Assembly (NCBI RefSeq): GCF_017487345.1
Contig: NZ_CP062006.1
Span: forward strand, 2,362,001 to 2,426,000
DNA length: 64,000 nt
Reading direction: 5' to 3'
Source: Brevundimonas pondensis
GTDB lineage: Bacteria; Pseudomonadota; Alphaproteobacteria; Caulobacterales; Caulobacteraceae
Shown here: positions 1 through 64,000 of the stretch, in pieces
How positions within the stretch are numbered: the first letter of the stretch is position 1
Layout of the letters: each line of letters starts with the position of its first letter
Program-made: the position numbers and the translations under genes
Notes under the pieces: generated by a model
What the model saw: only the letters and a program-made list of their open reading frames with translations
Databases searched by the model: none
What the model was told of the DNA's origin: nothing

Positions 1-616
1 GGATCATCAGGTCGGTGATCGAACGGACGCCCGAGTGCAGCACCTGGTCGGCCATGCCGAAGGCGTCGGCGAAGGTCGTGCGCTCGTTGGCGACCCGGAA
101 CAGGTTCTGGTTCGGAATGACGATCAGGGTGTCGACATAGCGCTGCAGCTCGGCGACGCCCGAGTCCGCCAGACGCATGCGGTGACGACCTTCGAAGGTG
201 AAGGGCTTGGTCACGACGCCGACGGTCAGGATGCCGCGATCGCGCGCGCACTTGGCGATGACGGGGGCCGCGCCGGTGCCGGTGCCGCCGCCCATGCCGC
301 AGGTGATGAAGACCATGTGCGCGCCGTCCAGGTGCGCGTGGATCTCGTCAGCGCTCTCTTCGGCGGCGTTCATGCCGACTTCGGGGTGAGCGCCGGCGCC
401 TAGACCCTGGGTGATCGTCTCGCCCAACTGGATACGACGATCCGTCTTGGCGAAGCTCAGGTGCTGAGCGTCGGTGTTGGCGACGACGAACTCGACCCCT
501 TCAAGTCCGGCGTCGATCATGTTGTTGACGGCGTTTCCGCCCGCGCCGCCGACGCCGAAGACGACGATGCGAGGCTTCAGTTCCGTATGTTGCGGCTTCA
601 CCAGCGAGAGAGACAT
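1..616 (-). CDS. ftsZ: Cell division protein FtsZ (N-terminal part, cut by window edge)
   Basis: Tubulin-like GTPase that polymerises into the cytoplasmic Z-ring and recruits the divisome. I translated 205 codons from the ATG at 616 to the window edge. The N-terminus reads [20 protein letters not shown], followed by the nucleotide-binding [14 protein letters not shown] segment and the tubulin signature GGGTGTG at about residues 109-115, then NTDAQ, AESA-type and [15 protein letters not shown] segments typical of FtsZ. The C-terminal half and the linker/tail lie outside the window. It is separated from ftsA by a TonB receptor gene, so it must rely on its own promoter, which carries CtrA and GANTC sites. 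Identification is certain. Confidence 0.98.
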
Positions 617-760
617 GTTCTTGTTCCGACCTTCCGACCCTGCCCGTTAACCCCAATACGAAATCCCCGCCGAATCGCATTGGTTATGAGCGCGTTAAGG
701 AAAACCCCTTCTGCGTTAACGGAGTGTTACTGCGATAATCTGAGTCGGTCGGTTTGGGAG
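617..760 (-). promoter_or_regulatory. ftsZ upstream region with two CtrA-type boxes and two GANTC sites
   Basis: Upstream of ftsZ two sequences fit the CtrA consensus TTAA-N7-TTAA with one mismatch each: TTAT-N7-TTAA at 684-698 and TTAA-N7-TTAC at 716-730. Two GANTC sites, the CcrM methylation target and GcrA context, lie at 672-676 (GAATC) and 742-746 (GAGTC). In Caulobacter crescentus ftsZ is known to be under CtrA and GANTC-methylation control. The sites are read directly; the regulation is inferred from that homology. Confidence 0.75.
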
Positions 761-811
761 CCATAACCCACGGCCAAGCTGCGGTTTTCTTGAAGCAGAC
801 CACCGGAAATG

Positions 812-842
812 AAAAAGGGGCCGGACGTTTCCGTCCGGCCCC
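812..842 (-). terminator. Rho-independent terminator of the TonB receptor gene
   Basis: An 11-bp perfect GC-rich stem (817-827 paired with 832-842, 4-nt loop) is followed on the minus strand by five T residues (812-816). It lies 36 bases after the receptor stop codon. It insulates ftsZ from the receptor gene. Confidence 0.92.
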
Positions 843-878
843 GATCTCATGCTCGAAGAACGAGCAGTGCTGACCCGC

Positions 879-3800
879 TTAGAAGCGATAGCTCAGCGAT
901 GCAGTCCAGCGACGACCGATGTTGTCGATATAGACGCCATTCTGCAGGCCGTTGTAGCCCAAGGTGTCCTCGTCCGTGACGTTGTCGATCACGATACGGG
1001 CCGAAGCCTTATCGGTCACGTCATAGCCCAGCGACAGGCTGTGCGTCATGTAGCCATCGTAGCGGACGACCGGGGTCTGCTCGAAGGTCGCTTGCAGGCT
1101 GCCCGTGCCGCGGACGATCGAAGCGTCCTGGAACGAGGTGCTCCAGCGCGCATTGAAGCGACCCAGGTTGTACAGGACGTTGAACTGCGTCTTCCAGGTC
1201 GGGTTGCCCAGCGAGTTTTCAGACGCGATGGAGTCCGAGAAGTCACCGATGCCCGACGACGAGTACTCAAGCAGATAGTAGGCGTTCGCACGGAAGCCCA
1301 GCGTGCCCAGATCGGCGTCCGCCGTGAACACGTCGGCCAGGTCCATCGAGTAGCTCATGTTAGCGTTGATCGCCTTCACGCGCGTTCCACCCAGGTTGAA
1401 GAAGGGCAGCTCGAAGCCGTTGGTGAAGTTGAAGGCGCCGTCGCGCTGGATGCCGGCGCAGCTGTTGACGCCGATGTCCGGCGTGTTGTCCGGGTAAGCC
1501 GAGCTATCGTAGCAGTAGACAGCTGCGCTTTGCGCCAGCAGCGGGCCCAGGGCGTCGGTGACCGTGATCTCCAGGTAGTCGGCAGCCACGATCAGGTTCG
1601 GGATCACTTTCGGGCGAGCCACGAAGCCGAAGGTGAACGAGTCGCCCTTCTCCGGCTGCAGCGTCTGGCGACCCGAGATCACGCCGGTGAACGACGCGCC
1701 CGAGGGTTGATACAGCGCCAGGAAGGCGTCTGCTTCAGCCGCGTTGGTGACTTGAACCGCAGTGCCGTTGGCTTGCAGCAGCACGCCGCTGTTGGCGGCG
1801 GCGACACGCAGGACTTCGGCGCGGCAGTTGCTGCGACGCACGCCGCCGGCGGGACCGCCAGCGATGTTGACCGGCGAGCAGGGATCGGCCGACGAGGTGA
1901 AGAAGGCCTGGTTGCCGAGGAACAGCTCCACGATCGACGGATTGCGAACCGACTTCGAGATGTTGCCGCGGAACAGCAGCTGATCGTTCACTTCCCAGGT
2001 CGCAGCCAGGGTATAAACCTCTTCGGTTTCACCGCTGTAGGTCGGGGCCGTCAGAACGCCCGAGAGGTTGCGGTACTTCTCGGCCGAACCCTTCTGACGC
2101 GTGTAACGAACCGACGGGTTGAACTCGAGCGACTTCACGAACGGCAGTTGGTAATCGCCGCCGAAGACGGGGATGCGCAGCTCGATGCCGCCTTCGCGGG
2201 TTTCGACCTCAGCATTGGTCGTCGCCGAAGGCGCCGAACGGGTACGACCCTGGCGGGTGATCTCGTCAACCGTATAGGACAGCTCTTCCTTGCGCAGTTC
2301 ACCGGTCAGGGCGAACTGCAGCGGGCCGGCCGGCAGGGTGATGATGTCACCCGTCAGCACCGCCTGGGTGAAGTTCTGCGTGGATTCGTTGTTGAAGAAG
2401 TTGCGGACGCTGACGAAGTCGCGAGCCGCCTGCGAAGCACGGCCTTCACCGAAGATGTTCAGCGGCTGACAGGCGTTGGCCATGTCCTGCGTCACGGTCG
2501 GGGTGAAGATCACCTGCTCGCGCACGCCGTCGGCGCCAATCTGGCTGATCGGCTGCGGGATCGCGCCCGGAATGGCCTTGTTGTTCGCACCACCGAAGCT
2601 GGCCAGGTAGTTGGCCAGGCCGTCACGTTGAACACGGCACTTCAGAACGCCGTTGTCGTTGACGGCGTCAATGGCCAGCGCGAAGGCGACGTCGTTGATC
2701 GCGCTGAACTCGACGTGGGTCTCGGCCTTGCCGTAGGTGTGCGACAGTTCCCAGCCGAAGCTGCGACCGAACAGGTCGAACGTGCCGTCGAAGCCGTTCA
2801 CCGTCCGGAACGTCTCCATCGTCGAACGTTGCGACAGGTCGTTGACGATGTCCTCGTTGTTACGAGACAGGATGAAGTTGCCGGTGATCCCGGCCTGAGC
2901 CAGCGAAGCCCGGTTGGCGTCCGTCAGGAAGGGATGGTTGACGTTCACCAGAATACCCGCGTTCTCCGGCGAGCTGGAGGTCACGCCGTTGAACAGGCCG
3001 CCCGTCGAGATGGGGTTGATGACGGTGGCGTCGGAGTACAGGTTTTCCGTGAAGAAGCGGATGTTGTCGGTGATCTGGTAGTTGGCCAGAACATTGCCGA
3101 CGCTACGCTCTTGCTGGATGCGCAGAACGGCGGTGTCCTGACGGTTTTGCCCCTCGCCGTTGACCGAAGTCGCGAAGGTGCCCGGCTGGCTCGGATCACC
3201 GGCCAGAGCGCCCGCGAAGTCCCAACGGACGATATTGCCGTTCGAGTCGAAGCGGATCGGCACGGCTTTGCGCGCCAGGACAGCCGAATAGCTGTCAGTG
3301 TTTGCGACATCCGGCAGACCCGGCAGGAAGGTGCCGAGGAAGTTGTTGATGTCGATCGTCGGGTTTGCCGCGAAGTACTCACGGGCGGTCGGACGATTGG
3401 CTTGAACCACGGCCAGAACCTGGGCCGCCGTATAGGAGGCCGGCAGGTTGAAGCGCGTGCGGGCGGCGGTCGTCTGGGCGGCCGTCATGCTGGCGGGCGC
3501 AAAGGCGCAGACGTCGGACGCGCTCGCGATACAGGCGCCGAAGGGAACGCCCGGCACCATCTGCAGCGTGCCGCCGTTGATGAAGCTGTACTGGAAGGGC
3601 GAAATTTGTGCGTAACCGGGATTACGGAACACGTTGCCCGGCTGGAAGAAGGCCGGGCCGACCGGGAGCGAGCTGCCCGTCGCCAGATTGGCGATGGCGG
3701 GGTTTTCAGCCGCACCGTTCGACAGGACCGGGTTGAAGATGGCGCCACCGAACCAGGTGCTGTTGGTCCGCAGATTGCGACGGAACAGCGACGGGGTGAT

Positions 3801-4664
3801 GCCGTCAGCCGTGGTCGGCAGGAAGGCCGTGGCCGCTGCACCCGTACCGCCCGGCACGAAGGCCGAGTTGCGAACGCCGCCGTTCATCCAGTTCGAGATG
3901 AGACCCGGGTTGTCCGAGCGGAAGTCGCGCTCCGAACCCAGCAGGGCGTCGATCTTCGAGTATTCGCCCGAAATCGCCACGTTCAGGCGACCGTCGAGGA
4001 AGTTCTTGCCCCACACGCCGTTGACAGCGACGCGGCCAGCGTCTTCGTACTCGAAGGTTTGACCGCCGGTGATGGTGATCTCGGCGCCTTCGTAGTCATC
4101 CTTGAGGACATAGTTCACGACGCCCGAAACGGCGTCAGCGCCGTAGGCGGCGGCGCCGCCGACGGTGAGGATGTCGACACGGTCGATCAGGGCCACCGGG
4201 ATCGACGAGGCGTCAACCTGCGAGCCCGTTTCGTTGCCGGCGACGAAAATCGTGGCCGAGTTGTTCGAGACGAAGCGACGCCCGTTGACCAGCGTCAGGG
4301 TACGCGCCGTACCCAGGTTCAGCAGGTCGATATAGGTCACGCCCAGCGAAGCCGTCTGGCCGCCGTTGGTGCCCGACAGGCTGGCGCCGCCGCCGACCAG
4401 GGGAATATCGTTGAGGATGTCACCGGCGTTGGTGAACAGGCGCTCCGAAATGTCTTGCGAGCTGACCTGGACGCCAGGAATGACACCTTCGTACTGCGGA
4501 CGCTTGATGCGCGAACCGGTGACGACAACCTCTTCCACCTGGGTCGTGGCTTCATTCGACTGAGGCCGAGTGTCGTTCGACGATTGCGCCTGGGCCTGTG
4601 CGGACGCCGCAACAAGCAGACCAGTCAGAATCGTGGTGCCGAAAAGATGACGCCGCTTCAACAT
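879..4664 (-). CDS. TonB-dependent outer membrane receptor
   Basis: A 1,261-residue outer membrane receptor for TonB-driven uptake; substrate unknown. The Sec signal peptide is MLKRRHLFGTTILTGLLVAA up to a QAQAQ cleavage region at about 22-27. A short TonB-box-like stretch VEEVVVTGSRI (about 42-52) precedes the plug domain (about 55-190, with GDILNDIPLVGG). A long beta-barrel ends in WTASLSYRF, with a terminal Phe as expected for BAM substrates. Length exceeds that of siderophore receptors (700-800) and fits the large oligosaccharide or peptide receptors of Caulobacterales. It has its own terminator (812-842). The 246 bases between its start and ftsA (4665-4910) should hold its promoter; I could not assign -35/-10 boxes. 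Its place between ftsA and ftsZ is unusual. Confidence 0.93.
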   Translation of the reverse strand: MLKRRHLFGTTILTGLLVAASAQAQAQSSNDTRPQSNEATTQVEEVVVTGSRIKRPQYEGVIPGVQVSSQDISERLFTNAGDILNDIPLVGGGASLSGTNGGQTASLGVTYIDLLNLGTARTLTLVNGRRFVSNNSATIFVAGNETGSQVDASSIPVALIDRVDILTVGGAAAYGADAVSGVVNYVLKDDYEGAEITITGGQTFEYEDAGRVAVNGVWGKNFLDGRLNVAISGEYSKIDALLGSERDFRSDNPGLISNWMNGGVRNSAFVPGGTGAAATAFLPTTADGITPSLFRRNLRTNSTWFGGAIFNPVLSNGAAENPAIANLATGSSLPVGPAFFQPGNVFRNPGYAQISPFQYSFINGGTLQMVPGVPFGACIASASDVCAFAPASMTAAQTTAARTRFNLPASYTAAQVLAVVQANRPTAREYFAANPTIDINNFLGTFLPGLPDVANTDSYSAVLARKAVPIRFDSNGNIVRWDFAGALAGDPSQPGTFATSVNGEGQNRQDTAVLRIQQERSVGNVLANYQITDNIRFFTENLYSDATVINPISTGGLFNGVTSSSPENAGILVNVNHPFLTDANRASLAQAGITGNFILSRNNEDIVNDLSQRSTMETFRTVNGFDGTFDLFGRSFGWELSHTYGKAETHVEFSAINDVAFALAIDAVNDNGVLKCRVQRDGLANYLASFGGANNKAIPGAIPQPISQIGADGVREQVIFTPTVTQDMANACQPLNIFGEGRASQAARDFVSVRNFFNNESTQNFTQAVLTGDIITLPAGPLQFALTGELRKEELSYTVDEITRQGRTRSAPSATTNAEVETREGGIELRIPVFGGDYQLPFVKSLEFNPSVRYTRQKGSAEKYRNLSGVLTAPTYSGETEEVYTLAATWEVNDQLLFRGNISKSVRNPSIVELFLGNQAFFTSSADPCSPVNIAGGPAGGVRRSNCRAEVLRVAAANSGVLLQANGTAVQVTNAAEADAFLALYQPSGASFTGVISGRQTLQPEKGDSFTFGFVARPKVIPNLIVAADYLEITVTDALGPLLAQSAAVYCYDSSAYPDNTPDIGVNSCAGIQRDGAFNFTNGFELPFFNLGGTRVKAINANMSYSMDLADVFTADADLGTLGFRANAYYLLEYSSSGIGDFSDSIASENSLGNPTWKTQFNVLYNLGRFNARWSTSFQDASIVRGTGSLQATFEQTPVVRYDGYMTHSLSLGYDVTDKASARIVIDNVTDEDTLGYNGLQNGVYIDNIGRRWTASLSYRF

Positions 4665-4910
4665 ATTTTGCCCCCGTGCCGATCCCGACGCGGGACGGCT
4701 ATAGTGTCATTGCTACGTCACCGTTATCGAAAGCCGCCGTTACGGAAAACCCATTTCCGCCACACTCGTGGCGATTGCGGCGCCATTCCGCCCCAAATGA
4801 TGCATTTATGTAACGTCGGTAATGTTGTTGTTCGCCGTACGGCGCGCACGCATGCGCGAGCAACAAGATGCAGCCGCATCAGGCCCGCCCAGGCGGCTGC
4901 GACAAACGCC

Positions 4911-6236
4911 TTACAGGTTGTCGCGCAACCAGCCCGCAGCGCGGGCCACCATGCCGCCGCGGTGCACCTTGGGGGCGTCGGCGGCGGTGATCTGACGCGA
5001 CATCAGCTTGCGGGCGGAGACGGCCTCACGCGGGCCGTATGCGGCGCGCAGCAGGACGCCCGAGGCCGAGCAGAAGGCCGGGCCGGAGGCGGCGTCGGCC
5101 AAGTGAGGGGCGCGTTGCGGCTTGCCCAGGCGGACCGGGCGGTCGAACACGCGCACCGCCAGTTCACGCACGCCGTTCAGCTGGCTGGCGCCGCCGGTCA
5201 GGACGATGCCCGCGCCCGGGTCCATGCCGACGCCGGCGTGCTTGAGCCGGTCGCGCAGCAGCTCCAGCGTCTCCTCGACGCGCGGGGCGATGACCGTCTT
5301 GAGCATGGCGCGCGGGACGATAACGGGACCGGCGGATGGGTCCTCGCCGCGCGGCGGGGCTTCCAGCATCTCGCGGTCTTCGTTGGCCGAAGCCATGGCC
5401 GAGCCGTGCAGGGTCTTCAGGCGTTCAGCGCCGACCTTGGAGGTCGACAGGCCGCGCGCGATGTCGGCGGTGACGTGATCGCCGCCGACGTTCAGCGATT
5501 CGATGTGCAGCAGACTGCGCCCGCCCCAAACGGCCGCCGAGGTCGAGCCGCCGCCCATGTCGATGCAGACGCTGCCCAGCTCCATCTCGTCCTCTTCCAG
5601 CGCGGCGAGCGAGGAGACGACGGGGGCGGCCGCGACGCCTTGAAGGTCCAGATGAGCCAGTTCGAGACAGTGGCTGAGCGCGCCGAACGAGCCTTCGGAC
5701 ATGGAGACGACCAGCAGGTCGAGGCCGAGCGAGCCGCCGCGCATCGAGCGCGGATCGTGGACGCCGCGCGCCCCGTCCACCGACCAGGCGATGGGCAGGA
5801 CGTGGATCGGGCGGCGATTGGGCAGACGGATCTGGGCCAGGGCCATGCCGATGGCGCGGGCCAGGTCGCCGTCGCTGATCGGATGGGCGCCGAGCGAAAC
5901 GCGGGCCTGAACGCGGTGGCTGGCCATCTGGCCGATGGCCGTGGTGACGATGACGCCGGAGACGGGCGAGCCCGCCGCGCGCTCGGCGCGCTCAACGGCG
6001 TGGCCGATGGCCTGGGCGGCTTCGTCCATGTTGACGATCGCCCCGCCGCGCACGCCGCGCGACTGGACGTGGCTGGCCCCCGCGACGCGGATGGTGCGGT
6101 CGGCGTGACGCACGCCCTCAGGCTTCATGATGAAGCAGGCGACCTTGGACTGGCCCAGGTCGAGCGCGGCCACGGCCGGAGCGCGCGGGGCGCCCTTGGC
6201 TTGGTCCGTGTTCGTGTCTCGGCTGCGTCCGGCCAT
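4911..6236 (-). CDS. ftsA: Cell division protein FtsA
   Basis: Actin-like ATPase that tethers FtsZ filaments to the inner face of the membrane. The 441-residue product has the phosphate-1 motif AALDLGQSKVACF near residues 23-35, the phosphate-2 motif CIDMGGGST, and a C-terminal amphipathic helix ending in RAAGWLRDNL, the membrane-targeting sequence. An in-frame ATG further upstream (6368) would run 107 bases into ftsQ and add a non-conserved sequence, so I start at MAGRSRDTNT, 25 bases after the ftsQ stop. Transcription probably comes with ddl-ftsQ. It is no longer adjacent to ftsZ. Confidence 0.95.
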   Translation of the reverse strand: MAGRSRDTNTDQAKGAPRAPAVAALDLGQSKVACFIMKPEGVRHADRTIRVAGASHVQSRGVRGGAIVNMDEAAQAIGHAVERAERAAGSPVSGVIVTTAIGQMASHRVQARVSLGAHPISDGDLARAIGMALAQIRLPNRRPIHVLPIAWSVDGARGVHDPRSMRGGSLGLDLLVVSMSEGSFGALSHCLELAHLDLQGVAAAPVVSSLAALEEDEMELGSVCIDMGGGSTSAAVWGGRSLLHIESLNVGGDHVTADIARGLSTSKVGAERLKTLHGSAMASANEDREMLEAPPRGEDPSAGPVIVPRAMLKTVIAPRVEETLELLRDRLKHAGVGMDPGAGIVLTGGASQLNGVRELAVRVFDRPVRLGKPQRAPHLADAASGPAFCSASGVLLRAAYGPREAVSARKLMSRQITAADAPKVHRGGMVARAAGWLRDNL

Positions 6237-6261
6237 GATGGTCGTATCCTGAATAGTCGTG

Positions 6262-7116
6262 TCAGACAGCGCCTTCGGAGGGCCGGACGGCGACCTCCTC
6301 GGGCGTGCGGAGATCGACCCGGGCGAAGCCCAGATCGAGAAGGCGTTCGCGCTGGTCCAGCGCATCAAGGCGGATCAGGGCGCTGTCCTGATCAACGGCG
6401 GGCAGCTGGATCAGGCTGCCGTCCTTGAGGCGCAGGTCCCAGCGGCGTTCGTCCACCCGAACCAGAGCCTCGATGCGGGCCATCAGGCGGGGGCGCTGGG
6501 CCAGAAGCGGCAGGATTTCGGACGCAGTCTGATCGGCGCCCTTGCCGACGACCAGCGGCAGCTTGGGATAGCGGCCCGCGTCGGCGCCAGGAATGACCTT
6601 GCCGCCGCTGTCGATGACATAGGCGTGGCCGGCGGTCTGCCAGACGGCCAGGCGGTCGTGTTCCTTGACGTCCACGATCAGGGTGTCGGGCAGCAGGCGC
6701 ACCACGCGCGCCTCCTTGACCCAGCCCACGGCCTGCACTCGGTCGCGCACGGCGTTCAGGTCCAGACTGACGATGGGCTGGTCGGCGCTGACGCCAACGG
6801 CCTGCTGGATCGCCGCCTTGGCCTCGGGCGAGGCGCCCGTAACGTGAACCTGCTTGACCTTCAGGCCCATGCCCGAGGTCACGCTGTCGAACTTGTTGGA
6901 GACCGAGTTGGAGATGCGCTCGGCCCGAGCGCCGGTGGCCAGGACCCCGCCCAGCACCACGACGCCCGCCACGATGGAGATCAGAACGGCGCGCGGCGAC
7001 AGGTCCAGCCGACCGATGGCGGCGACCTTGCCCGGCGTGGCCGGAGCGTTGCGGGAGCCCTGCCCCCTGCCCTTCGTCGCGCCCTGTCGCCGACCGCCGC
7101 GCACTACCGCGGGCAT
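6262..7116 (-). CDS. ftsQ: Cell division protein FtsQ (POTRA domain)
   Basis: Bitopic inner membrane divisome protein that links FtsL/FtsB with later proteins. The 284-residue product has a basic cytoplasmic N-terminus, one membrane segment (AVLISIVAGVVVLGGVLATG), a POTRA domain (VKQVHVTGASPEAKAAIQQA and on) and the FtsQ beta domain. I start at MPAVVRGG because GGAGG lies 7 bases upstream; the ATG at 7137 has no ribosome binding site. The chosen start overlaps the end of ddl by 13 bases, which suggests translational coupling. Confidence 0.93.
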   Translation of the reverse strand: MPAVVRGGRRQGATKGRGQGSRNAPATPGKVAAIGRLDLSPRAVLISIVAGVVVLGGVLATGARAERISNSVSNKFDSVTSGMGLKVKQVHVTGASPEAKAAIQQAVGVSADQPIVSLDLNAVRDRVQAVGWVKEARVVRLLPDTLIVDVKEHDRLAVWQTAGHAYVIDSGGKVIPGADAGRYPKLPLVVGKGADQTASEILPLLAQRPRLMARIEALVRVDERRWDLRLKDGSLIQLPAVDQDSALIRLDALDQRERLLDLGFARVDLRTPEEVAVRPSEGAV

Positions 7117-8039
7117 GAGGCGTCCTCCACCATCCACCGAACCAGATCACGATACGCCATCCCGACATAGGCGGCCTGCTCGGGACTGAGCGAGGTCGGC
7201 GTCATGCCGGGCTGGGTGTTGACCTCCAGAAGAACGAGAACGTCGTTAACATCGTCATAACGAAAATCGGCCCGCGACACGCCGCGGCAGCCCATGGCCG
7301 TGTGGGCCAGCTCTGACTGACGTAAAGCCTTGTCAAAGACATGGGCCGGCAACTCGGCGGGCAGGACGTGCTTGGAGCCGCCCGGCGCGTATTTGGCCTC
7401 GTAGTCGTAGAAGCCCTTGGTCGGGGTGATGTCGGTGACGGTCAGGGCGCGCGGGCCGTCGGCCTCGCCCAGCACCGTGACGGCCAGTTCCTTGCCCGCG
7501 ATGAAGGGCTCGACCATGACCAGATCGCCATAGGTCCAGCTGTCGTCGCCGACGATGGCGCAGGGCGCGTCGCCCGGCTGGATGACATAGACGCCGACCG
7601 AGGAGCCCTCGGCGTTGGGCTTGATGACATAGGGGGGCGCAATGACGTGGTCCGCCGCCACCGCCTTGCGGTCGAACAGGCCGCCGCCGGGGACGACGAC
7701 GCCCGCCGCGCGCAGCACGGCCTTGGACTTGTCCTTGTCCATGGCCAGGGCCGAGGCCAGGACGCCGGAGTGGGTGTAGGGAATGCGCAGGGTCTCAAGG
7801 ATGCCCTGGACGCAGCCGTCCTCGCCCCATTCGCCGTGCAGGGCATTGAAGACGACGTCGGGTTTCAGGGCGGTCAGCACCTGGGCCAGATCGCGACCGG
7901 CGTCGACGCGCGTGACCTTGGCGACCTGCCCCTCCAGGGCGTCGGCGCAGCCGCGACCGGACGACAGCGAAACCTCGCGTTCCGACGACAGGCCGCCCAT
8001 CAGGACAGCGACGTGAAGGGTGTTCAGGGGCGCGCGCAT
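7104..8039 (-). CDS. ddl: D-alanine--D-alanine ligase
   Basis: Cytoplasmic ATP-grasp ligase that makes D-Ala-D-Ala for the peptidoglycan stem peptide. The 311 residues show the N-terminal VAVLMGGLSSEREVSLSSG motif, the YVIKPNAEGSSVGVY ATP-grasp strand, the metal-binding VLLEVNTQPGMTPTSLSPEQA motif and a normal length for DdlB. It sits between murB and ftsQ, the usual dcw position, with a palindromic repeat (8132-8276) just upstream. It therefore may start a ddl-ftsQ-ftsA unit. Confidence 0.97.
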   Translation of the reverse strand: MRAPLNTLHVAVLMGGLSSEREVSLSSGRGCADALEGQVAKVTRVDAGRDLAQVLTALKPDVVFNALHGEWGEDGCVQGILETLRIPYTHSGVLASALAMDKDKSKAVLRAAGVVVPGGGLFDRKAVAADHVIAPPYVIKPNAEGSSVGVYVIQPGDAPCAIVGDDSWTYGDLVMVEPFIAGKELAVTVLGEADGPRALTVTDITPTKGFYDYEAKYAPGGSKHVLPAELPAHVFDKALRQSELAHTAMGCRGVSRADFRYDDVNDVLVLLEVNTQPGMTPTSLSPEQAAYVGMAYRDLVRWMVEDASCPR

Positions 8040-8131
8040 GGGACGATCCGACTACTAGCCCGCCCCTATGGACTGAATACGGTTAACCGGTTGGAAACGA
8101 TAGCGGGTCGGAGACGGAATTTAAGCGCCTT

Positions 8132-8276
8132 CCTTCTCCCCTTGAGGGAGAAGGTGGCTTGCGGAGCAAGACGGATGAGGGGTGCGCGGAAACTGGGTTG
8201 TCGATTGGATGGAAATGTCGCGCCGACACCCCTCATCCGGCCCTGACGGGCCACCTTCTCCCTCAAGGGGAGAAGG
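8132..8276. repeat. Paired palindromic intergenic repeat (BIME-like)
   Basis: Two copies of the same element in opposite orientation: a 27-bp arm at 8132-8158 is the exact reverse complement of 8250-8276, and an inner arm at 8173-8184 matches 8227-8238. Each outer arm is itself a hairpin (CCTTCTCCC/GGGAGAAGG type). The right copy ends 4 bases before the murB stop codon, so it may serve as a transcription or processing signal between murB and ddl. Related hairpins occur at 37152-37324 and 43724-43754. The remaining gap (8040-8131) holds a GGTTAACC palindrome and no gene. Confidence 0.9.
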
Positions 8277-8280
8277 GCTG

Positions 8281-9189
8281 CTACTTCCGGCCGATGCGCT
8301 TGATTTCCCAGTCCAGCTGAACGCCGGTCTTCTTCAGCACATCGGCGCGAACCGCCTCGCCCAGGCCTTCGATGTCGGCGGCGGTGGCTTCGCCGGGGTT
8401 GATCATGAAGTTGGAGTGCAGTTCGCTGAACTTGGCGCCGCCGCCGGTTTCCGCGCGCAGCTTGCCGCGCCAGCCCGCCCCGTCGACCAGCTTCCATGAG
8501 GAATGACCCTCGGGGTTCTTGAAGGTCGAGCCGCCGGTCTTTTCGCGGATCGGCTGGGTCGTCTCGCGGCGGCTGGTGATCTCGTTGATGCGGGCGGCGA
8601 CGGCCTCGGGCGCATCGGCCACGCCGCGATAGGTCGCCTCCATCCAGATGACGCCCGCCGGGGCGTTGGAATGGCGGTAGGTGTAGCCGAAGTCGGCCAA
8701 GGCCAACTCGACCCGCTCGCCCTGACGGGTCAGGCCCCAGGCCGAGACCAGAACGTCCTTGGTCTCAGAGCCATAGCAGCCCGCGTTCATGGTCAGGGCG
8801 CCGCCGATGGTGCCGGGGATGCCGGCGTAGAACTCCAGCCCGGCGATGCCCGCTTTCGCAGACGCCTTGGCCACCATGGAGTCCAGCGCGCCCGCGCCCG
8901 CCGTGATGGTCTGACCCTCGGTCGTGATGGCGGCGAAGGCGCGTCCGGCCAGGCGGATGACCACGCCCTCGACCCCGCCGTCGCGGACGATCAGGTTGGA
9001 GCCGACGCCGATGATGGTGACAGGCACGGTTTCCGGCAGGGCCTTGAGGAAATCGGCCAGATCCTCGGCATCCGCCGGAATGAACAGGGCGTCCGCCGCC
9101 CCGCCGACGCGGAACCAGGTGTAGGGCCCCAGCGGCTCGTTCAGCAGCAGCTTGCCGCGCACGGTCGGGAGGTTGTCAGTCCAGGTCAT
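8281..9189 (-). CDS. murB: UDP-N-acetylenolpyruvoylglucosamine reductase
   Basis: FAD enzyme that reduces UDP-GlcNAc-enolpyruvate to UDP-MurNAc with NADPH in the cytoplasm. The 302-residue type I/II-like protein shows [15 protein letters not shown], the FAD-binding [45 protein letters not shown] and the catalytic [20 protein letters not shown] region. Its start overlaps the end of the Imm63-like gene by 14 bases, so it is probably co-translated with it and murC. Confidence 0.97.
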
Positions 9190-9601
9190 CGTCGTCTCGA
9201 AAGGGATGCTGGGCCAGAACCACAGCCTGATGTTCTACGATCTTGTCGGCCCACTCAGGCTTCATGCGCGCCATGATATCTTGCTGAATGGCATACCACT
9301 GGCGGCGTGAATCCGAGTTTGCGACTCTCTTCTGAAACTCAATTTGGGTCGCGCGGCTCTGGGCAGCCGAACGCATGACGTCGAACAGCACCGTATCGTA
9401 GTCACCTTCAACGACGACGGATGCCTGCCCCCGCTCCATGTAATATTCGACGAACCAGCCAGCAGACTTCTCAACGATCCAGCAGCGATCTTCGCGTAGA
9501 TGGTTTTCGACCCGAGGGCAGAACTCTCGAACATCGCCGATAGCCGCTAGCCGATCGATCTCGGCATAGAGGCGGGCTAGTTCAGAGGCATACGGAACCA
9601 T
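9176..9601 (-). CDS. Imm63-like (immunity protein family) protein
   Basis: A 141-residue soluble acidic protein without signal peptide. The central [20 protein letters not shown] segment and the C-terminal [21 protein letters not shown] plus [15 protein letters not shown] segment resemble the Imm63 family of polymorphic-toxin immunity proteins (ERG motif after an aromatic strand, then R-x-x-W/F and a Trp-containing helix). The assignment is by memory of the family pattern, not by a search. It starts 6 bases after the murC stop and overlaps murB by 14 bases, so it is part of the operon. No toxin-like gene is next to it. It is not a normal dcw member; a domesticated or orphan immunity gene is one reading. 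Confidence 0.7.
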
Positions 9602-9607
9602 GATGGT

Positions 9608-11056
9608 TCAGTTGCCCAGGGCTTCGAGTTGCGCCGGCAAGGCGTAGGCCCAGCTGGTGATGTCGCCGGCGCCCAGCAGGACGACCAGATCGCCGGGCTT
9701 GGCTTCATCCTTGATGACGCGCGGCAGGACGGCGGCGTTTTCCAAGGCGGCGACGTTACGGTGGCCATAGCGGCGAATGCCCTCGGCCAGGGCGTGCTTG
9801 TCGACGCCCTCGATCGGCTGCTCGCCCGCCGGATAGACGTCGGCGACCAGAACGCTGTCAGCGTCGGCGAAGCAGGTCGAGAAGTCCTGCATCAGGTCGC
9901 GCAGGCGGGTGTAGCGGTGCGGCTGGACCACGGCGATGACACGGCCGGGATTGTCGGCGGACTGGACCACCTGACGGGCGGCCTTCAGCACGGCGGCGAT
10001 CTCGACCGGGTGATGGCCGTAGTCGTCGATGACGCGCACGCCGCCGACCACGCCCGTGGTGGTGAAGCGGCGCTTGACCCCGCCGAAGCCGGCCAGACCC
10101 TGGCGGATCGAGTCGTCGTCCACGCCCAGCTCACGCGCCACGGCGATGGCGGCCAGAGAGTTCGACACATTGTGCCAGCCGGCCATGGGCAGATAGAGGC
10201 CCTCGATCCGCGTCGGCTCGTCCAGGGCGGCCAGACCCTGCCCCTGAATGACCACGTCGAAACGCGAGCCGTCGGGCGACATCTGCACGTTCTCGGCGCG
10301 GACCATGGCCTGAGGGTTCAGGCCATAGGTGACCAGACGACGGTTATCGATCTGGGCCGCCAGCTTCTGCACTTCCGGGTGGTCCAGACAGACCACGCCG
10401 AAGCCGTAGAAGGGAATGTCCTCGATGAAGTCGCAGAAGGCCTTCTTGACCGCGTCGAAGTCGCCGTAGTGGTCCAGGTGTTCCGGGTCGATATTGGTGA
10501 TGACCGCAACCGTGCATTTCAGGCGCAGGAAGGAGCCGTCGCTCTCGTCGGCCTCGACCACGATCCAGTCGCCCTCGCCCACCTTGGCGTTGGTGCCGTA
10601 GGCGTTGATGATGCCGCCGTTGACCACCGTCGGGTCCAGCGAACCGGCGTCCAGCAGGGCCGCGACCATGGAGGTCGTCGTCGTCTTGCCGTGGGTGCCG
10701 CCGACGCCGACCGAGAATTGCAGACGCATCAGCTCGGCCAGCATCTCGGCGCGACGCACCAGAGGAATGCGGCGTTCGCGCGCCACGACCAGCTCCGGGT
10801 TCGTCGCCTTGACCGCCGTGGAATAGACCACCGCCGAGACGCCCTCGGTCACATGGGCGGCGTCGTGGCCGATGTAGATGCGGGCGCCCAGCTTCTCGAG
10901 CCGCTCGGTGTTGGCGCTGGACTTGGCGTCCGAGCCGGACACCTGATAACCGATCTTCAGCATGATCTCGGCGATGCCGCTCATGCCGATGCCGCCGATA
11001 CCGACGAAGTGGACAGGCCCGAGGGCGAACGGAACGGGGCGAAGGCGTGCGATCAT
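9608..11056 (-). CDS. murC: UDP-N-acetylmuramate--L-alanine ligase
   Basis: Mur ligase that adds L-Ala to UDP-MurNAc. The 482-residue product has the N-terminal [19 protein letters not shown]ossmann motif, the P-loop [11 protein letters not shown] at about 119-129, [26 protein letters not shown] central segments and [10 protein letters not shown] in the C-terminal domain. I start at [10 protein letters not shown], the position that matches the family; an upstream ATG at 11095 would add 13 residues and neither has a clear ribosome binding site. It heads the second half of the dcw cluster and is divergent from ccrM (149 bases apart), so the two share a promoter region. Confidence 0.96.
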
Positions 11057-11110
11057 ATGCGCGTCATAGCTCAGACGGGATGCGATTTGCACCATCTTTG
11101 CCAGCCAAAG

Positions 11111-12285
<1,175 letters not shown>

Positions 12286-12315
12286 CCACAAGCCACTGTA
12301 AGGCTTGCGACTATC

Positions 12316-12334
12316 GTTCCAGCCAAGCTGGAAC
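12316..12334 (+). terminator. Hairpin downstream of ccrM
   Basis: GTTCCAGC (12316-12323) pairs with GCTGGAAC (12327-12334) around a 3-base loop, 31 bases after the ccrM stop. It lacks a U-tract, so termination is uncertain; it may be a small palindromic repeat. Confidence 0.4.
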
Positions 12335-12394
12335 CCCGGTCACCGACCCGTGTTGACGATTCCAGTGCGTCTGCGGGGGCGCGGGAGTCGGATG

Positions 12395-13510
12395 ATGAAG
12401 ATCGCCCAGGTCACGCCCCTCTATGAGGCGGTGCCGCCGCGCCTTTATGGCGGCACCGAGCGGGTCGTCGCCCACCTGACCGACGCCCTGGTCGAACTGG
12501 GCCACGAGGTCACCCTGTTCGCCAGCGCCGAGGCCGAGACGCGGGCGCGGCTGATCCCGGTGCGGGATCAGGCCATCCGGCTGGACCCGGAGCCGCTGAA
12601 GTCCGACCTGGCCGCCCACATGACCATGCTGGCCCAGGTGCTGGACCGCGCCGACGACTTCGACGTCATCCATTTCCATACCGACATGGTGCACTTCCCG
12701 TTCTTCCGCGATCTGGCGGACAAGACGGTGACGACCCTGCACGGGCGGCTGGACCTGAAGGACCTGCCCGAGGTCTATGCTCAGTGGTCAGAGTTCGGCC
12801 TGGTCTCCATCTCCGATGATCAGCGCCGCCCCCTGCCCCAGGCCAACTGGAAGGCGACAGTGCATCACGGGATGCCCGGCGACCTTTATCGTTTCTCGCC
12901 GAAGTCGGAGGGTTATCTGGCCTTCCTCGGCCGCATCTCGCCCGAGAAGCGCCCCGACCGGGCCATCGAGATCGCCACGCGTCTGGGCAAGCCGCTGAAG
13001 ATGGCGGCCAAGGTTGATGCGGCGGACAAGGCCTATTGGGAGACGGCCATCAGGCCCCTGGTCGAGGGCAATCCCCTGATCGAGTTCGTCGGCGAGATCG
13101 GCGACGCGCAGAAGTCGGCCTTTCTCGGCGGGGCCGAAGCCCTGCTCTTCCCTATCGACTGGCCGGAGCCCTTCGGCCTGGTGATGATCGAGGCCATGGC
13201 CTGCGGCACGCCGGTCGTCGCCTTCCGTTGCGGCTCGACGCCCGAGATCATCGAGGATGGGGCCACTGGCTTTCTGGTCGAGACGATGGATCAGGCCGTC
13301 GCCGTCGCCGGGCAAGCGCAGGCGCTGGACCGCGAGGCGATCCGGGCGCGGTTCGACCTGAGGTTCTCGGCCACGGCCATGGCCCGGCGCTATCTCGACG
13401 TCTACGGCGACCTGCTGGCCCGGCGCCCCTATGCCGCCCATGTGCTGGACGGAGCGCGACCCATGGTCCGCATCGCCGGCGAGGATCGCAGCTTCGCGGC
13501 CATAGGCTGA
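12395..13510 (+). CDS. Family 4 glycosyltransferase
   Basis: A GT-B glycosyltransferase of about 371 residues. It has N-terminal MKIAQVTPLYEAVPPRLYGGTERVVAHLTDALVELGHEV, the interdomain YLAFLGRISPEKRPDRAIEIA strand and the GT4 E-x7-E motif in EPFGLVMIEAMACGTPVVAF. I use the second of two adjacent ATG codons because GGGAG is 7 bases upstream of it. It is followed 68 bases later by a glycogen-debranching-type hydrolase on the same strand. The two may act on the same storage or compatible-solute glycan; acceptor and donor are unknown. Confidence 0.9.
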   Translation: MKIAQVTPLYEAVPPRLYGGTERVVAHLTDALVELGHEVTLFASAEAETRARLIPVRDQAIRLDPEPLKSDLAAHMTMLAQVLDRADDFDVIHFHTDMVHFPFFRDLADKTVTTLHGRLDLKDLPEVYAQWSEFGLVSISDDQRRPLPQANWKATVHHGMPGDLYRFSPKSEGYLAFLGRISPEKRPDRAIEIATRLGKPLKMAAKVDAADKAYWETAIRPLVEGNPLIEFVGEIGDAQKSAFLGGAEALLFPIDWPEPFGLVMIEAMACGTPVVAFRCGSTPEIIEDGATGFLVETMDQAVAVAGQAQALDREAIRARFDLRFSATAMARRYLDVYGDLLARRPYAAHVLDGARPMVRIAGEDRSFAAIG

Positions 13511-13578
13511 ACCCTTCGCCGGTTCACCCATTTCCCTGAAGGGCGGCTGAGCGATCTTCGTCAGAAGCGAGGCAGACC

Positions 13579-15726
13579 ATGGACGACGCCTATTCGGTCC
13601 AGACCACCGCCGCCGACAACAGCGATCAGGACGGCCTCGAGACCCTGATGGCGCTGAAGGACGCCGACACCTTTCTGGTGGCGGACCACTGGGGCGACGT
13701 CAAAAGCGGGGCCGACGGCCTGTTCGACCGGGACACGCGCCTGCTGTCGCACTTCGTCCTGACCGTGGGACGGTGCCGGCCCTCGCGGCTCAGTTCCGGC
13801 GTGACCGAGGACAATGTCTTCTTCACCTGCCATTCGACCAACCGCCCCCTGCCGCCGATGGGCGGGCGCTCGGCCCCGGCGGGGGTGCTGCATCTGGAGC
13901 GGCGGCGCTTTCTCTGGGACAAGCGGCTGTTCGAGCGGGTGCGGATGGTCAACCACGGCATCGAGGACATCCTGCTGCCGCTGTCGTTCGAATTCGCCGC
14001 CGACTTCGCCGACATCTTTCAGGTGCGCGGCACGATGCGGGCGGCGCGCGGTGAGATTCACGCCCCCGTCATGGACGGCCGCCGCGTCAGCTTCAGCTAC
14101 ACCGGGCTGGATCAGGTGCTGCGGACCAGTTGCCTGGCCTTTTCCGAGCCGCCCGCCCGCCTCAGCGCCAACCGGGCCGAGTTCATGTTCAGCCTGCCCA
14201 AGGGCAAGAAGCTCGATCTCTATATCGAATGCGGTCTGGACGCCTGCGATGCCCCCGATCAGGCGCGCTGGCGCTGGAATTCCATTCAGGCGCGTCTGGC
14301 CATGCGCCGTCGGATGCGGCGGGGAGCCAGCGTTCAGGCGGCGCGCAATCCCCGCGTCAATGACTGGCTGAGACAGTCGCGAACGGACGTGGCCCTTTTG
14401 ACCACTGATCTTCCGACCGGCCCCTATCCCTATGCCGGGGTGCCGTGGTTCTCGACCCCGTTCGGGCGCGACGGCATCATCACCGCCTGGCAAATGCTGT
14501 GGATCGACCCCAGCCTGGCCAAGGGGGTGCTGACCTATCTGGCGGCGCGACAGGCGACCGAGGTCAACGCCTTCATGGATTCCGCCCCCGGCAAGATCAT
14601 GCATGAGACGCGCGGCGGCGAGATGAGCGCCTTGGGCGAAGTGCCGTTCGGCCTCTATTACGGCGGGGTCGACACCACCTGCCTGTTCATCGCCCTGGCC
14701 GGCGCCTACGCCCGTCGCACCAACGACATGGAAACCATCCGCGCCCTGTGGCCCCACCTGATCGCGGCGGCGGGCTGGATGAGCGACTATGGCGACAGCA
14801 ACGGCGACGGCCTGATCGACTACGCCCGCGCCGCCGAGACCGGCCTGTCCAACCAGGGCTGGAAGGATAGCGAGGACTCCATCTTCGACAGCGACGGCTG
14901 CTTCCCTCAGGGGCCCGTCGCCTTGCTCGAGGTCCAAGGCTACGCCTTCGCCGCCTGGAAGGCCCTGGCGGACATCGGCGCACGCCTGGGTGATGACCGC
15001 GCCATACAGTGGCGGGCGCGGGCCGAGGCTGTGCGCGTCCTGGTCGAAGACCGTTTCTGGATGGAGGATCAGAACTTCTACGCCGTAGCCCTCGACGGGA
15101 ACGGGCGGCAGATGCGGGCGATCGGCTCCAACGCCGGGCATCTGCTGTTCAGCGGCCTGCCCTCGCCTGAGCGGGCCCGACTAGTGACGCGGCGGATGCT
15201 GACGGCGGAATTCCGATCCGGTTGGGGCCTGCGGACCCTGGCCAAGGGTCAGGCCCGCTTCAATCCCATGAGCTATCACAACGGCTCGGTCTGGCCGCAT
15301 GACACGGCCATGGCGGCGGCGGGCATGGCTCGCTACGGCGAACGGCAGGCCGTCTCCATGCTGCTGGGCGAGGTCTTTGGCGCGGCGGCCCATTTCCAGT
15401 TGCGCCTGCCGGAACTGTTCTGCGGCTTCGTGCGCGAGACGGGCGAGCCGCCCATCGCCTATCCGGTCGCCTGTCTGCCTCAGGCCTGGGCGGCGGGGTC
15501 GGTCTTCCTGATGCTGCAGGCCGTGCTCGGCGTGTCGATCAACGCCGCCGAGGGGCTGGTCGAGGTGTCCAACCCCGCCATGCCGACAGGACTTCACCAG
15601 ATGTCGATCCTGGACCTCGAGGTCGGCGACAGCGCCATCGACCTGACCTTCCAGAGATTGAACAACCACGTCGTCGTCATGCCGCGCGAACGACGGGGCA
15701 CGGTCAGCCTGAGGGTGACAGGTTAG
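13579..15726 (+). CDS. Glycogen-debranching-like glycoside hydrolase (amylo-alpha-1,6-glucosidase family)
   Basis: A 715-residue cytoplasmic protein. The N-terminal GDE-type beta-sandwich (about 20-230, with DTFLVADHWGDVKSGADGLFDRDTRLLSHF) is followed by an (alpha/alpha)6 barrel with PWFSTPFGRDGIITAWQ, GLSNQGWKDSEDSIFDSDG and YHNGSVWPHDTAMAAAG. These are hallmarks of the amylo-alpha-1,6-glucosidase-like proteins. The exact substrate is not set by sequence. Downstream of the GT4 gene, it probably trims or turns over the glycan that enzyme makes. Its stop codon overlaps the convergent mutY stop by 4 bases. Confidence 0.9.
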   Translation: MDDAYSVQTTAADNSDQDGLETLMALKDADTFLVADHWGDVKSGADGLFDRDTRLLSHFVLTVGRCRPSRLSSGVTEDNVFFTCHSTNRPLPPMGGRSAPAGVLHLERRRFLWDKRLFERVRMVNHGIEDILLPLSFEFAADFADIFQVRGTMRAARGEIHAPVMDGRRVSFSYTGLDQVLRTSCLAFSEPPARLSANRAEFMFSLPKGKKLDLYIECGLDACDAPDQARWRWNSIQARLAMRRRMRRGASVQAARNPRVNDWLRQSRTDVALLTTDLPTGPYPYAGVPWFSTPFGRDGIITAWQMLWIDPSLAKGVLTYLAARQATEVNAFMDSAPGKIMHETRGGEMSALGEVPFGLYYGGVDTTCLFIALAGAYARRTNDMETIRALWPHLIAAAGWMSDYGDSNGDGLIDYARAAETGLSNQGWKDSEDSIFDSDGCFPQGPVALLEVQGYAFAAWKALADIGARLGDDRAIQWRARAEAVRVLVEDRFWMEDQNFYAVALDGNGRQMRAIGSNAGHLLFSGLPSPERARLVTRRMLTAEFRSGWGLRTLAKGQARFNPMSYHNGSVWPHDTAMAAAGMARYGERQAVSMLLGEVFGAAAHFQLRLPELFCGFVRETGEPPIAYPVACLPQAWAAGSVFLMLQAVLGVSINAAEGLVEVSNPAMPTGLHQMSILDLEVGDSAIDLTFQRLNNHVVVMPRERRGTVSLRVTG

Positions 15727-16742
15727 GCCGCCAGCCCGCGCTCCAGCGCCTTGCGGAACACCGTCGGCAAGGCGGCCAGCGCCTGATCCGCCTCGGTCCA
15801 GATGAAATCGCCATCGCCCGCGCCAAAATGGACCGTCAGGGTCAGGCTGAAGTGGGTGAAGACGTGCTCGACCGCCCCCGCCTCGGTCCAGTTCGCCGTC
15901 GAAGGGGGATCAAAGACGGGTGTCGCGCTCCAGTCCGATGTTGGCAAACCAAGCATGCCGCCCAGCAGCCCCTTGTCCGGCCGGCGCACCAGGCCGATCC
16001 GCCCCTCCCCGTCACGCAGGACGAAGGCGTGGCCATGGCGATGCGGACGCTCGGCCTTCTTAGTCTTCAGCGGATAACGGGCGGGCGCGCCGGTCTTCAA
16101 CCCCTCGCAACCGAAGGCCAGAGGACAGAGCTCGCACGACGGCGACTTGGGCCGACAGACGCCGGAGCCCAGATCCATCAGGGCCTGGGGCCAGTCGCCG
16201 GGCCGCTCGCCGCTGACGAACAGGGCGGCCAGTCGCTTCAGCTCGGGCCGGGCGGCGGGCAGAGGGGTCTCGACCGCGAACAGGCGGGTCATGACCCGCT
16301 CGACATTGCCGTCGACGACATTGGCGGGTTGATCGAAGGCGATGGCGGCTACGGCGGCGGCGGTATAGGCGCCCACCCCCGGCAGGGCCAGCAGCGCCGC
16401 TTCGGTGTCAGGAAAGACGCCGCCATGTTCGCTGGCCACCGCCCGGGCGCAGGCCAGCAGGTTGCGGGCCCGGGCATAGTAGCCCAGCCCCGCCCAGGCG
16501 GCCATCAGGTCGGCGTCCTCGACCGCCGCCAGATCGCTGACCGTCGGCCAGCGCGTGGTGAACCGCTCGAAATAGGGGGCGGCGTGCGGCACCGTCGTTT
16601 GCTGCAACATGACCTCGGACAGCCAGACCCGATAGGGCTCGGTGCGCGTCCGCGCCCCCGGCGGCGCGCGCCATGGCAGGGTCCGCGCATGGGCGTCGTA
16701 CCAATCAAGCAAGGCGGCGCGGAGGGAAGAGACGTCGGGCAT
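15723..16742 (-). CDS. mutY: A/G-specific adenine glycosylase MutY
   Basis: Removes adenine mispaired with 8-oxoguanine. The 339-residue protein has catalytic Glu43 in SEVMLQQTTV, the helix-hairpin-helix LPGVGAYTAAAVA (about 120-132), catalytic Asp144 in NVVDGNVERVM, and the [4Fe-4S] cysteines 196, 203, 206 and 212 (C-x6-C-x2-C-x5-C). The C-terminal MutT-like 8-oxoG-recognition domain is present but short. I start at MPDVSSLRAALL; further upstream the frame stays open but is antisense to dciA. Divergent from dciA with 21 bases between starts. Confidence 0.96.
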   Translation of the reverse strand: MPDVSSLRAALLDWYDAHARTLPWRAPPGARTRTEPYRVWLSEVMLQQTTVPHAAPYFERFTTRWPTVSDLAAVEDADLMAAWAGLGYYARARNLLACARAVASEHGGVFPDTEAALLALPGVGAYTAAAVAAIAFDQPANVVDGNVERVMTRLFAVETPLPAARPELKRLAALFVSGERPGDWPQALMDLGSGVCRPKSPSCELCPLAFGCEGLKTGAPARYPLKTKKAERPHRHGHAFVLRDGEGRIGLVRRPDKGLLGGMLGLPTSDWSATPVFDPPSTANWTEAGAVEHVFTHFSLTLTVHFGAGDGDFIWTEADQALAALPTVFRKALERGLAA

Positions 16743-16763
16743 GGGGCGAGCTATATAGAACGA

Positions 16764-17327
16764 ATGCGTCGTCCTCTGCCCACTGAAAGCGAAGCCCGCG
16801 AAATCCTGGCCCGACGCCGGACGCGCCCGCAACTGCGCCCGCCGCCCCCAGCCGGTCGCTCGCTGGCCCCGCTGATCAAGAAGCTGGACGCCCAGTTCGG
16901 ACGCGGCGCAAGCGCCCTGGAGCCGCGTTGGGTCGAGATCGTCGGCGAACGCCTGGCCCGCGTCACCCGCCCGCAGAAGCTGACCAAGGGTCGCGGCGGC
17001 GCCGGCGGCACGCTGGAGCTGCGCGTGGCCGGTCCCGCCGCCTTGCTGGTGCAGCATCAGTCCGAGGACATCATCCAGCGGGTGAACCTGTTTCTCGGCG
17101 CCGGATCTGTCGAGAAGCTGCGCATCGCCCAGGGGCCGGTGAAGCCCCTGCCCGTGGCGGGCGCCAAGCCGCGAGCGCGCGGCAAGGCCGTCCTGCCGCC
17201 CCTGCCCGCCTCGGTCGAAGCCGAACTGGCCGCCGCTGTCGAGGACGCTCCCGACAGCCTGAAAGCCGCGCTCAGAAAGCTGGGCCGGGCGGTGCTGTCG
17301 CAGCCTCTCGAAAACGAGCGCCGTTGA
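16764..17327 (+). CDS. dciA: DciA-type (DUF721) replicative helicase loader
   Basis: A 187-residue basic protein. The conserved DUF721 core covers about 30-115 (SLAPLIKKLDAQFGRGASALEPRWVEIVGERLARVTRPQKL and the GGTLELRVAGPAALLVQHQSEDIIQRVN strand-helix unit). It is flanked by disordered Pro/Arg/Ala-rich tails. DciA proteins operate DnaB in bacteria that lack DnaC or DnaI, including Caulobacter. The frame is open further upstream, but that part is antisense to mutY and has no ribosome binding site; the ATG at 16764 gives the family length. Neighbours mutY, smc and ccrM fit a chromosome-maintenance theme. Confidence 0.88.
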   Translation: MRRPLPTESEAREILARRRTRPQLRPPPPAGRSLAPLIKKLDAQFGRGASALEPRWVEIVGERLARVTRPQKLTKGRGGAGGTLELRVAGPAALLVQHQSEDIIQRVNLFLGAGSVEKLRIAQGPVKPLPVAGAKPRARGKAVLPPLPASVEAELAAAVEDAPDSLKAALRKLGRAVLSQPLENERR

Positions 17328-17427
17328 CAAACCTTCGCCGCACCTGTTCTCGACAAGTATGTGGATCGCGCACGCTCACGGGAATCGCGCCATCCTTTTG
17401 AGTCACACTCTCGCCTAAGGACGCCTC

Positions 17428-18060
17428 ATGGCTACGTTCCGTTACGCTTCGATGAGCCGCCGCGCGGCCCTGACCGCCGCCGCTCTGGCCGCCATGGCGA
17501 CCGTCGCCGGTTGCACCGCCAAGTCGGGCGGCGCCGCCGACGGCGACATGGCCATGGGCGCCGGTGCGGACGCCAAGGTGACGGTCGTGGAATACGCCTC
17601 AGTCACCTGCGGTCACTGCGCCGTCTGGAACGAGGAAGTCTGGCCGGAATTCAAGACCAGGTATGTGGACACCAAGAAGGTCCGCTATGTCTTCCGCGAG
17701 TTCCCCACCCCGCCGCAGGACATCGCCGTCGCCGGCTTCCTGATCGCGCGTTGCGCCGGGCCGGACAAGTATTTCGACGTCGTCCACGACATCATGGCCA
17801 GCCAGAAGGAATGGATGGCGGGCGTGGCGCCGCGCACCACCCTTTTCCGCGCCGCTGCGGCCGCCGGCCTGAGCCAGGAACAGACCGAGGCCTGCATCCG
17901 CGACAAGGCCGCCATCGAAGAAATGAGCAACCGCATCAAGGCCGGCATCGACGCCGGCGTGACCGGCACGCCGACCTTCATCGTCAACGGCACGAAGGTC
18001 GCCGACAGCAGTCTGTCGGGCCTGTCGCAAGCCATCGACGCGGAACTGGCCAAGAAATAA
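17428..18060 (+). CDS. DsbA-like thioredoxin-fold lipoprotein (copy 1)
   Basis: A 210-residue envelope disulfide oxidoreductase-like protein. The N-terminus has a signal sequence with lipobox VAGC (Cys29), so it should be lipid-anchored in the periplasm. The thioredoxin strand VVEYASVTCGHC carries the redox pair Cys61-Cys64 and GTPTFIVNG provides the cis-Pro loop. The family matches DsbA/Com1-like proteins with the PPQDIAVAGFLIARCAG helical insert, which adds an extra conserved Cys. It is the first of three tandem paralogues. Copy 2 is its closest relative (shared YVFREFPTPPQD). Confidence 0.92.
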   Translation: MATFRYASMSRRAALTAAALAAMATVAGCTAKSGGAADGDMAMGAGADAKVTVVEYASVTCGHCAVWNEEVWPEFKTRYVDTKKVRYVFREFPTPPQDIAVAGFLIARCAGPDKYFDVVHDIMASQKEWMAGVAPRTTLFRAAAAAGLSQEQTEACIRDKAAIEEMSNRIKAGIDAGVTGTPTFIVNGTKVADSSLSGLSQAIDAELAKK

Positions 18061-18084
18061 CTTCTACCAGAGGGGGGCGTGGAC

Positions 18085-18690
18085 ATGTTGAGGAAGCTGG
18101 CAGGGGCTGCGGCCCTGAGCGTCGCAATGGCCCTGGCGGCCTGTAGCGGCAAGGACGCAGCCCCCGCCGAGGGCGACATGGCTCTGGGCGCGCCCGAAGG
18201 CGCCAAGGTGACGGTGATCGAATACGCCTCCGTCACCTGCTCCGGCTGCGCCGCCTGGAACGAGCAAGTCTGGCCCCAGTTCAAGGCCAAATACGTGGAC
18301 ACCGGCAAGGTGCGCTACGTCTTCCGCGAGTTCCCCACCCCGCCACAGGATGTCGCCGTGGCTGGCTTCCTGATCGCGCGCTGCGCGGGCGAGGACAAGT
18401 ATTTCCATGTGATCGACCAGATCATGCGCGCTCTGCCTGAGCTTCATTCCGGCACGCCGCCACGCGACATTCTGCTGCGCACGGCGCGCGACGCCGGACT
18501 GAGCGAAGCCAGGTTCCAAACCTGCATCTCGGACCCGGCCGGGGTGGCGGCGATGGAGAAACGCATCAAGGCCGCCCAGGACGCGGGCGTCACCGGCACG
18601 CCCACCTTCATGGTCAACGGCCAGGTTGTCGGCGACCGCTCGCTGGAGAGCCTGTCCCAAAGCATTGATCCTCTTCTGACGGCGAAATGA
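18085..18690 (+). CDS. DsbA-like thioredoxin-fold lipoprotein (copy 2)
   Basis: About 201 residues. A lipobox LAAC (Cys20) predicts lipidation. The active site is TCSGC (Cys52, Cys55) and the cis-Pro motif is GTPTFMVNG. I use the ATG at 18085 because AGGGGGG lies 7 bases upstream; a GTG two codons earlier is possible. Its sequence parallels copy 1 through most of the fold, so the pair arose by tandem duplication. The active-site dipeptide differs (SG instead of GH), which in thioredoxin folds shifts redox potential. Its stop overlaps the start of copy 3 by 4 bases (ATGA). Confidence 0.92.
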   Translation: MLRKLAGAAALSVAMALAACSGKDAAPAEGDMALGAPEGAKVTVIEYASVTCSGCAAWNEQVWPQFKAKYVDTGKVRYVFREFPTPPQDVAVAGFLIARCAGEDKYFHVIDQIMRALPELHSGTPPRDILLRTARDAGLSEARFQTCISDPAGVAAMEKRIKAAQDAGVTGTPTFMVNGQVVGDRSLESLSQSIDPLLTAK

Positions 18691-19331
18691 AGATGAAAAG
18701 CCTCTGGACCGCCCTGGCCCTGACCGCTGTGCTGACGACCGGCGCACCGGCCCTGGCGGCCGACGCTGCGGCGGCTCGCTTGCCCGCCACCCCGTCCGTA
18801 CCGGCCGTGACGGCCGCTGACCGCATCCTGGGCCGCGCCGACGCCCCGGTGACGGTGATTGAATACGCCTCCTTCACCTGCACCCATTGCGCCCACTGGA
18901 CCAACGACGTCCTGCCGACGTTCAAGGCCCGCTACATCGACACCGGCAAGGTCAGGCTCGTGTTCCGCGACATGCCCACCCAACCGGTCCAGGTCGCCGC
19001 CACCGCCGCCGCCATCGGCCGTTGCGCGGCCCCGGGCAAGTTCTTCGACGTCGCCCATCACTTCATGGCTGGTCAGGCCGCCGCCTTCGCCAGCGGCGAC
19101 GCCCGCCAATGGTACATGGACGCCGTCGCCGTCAGTGGACGCACTCAGCCGCAGATCGAGACCTGCCTGGCCGACCCCGCCACCGGCCAAGCCCTTCAGC
19201 GCGACATCGAAGCCGCTGTGGCGGCGGGCGTTGAAGGAACGCCGACCTTCTTCGTCAATGGGCGTCGAACCGCCGACCACTCGCTCGAAACCCTGGCGGC
19301 GGCCATAGACCCGCTGCTCAAGGGGCGCTAA
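18687..19331 (+). CDS. DsbA-like periplasmic thioredoxin-fold protein (copy 3)
   Basis: A 214-residue protein with a cleavable Sec signal ([26 protein letters not shown] cleavage region) and no lipobox, so it is soluble in the periplasm, unlike copies 1 and 2. The redox pair is CTHC (Cys65, Cys68), and GTPTFFVNG supplies the cis-Pro loop. It is more diverged than the other two ([20 protein letters not shown] in place of the PPQD helix). It is translationally coupled to copy 2 and ends 10 bases before smc. Confidence 0.92.
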
Positions 19332-19341
19332 GCCCCCGCCG

Positions 19342-22300
19342 ATGCAATTCCAGAGACTGAAGCTCGTCGGCTTCAAATCCTTCGTCGACGCGGCGGAAGT
19401 CCAGATCGAGGCCGGCCTGACCGGCGTCGTCGGCCCCAACGGCTGCGGCAAGTCCAATGTGCTGGAAAGCCTGCGCTGGGTCATGGGTGCCAACTCGGCC
19501 AAGGCCATGCGCGGTCAGGGCATGGACGACGTCATCTTCGCCGGGGCCGCGGGCCGTCCGCCGCGCAGCCACGCCGAAGTCGTCCTGACCATCGACAACG
19601 CCCAGAAGCGCGCCCCCCAGCCCTTTACCGACAGCCCGGTGCTGGAGGTGTCGCGCCGCATCGACCGGGGCCAGGGTTCGACCTATCGCATCAACGGCAA
19701 GGAGGTCCGCGCCCGCGATGTCCAGCTGCTGTTCGCCGACGCCTCGACCGGGGCCAACAGTCCGGCCCTGGTCCGTCAGGGCCAGATCTCCGAACTGATC
19801 GCCGCCAAGCCGCAGAACCGTCGGCGGATTCTGGAAGAGGCGGGCGGCGTGGCCGGTCTGCACACCCGCCGTCACGAAGCCGAACTGCGCCTGAAGGCCG
19901 CCGAGACCAATCTGGACCGCCTCGACGACATCGGGCGCGAGCTGGAGACGGCGCTGAACCGGCTGAAGCGCGAGGCGCGGCAGGCCGAGAAGTACAAGAA
20001 GATCTCAGCCGAGATCCGCGCCCTGCAAGCCGCCCTGCTCTATGTGCGCTGGAACGACGCCAAGGCGGCGGCTGAGGTCGCGGCTCAGGAACTGCGCGAC
20101 GCCGACCGCGCCGTGGTCGAAGCGACGACCGCTGCGACGAAAGCCGAGGCCGACGCCCTGAAGGCGCAGGAGGCGATGAAGCCCGCGCGCGAGGAAGACG
20201 CCGTCGCCGGCGCCCTGCTGCACCGGGCCACGCTGGAACGCGACCGCCTCGACATGGCCGAACAGGCCGCCCGCGCCGAGGTCGACCGGCTGAAGGCCGA
20301 GGCGACCCGCATCGCCTCTGACGTCGAGCGCGAGGAACGTATGGCCGCCGACGCCAAGCGCGAGCTGGACCGGCTGGACCACGAACTGACGAAGCTGAAG
20401 GCCGAGATCGCCGCCGCCCCCGAGCGCGGCCCGGAACTGGAAAAGGCGCTTCTGGCCGCCGAGGACGCCCGCAAGGCCGCCGACGCCGAGGTCGAGCGAC
20501 TGGCCGGAACCCTGGCCGCCGTCGAGGCCCGCGCCAACGCCGAGAGCGCGAGGAAGCGCGACGCCGAGGCCCGGCTGGCCCGCGTCGTCGGCCAGCACGA
20601 TCAGGCCAAACGCGAACGAGAGGCGCTCGGCCCGCTCGAAACGCCGGAACTGGCGACCGCCCGCACGGCACTGGAGACGGCGCAGGCCGAGCTGACCGCC
20701 GCCCGCGAAGCCGTCGAGGCCGCCGAGACCGCGCGCGGCGATCTGGCCCGCGTCGAGGCCGAAGCCCGCACGGCGGCTCGCGCCGCCGAGGACCGGCTGG
20801 GCCGCCTGCAAACCGAGGCGCGGGGTCTGGCCCAGCTGCTGGTCACCGGCAAGCGCGACCATCCGCCCGCGCTGGACAAGGTGTCGGCGGCCAAGGGCTA
20901 TGAGGCGGCGCTGGCTGCGGCCCTCGGCGACGATCTGGACGCGGCGCTGGACGCCCGCGCCGCCGCCCACTGGGCCAAGCTCGAAAAATGGGCGAACGCC
21001 CCCTCGCCCGTCTGGCCTGAAGGCGTAACGCCGCTGGCGGCTCATGTGACCGCGCCCGCCGAACTGGCCGCGCGTCTGGCCCTGTGTGTCGTCGCCAGCC
21101 AGTCCGAAGCCCCGCGCCTCGCCAAGACCCTTCCGACCGGCGCCCGCCTGGTGACGGCCGAGGGCGACCTCTATCGCTGGGACGGCTTCGTCAGCCGCGC
21201 CGAGGCCCCACGCCCGGCCGCCGTGCGACTGGCCCAGCGCACGCGTCTGGCCGAGCTGGAAGCCGAGATCGACACCGGCAAGCCTGCGCTGGAGGCGGCC
21301 CAGGCCGCTCAGAAGAGCGCCACCGAGGCCTTCCGCGCCGCCGAGGAGGCGGTGAAGACCGCCCGCCTCAAGCCCTTCGCCGCCGACAAGGCCGTGGTCG
21401 TCGCGCGCGACCGGGTCGAGAGCCTGATGCGCGACCAGACCCGCCGCGAGGCCCGCGCCCAGGCCCTGGACGAGACCGTCGCCCGGCTGGACGGCGAGGT
21501 GGCCGAGGCCCAGGCCGCGCTGGAGGCCGCGCAGAGCGTCGAGGCCCCGTCGGAAACCATCGCCGGGTTGCGTGACGAACTGGCCGCCGCTCGTGTGGCG
21601 GCGGATGCGGCGCGGCAAGCGGCGCAGACGGCCCGCTCGACCCGCGACGAGGAGGCCCGCGACCGCGCCGGACGCGAACAGCGTCTGGGCAGCCTGACCC
21701 GCGCCCACGAGGGCTGGGCCGGGCGCTCGAAGGAAAGCGCCGCCCGCGTCACGGCTCTGACCAAGGACGCCGACAAGACCGCCGCGCAGCTGTTGCAGGC
21801 CGAGATCGCGCCGCAGGGCTTCGCCGAACAGCGCGGCACCCTGATGGACGCCCTGATCGCCGCCGAGACGCGCAAGAGCGCCGCCACCGAGGCCCTGTCG
21901 CTGGCCGAGAGCACGGCGGGCGAGAGCGACCGCGCCAGCCGCGCCGCCGAGGCCGCCGCCGGGGCCGCGCGCGAGGCTCGCGCTGGTCTGGCCGCCCGCG
22001 CAGAGGCCGCGAGCGAGCGTCTGGCCGAGGCCGAGGCCAATGTCCGCGAGACGGCGCAGATGTCGCCGGACGAACTGGGCCAGAAGCTGATCGACGACGC
22101 CATCGCCCGCCCGCCGGACACGGCCGGCGCCGAGAGTCTGCTGACCGGGCTGGAGCGCGAGCGCGAGGCCCTGGGCGCGGTCAACCTGCGCGCCGAGGAA
22201 GAGGCCGCCGAGTACGGCGAGCGCCTGGGCGCCATGAAGTCCGAACGCATCGACCTGACCCAGGCGATCGCCAAGCTGCGCGACGGCATCGACGAACTGA

Positions 22301-22794
22301 ACGCCGAGGGCCGCGAGCGGCTGGTGGCGGCCTTCGACGTCATCAACGCCAACTTCAAGGCCCTGTTCGAGGCCCTGTTCGGCGGCGGTCAGGCCGAGCT
22401 GAAGCTAGTCGAGAGCGACGATCCGCTGGAAGCCGGCCTTGAGATCTACGCCTGCCCGCCCGGCAAGCGCCTGTCGGTCATGAGCCTGATGAGCGGCGGC
22501 GAACAGGCCCTGACGGCGGCGGCGCTGATCTTCGGCGTCTTCCTGGCCAACCCGGCCCCCGTCTGCGTGCTGGACGAGGTGGACGCGCCGCTGGATGACG
22601 CCAACGTCGACCGCTTCTGCCGGATGCTGCATGAAATGCGCAGCCGCACCGACACCCGCTTCATCGTCATCACCCACAACCCGGTGACCATGAGCCGGAT
22701 GGATCGCCTGTACGGCGTCACCATGCCGGAACGCGGCATGAGCCAGCTGGTCAGCGTCAACCTGAAACAGGCCGAGCAGATCGTGGCGGCTTAA
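19342..22794 (+). CDS. smc: Chromosome segregation ATPase SMC
   Basis: A 1,150-residue SMC ATPase that, with ScpAB, aligns and compacts chromosome arms. The N-terminal head has Walker [10 protein letters not shown] at 31-39. Long Ala/Glu/Arg-rich coiled coils (about 170-480 and 660-900) flank a hinge at about 500-640. The C-terminal head has the signature [13 protein letters not shown] from about 1050 and Walker [14 protein letters not shown] from about 1074. It follows the three dsbA-like genes by 10 bases, so they are probably one transcript. Its stop overlaps the convergent wecG-like gene by 4 bases. Confidence 0.98.
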
Positions 22795-23657
22795 GGCTCA
22801 ACCTTACGCCGCCGCACCGCAGCCCGTACGTCGCCGAGCGCCGGGCCGATCAGGAACCAGGGCTCGACGCAGTAGCGCGCAAACAGGCGCCTGGGGTCGG
22901 CGAACAGGCGGAACAGCCACTCGACGCCCAGCCGCCCCATCCAGCGGGGCGCCGCCTTCTGGACGCCCGCCTCATAGTCGAAGGCAGCGCCGACCGGCAG
23001 GATGACTGCGTTTGGCAGGGCCTCGATGTTGTCTGCGATCCACAGCTCCTGACGCGGCATGCCCATGCCGACGAACAGGACGTTCGGCTGGAAGTCACGC
23101 ACGGCGGCCAGGATGGCGGTATTGCCCAACGATCCCGGCGTGGCGTCGAAATAGCCGGACAGTCCCTCGATGGCCGCCCCCGGATAACGGGCGCTCAGAC
23201 GTTCCGCCGCCGTCGTCGCCACCCCGTCGGCGCCGCCGACGTAGAGGACGCGCCAGCCCTTGCGGTTGGCCATGCTCCAGAACTGGTCGCGCCAGTCCAG
23301 ATAGGTGCAACGATGGAAGGGCCGGCTGTGCAGCCCCAGCAACCGGGTGAAGTGGATCAGAGGCGTGGAATCCAGCTCGACCACGTCCGCCAGCTCATAG
23401 AGCCGCCGCATCCCCGGCGTGCGCGGCAGCAGGTAGAGGCTGTGCAGGTTGTGGTTGGCGATGATGCTGCGCTGGCCCGCCTCGATGCAGCGTTCGACGT
23501 GCAGCAGGATTTCCTCAGGCCGCATCAGGTCGACGGTCTCGCCGAGGATGCGGACGCGCTCTTCCGGGCGGCGTTGCTGGCGGAACGGGCGACGGTCGCG
23601 CGCCCGCCGGTCGGGCGGGGCGATGGCGGCGTCGGCTCCGTGCGGTTCCTGATACAT
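22791..23657 (-). CDS. WecG/TagA/CpsF family glycosyltransferase
   Basis: A 288-residue protein of the GT26 family, which adds N-acetylmannosamine(uronate) or a hexose to a lipid-linked sugar for polymer synthesis. Family marks are the N-terminal [57 protein letters not shown] and [18 protein letters not shown], and the C-terminal [25 protein letters not shown], which contacts membrane. The first 35 residues are Arg-rich and unconserved; the true start may lie a little downstream. No other polymer genes are adjacent, so the product is unknown. Confidence 0.9.
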
Positions 23658-23723
23658 GGCTTGGTTCTAGACGCCGCGTCTCAATACGTGGTTTGCGGAT
23701 GCGGTTAACGACGGGACCATCAA

Positions 23724-24176
23724 ATGCAACGCGCCTTCCTCGCAACTGCGGCCTTCTTCCTGCTGGCGACGTCCGCCATGGCCCAGGATCACGCCCTGGT
23801 CCTGACCGGGATCGGGCGCTTCGCCGTCTTCGCCGACGCGGCCTCGCTGACGCCGGATGGAGACGGGGTGCGGATGCGGTCCTTGCAGATCAACGAGGAG
23901 GACATGGTCATCGGCGACGTCGCCTATGCCGGCGGCTGGTCCTGGTGGCGGTTCGACTGCGCGGCGCAGACGGCGGACCGGCTGGACTTCGCCTCGCTGC
24001 GCGCTGACGGCGTCGAGGGGCCGATCACACCGACGAAGTCAGCGCCCTACGCCATCACGCCGGGCGGAGATGCGGCGGAATTGGCCGCCGTGGCCTGCGG
24101 TGCGGAGACGCGGACAGCGGATGCGGTCAGCGCGGCGGAAGCTGTGCGGATCGGGCGCGAACGGATGAAGGACTGA
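23724..24176 (+). CDS. Hypothetical secreted protein
   Basis: A 150-residue protein with a clear Sec signal peptide (MQRAFLATAAFFLLATSAMA, cleavage before QDHA). The mature part is small and beta-rich, with VLTGIGRFAVFADAASLTPDGD, GGWSWWRFDCAAQT and one later Cys (VACGAE), so a disulfide is possible. I do not recognise the family. It is divergent from the wecG-like gene (66 bases) and convergent to the MscS gene, with a palindromic repeat after its stop. Confidence 0.75.
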   Translation: MQRAFLATAAFFLLATSAMAQDHALVLTGIGRFAVFADAASLTPDGDGVRMRSLQINEEDMVIGDVAYAGGWSWWRFDCAAQTADRLDFASLRADGVEGPITPTKSAPYAITPGGDAAELAAVACGAETRTADAVSAAEAVRIGRERMKD

Positions 24177-24203
24177 GGGGCGCTCCTCTCCGTCCCCCAT
24201 ATG

Positions 24204-24280
24204 CCGTCATCCTCGGGCTTGACCCGAGGATCGGGCGTGGAGGCGGCCTCGACCTTGCTGACGTCGTGCGAGGATGACGG
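24204..24280. repeat. Palindromic intergenic repeat (CCGTCATCC family)
   Basis: Outer arms CCGTCATCCTCG (24204-24215) and CGAGGATGACGG (24269-24280) are exact reverse complements. An inner hairpin CCTCGGG/CCCGAGG lies at 24211-24229. It sits between the convergent stops of the secreted protein gene and the MscS gene and ends 11 bases before the latter. The same arm motif borders the element inside murD (28362-28470), so both belong to one dispersed family. Confidence 0.88.
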
Positions 24281-24291
24281 CGGGAGATGGT

Positions 24292-25416
24292 TCAGCGGCC
24301 CTCGGCGGGTCCGGCGACGGAAGGCATGGCACGATCCAGGTCCACCCGATCCCGCGGCAGGGCCTGAGGGCATTCATCGCGCATGAAGGCCAGCATCTTC
24401 TCGCGCACCTCGCAGCGCAGGTCGAAGGCCACCGAGGCGTTCTTGGCGCTGGTCAGGCAGCGAACCTGGGCCACCCGCGCGGTGATGTCGGTGACCTGCA
24501 GGGACACCACGTCGCCGTCCCACAGGGGCGAGGCGTGGGCGATGGCTTCCAGCTTGACCCGCAGTCGATCGATGGGCGCTTCATAGTCCACATAGAGGAA
24601 GGCGACGCCGATCAGGCGGCTGTCGTCGCGGGTCCAGTTCTGGAACGGCTTCTGGATGAAATAGGTCAGCGGCAGGATCATCCGCCGCCAGTCCCACAGC
24701 TTGACCACGACATAGGTCGAGGTGATCTCCTCGACCCGCCCCCATTCGCCCTCGACGATGACGGCGTCGTCCAGACGGATGGGCTGGGCCGTGGCGATCT
24801 GGATGCCGGCCAGCAGGTTGGTCAGGAAGGGTTGCAACGCCAGACCGGCGACGATGCCAACCACCCCCGCCGAGGCCAGCAGCGACAGCCCCCATTGCCG
24901 CACGCCGGGAATGGTCAGCAGGGCCAAGCCGAGCGTGATCAGGCCGATCAGGATGGCGGCGACCCTTTGCAGGATGCGCGTCTGGGTGACGTGCTTGCGG
25001 GCCAGGAGGTTGTCCTCCGAGTCCATGTTGAACTTCTTGAGGTGGACGACCGCCCCCATGTCGACCGCCCCGGCGATCATCCAGCCGCACACCAGAATGA
25101 AGCCGAACAAAAGGGTGCGCCGGATGAACAACGACGGCTCCGGGTCCAGCGGCGACACCGTGACGGCGAGGGCCAGGGCGATGATCATCACCGCGATCCG
25201 CACCTTCAGCCGGGCGCGGCCCAGCATCCCCTTCCAGAAGACGTCACGATTGCGCACCGCCAGCTTCAGCAGGGCGAAGACCACCTGATTGGCCGCCCAG
25301 CCAATGAAGACGAAGACGGCGGTGATGATCGTGATCACGGCCCATTCCGGCAACCAGTAGAACTGGTTCCACAGGGCGAAGACGTTGTTGGTCAGATCGA
25401 CGACGAACTGGGGCAT
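24292..25416 (-). CDS. Small-conductance mechanosensitive channel (MscS family)
   Basis: A 374-residue inner membrane channel that opens on membrane tension during osmotic downshift. Four membrane segments are visible: AVITIITAVFVFIGWA, VRIAVMIIALALAVTV, TLLFGFILVCGWMIAGAV and RVAAILIGLITLGLALLTI. The pore helix and MscS signature follow in LLASAGVVGIVAGLALQPFLTNLLAGIQIATAQPIRLDDAVIVEGEWGRVEEI, with a cytoplasmic beta domain after it. It lies 49 bases downstream of murG on the same strand and may be read through from the dcw operon. Confidence 0.93.
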   Translation of the reverse strand: MPQFVVDLTNNVFALWNQFYWLPEWAVITIITAVFVFIGWAANQVVFALLKLAVRNRDVFWKGMLGRARLKVRIAVMIIALALAVTVSPLDPEPSLFIRRTLLFGFILVCGWMIAGAVDMGAVVHLKKFNMDSEDNLLARKHVTQTRILQRVAAILIGLITLGLALLTIPGVRQWGLSLLASAGVVGIVAGLALQPFLTNLLAGIQIATAQPIRLDDAVIVEGEWGRVEEITSTYVVVKLWDWRRMILPLTYFIQKPFQNWTRDDSRLIGVAFLYVDYEAPIDRLRVKLEAIAHASPLWDGDVVSLQVTDITARVAQVRCLTSAKNASVAFDLRCEVREKMLAFMRDECPQALPRDRVDLDRAMPSVAGPAEGR

Positions 25417-25465
25417 AGCCGCAGCCTAGACAGCTTCGCTGCGCGACCCAAGGCCATGCGGCGCT

Positions 25466-26551
25466 TCAGCGCGCCGCCGCTTCGACCAGATCGGCGAGAC
25501 GCGCGGCGGCGTCGGGGATGGCGACCGAGCGGGCGGCGACGGACATGGCGGTCAGCGCCGCCGGGTCGGACATAACCTCGGTCAGGACGGCGGTCAGGCT
25601 GTCCACCGTCAGATCGTCCTCGGCGATGACGCGGGCGGCGCCGGCCTCGGACAGGGCGCGGGCGTTCAGGGTCTGGTGGTCGTCCATGGCGATCTTCAGC
25701 GGGATCAAGACGGACGGCAGGGCCGTCACCGCCAGTTCCGAACAGGTCGAGGCCCCGGCGCGGCCGATGACCAGATGCGCTTTCGACAGGCGGTCGGCCA
25801 TGTCGCGGAAGAAGGGGGCGACCTCGGCGGCGATGCCGGCCTCCAGATAGATCTGGCGGGCGCTCTCCAGCGTCTCAGGCCGCGACTGCTGCTGCACCTT
25901 GAGGCGGCTGCGGATGGCCTCGGGCAGGGCCGCCAGGGCGCGCGGCGCGGTCTCGGACAGGATGCGAGCGCCCTGGCTGCCGCCGGTCACCAACACGTGG
26001 ATCGGGCCGTCCCCTTCGGGCGCGACATAGGCGCGGTCGAACAGGGCGCGGATGTCGGGGCGAACCGGGTTGCCGACCACCTGGGCGCGGGCCTTCACCG
26101 CCTCGGGCGCGCGGCCCAGGGTCGGGAAGGCCGAGGCCACGCCGCCGACGCGCGGGGCCAGCATCCGGTTGGTGCGGCCCAGCACGGCGTTCTGTTCGTG
26201 GATCAGGGTCGGGCGCTTCTGCAGAATGGCGGCGACCAGAGCCGGGGCCGACGGATAGCCGCCGAAGCCGACGACCACATCCGCGCCGGTGCGGTCAAAG
26301 GCCGACTTGGCCTGGCCCACGCCGCGCCAGATGGCCAGACCCGCCTTCAGCATCCCGATGGGCCCGCTGCCGGTAGCGGCGTCCAGCGCCAGACGTTCCT
26401 CGGCGGGGAAGGCGTGGGCGTATTGCTCGCCGCGCGCGTCGGTGGCCAGCACCACGCGCCAGCCGCGCGCGGCCAGTTCGCGGGCCAGAGCCTCGGCGGG
26501 GAACATGTGGCCGCCAGTGCCCCCGGCGGCGACGACGCAAACCTTGGTCAT
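25466..26551 (-). CDS. murG: UDP-GlcNAc--lipid I GlcNAc transferase MurG
   Basis: Peripheral inner membrane GT28 enzyme that converts lipid I to lipid II. The 361-residue product starts MTKVCVVAAGGTGGHMFPAEALARELAARGW, with the glycine-rich G-loop, then LIHEQNAVLGRTNR, VLVTGGSQGARILSE and the UDP-GlcNAc-binding GRAGASTCSELAVTALPSVLIPL. An in-frame ATG at 26614 would overlap ftsW and add unconserved residues, so I start 13 bases after the ftsW stop. It is the last gene of the first dcw half. murC, normally next, lies 14.4 kb away. Confidence 0.97.
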   Translation of the reverse strand: MTKVCVVAAGGTGGHMFPAEALARELAARGWRVVLATDARGEQYAHAFPAEERLALDAATGSGPIGMLKAGLAIWRGVGQAKSAFDRTGADVVVGFGGYPSAPALVAAILQKRPTLIHEQNAVLGRTNRMLAPRVGGVASAFPTLGRAPEAVKARAQVVGNPVRPDIRALFDRAYVAPEGDGPIHVLVTGGSQGARILSETAPRALAALPEAIRSRLKVQQQSRPETLESARQIYLEAGIAAEVAPFFRDMADRLSKAHLVIGRAGASTCSELAVTALPSVLIPLKIAMDDHQTLNARALSEAGAARVIAEDDLTVDSLTAVLTEVMSDPAALTAMSVAARSVAIPDAAARLADLVEAAAR

Positions 26552-26564
26552 AGACGATACTCTC

Positions 26565-27746
26565 TTACGGCAGCAGGCGACGGCGCGGCGGGGAGATGTT
26601 GGAGCCCGGCTCATAGGCCCCCGGACGACGGCGCGTCAGGGCCAGGGCGAAGCCCATGGTCAGGCCCATGGCCATCATCGACGAGCCGCCATAGCTGATG
26701 AAGGGTAGCGTCATGCCCTTGGTCGGGATCAGGTTCAGGTTCACCGCCACGTTGATGCAGGCCTGCAGCCCGATCAGCATGAACAGGCCCGCCGCCGCCG
26801 TCTGCTCGAACGGGTCGTTCAGCTTCATCGCCTTCTTCATCCCGCGGATGACGATGAAGGCGTAGAGGCCGATCAGGATCAACGACAGGACCAGACCGAA
26901 CTCCTCGGCGCCGACCGAATAGATGAAGTCAGTGTGCAGGTCGGGGACCGAGCGCTTCATCACGCCCTCACCGATGCCGCGCCCGACCAGACCGCCCGCG
27001 CGGATGGCCTCGGACGCCTTGTCGATCTGATGGGTGTCGGTCGTCTCGGGCGACAGGAAGCGGCTGAGGCGGTCGCGCATGTGGCTGAAGGTGAAATAGA
27101 GCGACACCACCCCGCCGGCGCCCATGGCGGCGATGACGGCCACCCATTTCAGCGGCACCCCAGCCATGAAGAAGACGGCCATGAAGGTGGTGGTGATCAG
27201 CAGGGTCTGGCCGATGTCCGGCTGGATCAGCAGCAGGCCGACCGTCAGGGCCCAGAAGCCGAAGGCGATGCTGACGCCCGGCACCCCCTGCCCTTTCTGG
27301 GCCTCGGCGAACATCCAGGCGGCGAAGACGATGAGGCCCGGCTTGGCGAACTCGGACGGCTGAAGGCTGAACGGGCCCAGGTTCACCCAGCGCGCGGCGC
27401 CCTTCACCGTGTCGCCTATGAAGGGCAGAGCCGCCATGACGACGATGGCCCCGAACAGGGCCAGGACCGCGATCCGCCGGACCCCGCGCGGCGACAGCAG
27501 CGAAGTGGTCAGCATCAGGGTCGTACCCATGCCGGCCCAGACGATCATCCGCCACGAATAGTGGAAGGGATCGGTGATGGATTCATCGGCCAGGATGGCT
27601 GCGGGGCTGGAGGCGAAGCTGAGCGACACGCCCAGCGCCACCAGGGTCAGGGCCGCGCCCAGCAGGCCGCGATCCACGGTCCAGAACCAGCGCGCGATCA
27701 GGCTCTGATCGTTGCGCGAAAAGGGGTGGCTGTAGCTCTGGCTCAT
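26565..27746 (-). CDS. ftsW: Septal peptidoglycan glycosyltransferase FtsW (SEDS)
   Basis: Polytopic SEDS polymerase that makes septal glycan strands from lipid II together with FtsI. The 393-residue product has ten predicted membrane segments, GAARWVNLGPFSLQPSEFAKPGLIVFAAW in the conserved core, IQPDIGQTLLITTTFMAVFFMAGVP, and the C-terminal LNLIPTKGMTLPFISYGGSSMMAMGLTMGFAL. It overlaps murD by 4 bases and precedes murG by 13 bases. Confidence 0.97.
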   Translation of the reverse strand: MSQSYSHPFSRNDQSLIARWFWTVDRGLLGAALTLVALGVSLSFASSPAAILADESITDPFHYSWRMIVWAGMGTTLMLTTSLLSPRGVRRIAVLALFGAIVVMAALPFIGDTVKGAARWVNLGPFSLQPSEFAKPGLIVFAAWMFAEAQKGQGVPGVSIAFGFWALTVGLLLIQPDIGQTLLITTTFMAVFFMAGVPLKWVAVIAAMGAGGVVSLYFTFSHMRDRLSRFLSPETTDTHQIDKASEAIRAGGLVGRGIGEGVMKRSVPDLHTDFIYSVGAEEFGLVLSLILIGLYAFIVIRGMKKAMKLNDPFEQTAAAGLFMLIGLQACINVAVNLNLIPTKGMTLPFISYGGSSMMAMGLTMGFALALTRRRPGAYEPGSNISPPRRRLLP

Positions 27747-29227
27747 GCGGCGGGCTCCGCTTTCGCGCCCAGCGACAGGACGGCGGCGCGGAAGGCTTCG
27801 CCTCGCACCTCGAAGTCGGGGAACTGGTCGAAACTGGCGCAGGCGGGCGACAGCAGAACGACCTGCTCGCCCTCGGCCTTGGCGGCGTCGGCGGCGGCCA
27901 GTTCGACGGCGCGCTCCATCGTGTGGGCCACGACGTGGGGGGTGTCGGCCAAGGTGACGGCAAAGGCGTCGGCGGCCTCGCCGATCAGATAGGCCTTGGT
28001 CACGCGGGGGAAGAGGTCGCGCAAGCTGTCGATGCCGCCCTCCTTGGCCTTGCCGCCCGCGATCCAGAAGACGGAGGGGTAGGAGGCCAGGGCCTGACGC
28101 GCGGCGTCGGCGTTGGTGCCCTTGGAGTCATTGATGAAGCGCACGCCGCCGAGACGGCCCACGGCCTCCATGCGGTGCGCCAGACCGGGGAAGCTCAGCA
28201 GACCCTCGACCGCCGCCTCATGCGACACGCCGAGCGCGCGGGCCGCCGCATAGGCGAAGGCGGCGTTCTGGGCGTTGTGACGTCCCGGCAGCGAGCGGGC
28301 GGCGGAAAGGTTAGCGACAAGCTGACCGTTGAGGCTCAGCAGTCCGGGGGCCGCCTCAATGCCGTCATTCCGGGGCGGCGCAGCCGAACCCGGAACCCAG
28401 GCCTCGGCGACAGGCTCAGCCGCCTGGGTCCCGGGCTCCGAACGCTGCGCATCCGGCCCCGGGATGACGGAGAGGGTGGAAACCGTGCAGACGCGTCGCC
28501 CCTGCGTGCGCAGGTCGTTTGCAATCCCCTGCCCCCAGGCCTCGTCCACGCCGACCAGAGCCAACGCCTCAGGCCCCTGCGCCTGGAAGATGCGTTGCTT
28601 GGCGGCGACATAGCCTTCCATGCCGCCGTGGCGGTCCAGATGGTCGGGGCTGATGTTGGTCAGGATGGCCACGTCGGGGGCGAAGCTCGTCGTCAGGTCC
28701 AGCTGATAGGACGAGACCTCGATGACATAGACGGCGTCCTGCGTCGGCGCCGGCAGGGCCAGAACGCCGATGCCGATGTTGCCGCCGATGTGGACGGTCA
28801 GCCCCGCCGACTTCAGCACCCAGCCGATCAGGGCCGTGGTCGTGGACTTGCCGTTGGTGCCGGTGATGGCGACGACACGGGGGCACCGCCCCTCAGGCAA
28901 GGCGTGAAGGGCGCGAGCGAACAGCTCGACGTCCCCGATGACCGGCACGCCCGCCGCATGGGCGCGCTCGACGGTCCAGTGCGGCTTTGGGTGGGTCAGC
29001 GGCGCGCCCGGCGACAGGACCAGGGCGGCGAAGCCCGACCAGTCGGCGCGGGTCAGGTCCTCGACCAGGAAGCCCTCGGCCTCGGCCTGCATCCGGCCCG
29101 AGACGCCGTCGTCCCACAGGACCGGGACGGCGCCGCCGGCCTGAAGCGCGCGTGCGGCGGTGATCCCGGATCGGCCCAGGCCGAAGACCGCGACCCGCCT
29201 GCCCTCGAAGCCGGGAACCGGGATCAT
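27743..29227 (-). CDS. murD: UDP-N-acetylmuramoyl-L-alanine--D-glutamate ligase (with in-frame insertion)
   Basis: Mur ligase that adds D-Glu. It has the N-terminal Rossmann motif VAVFGLGRSGITAARAL (12-28), the ATP loop TGTNGKST (122-129), ISPDHLDRHGGMEGY and the C-terminal FINDSKGTNADAA and SPACASFDQFPDFEVRGEAF motifs, so the enzyme looks complete. At 494 residues it is longer than usual. The excess is residues 253-289, a Pro/Ala/Glu-rich stretch encoded by a 109-bp palindromic repeat (28362-28470) inserted in frame in the central domain. Overlaps ftsW by 4 bases; follows mraY by 4 bases. Confidence 0.96.
   Translation of the reverse strand: MIPVPGFEGRRVAVFGLGRSGITAARALQAGGAVPVLWDDGVSGRMQAEAEGFLVEDLTRADWSGFAALVLSPGAPLTHPKPHWTVERAHAAGVPVIGDVELFARALHALPEGRCPRVVAITGTNGKSTTTALIGWVLKSAGLTVHIGGNIGIGVLALPAPTQDAVYVIEVSSYQLDLTTSFAPDVAILTNISPDHLDRHGGMEGYVAAKQRIFQAQGPEALALVGVDEAWGQGIANDLRTQGRRVCTVSTLSVIPGPDAQRSEPGTQAAEPVAEAWVPGSAAPPRNDGIEAAPGLLSLNGQLVANLSAARSLPGRHNAQNAAFAYAAARALGVSHEAAVEGLLSFPGLAHRMEAVGRLGGVRFINDSKGTNADAARQALASYPSVFWIAGGKAKEGGIDSLRDLFPRVTKAYLIGEAADAFAVTLADTPHVVAHTMERAVELAAADAAKAEGEQVVLLSPACASFDQFPDFEVRGEAFRAAVLSLGAKAEPAA
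28362..28470. repeat. Palindromic element inserted in frame within murD
   Basis: A 109-bp near-perfect palindrome. Outer arm 28362-28376 pairs with 28456-28470 with one mismatch, and inner arms near 28387-28402 pair with 28421-28437. Outer arms begin with CCGTCATTCC, as in the intergenic repeat at 24204-24280. It adds about 36 codons to murD without a stop or frameshift, much like the protein-coding palindromic elements described in Rickettsia. Confidence 0.85.
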
Positions 29228-29231
29228 GGGA

Positions 29232-30341
29232 TCAGCGCAGCTTCAGCGTGGCCAGACCGAGCAGCGCCAGCATGGCGGCGACGATCCAGAAACGGATGAC
29301 GACGGTCGATTCCGGCCAGCCCATCTTCTCGAAATGGTGGTGGATGGGCGCCATCAGGAAGATGCGCTTTCCGGTCAGCTTGAAGTAGCCGACCTGGATC
29401 ATGACCGAGGCCGCCTCGACCACGAACAGGCCGCCGACGATGCCCAGCACCAGCTCGTGCTTGGTGGCCACGGCGATGGAGCCGAGCGCGCCGCCAAGGG
29501 CCAGCGAGCCGGTGTCACCCATGAAGATCTTGGCCGGGGGGGCGTTGTACCAGAGGAAGCCCATGCCGCCGCCGATCATGGCGGCGCAGAAGATGGCCAG
29601 CTCGCCCGAACCGGGCACATGGTGGACCTGAAGATACTCGGCGAAGACGAAGTTGCCGACCAGATAGGAGATGATGCCAAAGGCGCCCGCCGCCATCATC
29701 ACCGGCACGATGGCCAGGCCGTCCAGACCGTCGGTCAGGTTCACGGCGTTGGAGAAGCCGATGATGGTGAAGGCGGCGAAGGCCACATAGAACCAGCCGA
29801 TGTTCAGCAGGATGGCCTTCAGGAAGGGGAAGGCGATCGAGGTTTCCAGCCCCGGCGAGGTCGGGGAATAGGTCATCCAGACCACGGTCAGCACGCCCGC
29901 GATCACGGCCACGACCGCCTGAGCCGCCAGCTTCTGTTTGGATGTCAGGCCCGCCGAGGTCTGCTTGGTCACCTTGGCGTAGTCGTCGATGAAGCCCAGC
30001 ACCCCGAAGGCCGCCGTCACGCCTGAGACGATCCAGATGTAGGGGTTGGTCAGGTCGCCCCAGAGGAAGACCGCGACGCCGATGCCCGCCAGGATCATCA
30101 GGCCGCCCATGGTCGGTGTGCCGACCTTGGACAGGTGCGAAACCGGGCCGTCCTCGCGGATCGGCTGACCCCGGCCCTGCTTGGCGCGAATCCAGTTGAT
30201 GAAGCGGCTGCCCATGGCGACCGCGACGATCATGGCCGTCGCCATGGCCAGGGCGACGCGCACCGTCTGATACTGGATCAGGTGCAGCAGCGGATATTCC
30301 TGCGCGATGTCCGCGTAATAGAGATAGAGCAGGTAGAACAT
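29232..30341 (-). CDS. mraY: Phospho-MurNAc-pentapeptide translocase MraY
   Basis: Polytopic inner membrane enzyme that transfers phospho-MurNAc-pentapeptide to undecaprenyl phosphate, making lipid I. The 369 residues show ten membrane helices and the family motifs TPTMGG ([12 protein letters not shown]), FIDDYAKV with the metal-binding Asp pair, [25 protein letters not shown] and the HHHFE segment [12 protein letters not shown]. It lies between murF (10 bases) and murD (4 bases). Confidence 0.98.
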
Positions 30342-30351
30342 TCTTTAGACC

Positions 30352-31794
30352 CTATCGCGTCGCGCGCGGCGCGCCGCTGTCTGAGGGGTTGTTGCCTTGA
30401 TCGGCGGCGCCGAGTTTTGCAAGCGCGGCCGCGACCAGCGCGGCTCGCGACCCGTTCGATCCCTTGACCATGACCACGTCGCCGGGCTGGACCAGGCTGG
30501 CGGCCTCGGCGGCCAGTTCGGCGGCGGTTTCGCGCCACTGGCCCCGCAGCGACGGCGGCAGGATGTCGTAAAGCTGGCGCATCTGCGGGCCCGCCGTGTG
30601 CACGACGTCCAGCCCCGCCGCCGCAATGGCCGGGGCCAGACCTTCATGGAGGGCGCGGCTGTGGTCGCCCAGCTCCAGCATGTCGCTCAGGACGACGACG
30701 CGGCGACCGCCCTGCCCGACCGGCTTGGCGCCGAGACTGACGAAGCCCGCCTTCATCGACAGGGGATTGGCGTTGTAGCTCTCGTCGATCAGGGTGAAGG
30801 CGCCGCCGGGGATGGCGACTGTCTTCATCTGCCCGCGTCCGGCCAGAGGCTGGAAGCCAGCCAAAGCCTGCAAGGCGGTGTCCAACGACACGTCCAGCGC
30901 CTGCAGCATCAGGATGACGCACAGGCTGTTCAGGCCCCAGTGCACGCCCGACTGGGCCAGTCGATATTCGATGCGCAGGCCATCCAGTTCGGCGACGACC
31001 GTCGCCCCCTCGCTGTCGGGCGTGAAGTTCAGCAGGCGGGCGTCGCAGCCCGGCTCGCGGCCGAAGGTGCGGACCACGGCCCCGGCGTCCAGCGCGCCTT
31101 GGCGCACGATGTCGGCGTGGGCGTCGGCGGCGTTGACCACGGCGATCCCACCGGGGATCAGGCCCTGGAAGATAGCCGCCTTCTCGCGCGCCACGCCCGC
31201 CTCGCCGTCGGCGAAGGCTTCAATGTGGACCGGGCCGACCGTGGTGACGCAGGCGGCGTGGGGGCGGACGAAGGCCGACAGCGGCCCGATCTCGCCCGGA
31301 TGGTTCATGCCGATCTCGAACACAGCGCGGTCGGTGCCGTGCGGCATCCGCGCCAGGGTCAACGGCACGCCGATGTGGTTGTTGTAGCTCTTGATCGAGG
31401 CGTGGCTGGACCCGGCCAGATCGAGACCGGCCTTGATCGCCTGGGTCACGCTGGTCTTGCCGACGCTGCCGGTGACGGCGCCGCGCAGACGGGCGCGATC
31501 GCGCGCGGCGACGCCCATGGCCTCCAGCCCCTTCAGGGTGTCGGGGACCTGGACATAGGGCCCGCCCTCGACCGGGCGGTCGACCAGAGCGACCGTGGCG
31601 CCGGCGGCGAAGGCGGCGGCGGCGAACTCATGCCCGTCGCGCGCGCCGTGCAGGGCCAGGAAGAGGCCGCCCGGCTGGATTTCACGGCTGTTGTAGGTCA
31701 GGCCCGCGACGTCAGCGTCGGGTCCGTGGAGCTGGCCGCCGGTCGCCGAGGCGATGGCTTCGGCGGTCCAGAGCGGCGTGTGGGTGTCAGGCAT
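30352..31794 (-). CDS. murF: UDP-MurNAc-tripeptide--D-Ala-D-Ala ligase
   Basis: Final cytoplasmic Mur ligase; it adds the D-Ala-D-Ala made by Ddl. The 480-residue product shows SREIQPGGLFLALHGARDGHEFA, the P-loop-like GSVGKTS (the usual T is replaced by S in the first position), FEIGMNHPGEIGPLS, NAADAHADI and the C-terminal DESYNANPLSMKAG and VLSDMLELGD motifs. I start at MPDTHTPLW, which overlaps the murE stop by 8 bases; the longer frame to 31872 would lie inside murE. Confidence 0.97.
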   Translation of the reverse strand: MPDTHTPLWTAEAIASATGGQLHGPDADVAGLTYNSREIQPGGLFLALHGARDGHEFAAAAFAAGATVALVDRPVEGGPYVQVPDTLKGLEAMGVAARDRARLRGAVTGSVGKTSVTQAIKAGLDLAGSSHASIKSYNNHIGVPLTLARMPHGTDRAVFEIGMNHPGEIGPLSAFVRPHAACVTTVGPVHIEAFADGEAGVAREKAAIFQGLIPGGIAVVNAADAHADIVRQGALDAGAVVRTFGREPGCDARLLNFTPDSEGATVVAELDGLRIEYRLAQSGVHWGLNSLCVILMLQALDVSLDTALQALAGFQPLAGRGQMKTVAIPGGAFTLIDESYNANPLSMKAGFVSLGAKPVGQGGRRVVVLSDMLELGDHSRALHEGLAPAIAAAGLDVVHTAGPQMRQLYDILPPSLRGQWRETAAELAAEAASLVQPGDVVMVKGSNGSRAALVAAALAKLGAADQGNNPSDSGAPRATR

Positions 31795-33247
31795 GATCGC
31801 GCAGGGCTTCAGTCGCTTCGGTGGCGTCGTCGAAGGGATGCACGACCCCGGCGACGATCTGTCCCTGTTCATGCCCTTTTCCGGCGATCACCACCACATC
31901 TCCTTCGCGCATCAGCGATACGGCGTGGCGGATGGCTTCGCGGCGGTCGCCGATCTCGAGCGCATCGGGGCAGCCGGCGCGGACGTGGGCGCGGATGGTC
32001 GCGGGGTCCTCCGAGCGCGGATTGTCGTCGGTGACGATGGCCACGTCGGCCAGACGACCGGCGATCTCGCCCATCATCGGCCGCTTGGCGCGGTCGCGGT
32101 CGCCGCCGGCGCCGAAGACGACGATCAGGCGGCCCGTCGCGTGGGGACGAAGCGCGTTCAGCACCGTCTCCAGACCGTCCGGCGTGTGGGCGTAGTCGAC
32201 ATAGACCTCGCCGCCACGCGAGCCTTCGCCAGGGATGCGTTGCAGACGGCCTTGGGCGCCGCGAATGAACGCCATGGCCGGGATGACCCGGTCGGGATCT
32301 TCGCCGCCCGCGATGCACAGGCCCGCCGCGACAAGCGCGTTCGAGGCCTGGAAGCCGCCGGCCAGAGGCAGCAGGACGTCGTGGATACGACCGCGCGCGT
32401 CGATGGTCAGGCGCTGGCCTTCCGGCGTGGCCCGGCGCGCCAGCAACGACAGGTCGCGCCCGCGCTCGCCCACGCCCATGACGCCCAGTCCGGCCATGAT
32501 CGAAGCCGAGGCGAAGGCCGAATAGGCGTCGGAGTCGGCGTTCAGGACGGCGGTGCGGCCGCGCGGCAGCAAGGCTTCGAACAGGCGCAGCTTGGCGGCG
32601 CGGTACTCGGCCATGGTGCCGTGATAGTCGAGATGGTCCTGGGTCAGGTTGGTGAAGCCCGCAGCGCGGATGGCCACCCCGTCCAGACGACGCTGCTCGA
32701 TGCCGTGCGACGAGGCCTCGAGCGCGAGATGGGTCACCTCCTTGGCGGCCAGTTCGGCCAGCAGGCGGGCGGCATCGGCGGCGTCGGGGCTGGTCAGACC
32801 GGGGCCGGTCAGGGCGTAGGTCTTGTCGCCCTTCTGACCGACCACGCCCAGCGTGCCCATGCTGGCCGACTTGTGGCCGAGGCCGGCCCAGATCTGGCGG
32901 CAGAAGTTGGCGACCGAGGTCTTGCCGTTGGTGCCGGTGATGGCGACGCAGGTCTTGGGCTGTGCGCCGTAGAAGCTGCGTGCGGCAAGCGCATAGGCTC
33001 GGTGCACGTCACCCGAGGTGACTAGCAGGGGCGCGGCGCCGGCCGGGGTGTCGGACGGGGCCAGAATGGCGGCGGCGCCCCGAGCCAGGGCTTGCGGGAT
33101 AAAGGCGCGGCCGTCCGCCGCCGAGCCCGGCAGGGCGACGAACAGGGCGCCCGGCGCGACCTTGCGGCTGTCGGACGTCACCGAGGTGATCTCGGGGTCC
33201 GAGCTGACGTCGCGACGCAGCAGTTCAGAAAGACGAAGCGCGCTCAT
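31787..33247 (-). CDS. murE: UDP-MurNAc-L-Ala-D-Glu--meso-diaminopimelate ligase
   Basis: Adds the third stem residue. The 486-residue protein has ATP loop TGTNGKTS (104-111), EASSHGIEQRRLDG, TNLTQDHLDYHGTM and VYVDYAHTPDGLE. The DNPR motif at 408-411 is the diaminopimelate-recognition signature (lysine enzymes have a different motif), so the peptidoglycan is meso-DAP type. It overlaps ftsI by 4 bases (start) and murF by 8 bases (end). Confidence 0.98.
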   Translation of the reverse strand: MSALRLSELLRRDVSSDPEITSVTSDSRKVAPGALFVALPGSAADGRAFIPQALARGAAAILAPSDTPAGAAPLLVTSGDVHRAYALAARSFYGAQPKTCVAITGTNGKTSVANFCRQIWAGLGHKSASMGTLGVVGQKGDKTYALTGPGLTSPDAADAARLLAELAAKEVTHLALEASSHGIEQRRLDGVAIRAAGFTNLTQDHLDYHGTMAEYRAAKLRLFEALLPRGRTAVLNADSDAYSAFASASIMAGLGVMGVGERGRDLSLLARRATPEGQRLTIDARGRIHDVLLPLAGGFQASNALVAAGLCIAGGEDPDRVIPAMAFIRGAQGRLQRIPGEGSRGGEVYVDYAHTPDGLETVLNALRPHATGRLIVVFGAGGDRDRAKRPMMGEIAGRLADVAIVTDDNPRSEDPATIRAHVRAGCPDALEIGDRREAIRHAVSLMREGDVVVIAGKGHEQGQIVAGVVHPFDDATEATEALRDHA

Positions 33248-35049
33248 CGGCCGTCGCCCTCGACGTCCTGGAACTCGGGGATCTTTTCGCCCAGAGCGGT
33301 GGACCAGCGGTCGGCCTTGCGCTCGACGCCGAGGAAAGGCGCGATGCGGTCGGCGATCTTGCCGACGGCGGGCGCGGCGACATAGCCGCCGGTGCGCGGA
33401 TAGGAGGACGGCTCGTCCACCAGAACGAAGATCGTATAGCGCTTGGCCGTCACCGGACCGTCGGCGGGGAAGACGGCGGCGAAGGAGCCGACGGCGTGGG
33501 TCGGATCATAGCGGCCGTTGACCAGCTTGTTGGCCGAACCCGTCTTGCCGCCGACCCGCAGGCCAGGGGCGTCAGCGAAGCGGCCCGAACCGCGCGTCAC
33601 GTTGCGGCGCATCAAGTCCAGCATGGTGGCCGAGGTCTCGGGCGAGACGACCTGACGCGTGCGGGCGTTGGGCAGACCGCCCTTGCGCAGGGTCAGGGGC
33701 ACATAGCGCCCGCCGTTGGCCAGCGAGGCGTAGGCGGCCACGTACTGGATCGGCGTGACCATGATGCCGTAGCCGAAGGACAGCGAGGCCAGGGTGCTGT
33801 CGTCCCACTTGCGCACGTGTGACGGACGGGCCGATTCCTTCAACTCGATCGGCGCGGCGTCCAACAGGCCCAGCCGCTGGAAGTAGTCGCGCATCACGTC
33901 GCCGCCCATTTCGACGGCCAGACGCGAGGTGCCGATATTGGACGAGTGCAGATAGACTTCCTCCAGCGTCAGCACCTTGTTGGTGGCGTGGAAGTCCTTG
34001 ATGCGGCGCTTGCCGATCTGCAGGGCCTGGGAGGCGTCGAACAGGGTGTTCATGTCGGCGCGGCCCGTGTCGATGCCGGCGGCGACAGTGAAGCTCTTGA
34101 ACACCGAACCCATTTCATAGTGGCCCGAGGTGACGCGGTTCAGCGTCGCCTCTTCCGGCGCGCTGTTGCGGCGGTTGGCGTCGTAGGTCGGCCAGCTGGC
34201 CATGGCCAGGACTTCGCCGGTCTGGACGTCGGTGACCACGGCGACCGCGCCCTTGGCCCCGGCGGCCTCGGCGGCGGCGGCCAGTTCATTCTCGACCACG
34301 CCCTGCACCCGCAGGTCGATCGACAGTTGGAAGTCCTCGCCGGCGGCACCCGCCGCGCGGATTTCCTGATTGAAGGCCAGTTCGGAGCCCGACACGCCCT
34401 CGCCGCCCGTGTCGGCGCGGCCGATCAGGTGGGCCGCCGAGGTGCCCAGAGGATAGACGCGACGATCCTCGGGCTCGAACGAGACGCCGCCCAGGGCCAG
34501 GGCGTGCACCGCGCCGCGCTCGGACGGGGTCAGGCCGTTCAGCACCAGCAGGCGACGCTCGCCGTCCAACACGCGATCCAGACGCTTGGCCGAGACGCGC
34601 GGCAGGGCGCGGCGCAGCTGGGCCTTGGCGGAAGCCGGGTCCCAGATCTCGCGCGGGTCGATATAGAGGCCGTAGTGAGTGATGTTGGTGGCCAGCAGCT
34701 GGCCGTTGCGATCCACCAGATCGGCGCGCGTCAGGGCGTTGGGGTTGAAGCCCACGCCCGAGCCGCCGCGCGGCGCGAACAGGGCGGCGTGGGCCGCGCC
34801 CAGAGCCAGGCAGGCGAAGACGGCCGAAAAGACCGCCAGGATCAGGAAGATGCGGACGCGGGTGTCTTCTTCCGGACGGCCGTCGGCGCGGGCGCGCTCG
34901 AACGAGTGCTCCAGCCACCAGACACAGTTGGCGACCCAGCGGCCCCAGGCGGCGAAAAGGCCGCCGACCGATGGGCCCTGCGGGCGCGGCTGCTGGCGGC
35001 CCGGCGCGGGGCGGCGATAGTCCATGCCGTGGTGATCATGCACGCTCAA
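33244..35049 (-). CDS. ftsI: Septal peptidoglycan transpeptidase FtsI (PBP3)
   Basis: Class B penicillin-binding protein that crosslinks septal peptidoglycan with FtsW. The 601-residue protein has a long Pro/Gln/Arg-rich cytoplasmic N-terminus, one membrane anchor at about 66-90 (VRIFLILAVFSAVFACLALG), a pedestal domain and the transpeptidase domain. Active-site motifs are S315-x-x-K318 (GSVFK), S369-S370-N371 and K502-T503-G504. The roughly 65-residue cytoplasmic tail is longer than in E. coli. It overlaps ftsL (4 bases) and murE (4 bases). Confidence 0.97.
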   Translation of the reverse strand: MSVHDHHGMDYRRPAPGRQQPRPQGPSVGGLFAAWGRWVANCVWWLEHSFERARADGRPEEDTRVRIFLILAVFSAVFACLALGAAHAALFAPRGGSGVGFNPNALTRADLVDRNGQLLATNITHYGLYIDPREIWDPASAKAQLRRALPRVSAKRLDRVLDGERRLLVLNGLTPSERGAVHALALGGVSFEPEDRRVYPLGTSAAHLIGRADTGGEGVSGSELAFNQEIRAAGAAGEDFQLSIDLRVQGVVENELAAAAEAAGAKGAVAVVTDVQTGEVLAMASWPTYDANRRNSAPEEATLNRVTSGHYEMGSVFKSFTVAAGIDTGRADMNTLFDASQALQIGKRRIKDFHATNKVLTLEEVYLHSSNIGTSRLAVEMGGDVMRDYFQRLGLLDAAPIELKESARPSHVRKWDDSTLASLSFGYGIMVTPIQYVAAYASLANGGRYVPLTLRKGGLPNARTRQVVSPETSATMLDLMRRNVTRGSGRFADAPGLRVGGKTGSANKLVNGRYDPTHAVGSFAAVFPADGPVTAKRYTIFVLVDEPSSYPRTGGYVAAPAVGKIADRIAPFLGVERKADRWSTALGEKIPEFQDVEGDGR

Positions 35050-35432
35050 TGCAGGCTCTCCCCGGCGACGGGTTCAACAGCGGGCGCGGCGGCGACCGCA
35101 GGTGGCGGGGCGATGGCGGGCAGACCGGTCTCGACCGCCTGCTTCTTCACGTCGACGGGACCGAGGCCGATTTCACGCGACAAGGCCTCCAGCCGCGCGG
35201 GCTGCTCCAGCCGGGTCGCCTCGGCGCGCAGCAGGCGGACGCGCTCGCGGTTCTCGCGGATATCGCCCTCGATGCGGCTGATCTCGGCGCTTTCGCGAGC
35301 GGCGGCGGCCTTGGCGATGTAGACCGAGAAGACCAAGGCGGCGACGCAGACCACGCCGATGATCTCGACGCAGCGCACGCCGCGGACCTTCCAGTCGAAC
35401 AGGCGCTTCACCGGAACGGGAACGGCGATCAT
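35046..35432 (-). CDS. ftsL: Cell division protein FtsL
   Basis: Small bitopic divisome protein that acts with FtsB and FtsQ to activate FtsWI. The 128 residues have a short cytoplasmic start, one membrane segment ([23 protein letters not shown]) and a periplasmic coiled coil ([40 protein letters not shown]), then a Pro/Ala-rich tail. Sequence identity in this family is low, so the call rests on topology and on its place between rsmH and ftsI, with 4-base overlaps on both sides. Confidence 0.93.
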
Positions 35433-36391
35433 GACCGCTTCCCTCCAATCGCGCCCCAGGCCGGAGCCTCGGTGCGGACGGCGGCGCGCAGCCGGGCCGA
35501 GCGGGCGCGAGGGTTGGCGGCCAGTTCGGCCTCGCCGGCCTCACGCGCGCCCTTGAACATCAGGTCGAAGCTGGGCTTGCGGGTTTCGACCGCGACCGGG
35601 GCGTGACGCGAACCGCCCGGCGCGTTGCCGGTGCGCTCGGTCAGGAAAGCTTTGACGATGCGGTCTTCCAGCGAGTGGAAGGTGACGACGACCAGACGCC
35701 CGCCGGGCGCCAGAGTCGCCTCGGCCGCTTCCAGACCGCGCTCTAGCTGGCCCAGCTCGTCGTTGACGGCGATGCGCAGGGCCTGGAAGACGCGGGTCGC
35801 GGGATGGATCGGCGCGCCGCGACGACCGCCCAGAGCCTTTTCAACCACCTCCGCCAGATCCAGGGTGCGGCTGAAGGGCTGCTCGAGGCGGCGGCGCAGG
35901 ATGGCGGTCGCCACCCGGCCCGACTGACGCTCGTCGCCGTACTGCTTGAAGATATGGGCCAGCGGCCCGTGATCCCAGGTGTTGACGATGTCGGCGGCGG
36001 TCGGCCCCGTATCGCCCATGCGCATGTCCAGCGGCCCGTCACGCATGAAGGAGAAGCCGCGCTCGACCTGATCCAGCTGCATCGACGAGACGCCGATGTC
36101 GAAGACCGCGCCGTTCAGCTGCGCCTTGCCGCTCTCGGCGAAAGCTTCAGCCAGACCGGCGAAAGGCGTGCGGATCAGCTGGAACTGGCCGGAATAGGCG
36201 GCGGCGACCGCGTCCGCGTGCGGCTGGACGGTCGGATCACGGTCCAGACCGATAACCTGAGCGCCGCGTTCCAAAATGGCGCGGGTGTAGCCGCCAGCGC
36301 CGAAGGTGGCGTCGATGACGACGTCGCCGGGCTGCGGATTCAGGGTTTCGAGGACTTCGGCCAGCAGGACGGGGGCGTGTGGAGACGTCAT
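35429..36391 (-). CDS. rsmH: 16S rRNA (cytosine1402-N4)-methyltransferase RsmH (MraW)
   Basis: SAM-dependent enzyme that methylates C1402 in the ribosomal P site. The 320-residue product shows [90 protein letters not shown] and [13 protein letters not shown], all standard for MraW. It is the second gene of the dcw cluster and overlaps mraZ and ftsL by 4 bases each. Confidence 0.98.
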
Positions 36392-36864
36392 GCCGCGCCC
36401 CCGGCCTTCACCGCCGAAGCCTGACGGCGCATTTCACCGAACTGTTTCAGGCCTTCACGCGCCATGCGGCGTTGCTCGGCGCGGTGCGCGGCCCACTTGT
36501 CCTTGTTCCAGATCTGGAAGCGCTCGCCGACGCCGTAGATGACGACCGTGTCCGACAGGTCGACCTCGGCGCACAGGTGCTCCGGCAGGGTGATGCGGCC
36601 CGCCGAGTCATAGGACAGCGGCTTCTGCTCGCCGAAGATCGAGGCTTCCAGCGCCGAACGATAGGGATCGCCGAAGGGCAGGCTTTCGATGACGGCGCGG
36701 TATTCGGCGAACAGCTTGTCGCCGCCCGCTTCCAGGCAGTCGGCTTCGATGGAGGGGAAGCAGAAGACGCCGTGTTCAGCGCCGTTTTCAGCCGTGCGGA
36801 ATTCCTGAGGGATCAGGAGACGGCGCTTGCCGTCCAGCTGCTTCTCATAGGTCGAGAGAAACAC
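36388..36864 (-). CDS. mraZ: Transcriptional regulator MraZ
   Basis: AbrB-like double-domain DNA-binding protein that represses its own dcw promoter. Two SpoVT/AbrB-type repeats are visible: [21 protein letters not shown] and [15 protein letters not shown] (D-x-x-R/G-R-x-x-x-P pattern). I place the start at a GTG ([11 protein letters not shown]), as the family begins MF; a TTG four codons upstream (36876) has its own GAGGGG ribosome binding site and is a real alternative. No ATG is available. A four-copy TGGG operator lies 88-121 bases upstream. Confidence 0.93.
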
Positions 36865-36951
36865 GCCCTGCCCCAATCGAGCCCCTCGGCCCGCCCCTGA
36901 AATCCGTTGATGACACCACGCGTCGGGCGACAGCCCCTACTCATGAGGTTG

Positions 36952-36985
36952 TGGGATAGCATGGGATCAGATGGGTCTCAATGGG
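36952..36985. promoter_or_regulatory. MraZ operator: four TGGG repeats at exact 10-bp spacing
   Basis: TGGG occurs at 36952, 36962, 36972 and 36982, each separated by 6 bases (period 10). In E. coli and other bacteria MraZ is known to bind direct TGGG(N) repeats of this period upstream of mraZ. The operator lies 88-121 bases before the mraZ start codon; the repeats read TGGG on the plus strand. The rest of 36865-37151 has an AT-rich stretch (36986-37060) that should hold the dcw promoter; I could not fix -35/-10 boxes, and I see no gene. Confidence 0.9.
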
Positions 36986-37151
36986 ATTAGTTGACACCCT
37001 TTAACCAAATTTGCAGTTCGCCGAACCTGAAACCAAGTGTAAAATGAGAACATACAAGCAACATCAAGAGTATTCACAGCCTGTGGACGGCTTTTTCCGC
37101 CATGTTTTCAACGCAGGGGTTAATGGCGAGCCCTGAAGGCAACGGTTCGTC

Positions 37152-37324
37152 CCTTCTCCCGATGGGAGAAGGTGGTCCGCAGGACCGGATGAGGGTTGCT
37201 CGGGCGCCGTCGGCGTGAGCCGTCGCGCTGCGGCTTCCGCCGACTGACAGCGCGGCCCCTCACCCTTTCGCCTTGCGGATCGCTTCGCTCTCCGAGGCTC
37301 AAGCCCTCTCCCGCCGGGAGAGGG
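37152..37324. repeat. Palindromic intergenic repeat between rnpB and mraZ
   Basis: Hairpins CCTTCTCCC/GGGAGAAGG (37152-37172), GGTCC/GGACC (37174-37186) and CCCTCTCCC/GGGAGAGGG (37304-37324) border a GC-rich core. The left hairpin matches the arms of the element at 8132-8276, but the two ends differ, so this looks like two half-elements. It lies in the gap between rnpB and the mraZ promoter and contains no plausible gene. Confidence 0.8.
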
Positions 37325-37376
37325 AGAAGCTGAACGGGCCTCAAGTAGGCCGAAGGCCGGTAGGCCCAAACAAAAA

Positions 37377-37757
37377 CGCCAGACGGCCTGTAAGCCGGGT
37401 TCTGTTCCGCCCGAAAGCGGCGACGATCATTCCTCTGGACCGCCCATTGCTGAGCGGTTCTCGCGACCTACCCGGACGTCTCGGGCGGTGAACCCTGCGG
37501 CCGAAACCGCGCGACGTCCCTATTCGGTCTTGCTCCAGGCGGGGCTTGCCATGCCGCCGACGTTGCCGCCGACGCGGTGGGCTCTTACCCCACCCTTTCA
37601 CCCTTCCCCGGGCCGGAGCCCAGGCGGTTTGCTTTCTGTGGCGCTGTCCCTCGGGTCGCCCCGGGCGGGAGTTACCCGCCGCCTCTTCACCGTGGAGCCC
37701 GGACTTTCCTCGACAAGAGCAAGCTCTCGCCGCGACCGCCCGGCCGTCTGGCGGGGG
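37377..37757 (-). ncRNA. rnpB: RNase P RNA (type A)
   Basis: Catalytic RNA that removes tRNA 5' leaders. On the minus strand the universal segments appear in order: GAGGAAAGTCCGGGCTCC (37694-37711), AGGGACAG...CCACAGAAA, GGGTGAAAGGGTG, GGTAAGAGCCCACC and ACAGAACCCGGCTTA (37391-37405). The P1 helix closes the molecule: 37742-37753 is the exact reverse complement of 37377-37388. A T-run (37371-37376) follows the 3' end. Length is about 380 nt; the exact 5' end is estimated. It starts about 27 bases after the amidase stop. Confidence 0.96.
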
Positions 37758-37783
37758 CTAAGTGCGCGCGAACGGCCCGCGCG

Positions 37784-38545
37784 TCAATCCAGAACGCCGG
37801 TAACGCTCTCGGCCGAGGCCAACTGAAGCAGGCCCACCAGGCGGGCGCGGGTCTCGCCGTCGGCGATCCCGTCGATACGGTCGGGCCGCCAGTGACGCTG
37901 GAAAGCCTCGACGGTCAGGCGGGTTTCGTCGTCGTAGTCGCCGCCCGGCTTCAGACCGTAACCCAGCCGGTGCAGGCCCGAGCGCAGGACGATGACGCCC
38001 AGCCCCTCGTCGCCCGGCGACAGGTCGGCGCCCAGGGCGGCGACGCGCTCGGGCGCGGGATCGAACCACAGACCATGCCCGGCCTCGGCCAGACGTTTCC
38101 ATGGAAACAGCTCGCCCGGGTCCTGCTTGCGGTCCGGCGCCGTGTCGGAATGGCCGATGATACGGGCGTCGGGAATGGTCCAGCGCGAGCGAATGTCAGC
38201 GACCAGTTCGATCACCGCCGCAATCTGGGCTTCCGGGAAGGCGCGATAGCCGAACTCATGGCCCGGATTGACGATCTCAATGCCGATCGAGGCGGCGTTG
38301 ACGTCGGTTTCGCCCTGCCAGACGCCCCGACCGGCGTGCCAGGCGCGGCGCTCCTCCGGCACGAGCCGCAGAATAACGCCGTTTTCATTCACGACGTAAT
38401 GGGCCGAGACCTCGGCGACCGGATCGCGCAGCCGAGCGACGGCTTCGTCCGCCGTCTGCATCCCGGTGTAGTGCAGGACCAGCATGTCCGGCGGGCCGCG
38501 CCGGGCGTTGAAGTTGGGCGACGGGGCGTCGATGAAGTTCAGCAT
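37784..38545 (-). CDS. N-acetylmuramoyl-L-alanine amidase (Amidase_2, AmiD-like)
   Basis: A 253-residue zinc amidase that cuts the MurNAc-L-Ala bond. Zinc ligands are His25 (LVLHYTG), His132 (IIGHSDTAP) and Asp142 (KQDPG), with probable catalytic Glu90 (IGIEIVNPG). A C-terminal peptidoglycan-binding domain follows (about 175-245, RLGYGLKPGGDYDDETRLTVEAFQRHWRP). There is no signal peptide, so it may be a cytoplasmic recycling enzyme (AmpD-like role) or exported otherwise. Its gene runs into rnpB on the same strand. Confidence 0.92.
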   Translation of the reverse strand: MLNFIDAPSPNFNARRGPPDMLVLHYTGMQTADEAVARLRDPVAEVSAHYVVNENGVILRLVPEERRAWHAGRGVWQGETDVNAASIGIEIVNPGHEFGYRAFPEAQIAAVIELVADIRSRWTIPDARIIGHSDTAPDRKQDPGELFPWKRLAEAGHGLWFDPAPERVAALGADLSPGDEGLGVIVLRSGLHRLGYGLKPGGDYDDETRLTVEAFQRHWRPDRIDGIADGETRARLVGLLQLASAESVTGVLD

Positions 38546-38554
38546 GGCGCCCGA

Positions 38555-38878
38555 TCAGCGCCCTTCGCGTTCCCAGCCATAAGCGACCCAGGTGTCGCCG
38601 ACCTTCTGGGCGTCGATCACGCCCTCGTCACGACGGGCCGTGGCGGCGCGGGCGCGCCGGGCGCGGAAGGCGAAGCCGGCGAAGAAGACCACCACGCCGG
38701 CGATCAGGGCGATCACCGCCACGGCGGCTGCGGTCAGGACGGCCAGGACTGCGCCAACGGTCACGGCCAAGGCCGTGGCGATCAGACCGCCGAGCCAGAC
38801 GAAGGGCGCCAGCAAGCCGCCGCCGGTGCGACGTCGGGCGTTGAGGCCGATCTGAACAAAGGGGTCGGACTGGATCAT
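38555..38878 (-). CDS. Small membrane protein, hypothetical
   Basis: A 107-residue protein with two adjacent hydrophobic stretches (LLAPFVWLGGLIATALAVTVGAV and LTAAAVAVIALIAGVVVFFAGFAF), followed by a basic segment RARRARAATARR and a soluble tail DGVIDAQKVGDTWVAYGWE-like. I start at MIQSDPFVQIG, with GAAAGG just upstream; an upstream in-frame ATG at 38968 is less likely. It lies 9 bases before the amidase gene and is probably co-transcribed. Family not recognised. Confidence 0.75.
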   Translation of the reverse strand: MIQSDPFVQIGLNARRRTGGGLLAPFVWLGGLIATALAVTVGAVLAVLTAAAVAVIALIAGVVVFFAGFAFRARRARAATARRDEGVIDAQKVGDTWVAYGWEREGR

Positions 38879-38990
38879 GGAACTGCCTTTCGCGGCGCGC
38901 CGATGAAGGAACGCCTGAAACCCAATGTCGGTCCATCGACCTGAACGGTCAATGGACTGCGACATCACGCATCAGTCAGGATTTTCGCCA

Positions 38991-40778
38991 TCAAAATGCC
39001 GGCTGGTCGGCCAGCACCACCGCGCCGCGGCTGCGCAGGCGCTCGGCCTCGACCCGATTCAGCATGGCCTGGGCCGCCGGATCGCCCATGACGCGCCCGA
39101 CCGAGATCATGGCGTCAGCCGCTTGGCCCGAAGCGCCGAAGGCGCTGGCCAGTGCCTCCCACGGCGACTGCGGCGTGGGGAATCGCTTGAAGCGGACCGA
39201 CTCGCTGGTCGGGATATTGGCCAGCTTGCGAGCCTTGATGATGGCCTCGTTCAAACCGCCCAGTTCATCGACCAGACCCAGGCCCTTGGCCTGGGCCCCG
39301 GTCCAGACGCGGCCCCTGGCGATTTCGCGCACCCGCTCGACGGGCAACTTGCGACCGATCGAGACGCGGGCGACGAATTCCTCGTAGGTCCGATCCATCG
39401 AGGCGGCGAAGGCGGCGCGCTGGCCCTGATCAAAGCCCTGCACCGGCGAGAAGGCGTCGGCGTAGTCGCCGCCGACCGACAGGCCGCGCATGTCGAGACC
39501 GAAACGGCCCAGGGCGTCGGCCAGCACGAACTTGCCGCCGAAGACGCCGATGGAGCCGGTCAGGGTCGAGGGCTGGGCGACGATCCAGTCGGCTTCCGAA
39601 CTGATCCAGTAGCCGCCCGAGGCGGCATAGGCGCCCATGGACACCACCACCGGCTTGCCCGCCGCCCTGGCTGCGCGCACGGCGGCCAGGATCTGTTCGG
39701 ACGCCTCAGGCGAGCCGCCCGGCGACGAGACACGGAAGACGATAGCCTTCACCGCCTTGTCCTCGATGGCGTCGTAGATGGCCCTGGCCGTGTCGTCCGA
39801 GCGGATGTCCGAGCCCGAGCCGAAGGGCGAGGCGCTCTGGCCGCGCCCGGTCGTGATGGCGCCCTCGCCGCCCACGATGGCGATGGCCGACTTGCCCGAG
39901 CCGTTACGCGCGCCCTGCAACGCGGCATAGTCGCCGAACTTGATAATCTTGGCGTCCTTGCCAGCCTTGGCCTTGGCGGCGGCTTCGGCTTCCTCGACCT
40001 GCCCGATCTTGTCGACCAGCTTCAGCGACAGGGCCTGTTCGGCGGAATAGGGACCGGCCTCGATGGTCGCCTTCAGCGCCTCGGGCGTGGCCTTGCGGTC
40101 GCGCGCCACATTGGCCAGGGCGCTGTCGTAGATGGAGGTCATCCAGGCCGTCATCGCCTCGCGGTGCGGGCCGGTGTAGTCGCTCTGCGTGTATTCGTTG
40201 ACGGCGTTCTTGTACTCGTAACGCTGCTCGAACTCGGGCTTGACGCCGTATTTCTGGAAGGCGCGCCCCAGGAACAGGCTGTCGCTGGACAGGCCGACCG
40301 CCTGGAAGCTGGCGGTGTTCTGCATCCACAGCTGGTCAGCGCTGGCCGCGACCATATAGCTGGACACCACCGCGCCGATCGGCATGAAGCCCTGGCTGTG
40401 GGCGATAACCGTCTTGCCCGAGGCGCGGAAGCGGTTGATCGCTTGACGCACCTCGTCAGCGGCGGCAGGGTTCATGCCGCCTTCCGGCGCGCGGACCAGC
40501 AGAACCTTGACGCTGTCGTCCTTCTCGGCCTGAGCCAGGGTGTCGACGATGTGGATCACCGACAGGCCCGAACCGCTGAAGGCGGCGAAAGGATTGGTCG
40601 GCTGCTGGTCGGTCAGGCCCTCGCGCAGGTCCAGTTCCAGCACCGAATTGGCAGGCGTGGTCGGTTTGGAGGCGCCCGCGGCGGCGGCGAAGAACAGAAG
40701 CGCCGCGATCGGCAGGACGATGAAGAAGGCCACGAGCCCGGCGAAAACGCCGAGCATGGTCAGGAAGAACTGTTTCAT
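38991..40778 (-). CDS. sppA: Signal peptide peptidase SppA (67K type)
   Basis: Membrane-bound Ser-Lys protease that degrades leftover signal peptides in the periplasm. The 595-residue double-domain form has an N-terminal anchor (FFLTMLGVFAGLVAFFIVLPIAALLFF). The N-terminal half has the catalytic Lys in YEYKNAVNEY and the C-terminal half has the Ser in VVSMGAYAASGGYWISSEAD, followed by GSIGVFGGKFV. I start at the ATG MKQFFLT; a GTG 10 codons upstream adds unconserved residues. Confidence 0.95.
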   Translation of the reverse strand: MKQFFLTMLGVFAGLVAFFIVLPIAALLFFAAAAGASKPTTPANSVLELDLREGLTDQQPTNPFAAFSGSGLSVIHIVDTLAQAEKDDSVKVLLVRAPEGGMNPAAADEVRQAINRFRASGKTVIAHSQGFMPIGAVVSSYMVAASADQLWMQNTASFQAVGLSSDSLFLGRAFQKYGVKPEFEQRYEYKNAVNEYTQSDYTGPHREAMTAWMTSIYDSALANVARDRKATPEALKATIEAGPYSAEQALSLKLVDKIGQVEEAEAAAKAKAGKDAKIIKFGDYAALQGARNGSGKSAIAIVGGEGAITTGRGQSASPFGSGSDIRSDDTARAIYDAIEDKAVKAIVFRVSSPGGSPEASEQILAAVRAARAAGKPVVVSMGAYAASGGYWISSEADWIVAQPSTLTGSIGVFGGKFVLADALGRFGLDMRGLSVGGDYADAFSPVQGFDQGQRAAFAASMDRTYEEFVARVSIGRKLPVERVREIARGRVWTGAQAKGLGLVDELGGLNEAIIKARKLANIPTSESVRFKRFPTPQSPWEALASAFGASGQAADAMISVGRVMGDPAAQAMLNRVEAERLRSRGAVVLADQPAF

Positions 40779-40875
40779 GAAAAAGGCGGCCGTCCCGTCA
40801 GTGGCCACGCGCGGCCTGCCGCGAGCATAGGGCGCGTGCGGACAGCGTCAAATGAAGGCGCGGTAATGAAATGGG

Positions 40876-40903
40876 AAAAGGGCCCGCCGTCGCCGGCGAG
40901 CCC
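40876..40903 (-). terminator. Rho-independent terminator of the SIMPL gene
   Basis: On the minus strand a 10-bp GC stem with one G-T pair (40880-40889 with 40894-40903) is followed by four T residues. It is 24 bases after the SIMPL gene stop and precedes sppA, so the two are separate transcripts. Confidence 0.85.
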
Positions 40904-40926
40904 TCCCCGTCTGATCGCTCAGCCGA

Positions 40927-41676
40927 TCAGCGGCCGATGTCGTAGGTTCCGCTGATGTCGATACGGACCGTCAGTTCGCCAGCCGAGACCGGGGTCGAGG
41001 CGCCGCCGGCGTCCATGGCCATGGCGCGAGCGTACATGGGACGCGGCGGCTCCGGCATATAGCCGCCGCCCTCGGTCAGGGTGCGGACCCCGCCCAACTG
41101 GACGCCCAGGGCCTGGGCGTAGAGACGCGCCTTGTCCTGCAGGGCGCGCACGGCCAGCTGACGGGCCTGGTCCTCGGCGGCCTTGGCGTCCTTCAGGCCA
41201 AAACTGATGCCGTCGATCTGGTTGACGCCCGCCGCGACCACGGCGTCGGCGGTCGTTCCGACCTTGGTCAGGTCGTTGATAACGACGGTGACGCGGTTCT
41301 GGGCCTGATAGCCGCGCAGCTTGGGCGGCTCGTTCTGCTGATAGTCGTACTGCGCCGACAGGTTCAGGCCCGAAGTCTGGATGTCGCGCTCAGCGATACC
41401 GGCGCGGCGCAGGGCGGCGACGACGCGCGTCATCTGCTGGGCGTTCTGGGTCATGGCTTCCTGGGCCGTGGCGGCCTCGGTGACGACGCCGAAGTTGATC
41501 GTGGCCTGATCCGGGGCGACCTTGACCTCGCCAAAGGCAGACAGGTTGAGGGCGGGTTGTTGCGCCATGGCGTGCACCTGCATCGGAGAAGCGCCCGTCT
41601 GGGCGGAGGCGATGGCGGGAACCGCCAGAGTCATCAGGGCCGTGCCCAGCATCAGGGCGCGTGCGGTGCGGGTCAT
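40927..41676 (-). CDS. SIMPL-domain (DUF541) periplasmic protein
   Basis: A 249-residue protein with a Sec signal (MTRTARALMLGTALMTLAVP, cleavage at ASAQT). The SIMPL domain follows, starting ALNLSAFGEVKVAPDQATINFGVVTEA and containing DIQTSGLNLSAQYDYQ, AQNRVTVVINDLTKVG and GVNQIDGISFGLKD. Family members are linked to oxidative stress defence (YggE) but the biochemical function is not known. I use the second of two adjacent ATG codons, 6 bases after GGAG. It has its own terminator. Confidence 0.92.
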   Translation of the reverse strand: MTRTARALMLGTALMTLAVPAIASAQTGASPMQVHAMAQQPALNLSAFGEVKVAPDQATINFGVVTEAATAQEAMTQNAQQMTRVVAALRRAGIAERDIQTSGLNLSAQYDYQQNEPPKLRGYQAQNRVTVVINDLTKVGTTADAVVAAGVNQIDGISFGLKDAKAAEDQARQLAVRALQDKARLYAQALGVQLGGVRTLTEGGGYMPEPPRPMYARAMAMDAGGASTPVSAGELTVRIDISGTYDIGR

Positions 41677-41863
41677 CATAGTCTCCGTCGAAATCAATCG
41701 GCCAAGCGTCTTCGCCAGCCACGACCCTACCTTGGCCGTTTCAAGCTGAACGAACGCAAAAGACCCCCGTGCAGGTTCCGTTCATCAGCATGAAAAGCAC
41801 GACAGGTCCGGGGCGGCTTTGCAGCGGACGCATCCCCTGCTAGGCACGTCCTCCCTGCTTCGG

Positions 41864-41939
41864 GGGCCTGTAGCTCAATGGTTAGAGCCGACCGCTCATA
41901 ACGGTCTGGTTGGGGGTTCGAGTCCCTCCGGGCCTACCA
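41864..41939 (+). tRNA. tRNA with CAU anticodon, probably tRNA-Ile2
   Basis: A 76-nt cloverleaf with encoded CCA (41937-41939). The acceptor 5' strand is GGGCCTG, the D-arm GCTCAATGGTTAGAGC, the anticodon loop CTCATAA (anticodon CAT) on the ACCG/CGGT stem, and the T-arm GGGGGTTCGAGTCCCTC. The sequence resembles minor isoleucine tRNA (lysidine-modified) rather than initiator Met, because it lacks the initiator C-A mismatch pattern; elongator Met remains possible. The acceptor has G1-T72 and T6-G67 wobbles. No integrase or attachment repeat is next to it. Confidence 0.93.
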
Positions 41940-42064
41940 CTTTCTTGTCGCACAGCCGCCTGGGCCGCGCCTTCGGCCAGTCGGTGCAGCTCGCGGCCGG
42001 AACAGCGCGACCAGTCGACGCCCTCCAGCAGACGCTCCAGCGACACCTTAGGCATCATGCTCAT
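41882..42064 (-). CDS. Small ORF coupled to upstream gene and antisense to the tRNA (tentative)
   Basis: A 60-residue frame beginning MSMMPKVSLERLLEGVDWSR whose ATG overlaps the stop of the upstream small gene in an ATGA. The first 40 residues look like an ordinary basic amphipathic protein (GRELHRLAEGAAQAAVRQES). The last 18 codons run through the antisense of the tRNA gene and read as its complement, so the real coding part may be recent or degraded. The family is unknown. Its coupling to the upstream gene is the main support. Confidence 0.45.
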   Translation of the reverse strand: MSMMPKVSLERLLEGVDWSRCSGRELHRLAEGAAQAAVRQESGRPGGTRTPNQTVMSGRL

Positions 42065-42240
42065 GACGAGGTCGATCCGCCTCGCGTCATGCCTGCGACC
42101 AGGCCGATCAACAAACCCACGGCCAGAGCCCGGTTGCCGGGATCGCCGGCGCGAGCCTCTTCGACCTTCAGGGCCAATTCGCGATCCAGCCACGCCAGTT
42201 GCCGAGCGAAGTTCTCGTCCGCCTGCGATGCACTGCTCAT
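42061..42240 (-). CDS. Small hypothetical protein with C-terminal hydrophobic segment
   Basis: A 59-residue protein starting MSSASQADENFARQLAWLDR. An N-terminal amphipathic/charged helix (LDRELALKVEEARAGDPGNR) is followed by a short hydrophobic run ALAVGLLIGLVAGM near the C-terminus, suggesting a tail-anchored topology. GGGAG lies 6-7 bases upstream of the ATG at 42240. A longer frame to 42309 is less likely. The stop overlaps the next ORF by 4 bases. I do not recognise the family. Confidence 0.6.
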   Translation of the reverse strand: MSSASQADENFARQLAWLDRELALKVEEARAGDPGNRALAVGLLIGLVAGMTRGGSTSS

Positions 42241-42411
42241 CCCACTCTCCCGAAACAGCCCGCCGAGACAGGCATGAAGGAAGCTACGCACGGCTCGTGA
42301 CACTCTCAAGTCAATTGTTCGCTCTTTGTTCTATTTTCTCGATCCGCAGCGCCCGCCCCTTTGTACAGCAAGGCCGCAGCCTATATGGCGGTCTCGAGAA
42401 GGAGAGCCGCC

Positions 42412-42906
42412 ATGTCCTATGTCGCCCGCGACGACCGCCCCGCCGACAAGGCCGAACGCTACGCCGAAGTCGAGGCCGAGATTCTGGCGGTGCTGGATGG
42501 CGAACCGAACCGGACAGCACGGATGGCGACCGTGGCCTCGATGCTGGCTGACGCCTTTCCCGTCTTCTTCTGGACCGGCTTCTACGTCGTGGACGAGGCC
42601 AAGCCCGAGGAACTTGTGGTCGGCCCCTATCAGGGAACGCTGGGCTGCCTGCGCATTCCCTTCGGGCGCGGCGTCTGCGGCGCGGCGGCGCGCGACCGGC
42701 TGACCCAGGTGGTCGAAGACGTCCACGCCTTCCCCGGCCACATCGCCTGCGACAGCCGATCGGCCAGCGAGATCGTCGTACCGGTGCTGGACGCGGCGGG
42801 CGAGCTGATCGCCGTTCTGGACGTGGACGCAACCGAGAAGGCCGCCTTCGACGCCGTGGACGCCGCGGCGCTGGAACGTCTGATGGCCGGGGTCTTCACC
42901 GCATGA
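42412..42906 (+). CDS. msrC: Free methionine-(R)-sulfoxide reductase (GAF domain)
   Basis: A 164-residue GAF-fold enzyme that reduces free Met-R-O with thioredoxin. The three conserved cysteines appear as Cys79 (TLGCLRIPFG), Cys89 (RGVCGAAA) and Cys113 (IACDSRSASEIVVPV), matching the 84/94/118 pattern of E. coli fRMsr. Also conserved is VFFWTGFYVVD. I start at MSYVARDDR, with AAGGAG just upstream. Its stop overlaps the CitE-like gene start (ATGA), so they form an operon. Confidence 0.95.
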   Translation: MSYVARDDRPADKAERYAEVEAEILAVLDGEPNRTARMATVASMLADAFPVFFWTGFYVVDEAKPEELVVGPYQGTLGCLRIPFGRGVCGAAARDRLTQVVEDVHAFPGHIACDSRSASEIVVPVLDAAGELIAVLDVDATEKAAFDAVDAAALERLMAGVFTA

Positions 42907-43724
42907 GGCGCGCCCGCAGCGTCCTCTACCTGCCCGCCTCCAACGCGCGCGCCGTAGAAAAGGCGCGCGGCCTGGGCTGCGACGTGGCGATTCTGGACCT
43001 CGAGGACGCGGTCGCCCCGGAAATGAAGGCAGAGGCCCGCGCGGCGGCGATCGTAGCAGCGCGCGAAGGCGGCTTCGGCCCGCGCCTCGGCGTGCGGATC
43101 AACGGCCTGGACACGGCCTGGGGAGCCGACGACCTGAAGGCCCTGCGGGATGCGCCTGTCGATCTGATCGTCGCGCCCAAGGTCGAGAGCGCGACCATGG
43201 TCCATGCCCTGTCGGCGGCGCTTCGCCCCGACGCAGATCTGTGGGCCATGATCGAGACGCCGCGCGCCCTGGTGGACCTGAAAGACATCGCCGAGGCGGA
43301 CGGGGCGCTGAGCGGCCTGATGCTGGGCGTCAATGATCTGGCCAAGGATCTGAGGACGGGCGCCTCGGCGGACCGGGAGCCGCTGAAGCCCTGGCTGGCG
43401 GCGGTCGTGGCCCACGGCCGCGCCAATGGCCTGAGCGTCATCGACGGCGTGTTCAACCGCATCAAGGACGAGGCGGGGTTTGCGGCCGAGTGCGCGCAAG
43501 GCAGGTTGTACGGCTTCGACGGCAAGAGCCTGATCCACCCTTCGCAGATCGAGGGCGCCAACGCGGCGTTCGGTCCCTCGTCCGACGAGATCGAATGGGC
43601 GCGCAAGGTCGTCGCCGCCTTCGCCGCGCCCGAGGCCGCCGGGCTGGGCGTCATCCGCGTCGAGGGCGAGATGGTGGAGCGGCTGCACCTGCATCAGGCG
43701 CAGGATTTGCTGTCCGTCCTCTAA
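42903..43724 (+). CDS. HpcH/HpaI aldolase / citrate lyase beta-like (CitE) protein
   Basis: A 273-residue TIM-barrel lyase. It has RSVLYLPASNARAVEKARGLGCDVAILDLEDAVAPEMKAEARA with the metal and CoA-binding Asp/Glu residues, VRINGLDTAWGADDL, MIETPRALVDL and the C-terminal GRLYGFDGKSLIHPSQIEGANAAFGPS. This family includes citrate lyase beta, malyl-CoA lyase and malyl-CoA thioesterase. No citrate lyase alpha or gamma genes are near, so a malyl- or methylmalyl-CoA activity is more likely; the substrate is not fixed. Coupled to msrC. A palindromic repeat begins at its stop codon. Confidence 0.9.
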   Translation: MRRARSVLYLPASNARAVEKARGLGCDVAILDLEDAVAPEMKAEARAAAIVAAREGGFGPRLGVRINGLDTAWGADDLKALRDAPVDLIVAPKVESATMVHALSAALRPDADLWAMIETPRALVDLKDIAEADGALSGLMLGVNDLAKDLRTGASADREPLKPWLAAVVAHGRANGLSVIDGVFNRIKDEAGFAAECAQGRLYGFDGKSLIHPSQIEGANAAFGPSSDEIEWARKVVAAFAAPEAAGLGVIRVEGEMVERLHLHQAQDLLSVL

Positions 43725-43754
43725 CTTCCTTCTCCCCTTGAGGGAGAAGGAAGT
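43724..43754. repeat. Perfect 13-bp palindromic repeat at the citE-like stop codon
   Basis: Positions 43724-43736 are the exact reverse complement of 43742-43754, with a 5-base loop. It belongs to the same family as the hairpin arms at 8132-8276 and overlaps the last base of the stop codon. No U-tract follows, so it is a repeat more than a classical terminator. Confidence 0.85.
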
Positions 43755-43795
43755 GCGGGGTGGCGCGCCGCTCGCGTTCAACCTAGACAACCCCC

Positions 43796-45859
43796 ATGAC
43801 CGCACCGCTTCCACCCCTGCCGAAAACCCGCGCCTGGGTCTGTGCGCCGGGGGTGTTGAAGGTGCCGTTCCTGTCCGCCTTCCTGCCTGATTACGACCTG
43901 TCCGCCCTGCCCGGATCGTCGATCGAGGCCGTCCTCGGCTGGGGCATGAAGCCGACGGCGGAGGCGGGCCGGCGCTGGGCGGCGAAACACGGCAAACCCT
44001 ATGTGGCGCTGGAAGACGGCTTCCTGCGCTCGGTCGGCATCGGCGAGAGCGGCGCGACCAGCCTCAGCCTGATCGTCGATGATCTGGGTGTCTATTACGA
44101 CGCCACCCGACCCAGTCGGTTGGAGCATCTGATCCAGACCGCGCCCGACTGGTGCGATGACGCCATGAAGGCCCGTGCGCGCGGCCTGATCGACCGCATC
44201 GTCGCCTCCGGCGTGTCCAAAACCAATATGGGCGGGCCGCTGGACCCCGGCCTGCTGAAGCCCGGCCGCCGGGTGCTGATCGTGGATCAGACCTTCGGCG
44301 ACGCCTCCATCGGCTATGGACTGGCCAATGAGGCCAGCTTCTCGGATATGCTGGCGACGGCGCGGCGCGACGAGCCGGACGCCCAGCTGATCGTCAAGCG
44401 CCACCCGGCGGTGGCGGCGGGGCGCAAGCAGGGCTGTATCCCCGCCGACGAACTGGACGGCGTCACCCTGATTGACACGGATGTGCGGCCCGCCGACCTG
44501 CTGGCGGCGGTGGACGCGGTCTATGTCGTGACCTCGGCCCTGGGGTTCGAGGCTCTGTTGCGCGGCCTGCCGGTGCGCTGCTTCGGCGCCCCCTTCTATT
44601 CCGGCTGGGGCCTGACGACGGATGCGGTCGAGACCGGACGGCGCGGCGAGGCGCGCGATCTGGAGCAGATCGCGGCGGCGGCGCTGATCGCCTACAGCCG
44701 CTATGTCGATCCGGTGACAGGCCAGCGATGCGAGGCGGAACAGGCGCTGGAACGGCTGATCGCCCTGCGCGACCGGGCCGACCGGCTGGCGGGCGCCTTC
44801 GCCGCCGTCGGCTTCGCCCCGGCCAAGCGGCCGCCGGTGCGCCGCCTGCTGAACTCGCCCAAGAGCCGCGTCCGCTATTTCTGGCGCTCCGGCGCCGCCG
44901 TCGCCCATGCGCGGGCGACGGGCGGCAAGCTGATCTGGTGGGCCGGCAAGGAGACGCCGCAGATCCGCGCCGCCGCCGACGCCTTTGAAGGCCCCGTCGT
45001 GCGGATGGAGGACGGCTTCATCCGCTCGCGCGGCCTGGGCTCCGACTTCTTCGGCGCCCTGTCGGTCGCGCTGGACGATCAGGGCGTCTATTACGACCCG
45101 ACCCGGCCCAGCCGTCTGGAAAGCCTGATCGAGGCGGGCGAGCCCTCGCCGGATCAGGCGGCGCGGGCCGAGCGCTTGCGCGCCCGCGTGGTCGAGGCGG
45201 GCCTGTCGAAATACAATCTGAAGGGGGCGGGCGTCCCGGCATCCTGGCCGAAAGACAGGCCCATCCTGCTGGTCGTGGGTCAGGTCGAAAACGACCGCTC
45301 GATCATGATGGGCTGCGGGCCTGACCTGCGCACCAACTCCGGCCTAGTGAAGGCGGCGCGGGCGGATCATCCGGACGCCTTCCTGATCTATCGCAACCAC
45401 CCGGACGTGACGGCGGGCAACCGCCCCGGCCTGCTGGACCATGCGGCGATGGAGGAGGTCGACGCTTCGGCTGACGACCTCGACATCATCGACTGCCTGA
45501 ACGCCTGCGACCGGCTGGCGACGCTGACCTCGCTGACCGGGTTCGAGGCCCTGATGCGGGGCAAGCCGGTCAGCGTCTATGGCCGCCCCTTCTATGCGGG
45601 GTGGGGCCTGACCGACGACCGGCTGACGTTCGAGCACCGCTCCCGCCGCGCCAGCTTGCAGAGCCTGATCCACGCCGCCCTGATCGGCTATCCGGTCTAT
45701 GTCACGCCAAACGGCTGGCCGTGCGAGGCCGAGGATCTGGTCGAGGCCCTGATCGCCGCGCGCGACCATCCCCTGCCCGCGCCGCCGCGTGGGCGGATCA
45801 ATCGCTGGTGGCGTGGCATCAAGGCCAGTCTCGACCGCAGCCTTCCACCGGCCTATTGA
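43796..45859 (+). CDS. KpsC-type capsular polysaccharide beta-Kdo transferase (two tandem domains)
   Basis: A 687-residue cytoplasmic protein made of two related halves. Half 1 has EDGFLRSVGIG from residue 73 and DDLGVYYDATRPSRLEHLI; half 2 has EDGFIRSRGLG from about residue 405 and DDQGVYYDPTRPSRLESLI. Each half later repeats the RHP/RNHPDV and VTSALGFEALLRG / TSLTGFEALMRG motifs and a GxPFYSGWGL / GRPFYAGWGL motif. This is the KpsC pattern, where two Kdo transferase domains build the poly-Kdo linker on lysophosphatidylglycerol. No kpsS, kpsMTED or other capsule genes are here. Confidence 0.9.
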   Translation: MTAPLPPLPKTRAWVCAPGVLKVPFLSAFLPDYDLSALPGSSIEAVLGWGMKPTAEAGRRWAAKHGKPYVALEDGFLRSVGIGESGATSLSLIVDDLGVYYDATRPSRLEHLIQTAPDWCDDAMKARARGLIDRIVASGVSKTNMGGPLDPGLLKPGRRVLIVDQTFGDASIGYGLANEASFSDMLATARRDEPDAQLIVKRHPAVAAGRKQGCIPADELDGVTLIDTDVRPADLLAAVDAVYVVTSALGFEALLRGLPVRCFGAPFYSGWGLTTDAVETGRRGEARDLEQIAAAALIAYSRYVDPVTGQRCEAEQALERLIALRDRADRLAGAFAAVGFAPAKRPPVRRLLNSPKSRVRYFWRSGAAVAHARATGGKLIWWAGKETPQIRAAADAFEGPVVRMEDGFIRSRGLGSDFFGALSVALDDQGVYYDPTRPSRLESLIEAGEPSPDQAARAERLRARVVEAGLSKYNLKGAGVPASWPKDRPILLVVGQVENDRSIMMGCGPDLRTNSGLVKAARADHPDAFLIYRNHPDVTAGNRPGLLDHAAMEEVDASADDLDIIDCLNACDRLATLTSLTGFEALMRGKPVSVYGRPFYAGWGLTDDRLTFEHRSRRASLQSLIHAALIGYPVYVTPNGWPCEAEDLVEALIAARDHPLPAPPRGRINRWWRGIKASLDRSLPPAY

Positions 45860-45927
45860 GGGGGTTCGTCATCGCAACGGACGCCCCTCATTCAACGAGG
45901 CGCCGGGCGAGAGGGAAAGAGAAGCCA

Positions 45928-47073
45928 GTGCCCCAAGCCGTCATTTCCGCCACCGGTCTGTTCACGCCGGAGCAATCGATCTCGAACGCCGAACTGGTCG
46001 CCGCCTACAACGCTTGGGCCGAGGCCTGGAACGCCGAAAACGCCGAGGCCATCGCCGCAGGCGAACTAGAGTTGAAGACGCCCTCGTCCGAGGCCTTCAT
46101 CGAGAAGGCCTCAGGCATCAAGTCCCGCTTCGTCATGGACAAGGCCGGCATCATCGACCCCGAGCGGATGCTGCCCAATCTGGCCGCGCGCGGCGACGAC
46201 GAACTGTCGATCCTGGCCGAGATGGCCGTGAAGGCCGCGCAGGACGCCATCAAGGCCTGGGGCAAGCCCGTCAGCGAGATCGGCGCCGTCATCTGCGCCG
46301 CGTCCAACATGCAGCGCCCCTACCCCGCCATGGCCATCGAGGTGCAGCAGGCGCTGGGGATCGAGGGCTTCGCCTTCGACATGAACGTGGCGTGCAGTTC
46401 CGCTACCTTCGGCATCAAGACGGCGGCGGATTTCGTGGCCTCGGGCTCGGTCAAGGCCGTGCTGATGGTCAACCCGGAAATCTGCTCGGCCCACCTGAAC
46501 TTCAAGGACCGCGACAGCCACTTCATCTTTGGCGATGTGGCCACCGCCGTCATCATCGAGGCCGAGGATCAGGCCGGCCCCGGCGGCTGGGACATCGTCG
46601 GCACGAAGCTGAAGACCAGCTTCTCGAACAACATCCGCAACAATTTCGGCTTCCTGAACCGCGCCGCCCTGCCGACGGGCGCGAGCGAGCCCGTGTCGTC
46701 CGACGGCCTGACCGACAAGATGTTCGTCCAGCAGGGTCGCAAGGTCTTCAAGGAGGTGGTGCCCATGGTCTCGGAGATGATCCTGGACCACGCCGCCGAG
46801 CTGAACCTGGACCCGCACGGGCTCAAGCGGATGTGGCTGCACCAGGCCAACATCAACATGAACACCCTTATCGGCAAAAAGGTGCTGGGCCGCGAGCCGG
46901 AGCCGAGCGAGAATGTCATCATCCTTGACGACTACGCCAACACCTCCTCGGCGGGGTCGATCATCGCCTTCCACCTGAAGAATGACGGCTTTGCGCCGGG
47001 CGACACGGGCCTGATCTGCAGCTTCGGCGCCGGCTACTCGGCGGGCACGGTTTTTGTGCAAAAACGCCCCTGA
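45928..47073 (+). CDS. 3-oxoacyl-ACP synthase III-like protein (FabH/DarB type)
   Basis: A 381-residue thiolase-fold condensing enzyme. The triad is Cys156 (DMNVACSSATFG), His305 (MWLHQANINMN) and Asn338 (DDYANTSSAG). It is longer than classical FabH (about 320) because of an N-terminal segment AYNAWAEAWNAENAEAIAAG, which marks the FabH-like/DarB group. I start at the GTG at 45928, after an A/G-rich stretch; no ATG gives the conserved QAVISATGLFTPEQ start. The gene lies 68 bases after the KpsC-like gene. Substrate is not known. Confidence 0.88.
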   Translation: MPQAVISATGLFTPEQSISNAELVAAYNAWAEAWNAENAEAIAAGELELKTPSSEAFIEKASGIKSRFVMDKAGIIDPERMLPNLAARGDDELSILAEMAVKAAQDAIKAWGKPVSEIGAVICAASNMQRPYPAMAIEVQQALGIEGFAFDMNVACSSATFGIKTAADFVASGSVKAVLMVNPEICSAHLNFKDRDSHFIFGDVATAVIIEAEDQAGPGGWDIVGTKLKTSFSNNIRNNFGFLNRAALPTGASEPVSSDGLTDKMFVQQGRKVFKEVVPMVSEMILDHAAELNLDPHGLKRMWLHQANINMNTLIGKKVLGREPEPSENVIILDDYANTSSAGSIIAFHLKNDGFAPGDTGLICSFGAGYSAGTVFVQKRP

Positions 47074-47172
47074 AGCCAGATAACGGGAATCATTATTTCC
47101 GGCGGCGCTTGCACTGTTCGGATTTTTTTGCAAACCGTAACAGGTGTTGAGAGCGAGGGGGATGGCGCCCGT

Positions 47173-47439
47173 ATGACTCAGACCGTTTCACCGTGGACCG
47201 AAAAGCTCAACGATCCGCTGGCCCATGACGTGGCCACGGTGCTGAAACATATGGGCGGATCAGCCCATCAGGACATCGTCGTCAACTGCGTGGCGGCGCT
47301 GAAACGTCAACGCGGCGAGTCCGTGACCCAGGATCTGAAGGCCAGGATCGTGGAGGTGTTCGAGCGCTATCGCGACTTCTTCATCAAGCCCTTCGGCGAG
47401 AACTCTCTGCGCTGGGCCCTCGCCCCGGACCTGGCCTGA
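47173..47439 (+). CDS. Small hypothetical protein
   Basis: An 88-residue soluble protein (MTQTVSPWTEKLNDPLAHDV), helical, with the segments GGSAHQDIVVNCVAALKRQRGESVTQDLKARIVEVFERYRDFF and SLRWALAPDLA. I do not recognise a family. Its upstream region contains an AT-rich stretch and a GAATC (GANTC) site, and a GAG-rich segment precedes the ATG. It is followed by a bidirectional hairpin (47469-47492). Confidence 0.75.
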   Translation: MTQTVSPWTEKLNDPLAHDVATVLKHMGGSAHQDIVVNCVAALKRQRGESVTQDLKARIVEVFERYRDFFIKPFGENSLRWALAPDLA

Positions 47440-47463
47440 CCCACAAACCATCCGAGCCACACG

Positions 47464-47492
47464 AAAAAGGCCCGCTCCTTTCGGAGCGGGCC
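47464..47492 (-). terminator. Terminator of the first barrel-protein gene (possibly bidirectional)
   Basis: A perfect 10-bp stem (47469-47478 with 47483-47492) is followed on the minus strand by five T residues. It lies 24 bases after the minus-strand barrel gene stop and 25 bases after the plus-strand small gene, where only TTCG follows. Confidence 0.9.
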
Positions 47493-47515
47493 TTCGTCGT
47501 AAGAGCCGTCAGACT

Positions 47516-48070
47516 CTAGAAACGACGGACGTAGTTGATGCTGTAAACATCGACCTCGCCCTGGTCTTCGGTGAAATCGCGGCGCGTCCAGTCCAGACGC
47601 ACGCCATTTTTGCCATCCAGGAAATACTGGCCGCCGACACCGTAGTTCCAGCTCTTGCCGTCCAGCGAAACCGAAGCGGCGGCGCCGGCAGCCGAAGCCT
47701 TGGCTTCAATCTCGGTGTGACCGAAGCCCACGCGAGCGAACAGCTGAGCGCGATCGCCGAGAGGCAGGATCGCCACGCCATAGGCGGCAATGTCGAAGCG
47801 GTGCTTGATGTTGACGTCCACGCCCTGTTCGCGAACATCGTCATCCTGGACGCCGAACGACAGCTCGCCTTCGGTGGCGAAGTTGGGATGCAGCTGAACG
47901 CCGGCGCGACCGGTGATGGCGCCAACGTTGACGCCCGAATCCTTGGCGTCAAAGGACGTGTAACCGATGGTGGCGTAAGGCGTCGGCTCGAAAGCGCTCT
48001 GAGCCTGGGCCGAAGCAGCCACACCCATGAACGCGAGCACGCCTGCAGCGGCGGCAAATGACCGAACCAT
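47516..48070 (-). CDS. Outer membrane beta-barrel protein (OmpA/OmpW-like porin family)
   Basis: A 184-residue protein with a Sec signal (MVRSFAAAAGVLAFMGVAAS, AQAQS cleavage region) and an 8-strand-like barrel with alternating residues. Motifs include YATIGYTSFDA, GRAGVQLHPNFATEGELSFGV, LFARVGFGHTEIEA, SWNYGVGGQYFLDGKNGVRLDWTRRDF and a C-terminal Phe (YSINYVRRF). I start at MVRSF, with AGGAG upstream; it is a paralogue of the next gene. It has its own terminator. Confidence 0.9.
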   Translation of the reverse strand: MVRSFAAAAGVLAFMGVAASAQAQSAFEPTPYATIGYTSFDAKDSGVNVGAITGRAGVQLHPNFATEGELSFGVQDDDVREQGVDVNIKHRFDIAAYGVAILPLGDRAQLFARVGFGHTEIEAKASAAGAAASVSLDGKSWNYGVGGQYFLDGKNGVRLDWTRRDFTEDQGEVDVYSINYVRRF

Positions 48071-48223
48071 GTCTTCTCCTAAGTGCAAACTGGCTCGCCC
48101 CCTACGGATAGCCAGACTAGGCTGGTATCTATCCTAGATTTCGCCGTTCCTCCACACGCGCGACAGAGCGCTGCATGGTCGTGCGCCATTCGTGACAATT
48201 GCAACACATACCATCGGCAGGTG

Positions 48224-48253
48224 AAAAGGGGCCGCTCCCTACGGAACGGCCCC
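48224..48253 (-). terminator. Rho-independent terminator of the second barrel-protein gene
   Basis: An 11-bp GC stem with one G-T pair (48228-48238 with 48243-48253) around CTAC, followed by four T residues on the minus strand. It is 17 bases after the gene stop. Confidence 0.9.
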
Positions 48254-48269
48254 TTCATATCACCAGCGC

Positions 48270-48797
48270 CTAGAAGCGACGGACATAGCTGACCGAATAG
48301 GCGTCGGCTTCACCGGCGTTGTCGCGGAAATCGCGACGGGTCCAGTCGGCGCGCACGCCATTGACGCCGTCCAGATAGTAGTTGGCGCCGACGCCGTAGT
48401 TCCAGCTGTCGCCGCCCACGTCGGTATTGGCGCCGACGATCTCCTGCTTCAGCTCGGTGTGGCCGTAACCGCCGCGGGCGAACAGCTCCAGCTTATCGCT
48501 CACGGGATACTTGCCGACTACATAGCCAGCGGCGTCCCACTCATGCTTGATCGAACCATCGACGCCGGCGACGGTGAAGTCGTCGTCCTTGACGCCGACC
48601 GAGGCCTCGGTCTCGACGGCCAGGTAGCGGTTAAGGTTGACGCCCAGGCGGCCGGTCACGGCGCCGGTCATGGCGTTGTCGCCTTCAACATGCGTGTAGC
48701 CCAGCGAACCATAGCCGCGGGCGTCCGGACCCGACTGAGCGAACGCGGGAGCAGCGAAAACAGAAATGGCGGCGGCGGCGAGAAGAATGTTACGCAT
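48270..48797 (-). CDS. Outer membrane beta-barrel protein (paralogue of the neighbour)
   Basis: A 175-residue protein with signal peptide MRNILLAAAAISVFAAPAFA and the same barrel plan: YGSLGYTHVEGDN, GRLGVNLNRYLAVETEASVGVKDDDF, LFARGGYGHTELK, SWNYGVGANYYLDGVNGVRADWTRRDF and YSVSYVRRF. Against the upstream paralogue the C-terminal half is nearly identical in pattern. The start is ATG; GGAG lies upstream at a long spacing (11 bases). Both genes have separate terminators and probably separate promoters, so they are duplicated but independently expressed. Confidence 0.9.
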   Translation of the reverse strand: MRNILLAAAAISVFAAPAFAQSGPDARGYGSLGYTHVEGDNAMTGAVTGRLGVNLNRYLAVETEASVGVKDDDFTVAGVDGSIKHEWDAAGYVVGKYPVSDKLELFARGGYGHTELKQEIVGANTDVGGDSWNYGVGANYYLDGVNGVRADWTRRDFRDNAGEADAYSVSYVRRF

Positions 48798-49116
48798 TGT
48801 TTCTATAACTCCTAGTAAAACTAGATGCGGTGACTTCTGCGGTCACCGGCCCCATCCAGCACGGAGTTAAATGGGCATCCCGCCTATCCGTTCCAGAGGC
48901 ATGCGGATACACAGGCGCAACCGTGTGCGCCTGGACACATACGTCGTTACATTGATCGTGACCTTATTCCGGCACGAAAAAGGCGGCCCCGAGGGACCGC
49001 CTTTGCACGCTCAGACCTGAAACAGGCCTCTAGAGCCTGATCGGTAGATCAGGCTCCAGGATTGATGCTGGAGCGAACATCTGGGTTCAGATGCGCGCAT
49101 CTGAACCGATTTCGCT
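48798..49116. other. Intergenic region between barrel gene and ppdK: promoter, hairpins and terminator
   Basis: No gene found. From left: a GGTGAC/GTCACC inverted repeat (48829-48847), an 8-bp hairpin (48912-48919 with 48926-48933), and the ppdK-side terminator (48977-49001, GC stem with T-run on the minus strand). A two-hairpin palindromic repeat (49033-49117) follows. The barrel gene promoter should lie in 48800-48960; no boxes could be fixed. Confidence 0.7.
48977..49001 (-). terminator. Rho-independent terminator of ppdK
   Basis: On the minus strand an 8-bp GC stem with a G-T pair (48982-48989 with 48994-49001) is followed by five T residues. It is about 115 bases after the ppdK stop, beyond the palindromic repeat. 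Confidence 0.8.

Positions 49117-49117
<1 letters not shown>
49033..49117. repeat. Nested palindromes touching the ppdK stop codon
   Basis: A 10-bp hairpin (49033-49042 with 49047-49056) is followed by a nested palindrome: outer arms GAGCGAA (49071-49077) and TTCGCTC (49111-49117), inner arms 49084-49094 and 49097-49107 (11 bp each, perfect). The last arm base is the third base of the ppdK stop codon. The two units resemble dispersed intergenic repeats of high-GC alphaproteobacteria. Confidence 0.85.
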
Positions 49118-51807
<2,690 letters not shown>

Positions 51808-52114
51808 CTTGCAGTCCCTGAGCCGTGGTCTGTCGCCGCAGGATCTTTGAGTCCCGCGTACGGTGGCACTCACTAGCGCGCTGCACCTGCGAAGGCGAGG
51901 CCGAGGACGTAACAATCCGTGAGAGGATGTATCGGGATGCAGATTTTCAGCCGTCTGCGCCGCCCCCTCCGTCTCGTCGGCTCCGCCGCCGATCCACCTC
52001 CCCATCGCTACGCGACAGGGAGGAAAGACACGTGCCCCTTTCCTCCCCACTTTGTGGGGAGGGGGACCGCGAAGCGGTGGAGGGGGCGACGCGACGGTCG
52101 GTTCGGAGAGAGCC
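51808..52114. other. Intergenic region between ppdK and glyS, with a palindromic repeat
   Basis: No gene supported. The part 51808-52040 should carry the ppdK promoter; I cannot assign it. A repeat at 52042-52078 contains two hairpins: CCTCCCCAC/GTGGGGAGG (52042-52062) and ACCGC/GCGGT (52066-52078). It may end glyS transcripts, since it lies 36 bases beyond the glyS stop. Confidence 0.6.
52042..52078. repeat. Two-hairpin palindromic repeat downstream of glyS
   Basis: Perfect 9-bp stem (52042-52050 with 52054-52062) and a 5-bp stem (52066-52070 with 52074-52078). Composition is like the other short palindromic elements in the window but the arm sequence is different, so it is a separate family or a decayed copy. 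Confidence 0.75.
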
Positions 52115-54301
52115 CTACCCCGCGATCTGACCGAAGTCCGCCACCCGACCCATGACGCCGCGCACCTGACCCAGCAGCTTCAGGCGGTTGTCCCGCTCCT
52201 CGGCCACGTCGGAGTTGACCATGACGGCGGTGAAGAAGGCGTCCACCGGGCCACGCAGGGCGGCCAGGGCCGTCATGGCGGCGGCGAAGTCTTCCGTCTC
52301 CAGCGCCGCGTCCACGGCAGTCGCGGCGGCGGCGGCGGCGAAGGCCAGCGCAGTTTCTTCCGCCGGCTGGTTGGCCAGGCCGGTGGCGACAGCGCCCTGC
52401 GGCAGCGGTCCCTTCTTCTCCTCGGCCTTGAGGATGTTCGACGCCCGCTTGTAGCCCGCCAGCAGGTTGGCTCCGTCGTCCGTGGCGAGGAAGGCGGCCA
52501 GCGCCTCCACCCGACGCACGATCCGCACCAGATCGTCGTCGCCCAGAGCGAAGACGGCGGCCACGAGGTCGTGACGCTGGCCTTGGTCGCGCAGCAGGAC
52601 GGTCAGGCGGTCAGCGAAGAAGGCGAGGAGGGCCTCTGACGTTTCATACCATCCCTCAAGCCTCCCCTCAGAACGAGAAAGCTGGGCAAAGCGCTCGATG
52701 TCTTCCTGCTGAGCAGCGATATCCAATTCGGCGTAAAAGCGACGCTGCTCAGCCCGACCCAGCGCGCTTTGCGGGTTGGAACGGACCCAAGCTTGCTCAA
52801 AATAGACACGCCAGATGTCAGGCAAGAGGTCGCGTAGCTTCAGTCTTGCACCGTTCTCCAGCACCAGCCGGATCACGCCCAGCGCGGCGCGTCGCAGGGC
52901 GTAGGGATCGCGCGAGCCGGTGGGCTTTTCGTCGATGGCGAAGAAGCCGACCAGGGTGTCCAGCTTCTCGGCGATGGCGACGGCGACCGTAACCGGGGCG
53001 GTCGGGACGCTGTCCCCCGGCCCCTGCGGCTTGTAGTGGTCGCGCACGGCGTCGGCCACGGCGTCGGGATAGCCGGCCAGACGGGCGTAGTAGCCGCCCA
53101 TGATGCCCTGAAGTTCGGGGAACTCGCTGACCATGCCCGAGGCCAGATCGGCCTTGGACAGGCGCGCGGCCTGCTCGGCCTGCGCCGCGTCGGCGCCGAC
53201 CAGAGGCGCGATCTCACGCGCCAGCGCCGCGATGCGGTCGACGCGCTCGGACAGGGCGCCGAGCTTGGCGTGGAAGGTGACGCCCGTCAGCTTGTCGTTC
53301 CAGGCGTCGAAGCCGACCTTCTGATCCTCGTCCCAGAAGAAGCGGGCGTCGTTCAGGCGGGCCGACAGGACGCGGCTGTTGCCGGCGGACAGGGCCTTGC
53401 CGCCATCGGTGGCCTCGATATTGGCGACGACGAGGAAGTTGGGGGCCAGACCGTCTTTCGAGGGATCGCGCACGGCGAAATACTTCTGGTGCACCTTCAT
53501 CGACAGGCGGACCACTTCGGGCGGCAGGGACAGGAACTGCGGGTCCATGTCGCCCAGGATCGGCGTCGGCCATTCGGCCAGACCGGCGACCTCGTCCAGC
53601 AGGCCGTCATCGTCGACCAGCACCAGACCGCGTGCGGCGCAAGCGGCCTTGGCCCCGTCCAGAATGCGCAGCTTGCGGTCGGCCACGTCCAGCAGGACGT
53701 ATTCCTTCTCGAGCTTGGCGCGGTAGTCGGCGAAGTCCTTGACCGCAAACGGCTTGCCGCTGCCGAGGAAGCGGTGGCCCTCGGTCACGTCGCCGGACTG
53801 GATGCCGTCGATCTCGAACGGGACCACCGCCCCGTCGAACAGGGCGATGATGCGCTTGATCGGGCGCACCCAGCGCAGGGTTCCCACGCCCCAGCGCATC
53901 GACTTGGGCCAGGGGAAGCTGCGGACGATCTGATCCACGGCCTCGGCGAAGACCTCGGTGGTCTGGCGGCCCTTACTGCTGATCTCGGCGAACCAGATCC
54001 CGTCGCGCTCGACCAACTGGTCCTGCGTCAGGCCGGTCTTGCGCAGGAAGCCTTCCAGCGCCTGAGCCGGGGCCGAGGTCTTGGGCCCCTTGACCTCTTC
54101 GTTGCGGTCGGGCGTGGCGGCGGGCAGGCCGTCGATCACCAGCGTCAGGCGGCGCGGCCCGGCAAAGGCGTTCAGCGCCTCCCAGGTCAGACCGGCGGCC
54201 TTCAGACGCTCGGAGGCCATGCGCTCCAGATCGCGCGCGGCGCCCTGCTGCATGCGGGCGGGGATTTCTTCAGAGAAGATTTCGAGGAGAAGCTGGGGCA
54301 T
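52115..54301 (-). CDS. glyS: Glycine--tRNA ligase beta subunit
   Basis: Beta subunit of the bacterial heterotetrameric glycyl-tRNA synthetase; it binds tRNA. The 728-residue protein begins [28 protein letters not shown] and has FLPRRLTLV-like GPRRLTLVIDGLP, the KVHQKYFAVRDP segment and the HD-like core AKADLASGMVSEFPELQGIMGGYYARL. The C-terminal DALR-type anticodon-binding helices end in FFTAVMVNSDVAEERDNRLKLL. It shares one base with the glyQ stop. Confidence 0.96.
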   Translation of the reverse strand: MPQLLLEIFSEEIPARMQQGAARDLERMASERLKAAGLTWEALNAFAGPRRLTLVIDGLPAATPDRNEEVKGPKTSAPAQALEGFLRKTGLTQDQLVERDGIWFAEISSKGRQTTEVFAEAVDQIVRSFPWPKSMRWGVGTLRWVRPIKRIIALFDGAVVPFEIDGIQSGDVTEGHRFLGSGKPFAVKDFADYRAKLEKEYVLLDVADRKLRILDGAKAACAARGLVLVDDDGLLDEVAGLAEWPTPILGDMDPQFLSLPPEVVRLSMKVHQKYFAVRDPSKDGLAPNFLVVANIEATDGGKALSAGNSRVLSARLNDARFFWDEDQKVGFDAWNDKLTGVTFHAKLGALSERVDRIAALAREIAPLVGADAAQAEQAARLSKADLASGMVSEFPELQGIMGGYYARLAGYPDAVADAVRDHYKPQGPGDSVPTAPVTVAVAIAEKLDTLVGFFAIDEKPTGSRDPYALRRAALGVIRLVLENGARLKLRDLLPDIWRVYFEQAWVRSNPQSALGRAEQRRFYAELDIAAQQEDIERFAQLSRSEGRLEGWYETSEALLAFFADRLTVLLRDQGQRHDLVAAVFALGDDDLVRIVRRVEALAAFLATDDGANLLAGYKRASNILKAEEKKGPLPQGAVATGLANQPAEETALAFAAAAAATAVDAALETEDFAAAMTALAALRGPVDAFFTAVMVNSDVAEERDNRLKLLGQVRGVMGRVADFGQIAG

Positions 54302-55188
54302 CAGGCGGTCGCCCGTTCGTGTTCGACTTGAGCGAGAGCGCAGGCTTTGCAGAGGTCGCGGATGCGGCCGATGTAGCTCTGGCGTTCGGCGACGGCGATG
54401 GCGCCGCGGGCGTCCATCAGGTTGAACAGGTGCGAGGCCTTCAGCACCTGATCATAGGCGGGCAGGACCAGCGGCTGGCCCTGCGGCCCCTTCATGGTCA
54501 GGAAGTGGGCGGCCTCGCGCTCCATGTCCTCGAAGCGGCGCTTCAGCGCGGCGACGTCATAGCCGTGGAAGTTGGCTTCCGACTGCTGGCGCTCGTTCTC
54601 GAGGAAGACCTCGCCGTAGGTCAGGCCCTCCTTGTTGAACTTCAGGTCATAGACGTTGTCGACGCCCTGAACATACATGGCCAGACGTTCCAGCCCGTAG
54701 GTCAGCTCGCCCGAGACCACATCGACCTCGATGCCGCCGACGCCCTGGAAATAGGTGAACTGCGTCACCTCCATGCCGTCGCACCAGACCTCCCATCCCA
54801 GGCCCCAGGCGCCAACGGTCGGGTTTTCCCAGTCGTCCTCAACAAAGCGGATGTCGTGCAGCTTGGGGTCGATGCCGATGGCGGCCAGCGAGCCGAGGTA
54901 CAGCTCCTGCAGGTTGTCCGGGTTCGGCTTCAGGATGACCTGATACTGGTAATAATGCTGCAGCCGGTTGGGGTTCTCGCCGTAACGGCCGTCGCCCGGA
55001 CGACGCGACGGCTGGACATAGGCGGCCTTCCAAGGCTTGGGGCCCAAGGCGCGCAGCACCGTGGCCGGGTGCAGGGTGCCGGCGCCGACCTCGATGTCGT
55101 AGGGCTGCAGGATGGCGCAGCCTTGGTCGCCCCAGTATTTGTGCAGGGTCAGGATCAGGTCCTGGAAGGATAGGGGTTCGGTCGTCAC
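54301..55188 (-). CDS. glyQ: Glycine--tRNA ligase alpha subunit
   Basis: Catalytic class II subunit. The 295 residues start [92 protein letters not shown], with motif 2 and the Gly-binding pocket, then [17 protein letters not shown] and [15 protein letters not shown]. It is immediately upstream of glyS, with stop and start sharing one base, and probably follows ispE on one transcript. Confidence 0.97.
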
Positions 55189-55249
55189 GGCGGCTCGTTT
55201 TCGCAGCGCAAAATTTGAGCGCGGACCCTAGAGGGCGGCGGGGCCGAGT

Positions 55250-56122
55250 TCAACCGGACCCAGGATTTCCCAACAGGCAGGATCGCACCCACCAGCCGGG
55301 GCGTCGCAGCGTGACCGCAGCGTTTTCCGCCGCCGCAGCATCCTCGAACAGGCCGAAGACCGTCGCGCCCGAGCCGGACATCCGCGTCAGGCGACAGCCC
55401 GGCGCGGCGTTCATGGCCGACAAGGCCTCGCCTATGCCCGGCGTGACGCGCAGGGCGGGCGCTTCCAGATCATTGCGCTGGCCCTTCAGCCACTCGATCA
55501 CGGCGGCTGGCGACCAGTCGATGGGCGCTTCCGGACAGTTCGCTTCGCCAGCGGGCGCGTCGTCATAGGCGCGATAGACCGCTCCCGTCGGCGACGGCAG
55601 GCCGGGGTTCAGAAGGACCGCGTGCAGCGGCGACAGGCGCGGTTCGTCGGTCAGGTCGTCGCCCTTTCCCGTCGCCCAGGCCGGACGGGCGCGCAGGCAC
55701 ATGGGGCCGTCCGCCCCGACCACCCCCGCGACGGCCTCCAGCGCCGCCTCGTCCAGATCAAGGTCCAGAAGCTGGGCCGCCAAACGCATGGCCGTCCCCG
55801 CGTCGGCCGACCCGCCGCCCAGACCCGCGGCGATGGGAAGCTGCTTGTCCAGGGTCACCGCCACCGGCGGCGCGCCGATCCCGGCGGCCTCGCCCAGCGC
55901 CCGCAGGCCGCGCAGGATCAGGTTGTCGCCCTCGCCCGCCAGAGCGCCGCCGAACGGCCCGGTCACGTCCAGCGACAGGCGATCCGCCCGCGTGACAGTC
56001 ACCCCGTCGCCCACGTCGGCGAAGGCGACCAGACTGGCCAGGGGGTGATAGCCGTCCGCCGCCACCAGCCCGACGTGCAGGAAAAGGTTGATCTTGGCCG
56101 GAGCCAGGCCGCTCAGCGTCAC
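55250..56122 (-). CDS. ispE: 4-diphosphocytidyl-2-C-methyl-D-erythritol kinase
   Basis: GHMP kinase of the MEP isoprenoid pathway. The 290-residue product starts with GTG (LSGLAPAKINLFLHVG), has the ATP motif PIAAGLGGGSADAGTAMRLA, VLLNPGLPSPTGAVYRAYDD and the C-terminal SGSGATVFGLFED. The start lies 4 bases after the TPR gene stop and no ATG is suitable. Its place next to glyQ and a TPR gene is a chance or operon link only; isoprenoid synthesis supplies the undecaprenyl carrier used by the dcw enzymes. Confidence 0.95.
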   Translation of the reverse strand: MTLSGLAPAKINLFLHVGLVAADGYHPLASLVAFADVGDGVTVTRADRLSLDVTGPFGGALAGEGDNLILRGLRALGEAAGIGAPPVAVTLDKQLPIAAGLGGGSADAGTAMRLAAQLLDLDLDEAALEAVAGVVGADGPMCLRARPAWATGKGDDLTDEPRLSPLHAVLLNPGLPSPTGAVYRAYDDAPAGEANCPEAPIDWSPAAVIEWLKGQRNDLEAPALRVTPGIGEALSAMNAAPGCRLTRMSGSGATVFGLFEDAAAAENAAVTLRRPGWWVRSCLLGNPGSG

Positions 56123-56126
56123 CAGA

Positions 56127-58070
56127 TCAGTCCGAAACGCCCGCGCCGCTGTCGTCGGTCGGCGCCTGCCCCAGCTTGTCGCGCAGCTTGGTCTCGACCT
56201 CGGCCTTGCGTTCGGCCTCGACCTCCAGCGTCAGGACGCGGTTCCACTGGAAGCCCGCCTCGCGCTGACGCCCCACGGCCCAGTAGGCGTCGCCCAGGTG
56301 ATCGTTGATCTCGGCGTTGGCGGGCTCCTTCGCCACGGCCTGCTCCAGGGTCTCGACCGCCGCCTCGAACTGTCCCTGGCGATACTGGGCCCACCCCAGA
56401 GAATCCTGGATATTGCCGTCCGACGGATCGGCGGCGAAGGCGCGGGCGATCATCTCGGCGCCTTCCTGCACGCGCGCGCCGCTATCGACCCACAGATAGC
56501 CTAGATAATTCAACACCGTCGGATTGTTGGGTTGCTTCTGCAGGGCGGCCCACAGCTCGGCTTCAGCCTCAGGTTTGCGATTCAGCGCCTCATAGGCGGC
56601 GCCGCGCAGGAAATTCACCTCGAACCCCTGGTCGGCGACGTTCAGCAAGGGGCCGTTCAGAACCGTCAGCGCCTCGTCGAACCGCTTCATCTGCACCAGC
56701 TGACCGGCCAGAAGATAGGCGACGCCGGCCTCGTCCGGGCGCGCGGCGGCCGCATGACGCAACTCCGAAAGCGCAGCCTCCGACTGACCATCCTTCTCGA
56801 GACTGAGGGCGCTCTGCACCCGGGCGGCGGTAAACAGCTCGACGTCCCGCGGCCCTATCGCGCCAAGCGCTGCTCGCGACGCCGCCTCCAGTCCTGCCTG
56901 TTCCAGCGTCTGGCCGATCATCAGACGCGTCTGGTCGTCCGGCGCAAGGTTCAGCGCCAGACGCAGATAGACCACGCCGAATTCCAGCGCGCGCTGGGCG
57001 ATGGCCTGATCGGCGGCGATCCGCAGCGCCTGGGCCGCCCCCTGTCGCCATGAGGGAAACGCCGGCGCGCGCCCCTTCGCCAGGACGCGGGCGCGCGCCT
57101 GCGTCGTGGCGCGGTCGTTCGCCCCCGCGGCTATGGCGGCGTCATATTGGACCAGAGCGAGATCACGTTTGCCGCGCCTCTCCAGAAACTCGCCGTATGG
57201 CAGCCGGAACAGGCGCGACGCGATAGCGTGGCTGGTCAGATCCCGCCATTCGGCGTCGGCTTCATCGAAACGGCGCCGTCGTTCCAGCAATTTGGCGCGA
57301 TTGGACCGCGCCACCAGGGTGCTGACCGGATCCAGTTCGACTGGCGGCAAGGCCAGCGCCCGATCCCAGTCGCCGACCGCCGCCGCGATCCAGCCCTGAA
57401 CATATAGCCCGGCGCGATCATGAGGTTCGCCAATGGGGCTGGATTTCAACATGGCGTCGGCCTTGCGCGTATCGCCATGAACGAAGGCCTGAACCGCCGC
57501 GACCAGACGCCCGGCCTGAACAATGACGGGCGACACGCCCTCTCCGTCGGGCGCGATCCGCCCCGCGTCGTCGAGGTCGCCAGCGAGAAGCGCGGCGGTG
57601 AAAGCCTGCTCCCGCACGCGCGGCTGCTCGGGCGTCAGCCTTTCAACTCGCGCCAGATAGTCAGCGCCCGCTTCGGCTTCGCCGCTGGTCAGGGCGTTGC
57701 GACCCGCGAGGTAGTAGCCGTAGGCGCTGCGACCCTCGGCGTCGGTCGGGATCGGAGCCCACATCGCCGGGATAGGGGGAACCGCAGGCGTCTCCGCCGC
57801 ATCCGCGATGATGATTTCGGGGTCTTGGCTGTCGACGTCGCCGCGCGGAGTGATGACAATGGCTTCACCATCGAAATCGTCCGTCTGATCCGGACTGTTC
57901 GCCGCTTCACCGGCCGCCTTTGCGGCTTCTCGCGCGGCGGCCTCGGCAGGATCTTCAGCCTGAACCGGCGGCGTCTGCGTCGCCTCCTGCGCCAGAGACG
58001 GCGCGGCCAGACCCAACGCGATCAGCGAGGCGGCGGCGAACAGGGCGGAGCGGCGGAAGGCGAAGCGCAT
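56127..58070 (-). CDS. Tetratricopeptide-repeat periplasmic protein
   Basis: A 647-residue exported protein. The signal peptide runs from MRFAFRRSALFAAASLIALG to about SLAQEA, then a long Ala/Glu/Pro-rich spacer and a stalk (VDSQDPEIIIADAAETPAVPP). TPR-type helices fill the rest (PTVLNYLGYLWVDSGARVQEGAEMIARAFAADPSDGNIQDSLGWAQYRQGQFEAAVETLEQAVAKEPANAEINDHLGDAYWAVG). This C-terminal run of TPRs is typical of BTAD/SelI-like domain proteins. I start at MRFAFRR. Function unknown; it precedes ispE by 4 bases. Confidence 0.85.
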   Translation of the reverse strand: MRFAFRRSALFAAASLIALGLAAPSLAQEATQTPPVQAEDPAEAAAREAAKAAGEAANSPDQTDDFDGEAIVITPRGDVDSQDPEIIIADAAETPAVPPIPAMWAPIPTDAEGRSAYGYYLAGRNALTSGEAEAGADYLARVERLTPEQPRVREQAFTAALLAGDLDDAGRIAPDGEGVSPVIVQAGRLVAAVQAFVHGDTRKADAMLKSSPIGEPHDRAGLYVQGWIAAAVGDWDRALALPPVELDPVSTLVARSNRAKLLERRRRFDEADAEWRDLTSHAIASRLFRLPYGEFLERRGKRDLALVQYDAAIAAGANDRATTQARARVLAKGRAPAFPSWRQGAAQALRIAADQAIAQRALEFGVVYLRLALNLAPDDQTRLMIGQTLEQAGLEAASRAALGAIGPRDVELFTAARVQSALSLEKDGQSEAALSELRHAAAARPDEAGVAYLLAGQLVQMKRFDEALTVLNGPLLNVADQGFEVNFLRGAAYEALNRKPEAEAELWAALQKQPNNPTVLNYLGYLWVDSGARVQEGAEMIARAFAADPSDGNIQDSLGWAQYRQGQFEAAVETLEQAVAKEPANAEINDHLGDAYWAVGRQREAGFQWNRVLTLEVEAERKAEVETKLRDKLGQAPTDDSGAGVSD

Positions 58071-58125
58071 GGGCGGACCCTTCACGCTTTCCCTTCCGCC
58101 CGCAAGGGGCTGAAACCCCTAGGCC

Positions 58126-59880
58126 TTACATGTTCGGGTAGTTGGGGCCGCCGCCGCCTTCCGGCGTGGTCCAGACGATGTTCTGCGACGGGTCCTTGAT
58201 GTCGCAGGTTTTGCAGTGGACGCAGTTCTGGGCGTTGATCTGGAAGCGCGGGTTCTGGCCCTGCTCGTCGGTCAGCACCTCATAGACGCCCGCCGGGCAA
58301 TAGAGCCGCGCCGGTTCGCCATACTTGGGCAGGTTGACCTCGATCGGCACCGAGGGATTCAGCAGCTTGAGGTGGGCCGGCTGATCCTCAGCATGGTTGG
58401 TGTTCGAGATGAAGACCGAGGACAGCTTGTCGAACGACAGCTTGCCGTCCGGCTTGGGATAGGTGATCGGCTTGAAGTCCTTGGCCAGACCGGTCGAGGC
58501 GGCGTCCGTCTTGGTGTGCTTCATCGTGCCGAAGAAGGAGAAGCCGCCGGTCAGGTGGTTGACCCACATGTCGAACATACTGACCGCGCCGCCCATCATG
58601 GTGCCCAGTTTGGACAGCATGGGCTTGGCGTTGCGGACGATCTTCAGCTCCTTATAGACCCACGACGCCTTGTAGGCCTCTTCGTAGGCGTCCAGCACGT
58701 CGCCCTCGCGGCCCGCGATCACGGCCTCATAGGCGGCGTCGGCGGCCAGCATGCCGGTCTTCATGGCGTTGTGGCTGCCCTTGATGCGCGGCACGTTCAC
58801 AAAGCCCGCCGAACAACCGATCAGGGCGCCGCCAGGGAAGGCCAGTTTAGGCACCGACTGGAAACCGCCCTCGGTGATGGCGCGAGCGCCGTAGGAGACG
58901 CGCGTGCCGCCCTCCAGATGCTCGGCAATGGCCGGGTGGTGCTTGAACTGCTGGAACTCGTCGAACGGCGACAGGAAGGGGTTCTGGTAGTTCAGGTGCA
59001 CCACGAAGCCGACGGACACGTAGCGGTCGCCGAAGTGGTACAGGAAGGACCCGCCGCCCGTCTTGTCGTCCAGGGGCCACCCGGTCGTGTGCTGGACCAG
59101 GCCGGGCTGATGCTTCTCGGCCGGGATCTGCCACAGCTCTTTCAGGCCGATGCCGAACTTCTGCGGGTCCGAGTTCGCGGTCAGGTCATGGCGGGCCATG
59201 ATGGTCTTGGCCAGCGAGCCGCGCACGCCCTCGGCGATGAAGACATACTTGCCGTGCAGTTCCAGACCGGGCTGGAAGTCGCCGGTCGGCTTGCCTTCGC
59301 GGTCGATGCCGAAGACGCCGGCGACGACGCCCTTCACCCGGCCGGACGGTTCGTCCCAGACCACGTGGCTGGCGGCCATGCCGGGATAGACCTCGACGCC
59401 CAGAGCCTCGGCCTGCTCGCCCAGCCAGCGCGCGACATTGCCCAGGGAAGCGATGTAGCAGCCGTGGTTGTGCATGAAGGGCGGCATGGCGAACATCGGC
59501 AGGGACGCCTGCCCCTGCGGACCCAGCACCAGGAACTTGTCCGTCTTGACCGGGGTCTCCAGCGGCGCGCCGCGTTCCTTCCAGTCGGGGAAAAGCTCGT
59601 TCAGGGCCTTGGGATCGATCACGGCGCCCGACAGGATGTGGCCGCCGATCTCGGCCGACTTCTCCAGAACGGCGACGGAGATCTCCTTGCCGTCCTTCTC
59701 GGCGCGCTGTTTCAGGCGGATGGCGGCGGACAGACCGGCGGGGCCGCCGCCGACGATGACGACGTCATATTCCATGACCTCGCGCTCGACGCCTTCCAGC
59801 GCTTCGGCCGGCGGCAGCTTGTCGATGACGGCTTCCTGCCAGGCGTTGATTGCGCCGCCTTCGATCGCTTGCTCAGCCAT
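58126..59880 (-). CDS. etfD: Electron transfer flavoprotein-ubiquinone oxidoreductase
   Basis: Membrane-associated enzyme that passes electrons from ETF to ubiquinone. The 584-residue product has the FAD motif DVVIVGGGPAGLSAAIRLKQ, GGHILSGAVIDPKALNELFPDW, GCSAGFVNVPRIKGSHNAMKTGMLAADAA, and a C-terminal ferredoxin-like domain with CPAGVYEVL, INAQNCVHCKTCDIKDPSQNI (four Cys of a [4Fe-4S] cluster). I start at MAEQAIEGG, with GGGGAAG upstream; the ORF is open further to 59925. etfA and etfB are not in the window. Confidence 0.96.
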   Translation of the reverse strand: MAEQAIEGGAINAWQEAVIDKLPPAEALEGVEREVMEYDVVIVGGGPAGLSAAIRLKQRAEKDGKEISVAVLEKSAEIGGHILSGAVIDPKALNELFPDWKERGAPLETPVKTDKFLVLGPQGQASLPMFAMPPFMHNHGCYIASLGNVARWLGEQAEALGVEVYPGMAASHVVWDEPSGRVKGVVAGVFGIDREGKPTGDFQPGLELHGKYVFIAEGVRGSLAKTIMARHDLTANSDPQKFGIGLKELWQIPAEKHQPGLVQHTTGWPLDDKTGGGSFLYHFGDRYVSVGFVVHLNYQNPFLSPFDEFQQFKHHPAIAEHLEGGTRVSYGARAITEGGFQSVPKLAFPGGALIGCSAGFVNVPRIKGSHNAMKTGMLAADAAYEAVIAGREGDVLDAYEEAYKASWVYKELKIVRNAKPMLSKLGTMMGGAVSMFDMWVNHLTGGFSFFGTMKHTKTDAASTGLAKDFKPITYPKPDGKLSFDKLSSVFISNTNHAEDQPAHLKLLNPSVPIEVNLPKYGEPARLYCPAGVYEVLTDEQGQNPRFQINAQNCVHCKTCDIKDPSQNIVWTTPEGGGGPNYPNM

Positions 59881-59966
59881 CTTCCCCTGAATCCTCGTTA
59901 TCGTCGTGGTTATCCGCCTTATCATGAGGTGACGCAGCGGCGGTCAAGGCTTATCCCTGTCACGGA

Positions 59967-60779
59967 ATGACGCCCCAGCCCCTCGACACCGCCGCAACCG
60001 AAGCCCTGCTCGCCTTCTGGCGCGATGCGGGGGTGGACGCCTGCTATCTGGACGCGCCGGTCGATCGCACGGTTTTTGTCGCCCCGCCGGCGCCGCAGGT
60101 GATGCAGAAGGCCGCCGCCACGGTCACGGCCCTGCATGGAGGAATGTCAGGGGCCGACGCCGTGGCCGAGGCGCGCCGTGTCGCCGCCGCCGCCACGACC
60201 ATGGATGAAGTGGGCGAGGCCATCGCCGCCTTCCAGGGCTGCCCGTTGCGGGCCATGGGGGCGCGTCAGGCGGTGTTCGCTCGCGGCAATCCCAGGGGCT
60301 CCGTCCTGCTGATCGGCGAATCGCCCGGCGAGACCGAGGACCTGCGCGGCGAGCCTTTCGTCGGTCAGCCCGGTCAGCTTCTGGACCGGATGCTGGCGGC
60401 TGCGGGTCTGGCCGATCAGGCCTTCATGACCAACACCGTCTTCTGGAAACCGCCCGGCGACCGCCTGCCGACGCCGCAGGAACAGGCCGCCTGCGCCCCC
60501 TTCCTGGAACGGGCCTTTGCTCTGATGCAGCCCAGGGCCGTGCTTCTGGTCGGGGCGGCGGCGGCGAAATCGGTGCTCAACACCGAGGAAGGCCTGATGA
60601 AAATTCGCGGTCAGTGGCGCGAATGGCGGCTTGATGACGGGACGGCTGCGGCCCCCGTCATGACCACCCTGCACCCGGCCTTCCTGCTGCGTCAGCCCCA
60701 GGCCAAGCGAGCCGCCTGGGCCGACATCCTGTCGCTGGCGGCGCGTCTGGATACGGCCCAGGTTGAGCCGAAGGCCTGA
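59967..60779 (+). CDS. Uracil-DNA glycosylase, family 4-like, with two of four Fe-S cysteines lost
   Basis: A 270-residue protein with motif A GESPGETEDLRGEPFVG (about 117-133), PPGDRLPTPQEQAACAPF, and motif B HPAFLLRQ. In family 4 enzymes the [4Fe-4S] ligands are a C-x-x-C near the N-side and a Cys before PPGxR plus a later Cys. Here only Cys92 (FQGCPL) and Cys176 (AACAPF) remain; the others are Phe89 and Trp160. The catalytic motifs are kept, so uracil removal may persist without the cluster. It is divergent from etfD and precedes a lytic transglycosylase. Confidence 0.88.
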   Translation: MTPQPLDTAATEALLAFWRDAGVDACYLDAPVDRTVFVAPPAPQVMQKAAATVTALHGGMSGADAVAEARRVAAAATTMDEVGEAIAAFQGCPLRAMGARQAVFARGNPRGSVLLIGESPGETEDLRGEPFVGQPGQLLDRMLAAAGLADQAFMTNTVFWKPPGDRLPTPQEQAACAPFLERAFALMQPRAVLLVGAAAAKSVLNTEEGLMKIRGQWREWRLDDGTAAAPVMTTLHPAFLLRQPQAKRAAWADILSLAARLDTAQVEPKA

Positions 60780-60872
60780 TTCAGGCATGGTTAGCGGCTG
60801 ACGACCAGTCCACAGAGCGCTGACAATCCCGAGTCGAGACGGGAGCGGCGCCGACGAAGGGGGCCGCCGCGT

Positions 60873-62576
60873 ATGTACCTTTTCCACCGCGCGACCCTCG
60901 CGCCCCTGCTCGTTGCTGCGATCTGCGCCACGATTGCGCCTGCAGCCCTGGCCGCTGACAATGGAGCCGGTGACGGCGGAACATCCTATGTCGCGAACGA
61001 CTCGGATCGAACGCCGACGGCGCTGAGCAGTTCCGATCGGCTCAGCTACACCACCGCCTTCGACGCCCTGCGGCGCGGCGATCTGGAGCTGGCGCGCAGT
61101 TCGGCGCGTCAGGCCCAGGACCGCATCCTGCTGGGTCAGGTCGAGTTCGAGCGCCTGTTCCACCCCACCCACGTCGCCACCTATGACGAACTGGCGGCCT
61201 GGCTGGAGACCTATTCCGACCTGCCGATGGCGCAGCGGGTCTATACCCTGGCCATGCGCCGCATTCCCGACGGCGCGCCCGAGCCGAAACGTCCCGGCAA
61301 CCTGCTGGAACGCACCTGGGCCAGCGTGACCGGGGCCGGAAGCGGCGGCGTCACCGACCCGGCCAAGGCCGCGCGCGTCGCTCTGAACAACGACGATCTG
61401 GCGGGCGCCTGGCGCACCGGGGCCGAGATGGGCGACTGGTGGAGCGCCGGCCTGGCCGCCTGGCGCATGAACGAGTTCTCCGACGCCTTTCGCGCCTTCG
61501 AGCGCGTGGCTCAAGATCCGACGGAAGACCCTTGGGTCCGCGCCGGCGCCGCCTTCTGGACCGCCCGCGCCGCCGCCCGGTCGGGCCGCCAGGATCGCGT
61601 GACCGAATATCTGCGCCTGTGCGCGCGCTGGCCCGCCACCTTCTACGGCCAGGTCGCCCTGCGCCAGTTGGGCGAAGAGCCGGTCATCGAGAACATGGGC
61701 CCACGCGCCTATGGCGCGGCGACAATGCAGCGCGCCGCCTTCACGCCCGAGCCCACCGGCGTGGACGCCCGCGAACTGAACGCCTTCATCCGGTCCGACG
61801 AGACCGCGCGCCGCACGGTCGCCCTTTATGAGGTCGGTCGCCGCAACGAGGCCGAGGAAGCCGCCCGCACCGGAATGCGCTCGGCCGGCGACGACGCCGC
61901 ACGGCGCCTGTGGGCCGGACTTTACCGCACCGTGGCCCCGAACCGCGCGGCCCAGTCCGAAGCCAGCCGCATCGACGCGACCCGCTATCCCATGCCGGAG
62001 CTGGCGCCCGAGGGCGGCTTCACCATCGAGAAGGCGCTGGTCTATGCGATCGCGCGCAAGGAAACCGACTTCAACGCCACCGCCCGTTCCGGGGCCGGGG
62101 CCTATGGCATGATGCAGGTCATGCCTACGACCGCCGCCTATATGACCGGGGATCAGGGCTATGTCCGCAGCCCCGAGCGTTTGTTCGTCCCCGCGACCAA
62201 CCTGAAGCTGGGTCAGGACTATGTGAACCGCCTGTTCCAGATCGAGTCCTTCCAGGGCGATCTGCTGAAGGCCGTGGCCTCCTACAACGCCGGACCCGGG
62301 CCGATGTTGGCCGCAGTGCGGAAACTGGGACCGGACGCCGATCCCCTGCTGCTGATCGAGACCATCGACGTGCCACAGGCCCGCGAGTACGTGGAAAAGG
62401 TCGTGGCCGCCTACTGGATCTACCAGCGCATGCTGGGGGCGCCGCTGAACACGCTGGACGCCGTGGCGTCAGGCGCGAAAACCGTGCCGATCCGTCTGGA
62501 TTACGTCGCGCCGCCGCCTGTCGCGCCTGCACCGATGCAGGTGGCCGAGGCCGCCCCGACCGCCGGGACCCGCTAG
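60873..62576 (+). CDS. Soluble lytic murein transglycosylase (SLT family)
   Basis: A 567-residue exported enzyme that cuts the MurNAc-GlcNAc bond and forms anhydro-MurNAc. The signal peptide is MYLFHRATLAPLLVAAICAT with cleavage around ALAA. A long alpha-superhelical N-terminal part (about 60-360, like Slt70 and MltC-type U/L domains) precedes the catalytic SLT domain with the Glu in IARKETDFNATARSGAGAYGMMQVMPTTA. ESFQGDLLKAVASYNAGPGPM and AREYVEKVVAAYWIYQRML follow. A short Pro/Ala tail ends the protein. Confidence 0.94.
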   Translation: MYLFHRATLAPLLVAAICATIAPAALAADNGAGDGGTSYVANDSDRTPTALSSSDRLSYTTAFDALRRGDLELARSSARQAQDRILLGQVEFERLFHPTHVATYDELAAWLETYSDLPMAQRVYTLAMRRIPDGAPEPKRPGNLLERTWASVTGAGSGGVTDPAKAARVALNNDDLAGAWRTGAEMGDWWSAGLAAWRMNEFSDAFRAFERVAQDPTEDPWVRAGAAFWTARAAARSGRQDRVTEYLRLCARWPATFYGQVALRQLGEEPVIENMGPRAYGAATMQRAAFTPEPTGVDARELNAFIRSDETARRTVALYEVGRRNEAEEAARTGMRSAGDDAARRLWAGLYRTVAPNRAAQSEASRIDATRYPMPELAPEGGFTIEKALVYAIARKETDFNATARSGAGAYGMMQVMPTTAAYMTGDQGYVRSPERLFVPATNLKLGQDYVNRLFQIESFQGDLLKAVASYNAGPGPMLAAVRKLGPDADPLLLIETIDVPQAREYVEKVVAAYWIYQRMLGAPLNTLDAVASGAKTVPIRLDYVAPPPVAPAPMQVAEAAPTAGTR

Positions 62577-62583
62577 AACTCGC

Positions 62584-62694
62584 TCAGACCAGGCTGGACA
62601 GGAGCATGGCCCAGACGAAGGCGAAAGCCAGGCCAGCCAGAAAATAACCGCGGGCGACCTTGCCCCAGTTGGTGTTGCGACTGATCGTCCGCAT
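62584..62694 (-). CDS. 36-residue single-span membrane peptide
   Basis: Translated by eye: MRTISRNTNWGKVARGYFLA, then a hydrophobic run GLAFAFVWAMLLSSLV. A ribosome binding site GGGGGA lies about 9 bases upstream of the ATG. The N-terminus is basic and hydrophilic, the rest one membrane span. It is convergent to the transglycosylase gene (7-base gap) and upstream of no obvious partner. Family unknown; small membrane proteins of this length often escape annotation. Confidence 0.6.
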   Translation of the reverse strand: MRTISRNTNWGKVARGYFLAGLAFAFVWAMLLSSLV

Positions 62695-62769
62695 CGCCTG
62701 TCCCCCACGGCCCGACGCCGCAAGGACAGATTGTAACATCACTCGTTAATCACCGGTTTTCGACCAGGC

Positions 62770-63426
62770 TTAAGCGGCGTTAGCCAGAGCCCCCTCGCCC
62801 CAGGCGATGAAGTCAGGCTGGGCCAGCAGGGCGTCGACATAGGCGCGGGCTGCGCCATCCGTGTCGCCGTGCGCGGCCAGATCGATCTGGAAATGACGCA
62901 CCCGCGCCGCGACCGGGGTGAAGAAGGCGTCAGCGATCGACCACTCGCCGTACAGATAGTCGCCGCCAGCGCCGAAGCGGGCGCGGGCCTCGCGGAAGAT
63001 CTGCACCAGACGGCGGATGTCGGCGGCCGTATCCTCGCCCTTCGGCGGCGGGCTGCGGTCGGGGCCCACCATGGAATGGTCCGGCGCCATGGCGCACTCG
63101 TTGCGCAGGGCCATGAAGCCGGAATGCATCTCGCAGACCACCGACCGGGCCTGCCAGCGCGCATGGGCGTCGGCGGGCCACAGCCCAGCCTCGGGATAGC
63201 GTTCGGCGCACCAGACCGAGATGGCCAGGCTGTCCCAGATGGTCTCGCCATCGACCTTCAGCACCGGGACGCGCCCGGCGGGCGAATGAAGCGCGATCTG
63301 CTCGGCGGTGTCGGGGCGGTTCAGACGGATGACCGTCTCGGTGAAGTCCGCGCCGCAGCGCTTCAGCACCAGCCAGGGCCGCAACGACCAGGTGGAATAG
63401 AGCTTGTCACCGATCACCAGTTCCAT
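62770..63426 (-). CDS. Glutathione S-transferase family protein
   Basis: A 218-residue protein. The N-terminal thioredoxin-like domain starts MELVIGDKLYSTWSLRPWLV, with the cis-Pro motif GRVPVLKVDGETIWDSLAISVWCAERYP, followed by an all-helical C-terminal domain (NECAMAPDHSMVG, YLYGEWSIADAFFTPVAARVRHF). I start at MELVIGD, with AGGAG upstream; the open frame further up is unlikely. The substrate is unknown. It lies 29 bases downstream of the gdx-like gene on the same strand and may be co-transcribed. Confidence 0.9.
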   Translation of the reverse strand: MELVIGDKLYSTWSLRPWLVLKRCGADFTETVIRLNRPDTAEQIALHSPAGRVPVLKVDGETIWDSLAISVWCAERYPEAGLWPADAHARWQARSVVCEMHSGFMALRNECAMAPDHSMVGPDRSPPPKGEDTAADIRRLVQIFREARARFGAGGDYLYGEWSIADAFFTPVAARVRHFQIDLAAHGDTDGAARAYVDALLAQPDFIAWGEGALANAA

Positions 63427-63455
63427 GGTCGTCGCTCCTGTTGGGCTGTCGCCCA

Positions 63456-63776
63456 TCAATGGCTGGAGGAGAGCTTCAGCACAACCAGGCCCGAGATGAT
63501 CAGGACCGCGCCGCCGATCCGCATGGGGGTGATGGGTTCGCCCAGAACCGCGATGCCGACCACGAAGGCCCCGACCGCGCCGATGCCGGTCCAGATCACA
63601 TAGGCGGTGCCCAGCGGCAGGGTCTTCATCGAGATCGACAGCAGGCCGAAGCTGATGATCATGAAGACGATGGTGCCTATCGTCTGCCACGGCTTCGAAA
63701 ACCCGTCCGACGCCTTCATCAGGAAGGCCCAGACGATCTCGAACAGACCGGCGAGAAGAAGGAAAATCCAGGCCAT
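63456..63776 (-). CDS. gdx: Small multidrug resistance family exporter, probable guanidinium exporter Gdx (SugE)
   Basis: A 106-residue four-helix membrane protein. The key Glu13 is in MAWIFLLLAGLFEIVWAFLM, followed by KASDGFSKP and the four spans. The WAFLMK sequence after the Glu fits the Gdx (guanidinium/H+ antiporter) subgroup rather than EmrE. The call is reinforced by a guanidine-II riboswitch immediately upstream on the same strand. Start is the ATG at 63776, 7 bases after AAGGGAG. Confidence 0.93.
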   Translation of the reverse strand: MAWIFLLLAGLFEIVWAFLMKASDGFSKPWQTIGTIVFMIISFGLLSISMKTLPLGTAYVIWTGIGAVGAFVVGIAVLGEPITPMRIGGAVLIISGLVVLKLSSSH

Positions 63777-63783
63777 GACGCTA

Positions 63784-63848
63784 CTCCCTTGCATGGCGAG
63801 CCGGGTCGTCCCGGCAGTCATGCCCAAAGAAGGGAGAGGTCGTCCTCT
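63784..63848 (-). promoter_or_regulatory. Guanidine-II riboswitch (mini-ykkC) controlling gdx
   Basis: On the minus strand two hairpins with ACGA loops are present, the defining feature of mini-ykkC: P1 AGAGG-ACGA-CCTCT (63848-63835) and P2 CCGGG-ACGA-CCCGG (63814-63801). The linker contains CTCCCTT (63836-63830), exactly complementary to the ribosome binding site AAGGGAG (63790-63784) of gdx. Guanidine binding stabilises both hairpins and should free the site. Everything is read from sequence; the ligand is assigned by family. Confidence 0.9.
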
Positions 63849-63930
63849 GAGGCCCCTATCTGGGACAAGGGGACGAGAAGTCAATGGCGAACCTTGACTC
63901 GCGGGCCGTCGCGAACGACACGACCGGTCC

Positions 63931-64000
63931 ATGATCACGCGCTATACCCGCCCCGAAGCCGTCGCCATCTGGTCGCAAGAGACCAAGTACAAGATCTGGT
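63931..64000 (+). CDS. purB: Adenylosuccinate lyase (N-terminal start, cut by window edge)
   Basis: The first 23 codons read MITRYTRPEAVAIWSQETKY then KIW, matching the conserved PurB start (MI-x-RY-x-RPEM-x-x-IW). The gene is divergent from the gdx riboswitch, 83 bases away. The rest lies outside the window, so the enzyme cannot be checked further. Confidence 0.85.
   Translation, partial: MITRYTRPEAVAIWSQETKYKIW

Follow-up and report, generated by a model that had tools for sequence, protein, structure and literature searches.

A Probable Guanidine-II Riboswitch in the Leader of a gdx-Type SMR Gene of Brevundimonas pondensis

The gdx locus and its leader

The window (the whole 64,000-nucleotide stretch of Brevundimonas pondensis DNA analyzed here) carries near one end a minus-strand gene of the SMR family preceded by a compact leader, the parts of which are listed in Table 1. 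Read 5' to 3' from 63848 to 63776, these are hairpin P1, a 19-nt linker, hairpin P2, TCGC, CATGC, the Shine-Dalgarno (SD) sequence AAGGGAG, seven bases, and ATG; P2 is closed by G-C pairs only (6 bp), and P1 has three G-C and two A-U pairs (5 bp). A preliminary description, made from the letters of the DNA, had placed two ACGA-loop hairpins upstream of the SMR gene and had taken the linker between them to be complementary to the ribosome binding site. The hairpins are present at those positions on the minus strand and the complementarity is exact over 7 nt in the window sequence (CTCCCTT against AAGGGAG), but the anti-SD does not abut P1, as had been stated; it overlaps the 3' arm of P1 by two bases (63836-63835).

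Table 1. Coordinates of the gdx gene and of the elements of its leader
Feature	Position in window	Strand	Description	Basis
P1 hairpin	63848-63835	minus	5-bp stem AGAGG/CCTCT; ACGA tetraloop at 63843-63840	Sequence and RF01068 alignment
Anti-Shine-Dalgarno CTCCCTT	63836-63830	minus	First two bases in 3' arm of P1	Sequence; paired with SD in minimum-energy fold
P1-P2 linker, 19 nt	63834-63816	minus	Starts with most of the anti-SD	
GCATG (linker) with CATGC	63823-63819 with 63795-63791	minus	Paired with each other	Predicted off-state fold
P2 hairpin	63815-63800	minus	6-bp stem GCCGGG/CCCGGC; ACGA tetraloop at 63809-63806	Sequence and RF01068 alignment
Shine-Dalgarno AAGGGAG	63790-63784	minus	7 nt upstream of ATG at 63776	Predicted 0.99 paired in free RNA
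CGTC adjoining start codon	63780-63777	minus	Complement of GACG at P1 loop; putative role	
gdx	63776-63456	minus	Probable SMR-family guanidinium exporter, 106 aa	Pfam PF00893, structure relatives, Gdx residues

The best relatives of the SMR protein among solved structures are 8vxu (E 9e-28) and 6wk5 (E 1e-27), which are labelled as SMR family and which we take to be Gdx-Clo. The window protein has all of the Gdx residues E13, W16, S42, Y59, and W62. Of these, W62, S42, and W16 are described as surrounding E13 and the guanidinyl group of the substrate, Y59 as competing for E13, and W16 as conserved in Gdx but not in Qac proteins (PMC7695847). Among 196 proteins compared (30 genus canonical, 30 family canonical, and 136 variant, with the 53 short genus loci L092 to L144 left out, and with rows filtered for E or Q near position 13 and one of W, G, F, L, or A near position 16), E13, W16, Y59, and W62 are present in all 196 and S42 in 195. 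The NCBIfam SugE equivalog model gives 103.8 bits and does not reach its cut-off of 126, although it is still the best family. The Gdx residues and the leader together support the earlier assignment of the gene as a probable guanidinium exporter, and they provide gdx with a probable regulator that standard annotation does not report.

A glutathione S-transferase (GST)-like gene (62770-63429) follows gdx, and the divergent gene starting at 63932 may be purB, judged by its look alone. The same genome has a second SMR gene (G000:C1:470826-471131), which is 47% identical and is without a guanidine-II match. On the other side of P1, at window positions 63884-63857 on the minus strand, there is a TTGACTT sequence followed about 10 bases on by TGTCCCAGAT(A/T); both are conserved 5' of P1 in the majority of 29 canonical genus leaders. 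They suggest a promoter with the transcript starting just before P1; a promoter consensus scan did not have this TTGACTT/TGTCCCAGAT(A/T) box upstream of P1 among the sites that it found.

Membership in the guanidine-II class

The Rfam guanidine-II covariance model, proposed in the preliminary description as a check, does match the leader, though under its cut-off. RF01068 (Guanidine-II, mini-ykkC) aligns over the full model (positions 1-48) with 30.6 bits and an E value of 1.2e-4 in the 236 bases searched, 1.4 bits short of the gathering score of 32 bits, which is a cut-off of the curated model and not a chemical feature. The outer three of the eight RF01068 P1 pairs are unformed in the window leader, and their absence accounts for the missing 1.4 bits. 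In a search of the whole genome the leader is the sole RF01068 match both at E 0.001 and at 0.1 (E 4.2e-4), and the Guanidine-I and Guanidine-III models have no match at 0.001. Standard annotation overlooks the leader because its score lies below the gathering cut-off, and a gathering-score Rfam scan of the window does not report it, giving an RNase P and a tRNA only. The RNase P RNA is of bacterial class A and lies at window positions 37375-37751 on the minus strand.

Other features of the class are plainly there. The leader has two G+C-rich stem loops, and the ACGR tetraloop that characterizes both guanidine-II hairpins (PMC5486947) occurs twice as ACGA; the 19-nt linker falls within the range given for the class, which is 7 to 40 nt and mostly 13 or more (PMC7544219, PMC5486947); and the neighboring gene is guanidine related, coding for an SMR protein with the Gdx residues. 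The motif pair is also rare by chance, the window having a single GGACGACC-N8-38-GGACGACC where shuffles have 0.01. The less strict GGACGRCC pair has five occurrences across the 3.55-Mb genome, but it is uninformative because its reversed control is commoner (37); only one of the five, the window leader, has GGACGACC in both copies.

Similar leaders are widespread in the genus. A protein search of 131 Brevundimonas genomes gave a match at 1e-20 in 101, with 83 loci below E 1e-30; these make up the genus set (L032 to L061 and L092 to L144), one of which, L123, has an in-frame stop. A two-hairpin leader precedes the SMR gene in all 83, canonical in 36 (window included) and of a variant form in 47 (46 sorted by script, and L137 assigned by eye), and 29 of the 30 model-found genus loci have two ACGA hairpins directly before the gene. 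Of 60 loci from canonical-leader searches, 59 have a purB-like gene, a GST gene, or both, the one with neither also being without an SMR gene; nine variant genus loci have neither a purB-like nor a GST gene within about 1.5 kb.

A score of 30.6 bits against a cut-off of 32, with a P1 of only 5 bp, might be expected of a degenerate leader whose hairpins are a relic and whose guanidine binding is lost. Such decay is most improbable here, given that both loops and the adjoining two G-C pairs are invariant in the 36 canonical genus leaders while the linker varies (with P1 partly fixed by the sorting pattern, and with the remaining 47 of the 83 loci all of one variant type), and that RF01068 matches above the cut-off are found in 21 of the 131 genus genomes, even though the window's own leader falls below it. 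The window leader very probably belongs to the guanidine-II (mini-ykkC) riboswitch class, and the earlier reading of it as such is supported by the near-cut-off model match, the two ACGR loops, the gene with Gdx residues, and the same hairpins in 36 of the 83 genus loci. A full-text literature search gave no paper joining guanidine-II, riboswitch, and Brevundimonas.

Leader folds and control of translation

In the predicted minimum-energy fold, the free leader forms a single long stem that encloses P2 and masks the SD, with CTCCCTT paired to AAGGGAG and GCATG to CATGC (Table 1); P1 is absent, since its 3' arm and loop are engaged elsewhere in this fold. In the mechanism that we propose, these same pairings of the CTCCCTT after P1 and of GCATG would form without guanidine, and the resulting long stem around P2 would block formation of P1. 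Guanidinium at the ACGA loops would bring P1 and P2 to kiss, which would remove the 3' arm of P1 together with part of the anti-SD, open the ribosome site, and raise translation of the exporter.

Forcing both P1 and P2 to form costs 3.5 to 6.4 kcal/mol, depending on the assumed 5' end, and in the secondary-structure model the SD is then still 0.47 to 0.75 paired and the AUG 0.44 to 0.73 paired; forcing the SD open as well adds about 2 kcal/mol, with the AUG then 0.66 to 0.95 paired. The energy of the ligand could drive the switch in these models, and secondary structure alone gives no clean release. Because the SD and AUG stay partly paired with the hairpins formed, the release step would have to be assisted, by the tertiary contact between P1 and P2 or in another way. 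The kissing hairpins are described as lying end to end, with a linker that has to span both (PMC5486947); a linker stretched in this way would oppose pairing with the SD, and a tertiary kissing step may thus complete its release.

The complementarity of linker and SD is weak when taken alone, because its hybrid energy is matched by 167 of 2,000 dinucleotide shuffles of the P1 arm and linker. Cognate linker-SD pairs hybridize slightly better than swapped ones (p 0.02 for 32 distinct leaders; p 0.09 for 7 clusters), and when P1 and P2 are forced in 29 genus leaders the predicted pairing of the SD goes down in 27 and is equal in 2, which is partly an effect of the constraint itself. L006 and L007 have GGAAAG as the SD and a linker with CUUUUC or CUUUC, a matching change, and the best free fold of L007 is without that pairing. 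The free fold prefers P1 in 3 of the 29 leaders (L016, L020, and L027; probability of at least 0.97), and in 4 more (L007, L023, L024, and L025) the probability of P1 is near one half (0.40 to 0.52).

Two other modes of control bear on the same elements. One keeps the guanidine-II aptamer but makes P1 and the tail behind it, CCCTTCTTTG, a weak terminator, or else places control at RNA stability; a simple scan does list P1 and its tail as terminator-like, but this single site is at chance level against 0.4 +/- 0.7 in shuffles, the tail falls short of a true U-tract, and CCCCCACATGGG stands in its place in many of the other canonical genus leaders, all of which makes such control decidedly unlikely. 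The other has the GACG of the P1 loop pair with YGUC before the AUG, so that the ligand loop itself would mask the start codon and outweigh the SD. All 36 canonical genus leaders (32 distinct) have GTC just before the start, compared with only 3 of 46 variant ones, and for several leaders the free fold is predicted to contain a GACG-YGUC pairing. The GACG partner never varies, however, which leaves no covariation, and the 4-bp helix is weak. Because GTC is common in other SMR leaders as well (22 of 30 family canonical and 27 of 136 variant), a role for GUC is kept merely as a rival, and an unlikely one.

Control by way of the linker anti-SD is the route that we consider likely. For the translational on-switch claimed in the preliminary description there are the exact 7-nt complement and the predicted competing fold, set against a weak shuffle control and a modelled on-state that is not clean. 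Nor is the mechanism more explicit here than usual, as had also been said, because the linker anti-SD model is the published one for the class; a putative linker anti-SD appears in the E. coli guanidine-II model (PMC9094411). The analysis shows both hairpins, their match to the Rfam model, the linker-SD complementarity, a competing fold, the Gdx signature, and like leaders in relatives, whereas ligand binding, kissing, and a translational response are inferred. The best overall explanation, and a highly probable one even though the modelled pairing of the AUG weakens it slightly, is a guanidine-II riboswitch in the 5' leader of gdx, likely acting as a translational on-switch through its linker anti-SD.

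Variant leaders of relatives and comparison with known systems

The value of the window leader is that nature supplies a comparison for it, in the variant leaders of its close relatives. Those in the genus have a P1 with a 4- to 5-bp stem and a CCACGU hexaloop (CCACGC in 2 of 46), a P2 of the form CCGGG-ACGG-CCCGG in 46 of 46, and, in most, a hairpin in the linker, with 87% of linker cells pairing. Compensating changes among 45 distinct variant rows include A-U to G-C in 3 and G-C to A-U in 1 in P1, and C-G to U-A in 12 in the linker, and the covariation score of this alignment beats 500 of 500 shuffles, although the number of further pair types does not. In a wider alignment of 108 model hits from 100 loci, which was fitted to the structure, takes most of its loci from a pattern scan, and includes four weak hits (E 0.0006 to 0.004; three on the opposite strand of a better hit), 10 of 13 pairs have changes in both partners, a figure that 0 of 500 shuffles attain; such cells number 51, compared with 3 to 31 in slid controls, and the linker helix is paired in only 49% of cells.

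A gathering-score scan of 18 variant loci gave no guanidine match, its six matches being to tmRNA, tRNA, and SAM_alpha, and a loose scan of 6 loci gave RF01068 at most 20.6 bits; none of these 24 loci, which count two organisms twice, is at the Rfam guanidine cut-off. Two further pairings were considered and rejected. An SD hairpin in the variant (GGCCCU/AGGGCC, GGCGUC/GACGCC) is convincing by eye, but has no both-side change and pairs no better than shuffles in an automatic alignment in which diverging rows are misaligned, and the RNAalifold prediction that the P1 loop of the variant pairs with a UGGCC at the start codon is indistinguishable from protein-coding conservation.

The pattern scan (GGCCACGTCC-N18-46-CCGGGACGGCCCGG, one genome per species) gave at least 119 stretches, the matches listed being mostly from Alphaproteobacteria (Sphingopyxis, Methylobacterium, Roseomonas, Henriciella, and Gluconacetobacter), with Zoogloea and Pigmentiphaga in addition; because the pattern fixes the inner P1 pairs, the loop, and P2, the scan is uninformative on the variation of those parts. 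Among the matches listed, an SMR frame starts within 60 nt after P2 in 112 of 119 (the others being L172, L186, L193, L196, L200, L243, and L251), and an SMR homolog lies anywhere in the stretch in 115 of 119. In L172 and L193 the variant leader precedes non-SMR frames of 84 and 59 aa, which were picked mechanically, and Sphingopyxis (L155, L201, and L244) has variant leaders in pairs, spaced by about 400 bases, of which one leader stands before a frame not recognized as an SMR start. The spread is patchy, since a model of the variant matches 55 of 299 genomes of the order at 0.001, canonical leaders included (the window's own with 26.6 bits), and 5 of 385 genomes of the class at 1e-6. Hits not forced by the pattern have P1 loops of CAACGA (L284), CCACGA (L287), and UAACGU (L288), the P2 loop also departing in L287 and L288, and these loops may be read as a two-base insertion that links the hexaloop to ACGA.

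Crystal structures show one guanidine contacted directly by a single loop and stacked on the G that precedes ACGR, with pairing between the C-G steps of the two loops (PMC5486947). In the common variant P1 loop ACG is retained, with C on its 5' side and U on its 3' side, and the kissing pair would therefore survive while the P1 pocket would be lost. A plausible, still tentative reading is that the window leader takes part in a natural swap of P1 loops and descends from, or is sister to, a conserved guanidine-II variant in which kissing is kept and the P1 pocket lost. The stacking guanine would have been replaced by C (by A in CAACGA and UAACGU), the ligand would be either a single guanidine, bound without cooperativity, or some other compound, and an SD hairpin overlapping the 3' arm of P2 would be used. 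Here the conservation, the stem covariation, and the gene context are observed, whereas pocket loss, ligand, platform, and direction of change are inferred.

The ancestry of the window leader was followed in its protein. In a tree of 61 proteins the window group adjoins two variant-led Caulobacter proteins (96/89), far from the family canonical-led proteins, and the window protein is at most 58% identical to the latter versus 79% to the nearest variant-led protein. This careful tree favors a canonical loop that has re-arisen inside the variant clade, but that is not claimed, because a single clade of all canonical-led proteins is not rejected by the AU test (p 0.245), and in a larger quick tree the tree constrained to a canonical clade is better than the free one (p 0.888). 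A comparison of leaders favors variant ancestry in 36 of 36, though it is biased because 165 variant leaders stand against only 28 family canonical ones. Two kinds of P1 loop before the same kind of exporter offer a natural test of whether both guanidine sites are needed, and also of whether guanidine is sensed at all by a conserved form that has a single ACGR loop.

The variant leader was not found described in the literature searched, unless it is GGAM-5, an RNA candidate of Alpha- and Betaproteobacteria most often located before sugE (Lenkeit et al. 2020, PMC7736828), which was the only paper that a full-text search for GGAM-5 gave. The two may be the same, being likened by taxonomic range and genes alone: the range and the commonest gene fit the variant leader of the relatives (not that of the window), although the assortment of genes agrees less closely than the range does. 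GGAM-2 to -6 are reported to show no guanidine binding in initial tests, with false negatives possible (PMC7736828).

The window leader itself is ordinary in kind, belonging to a known class with a published type of platform and missed by standard thresholds. Like RF01068 guanidine-II RNAs, it has two ACGA (ACGR) loops closed by G-C, a 19-nt linker, a position before a gdx/sugE-type gene, and a linker anti-SD; unlike them, its P1 is without the outer three pairs of the model, and its anti-SD shares two bases with P1. Published platforms include an SD-masking P0 helix in P. aeruginosa, for which guanidine-dependent initiation was measured (PMC9561414), and a possible stem-loop overlapping P2 in G. 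violaceus (PMC5486947). These are alike in masking the SD without ligand and exposing it with ligand, as the window leader would do in the linker version, but the masking stem predicted for the window leader encloses P2 and draws on the 3' arm and loop of P1.
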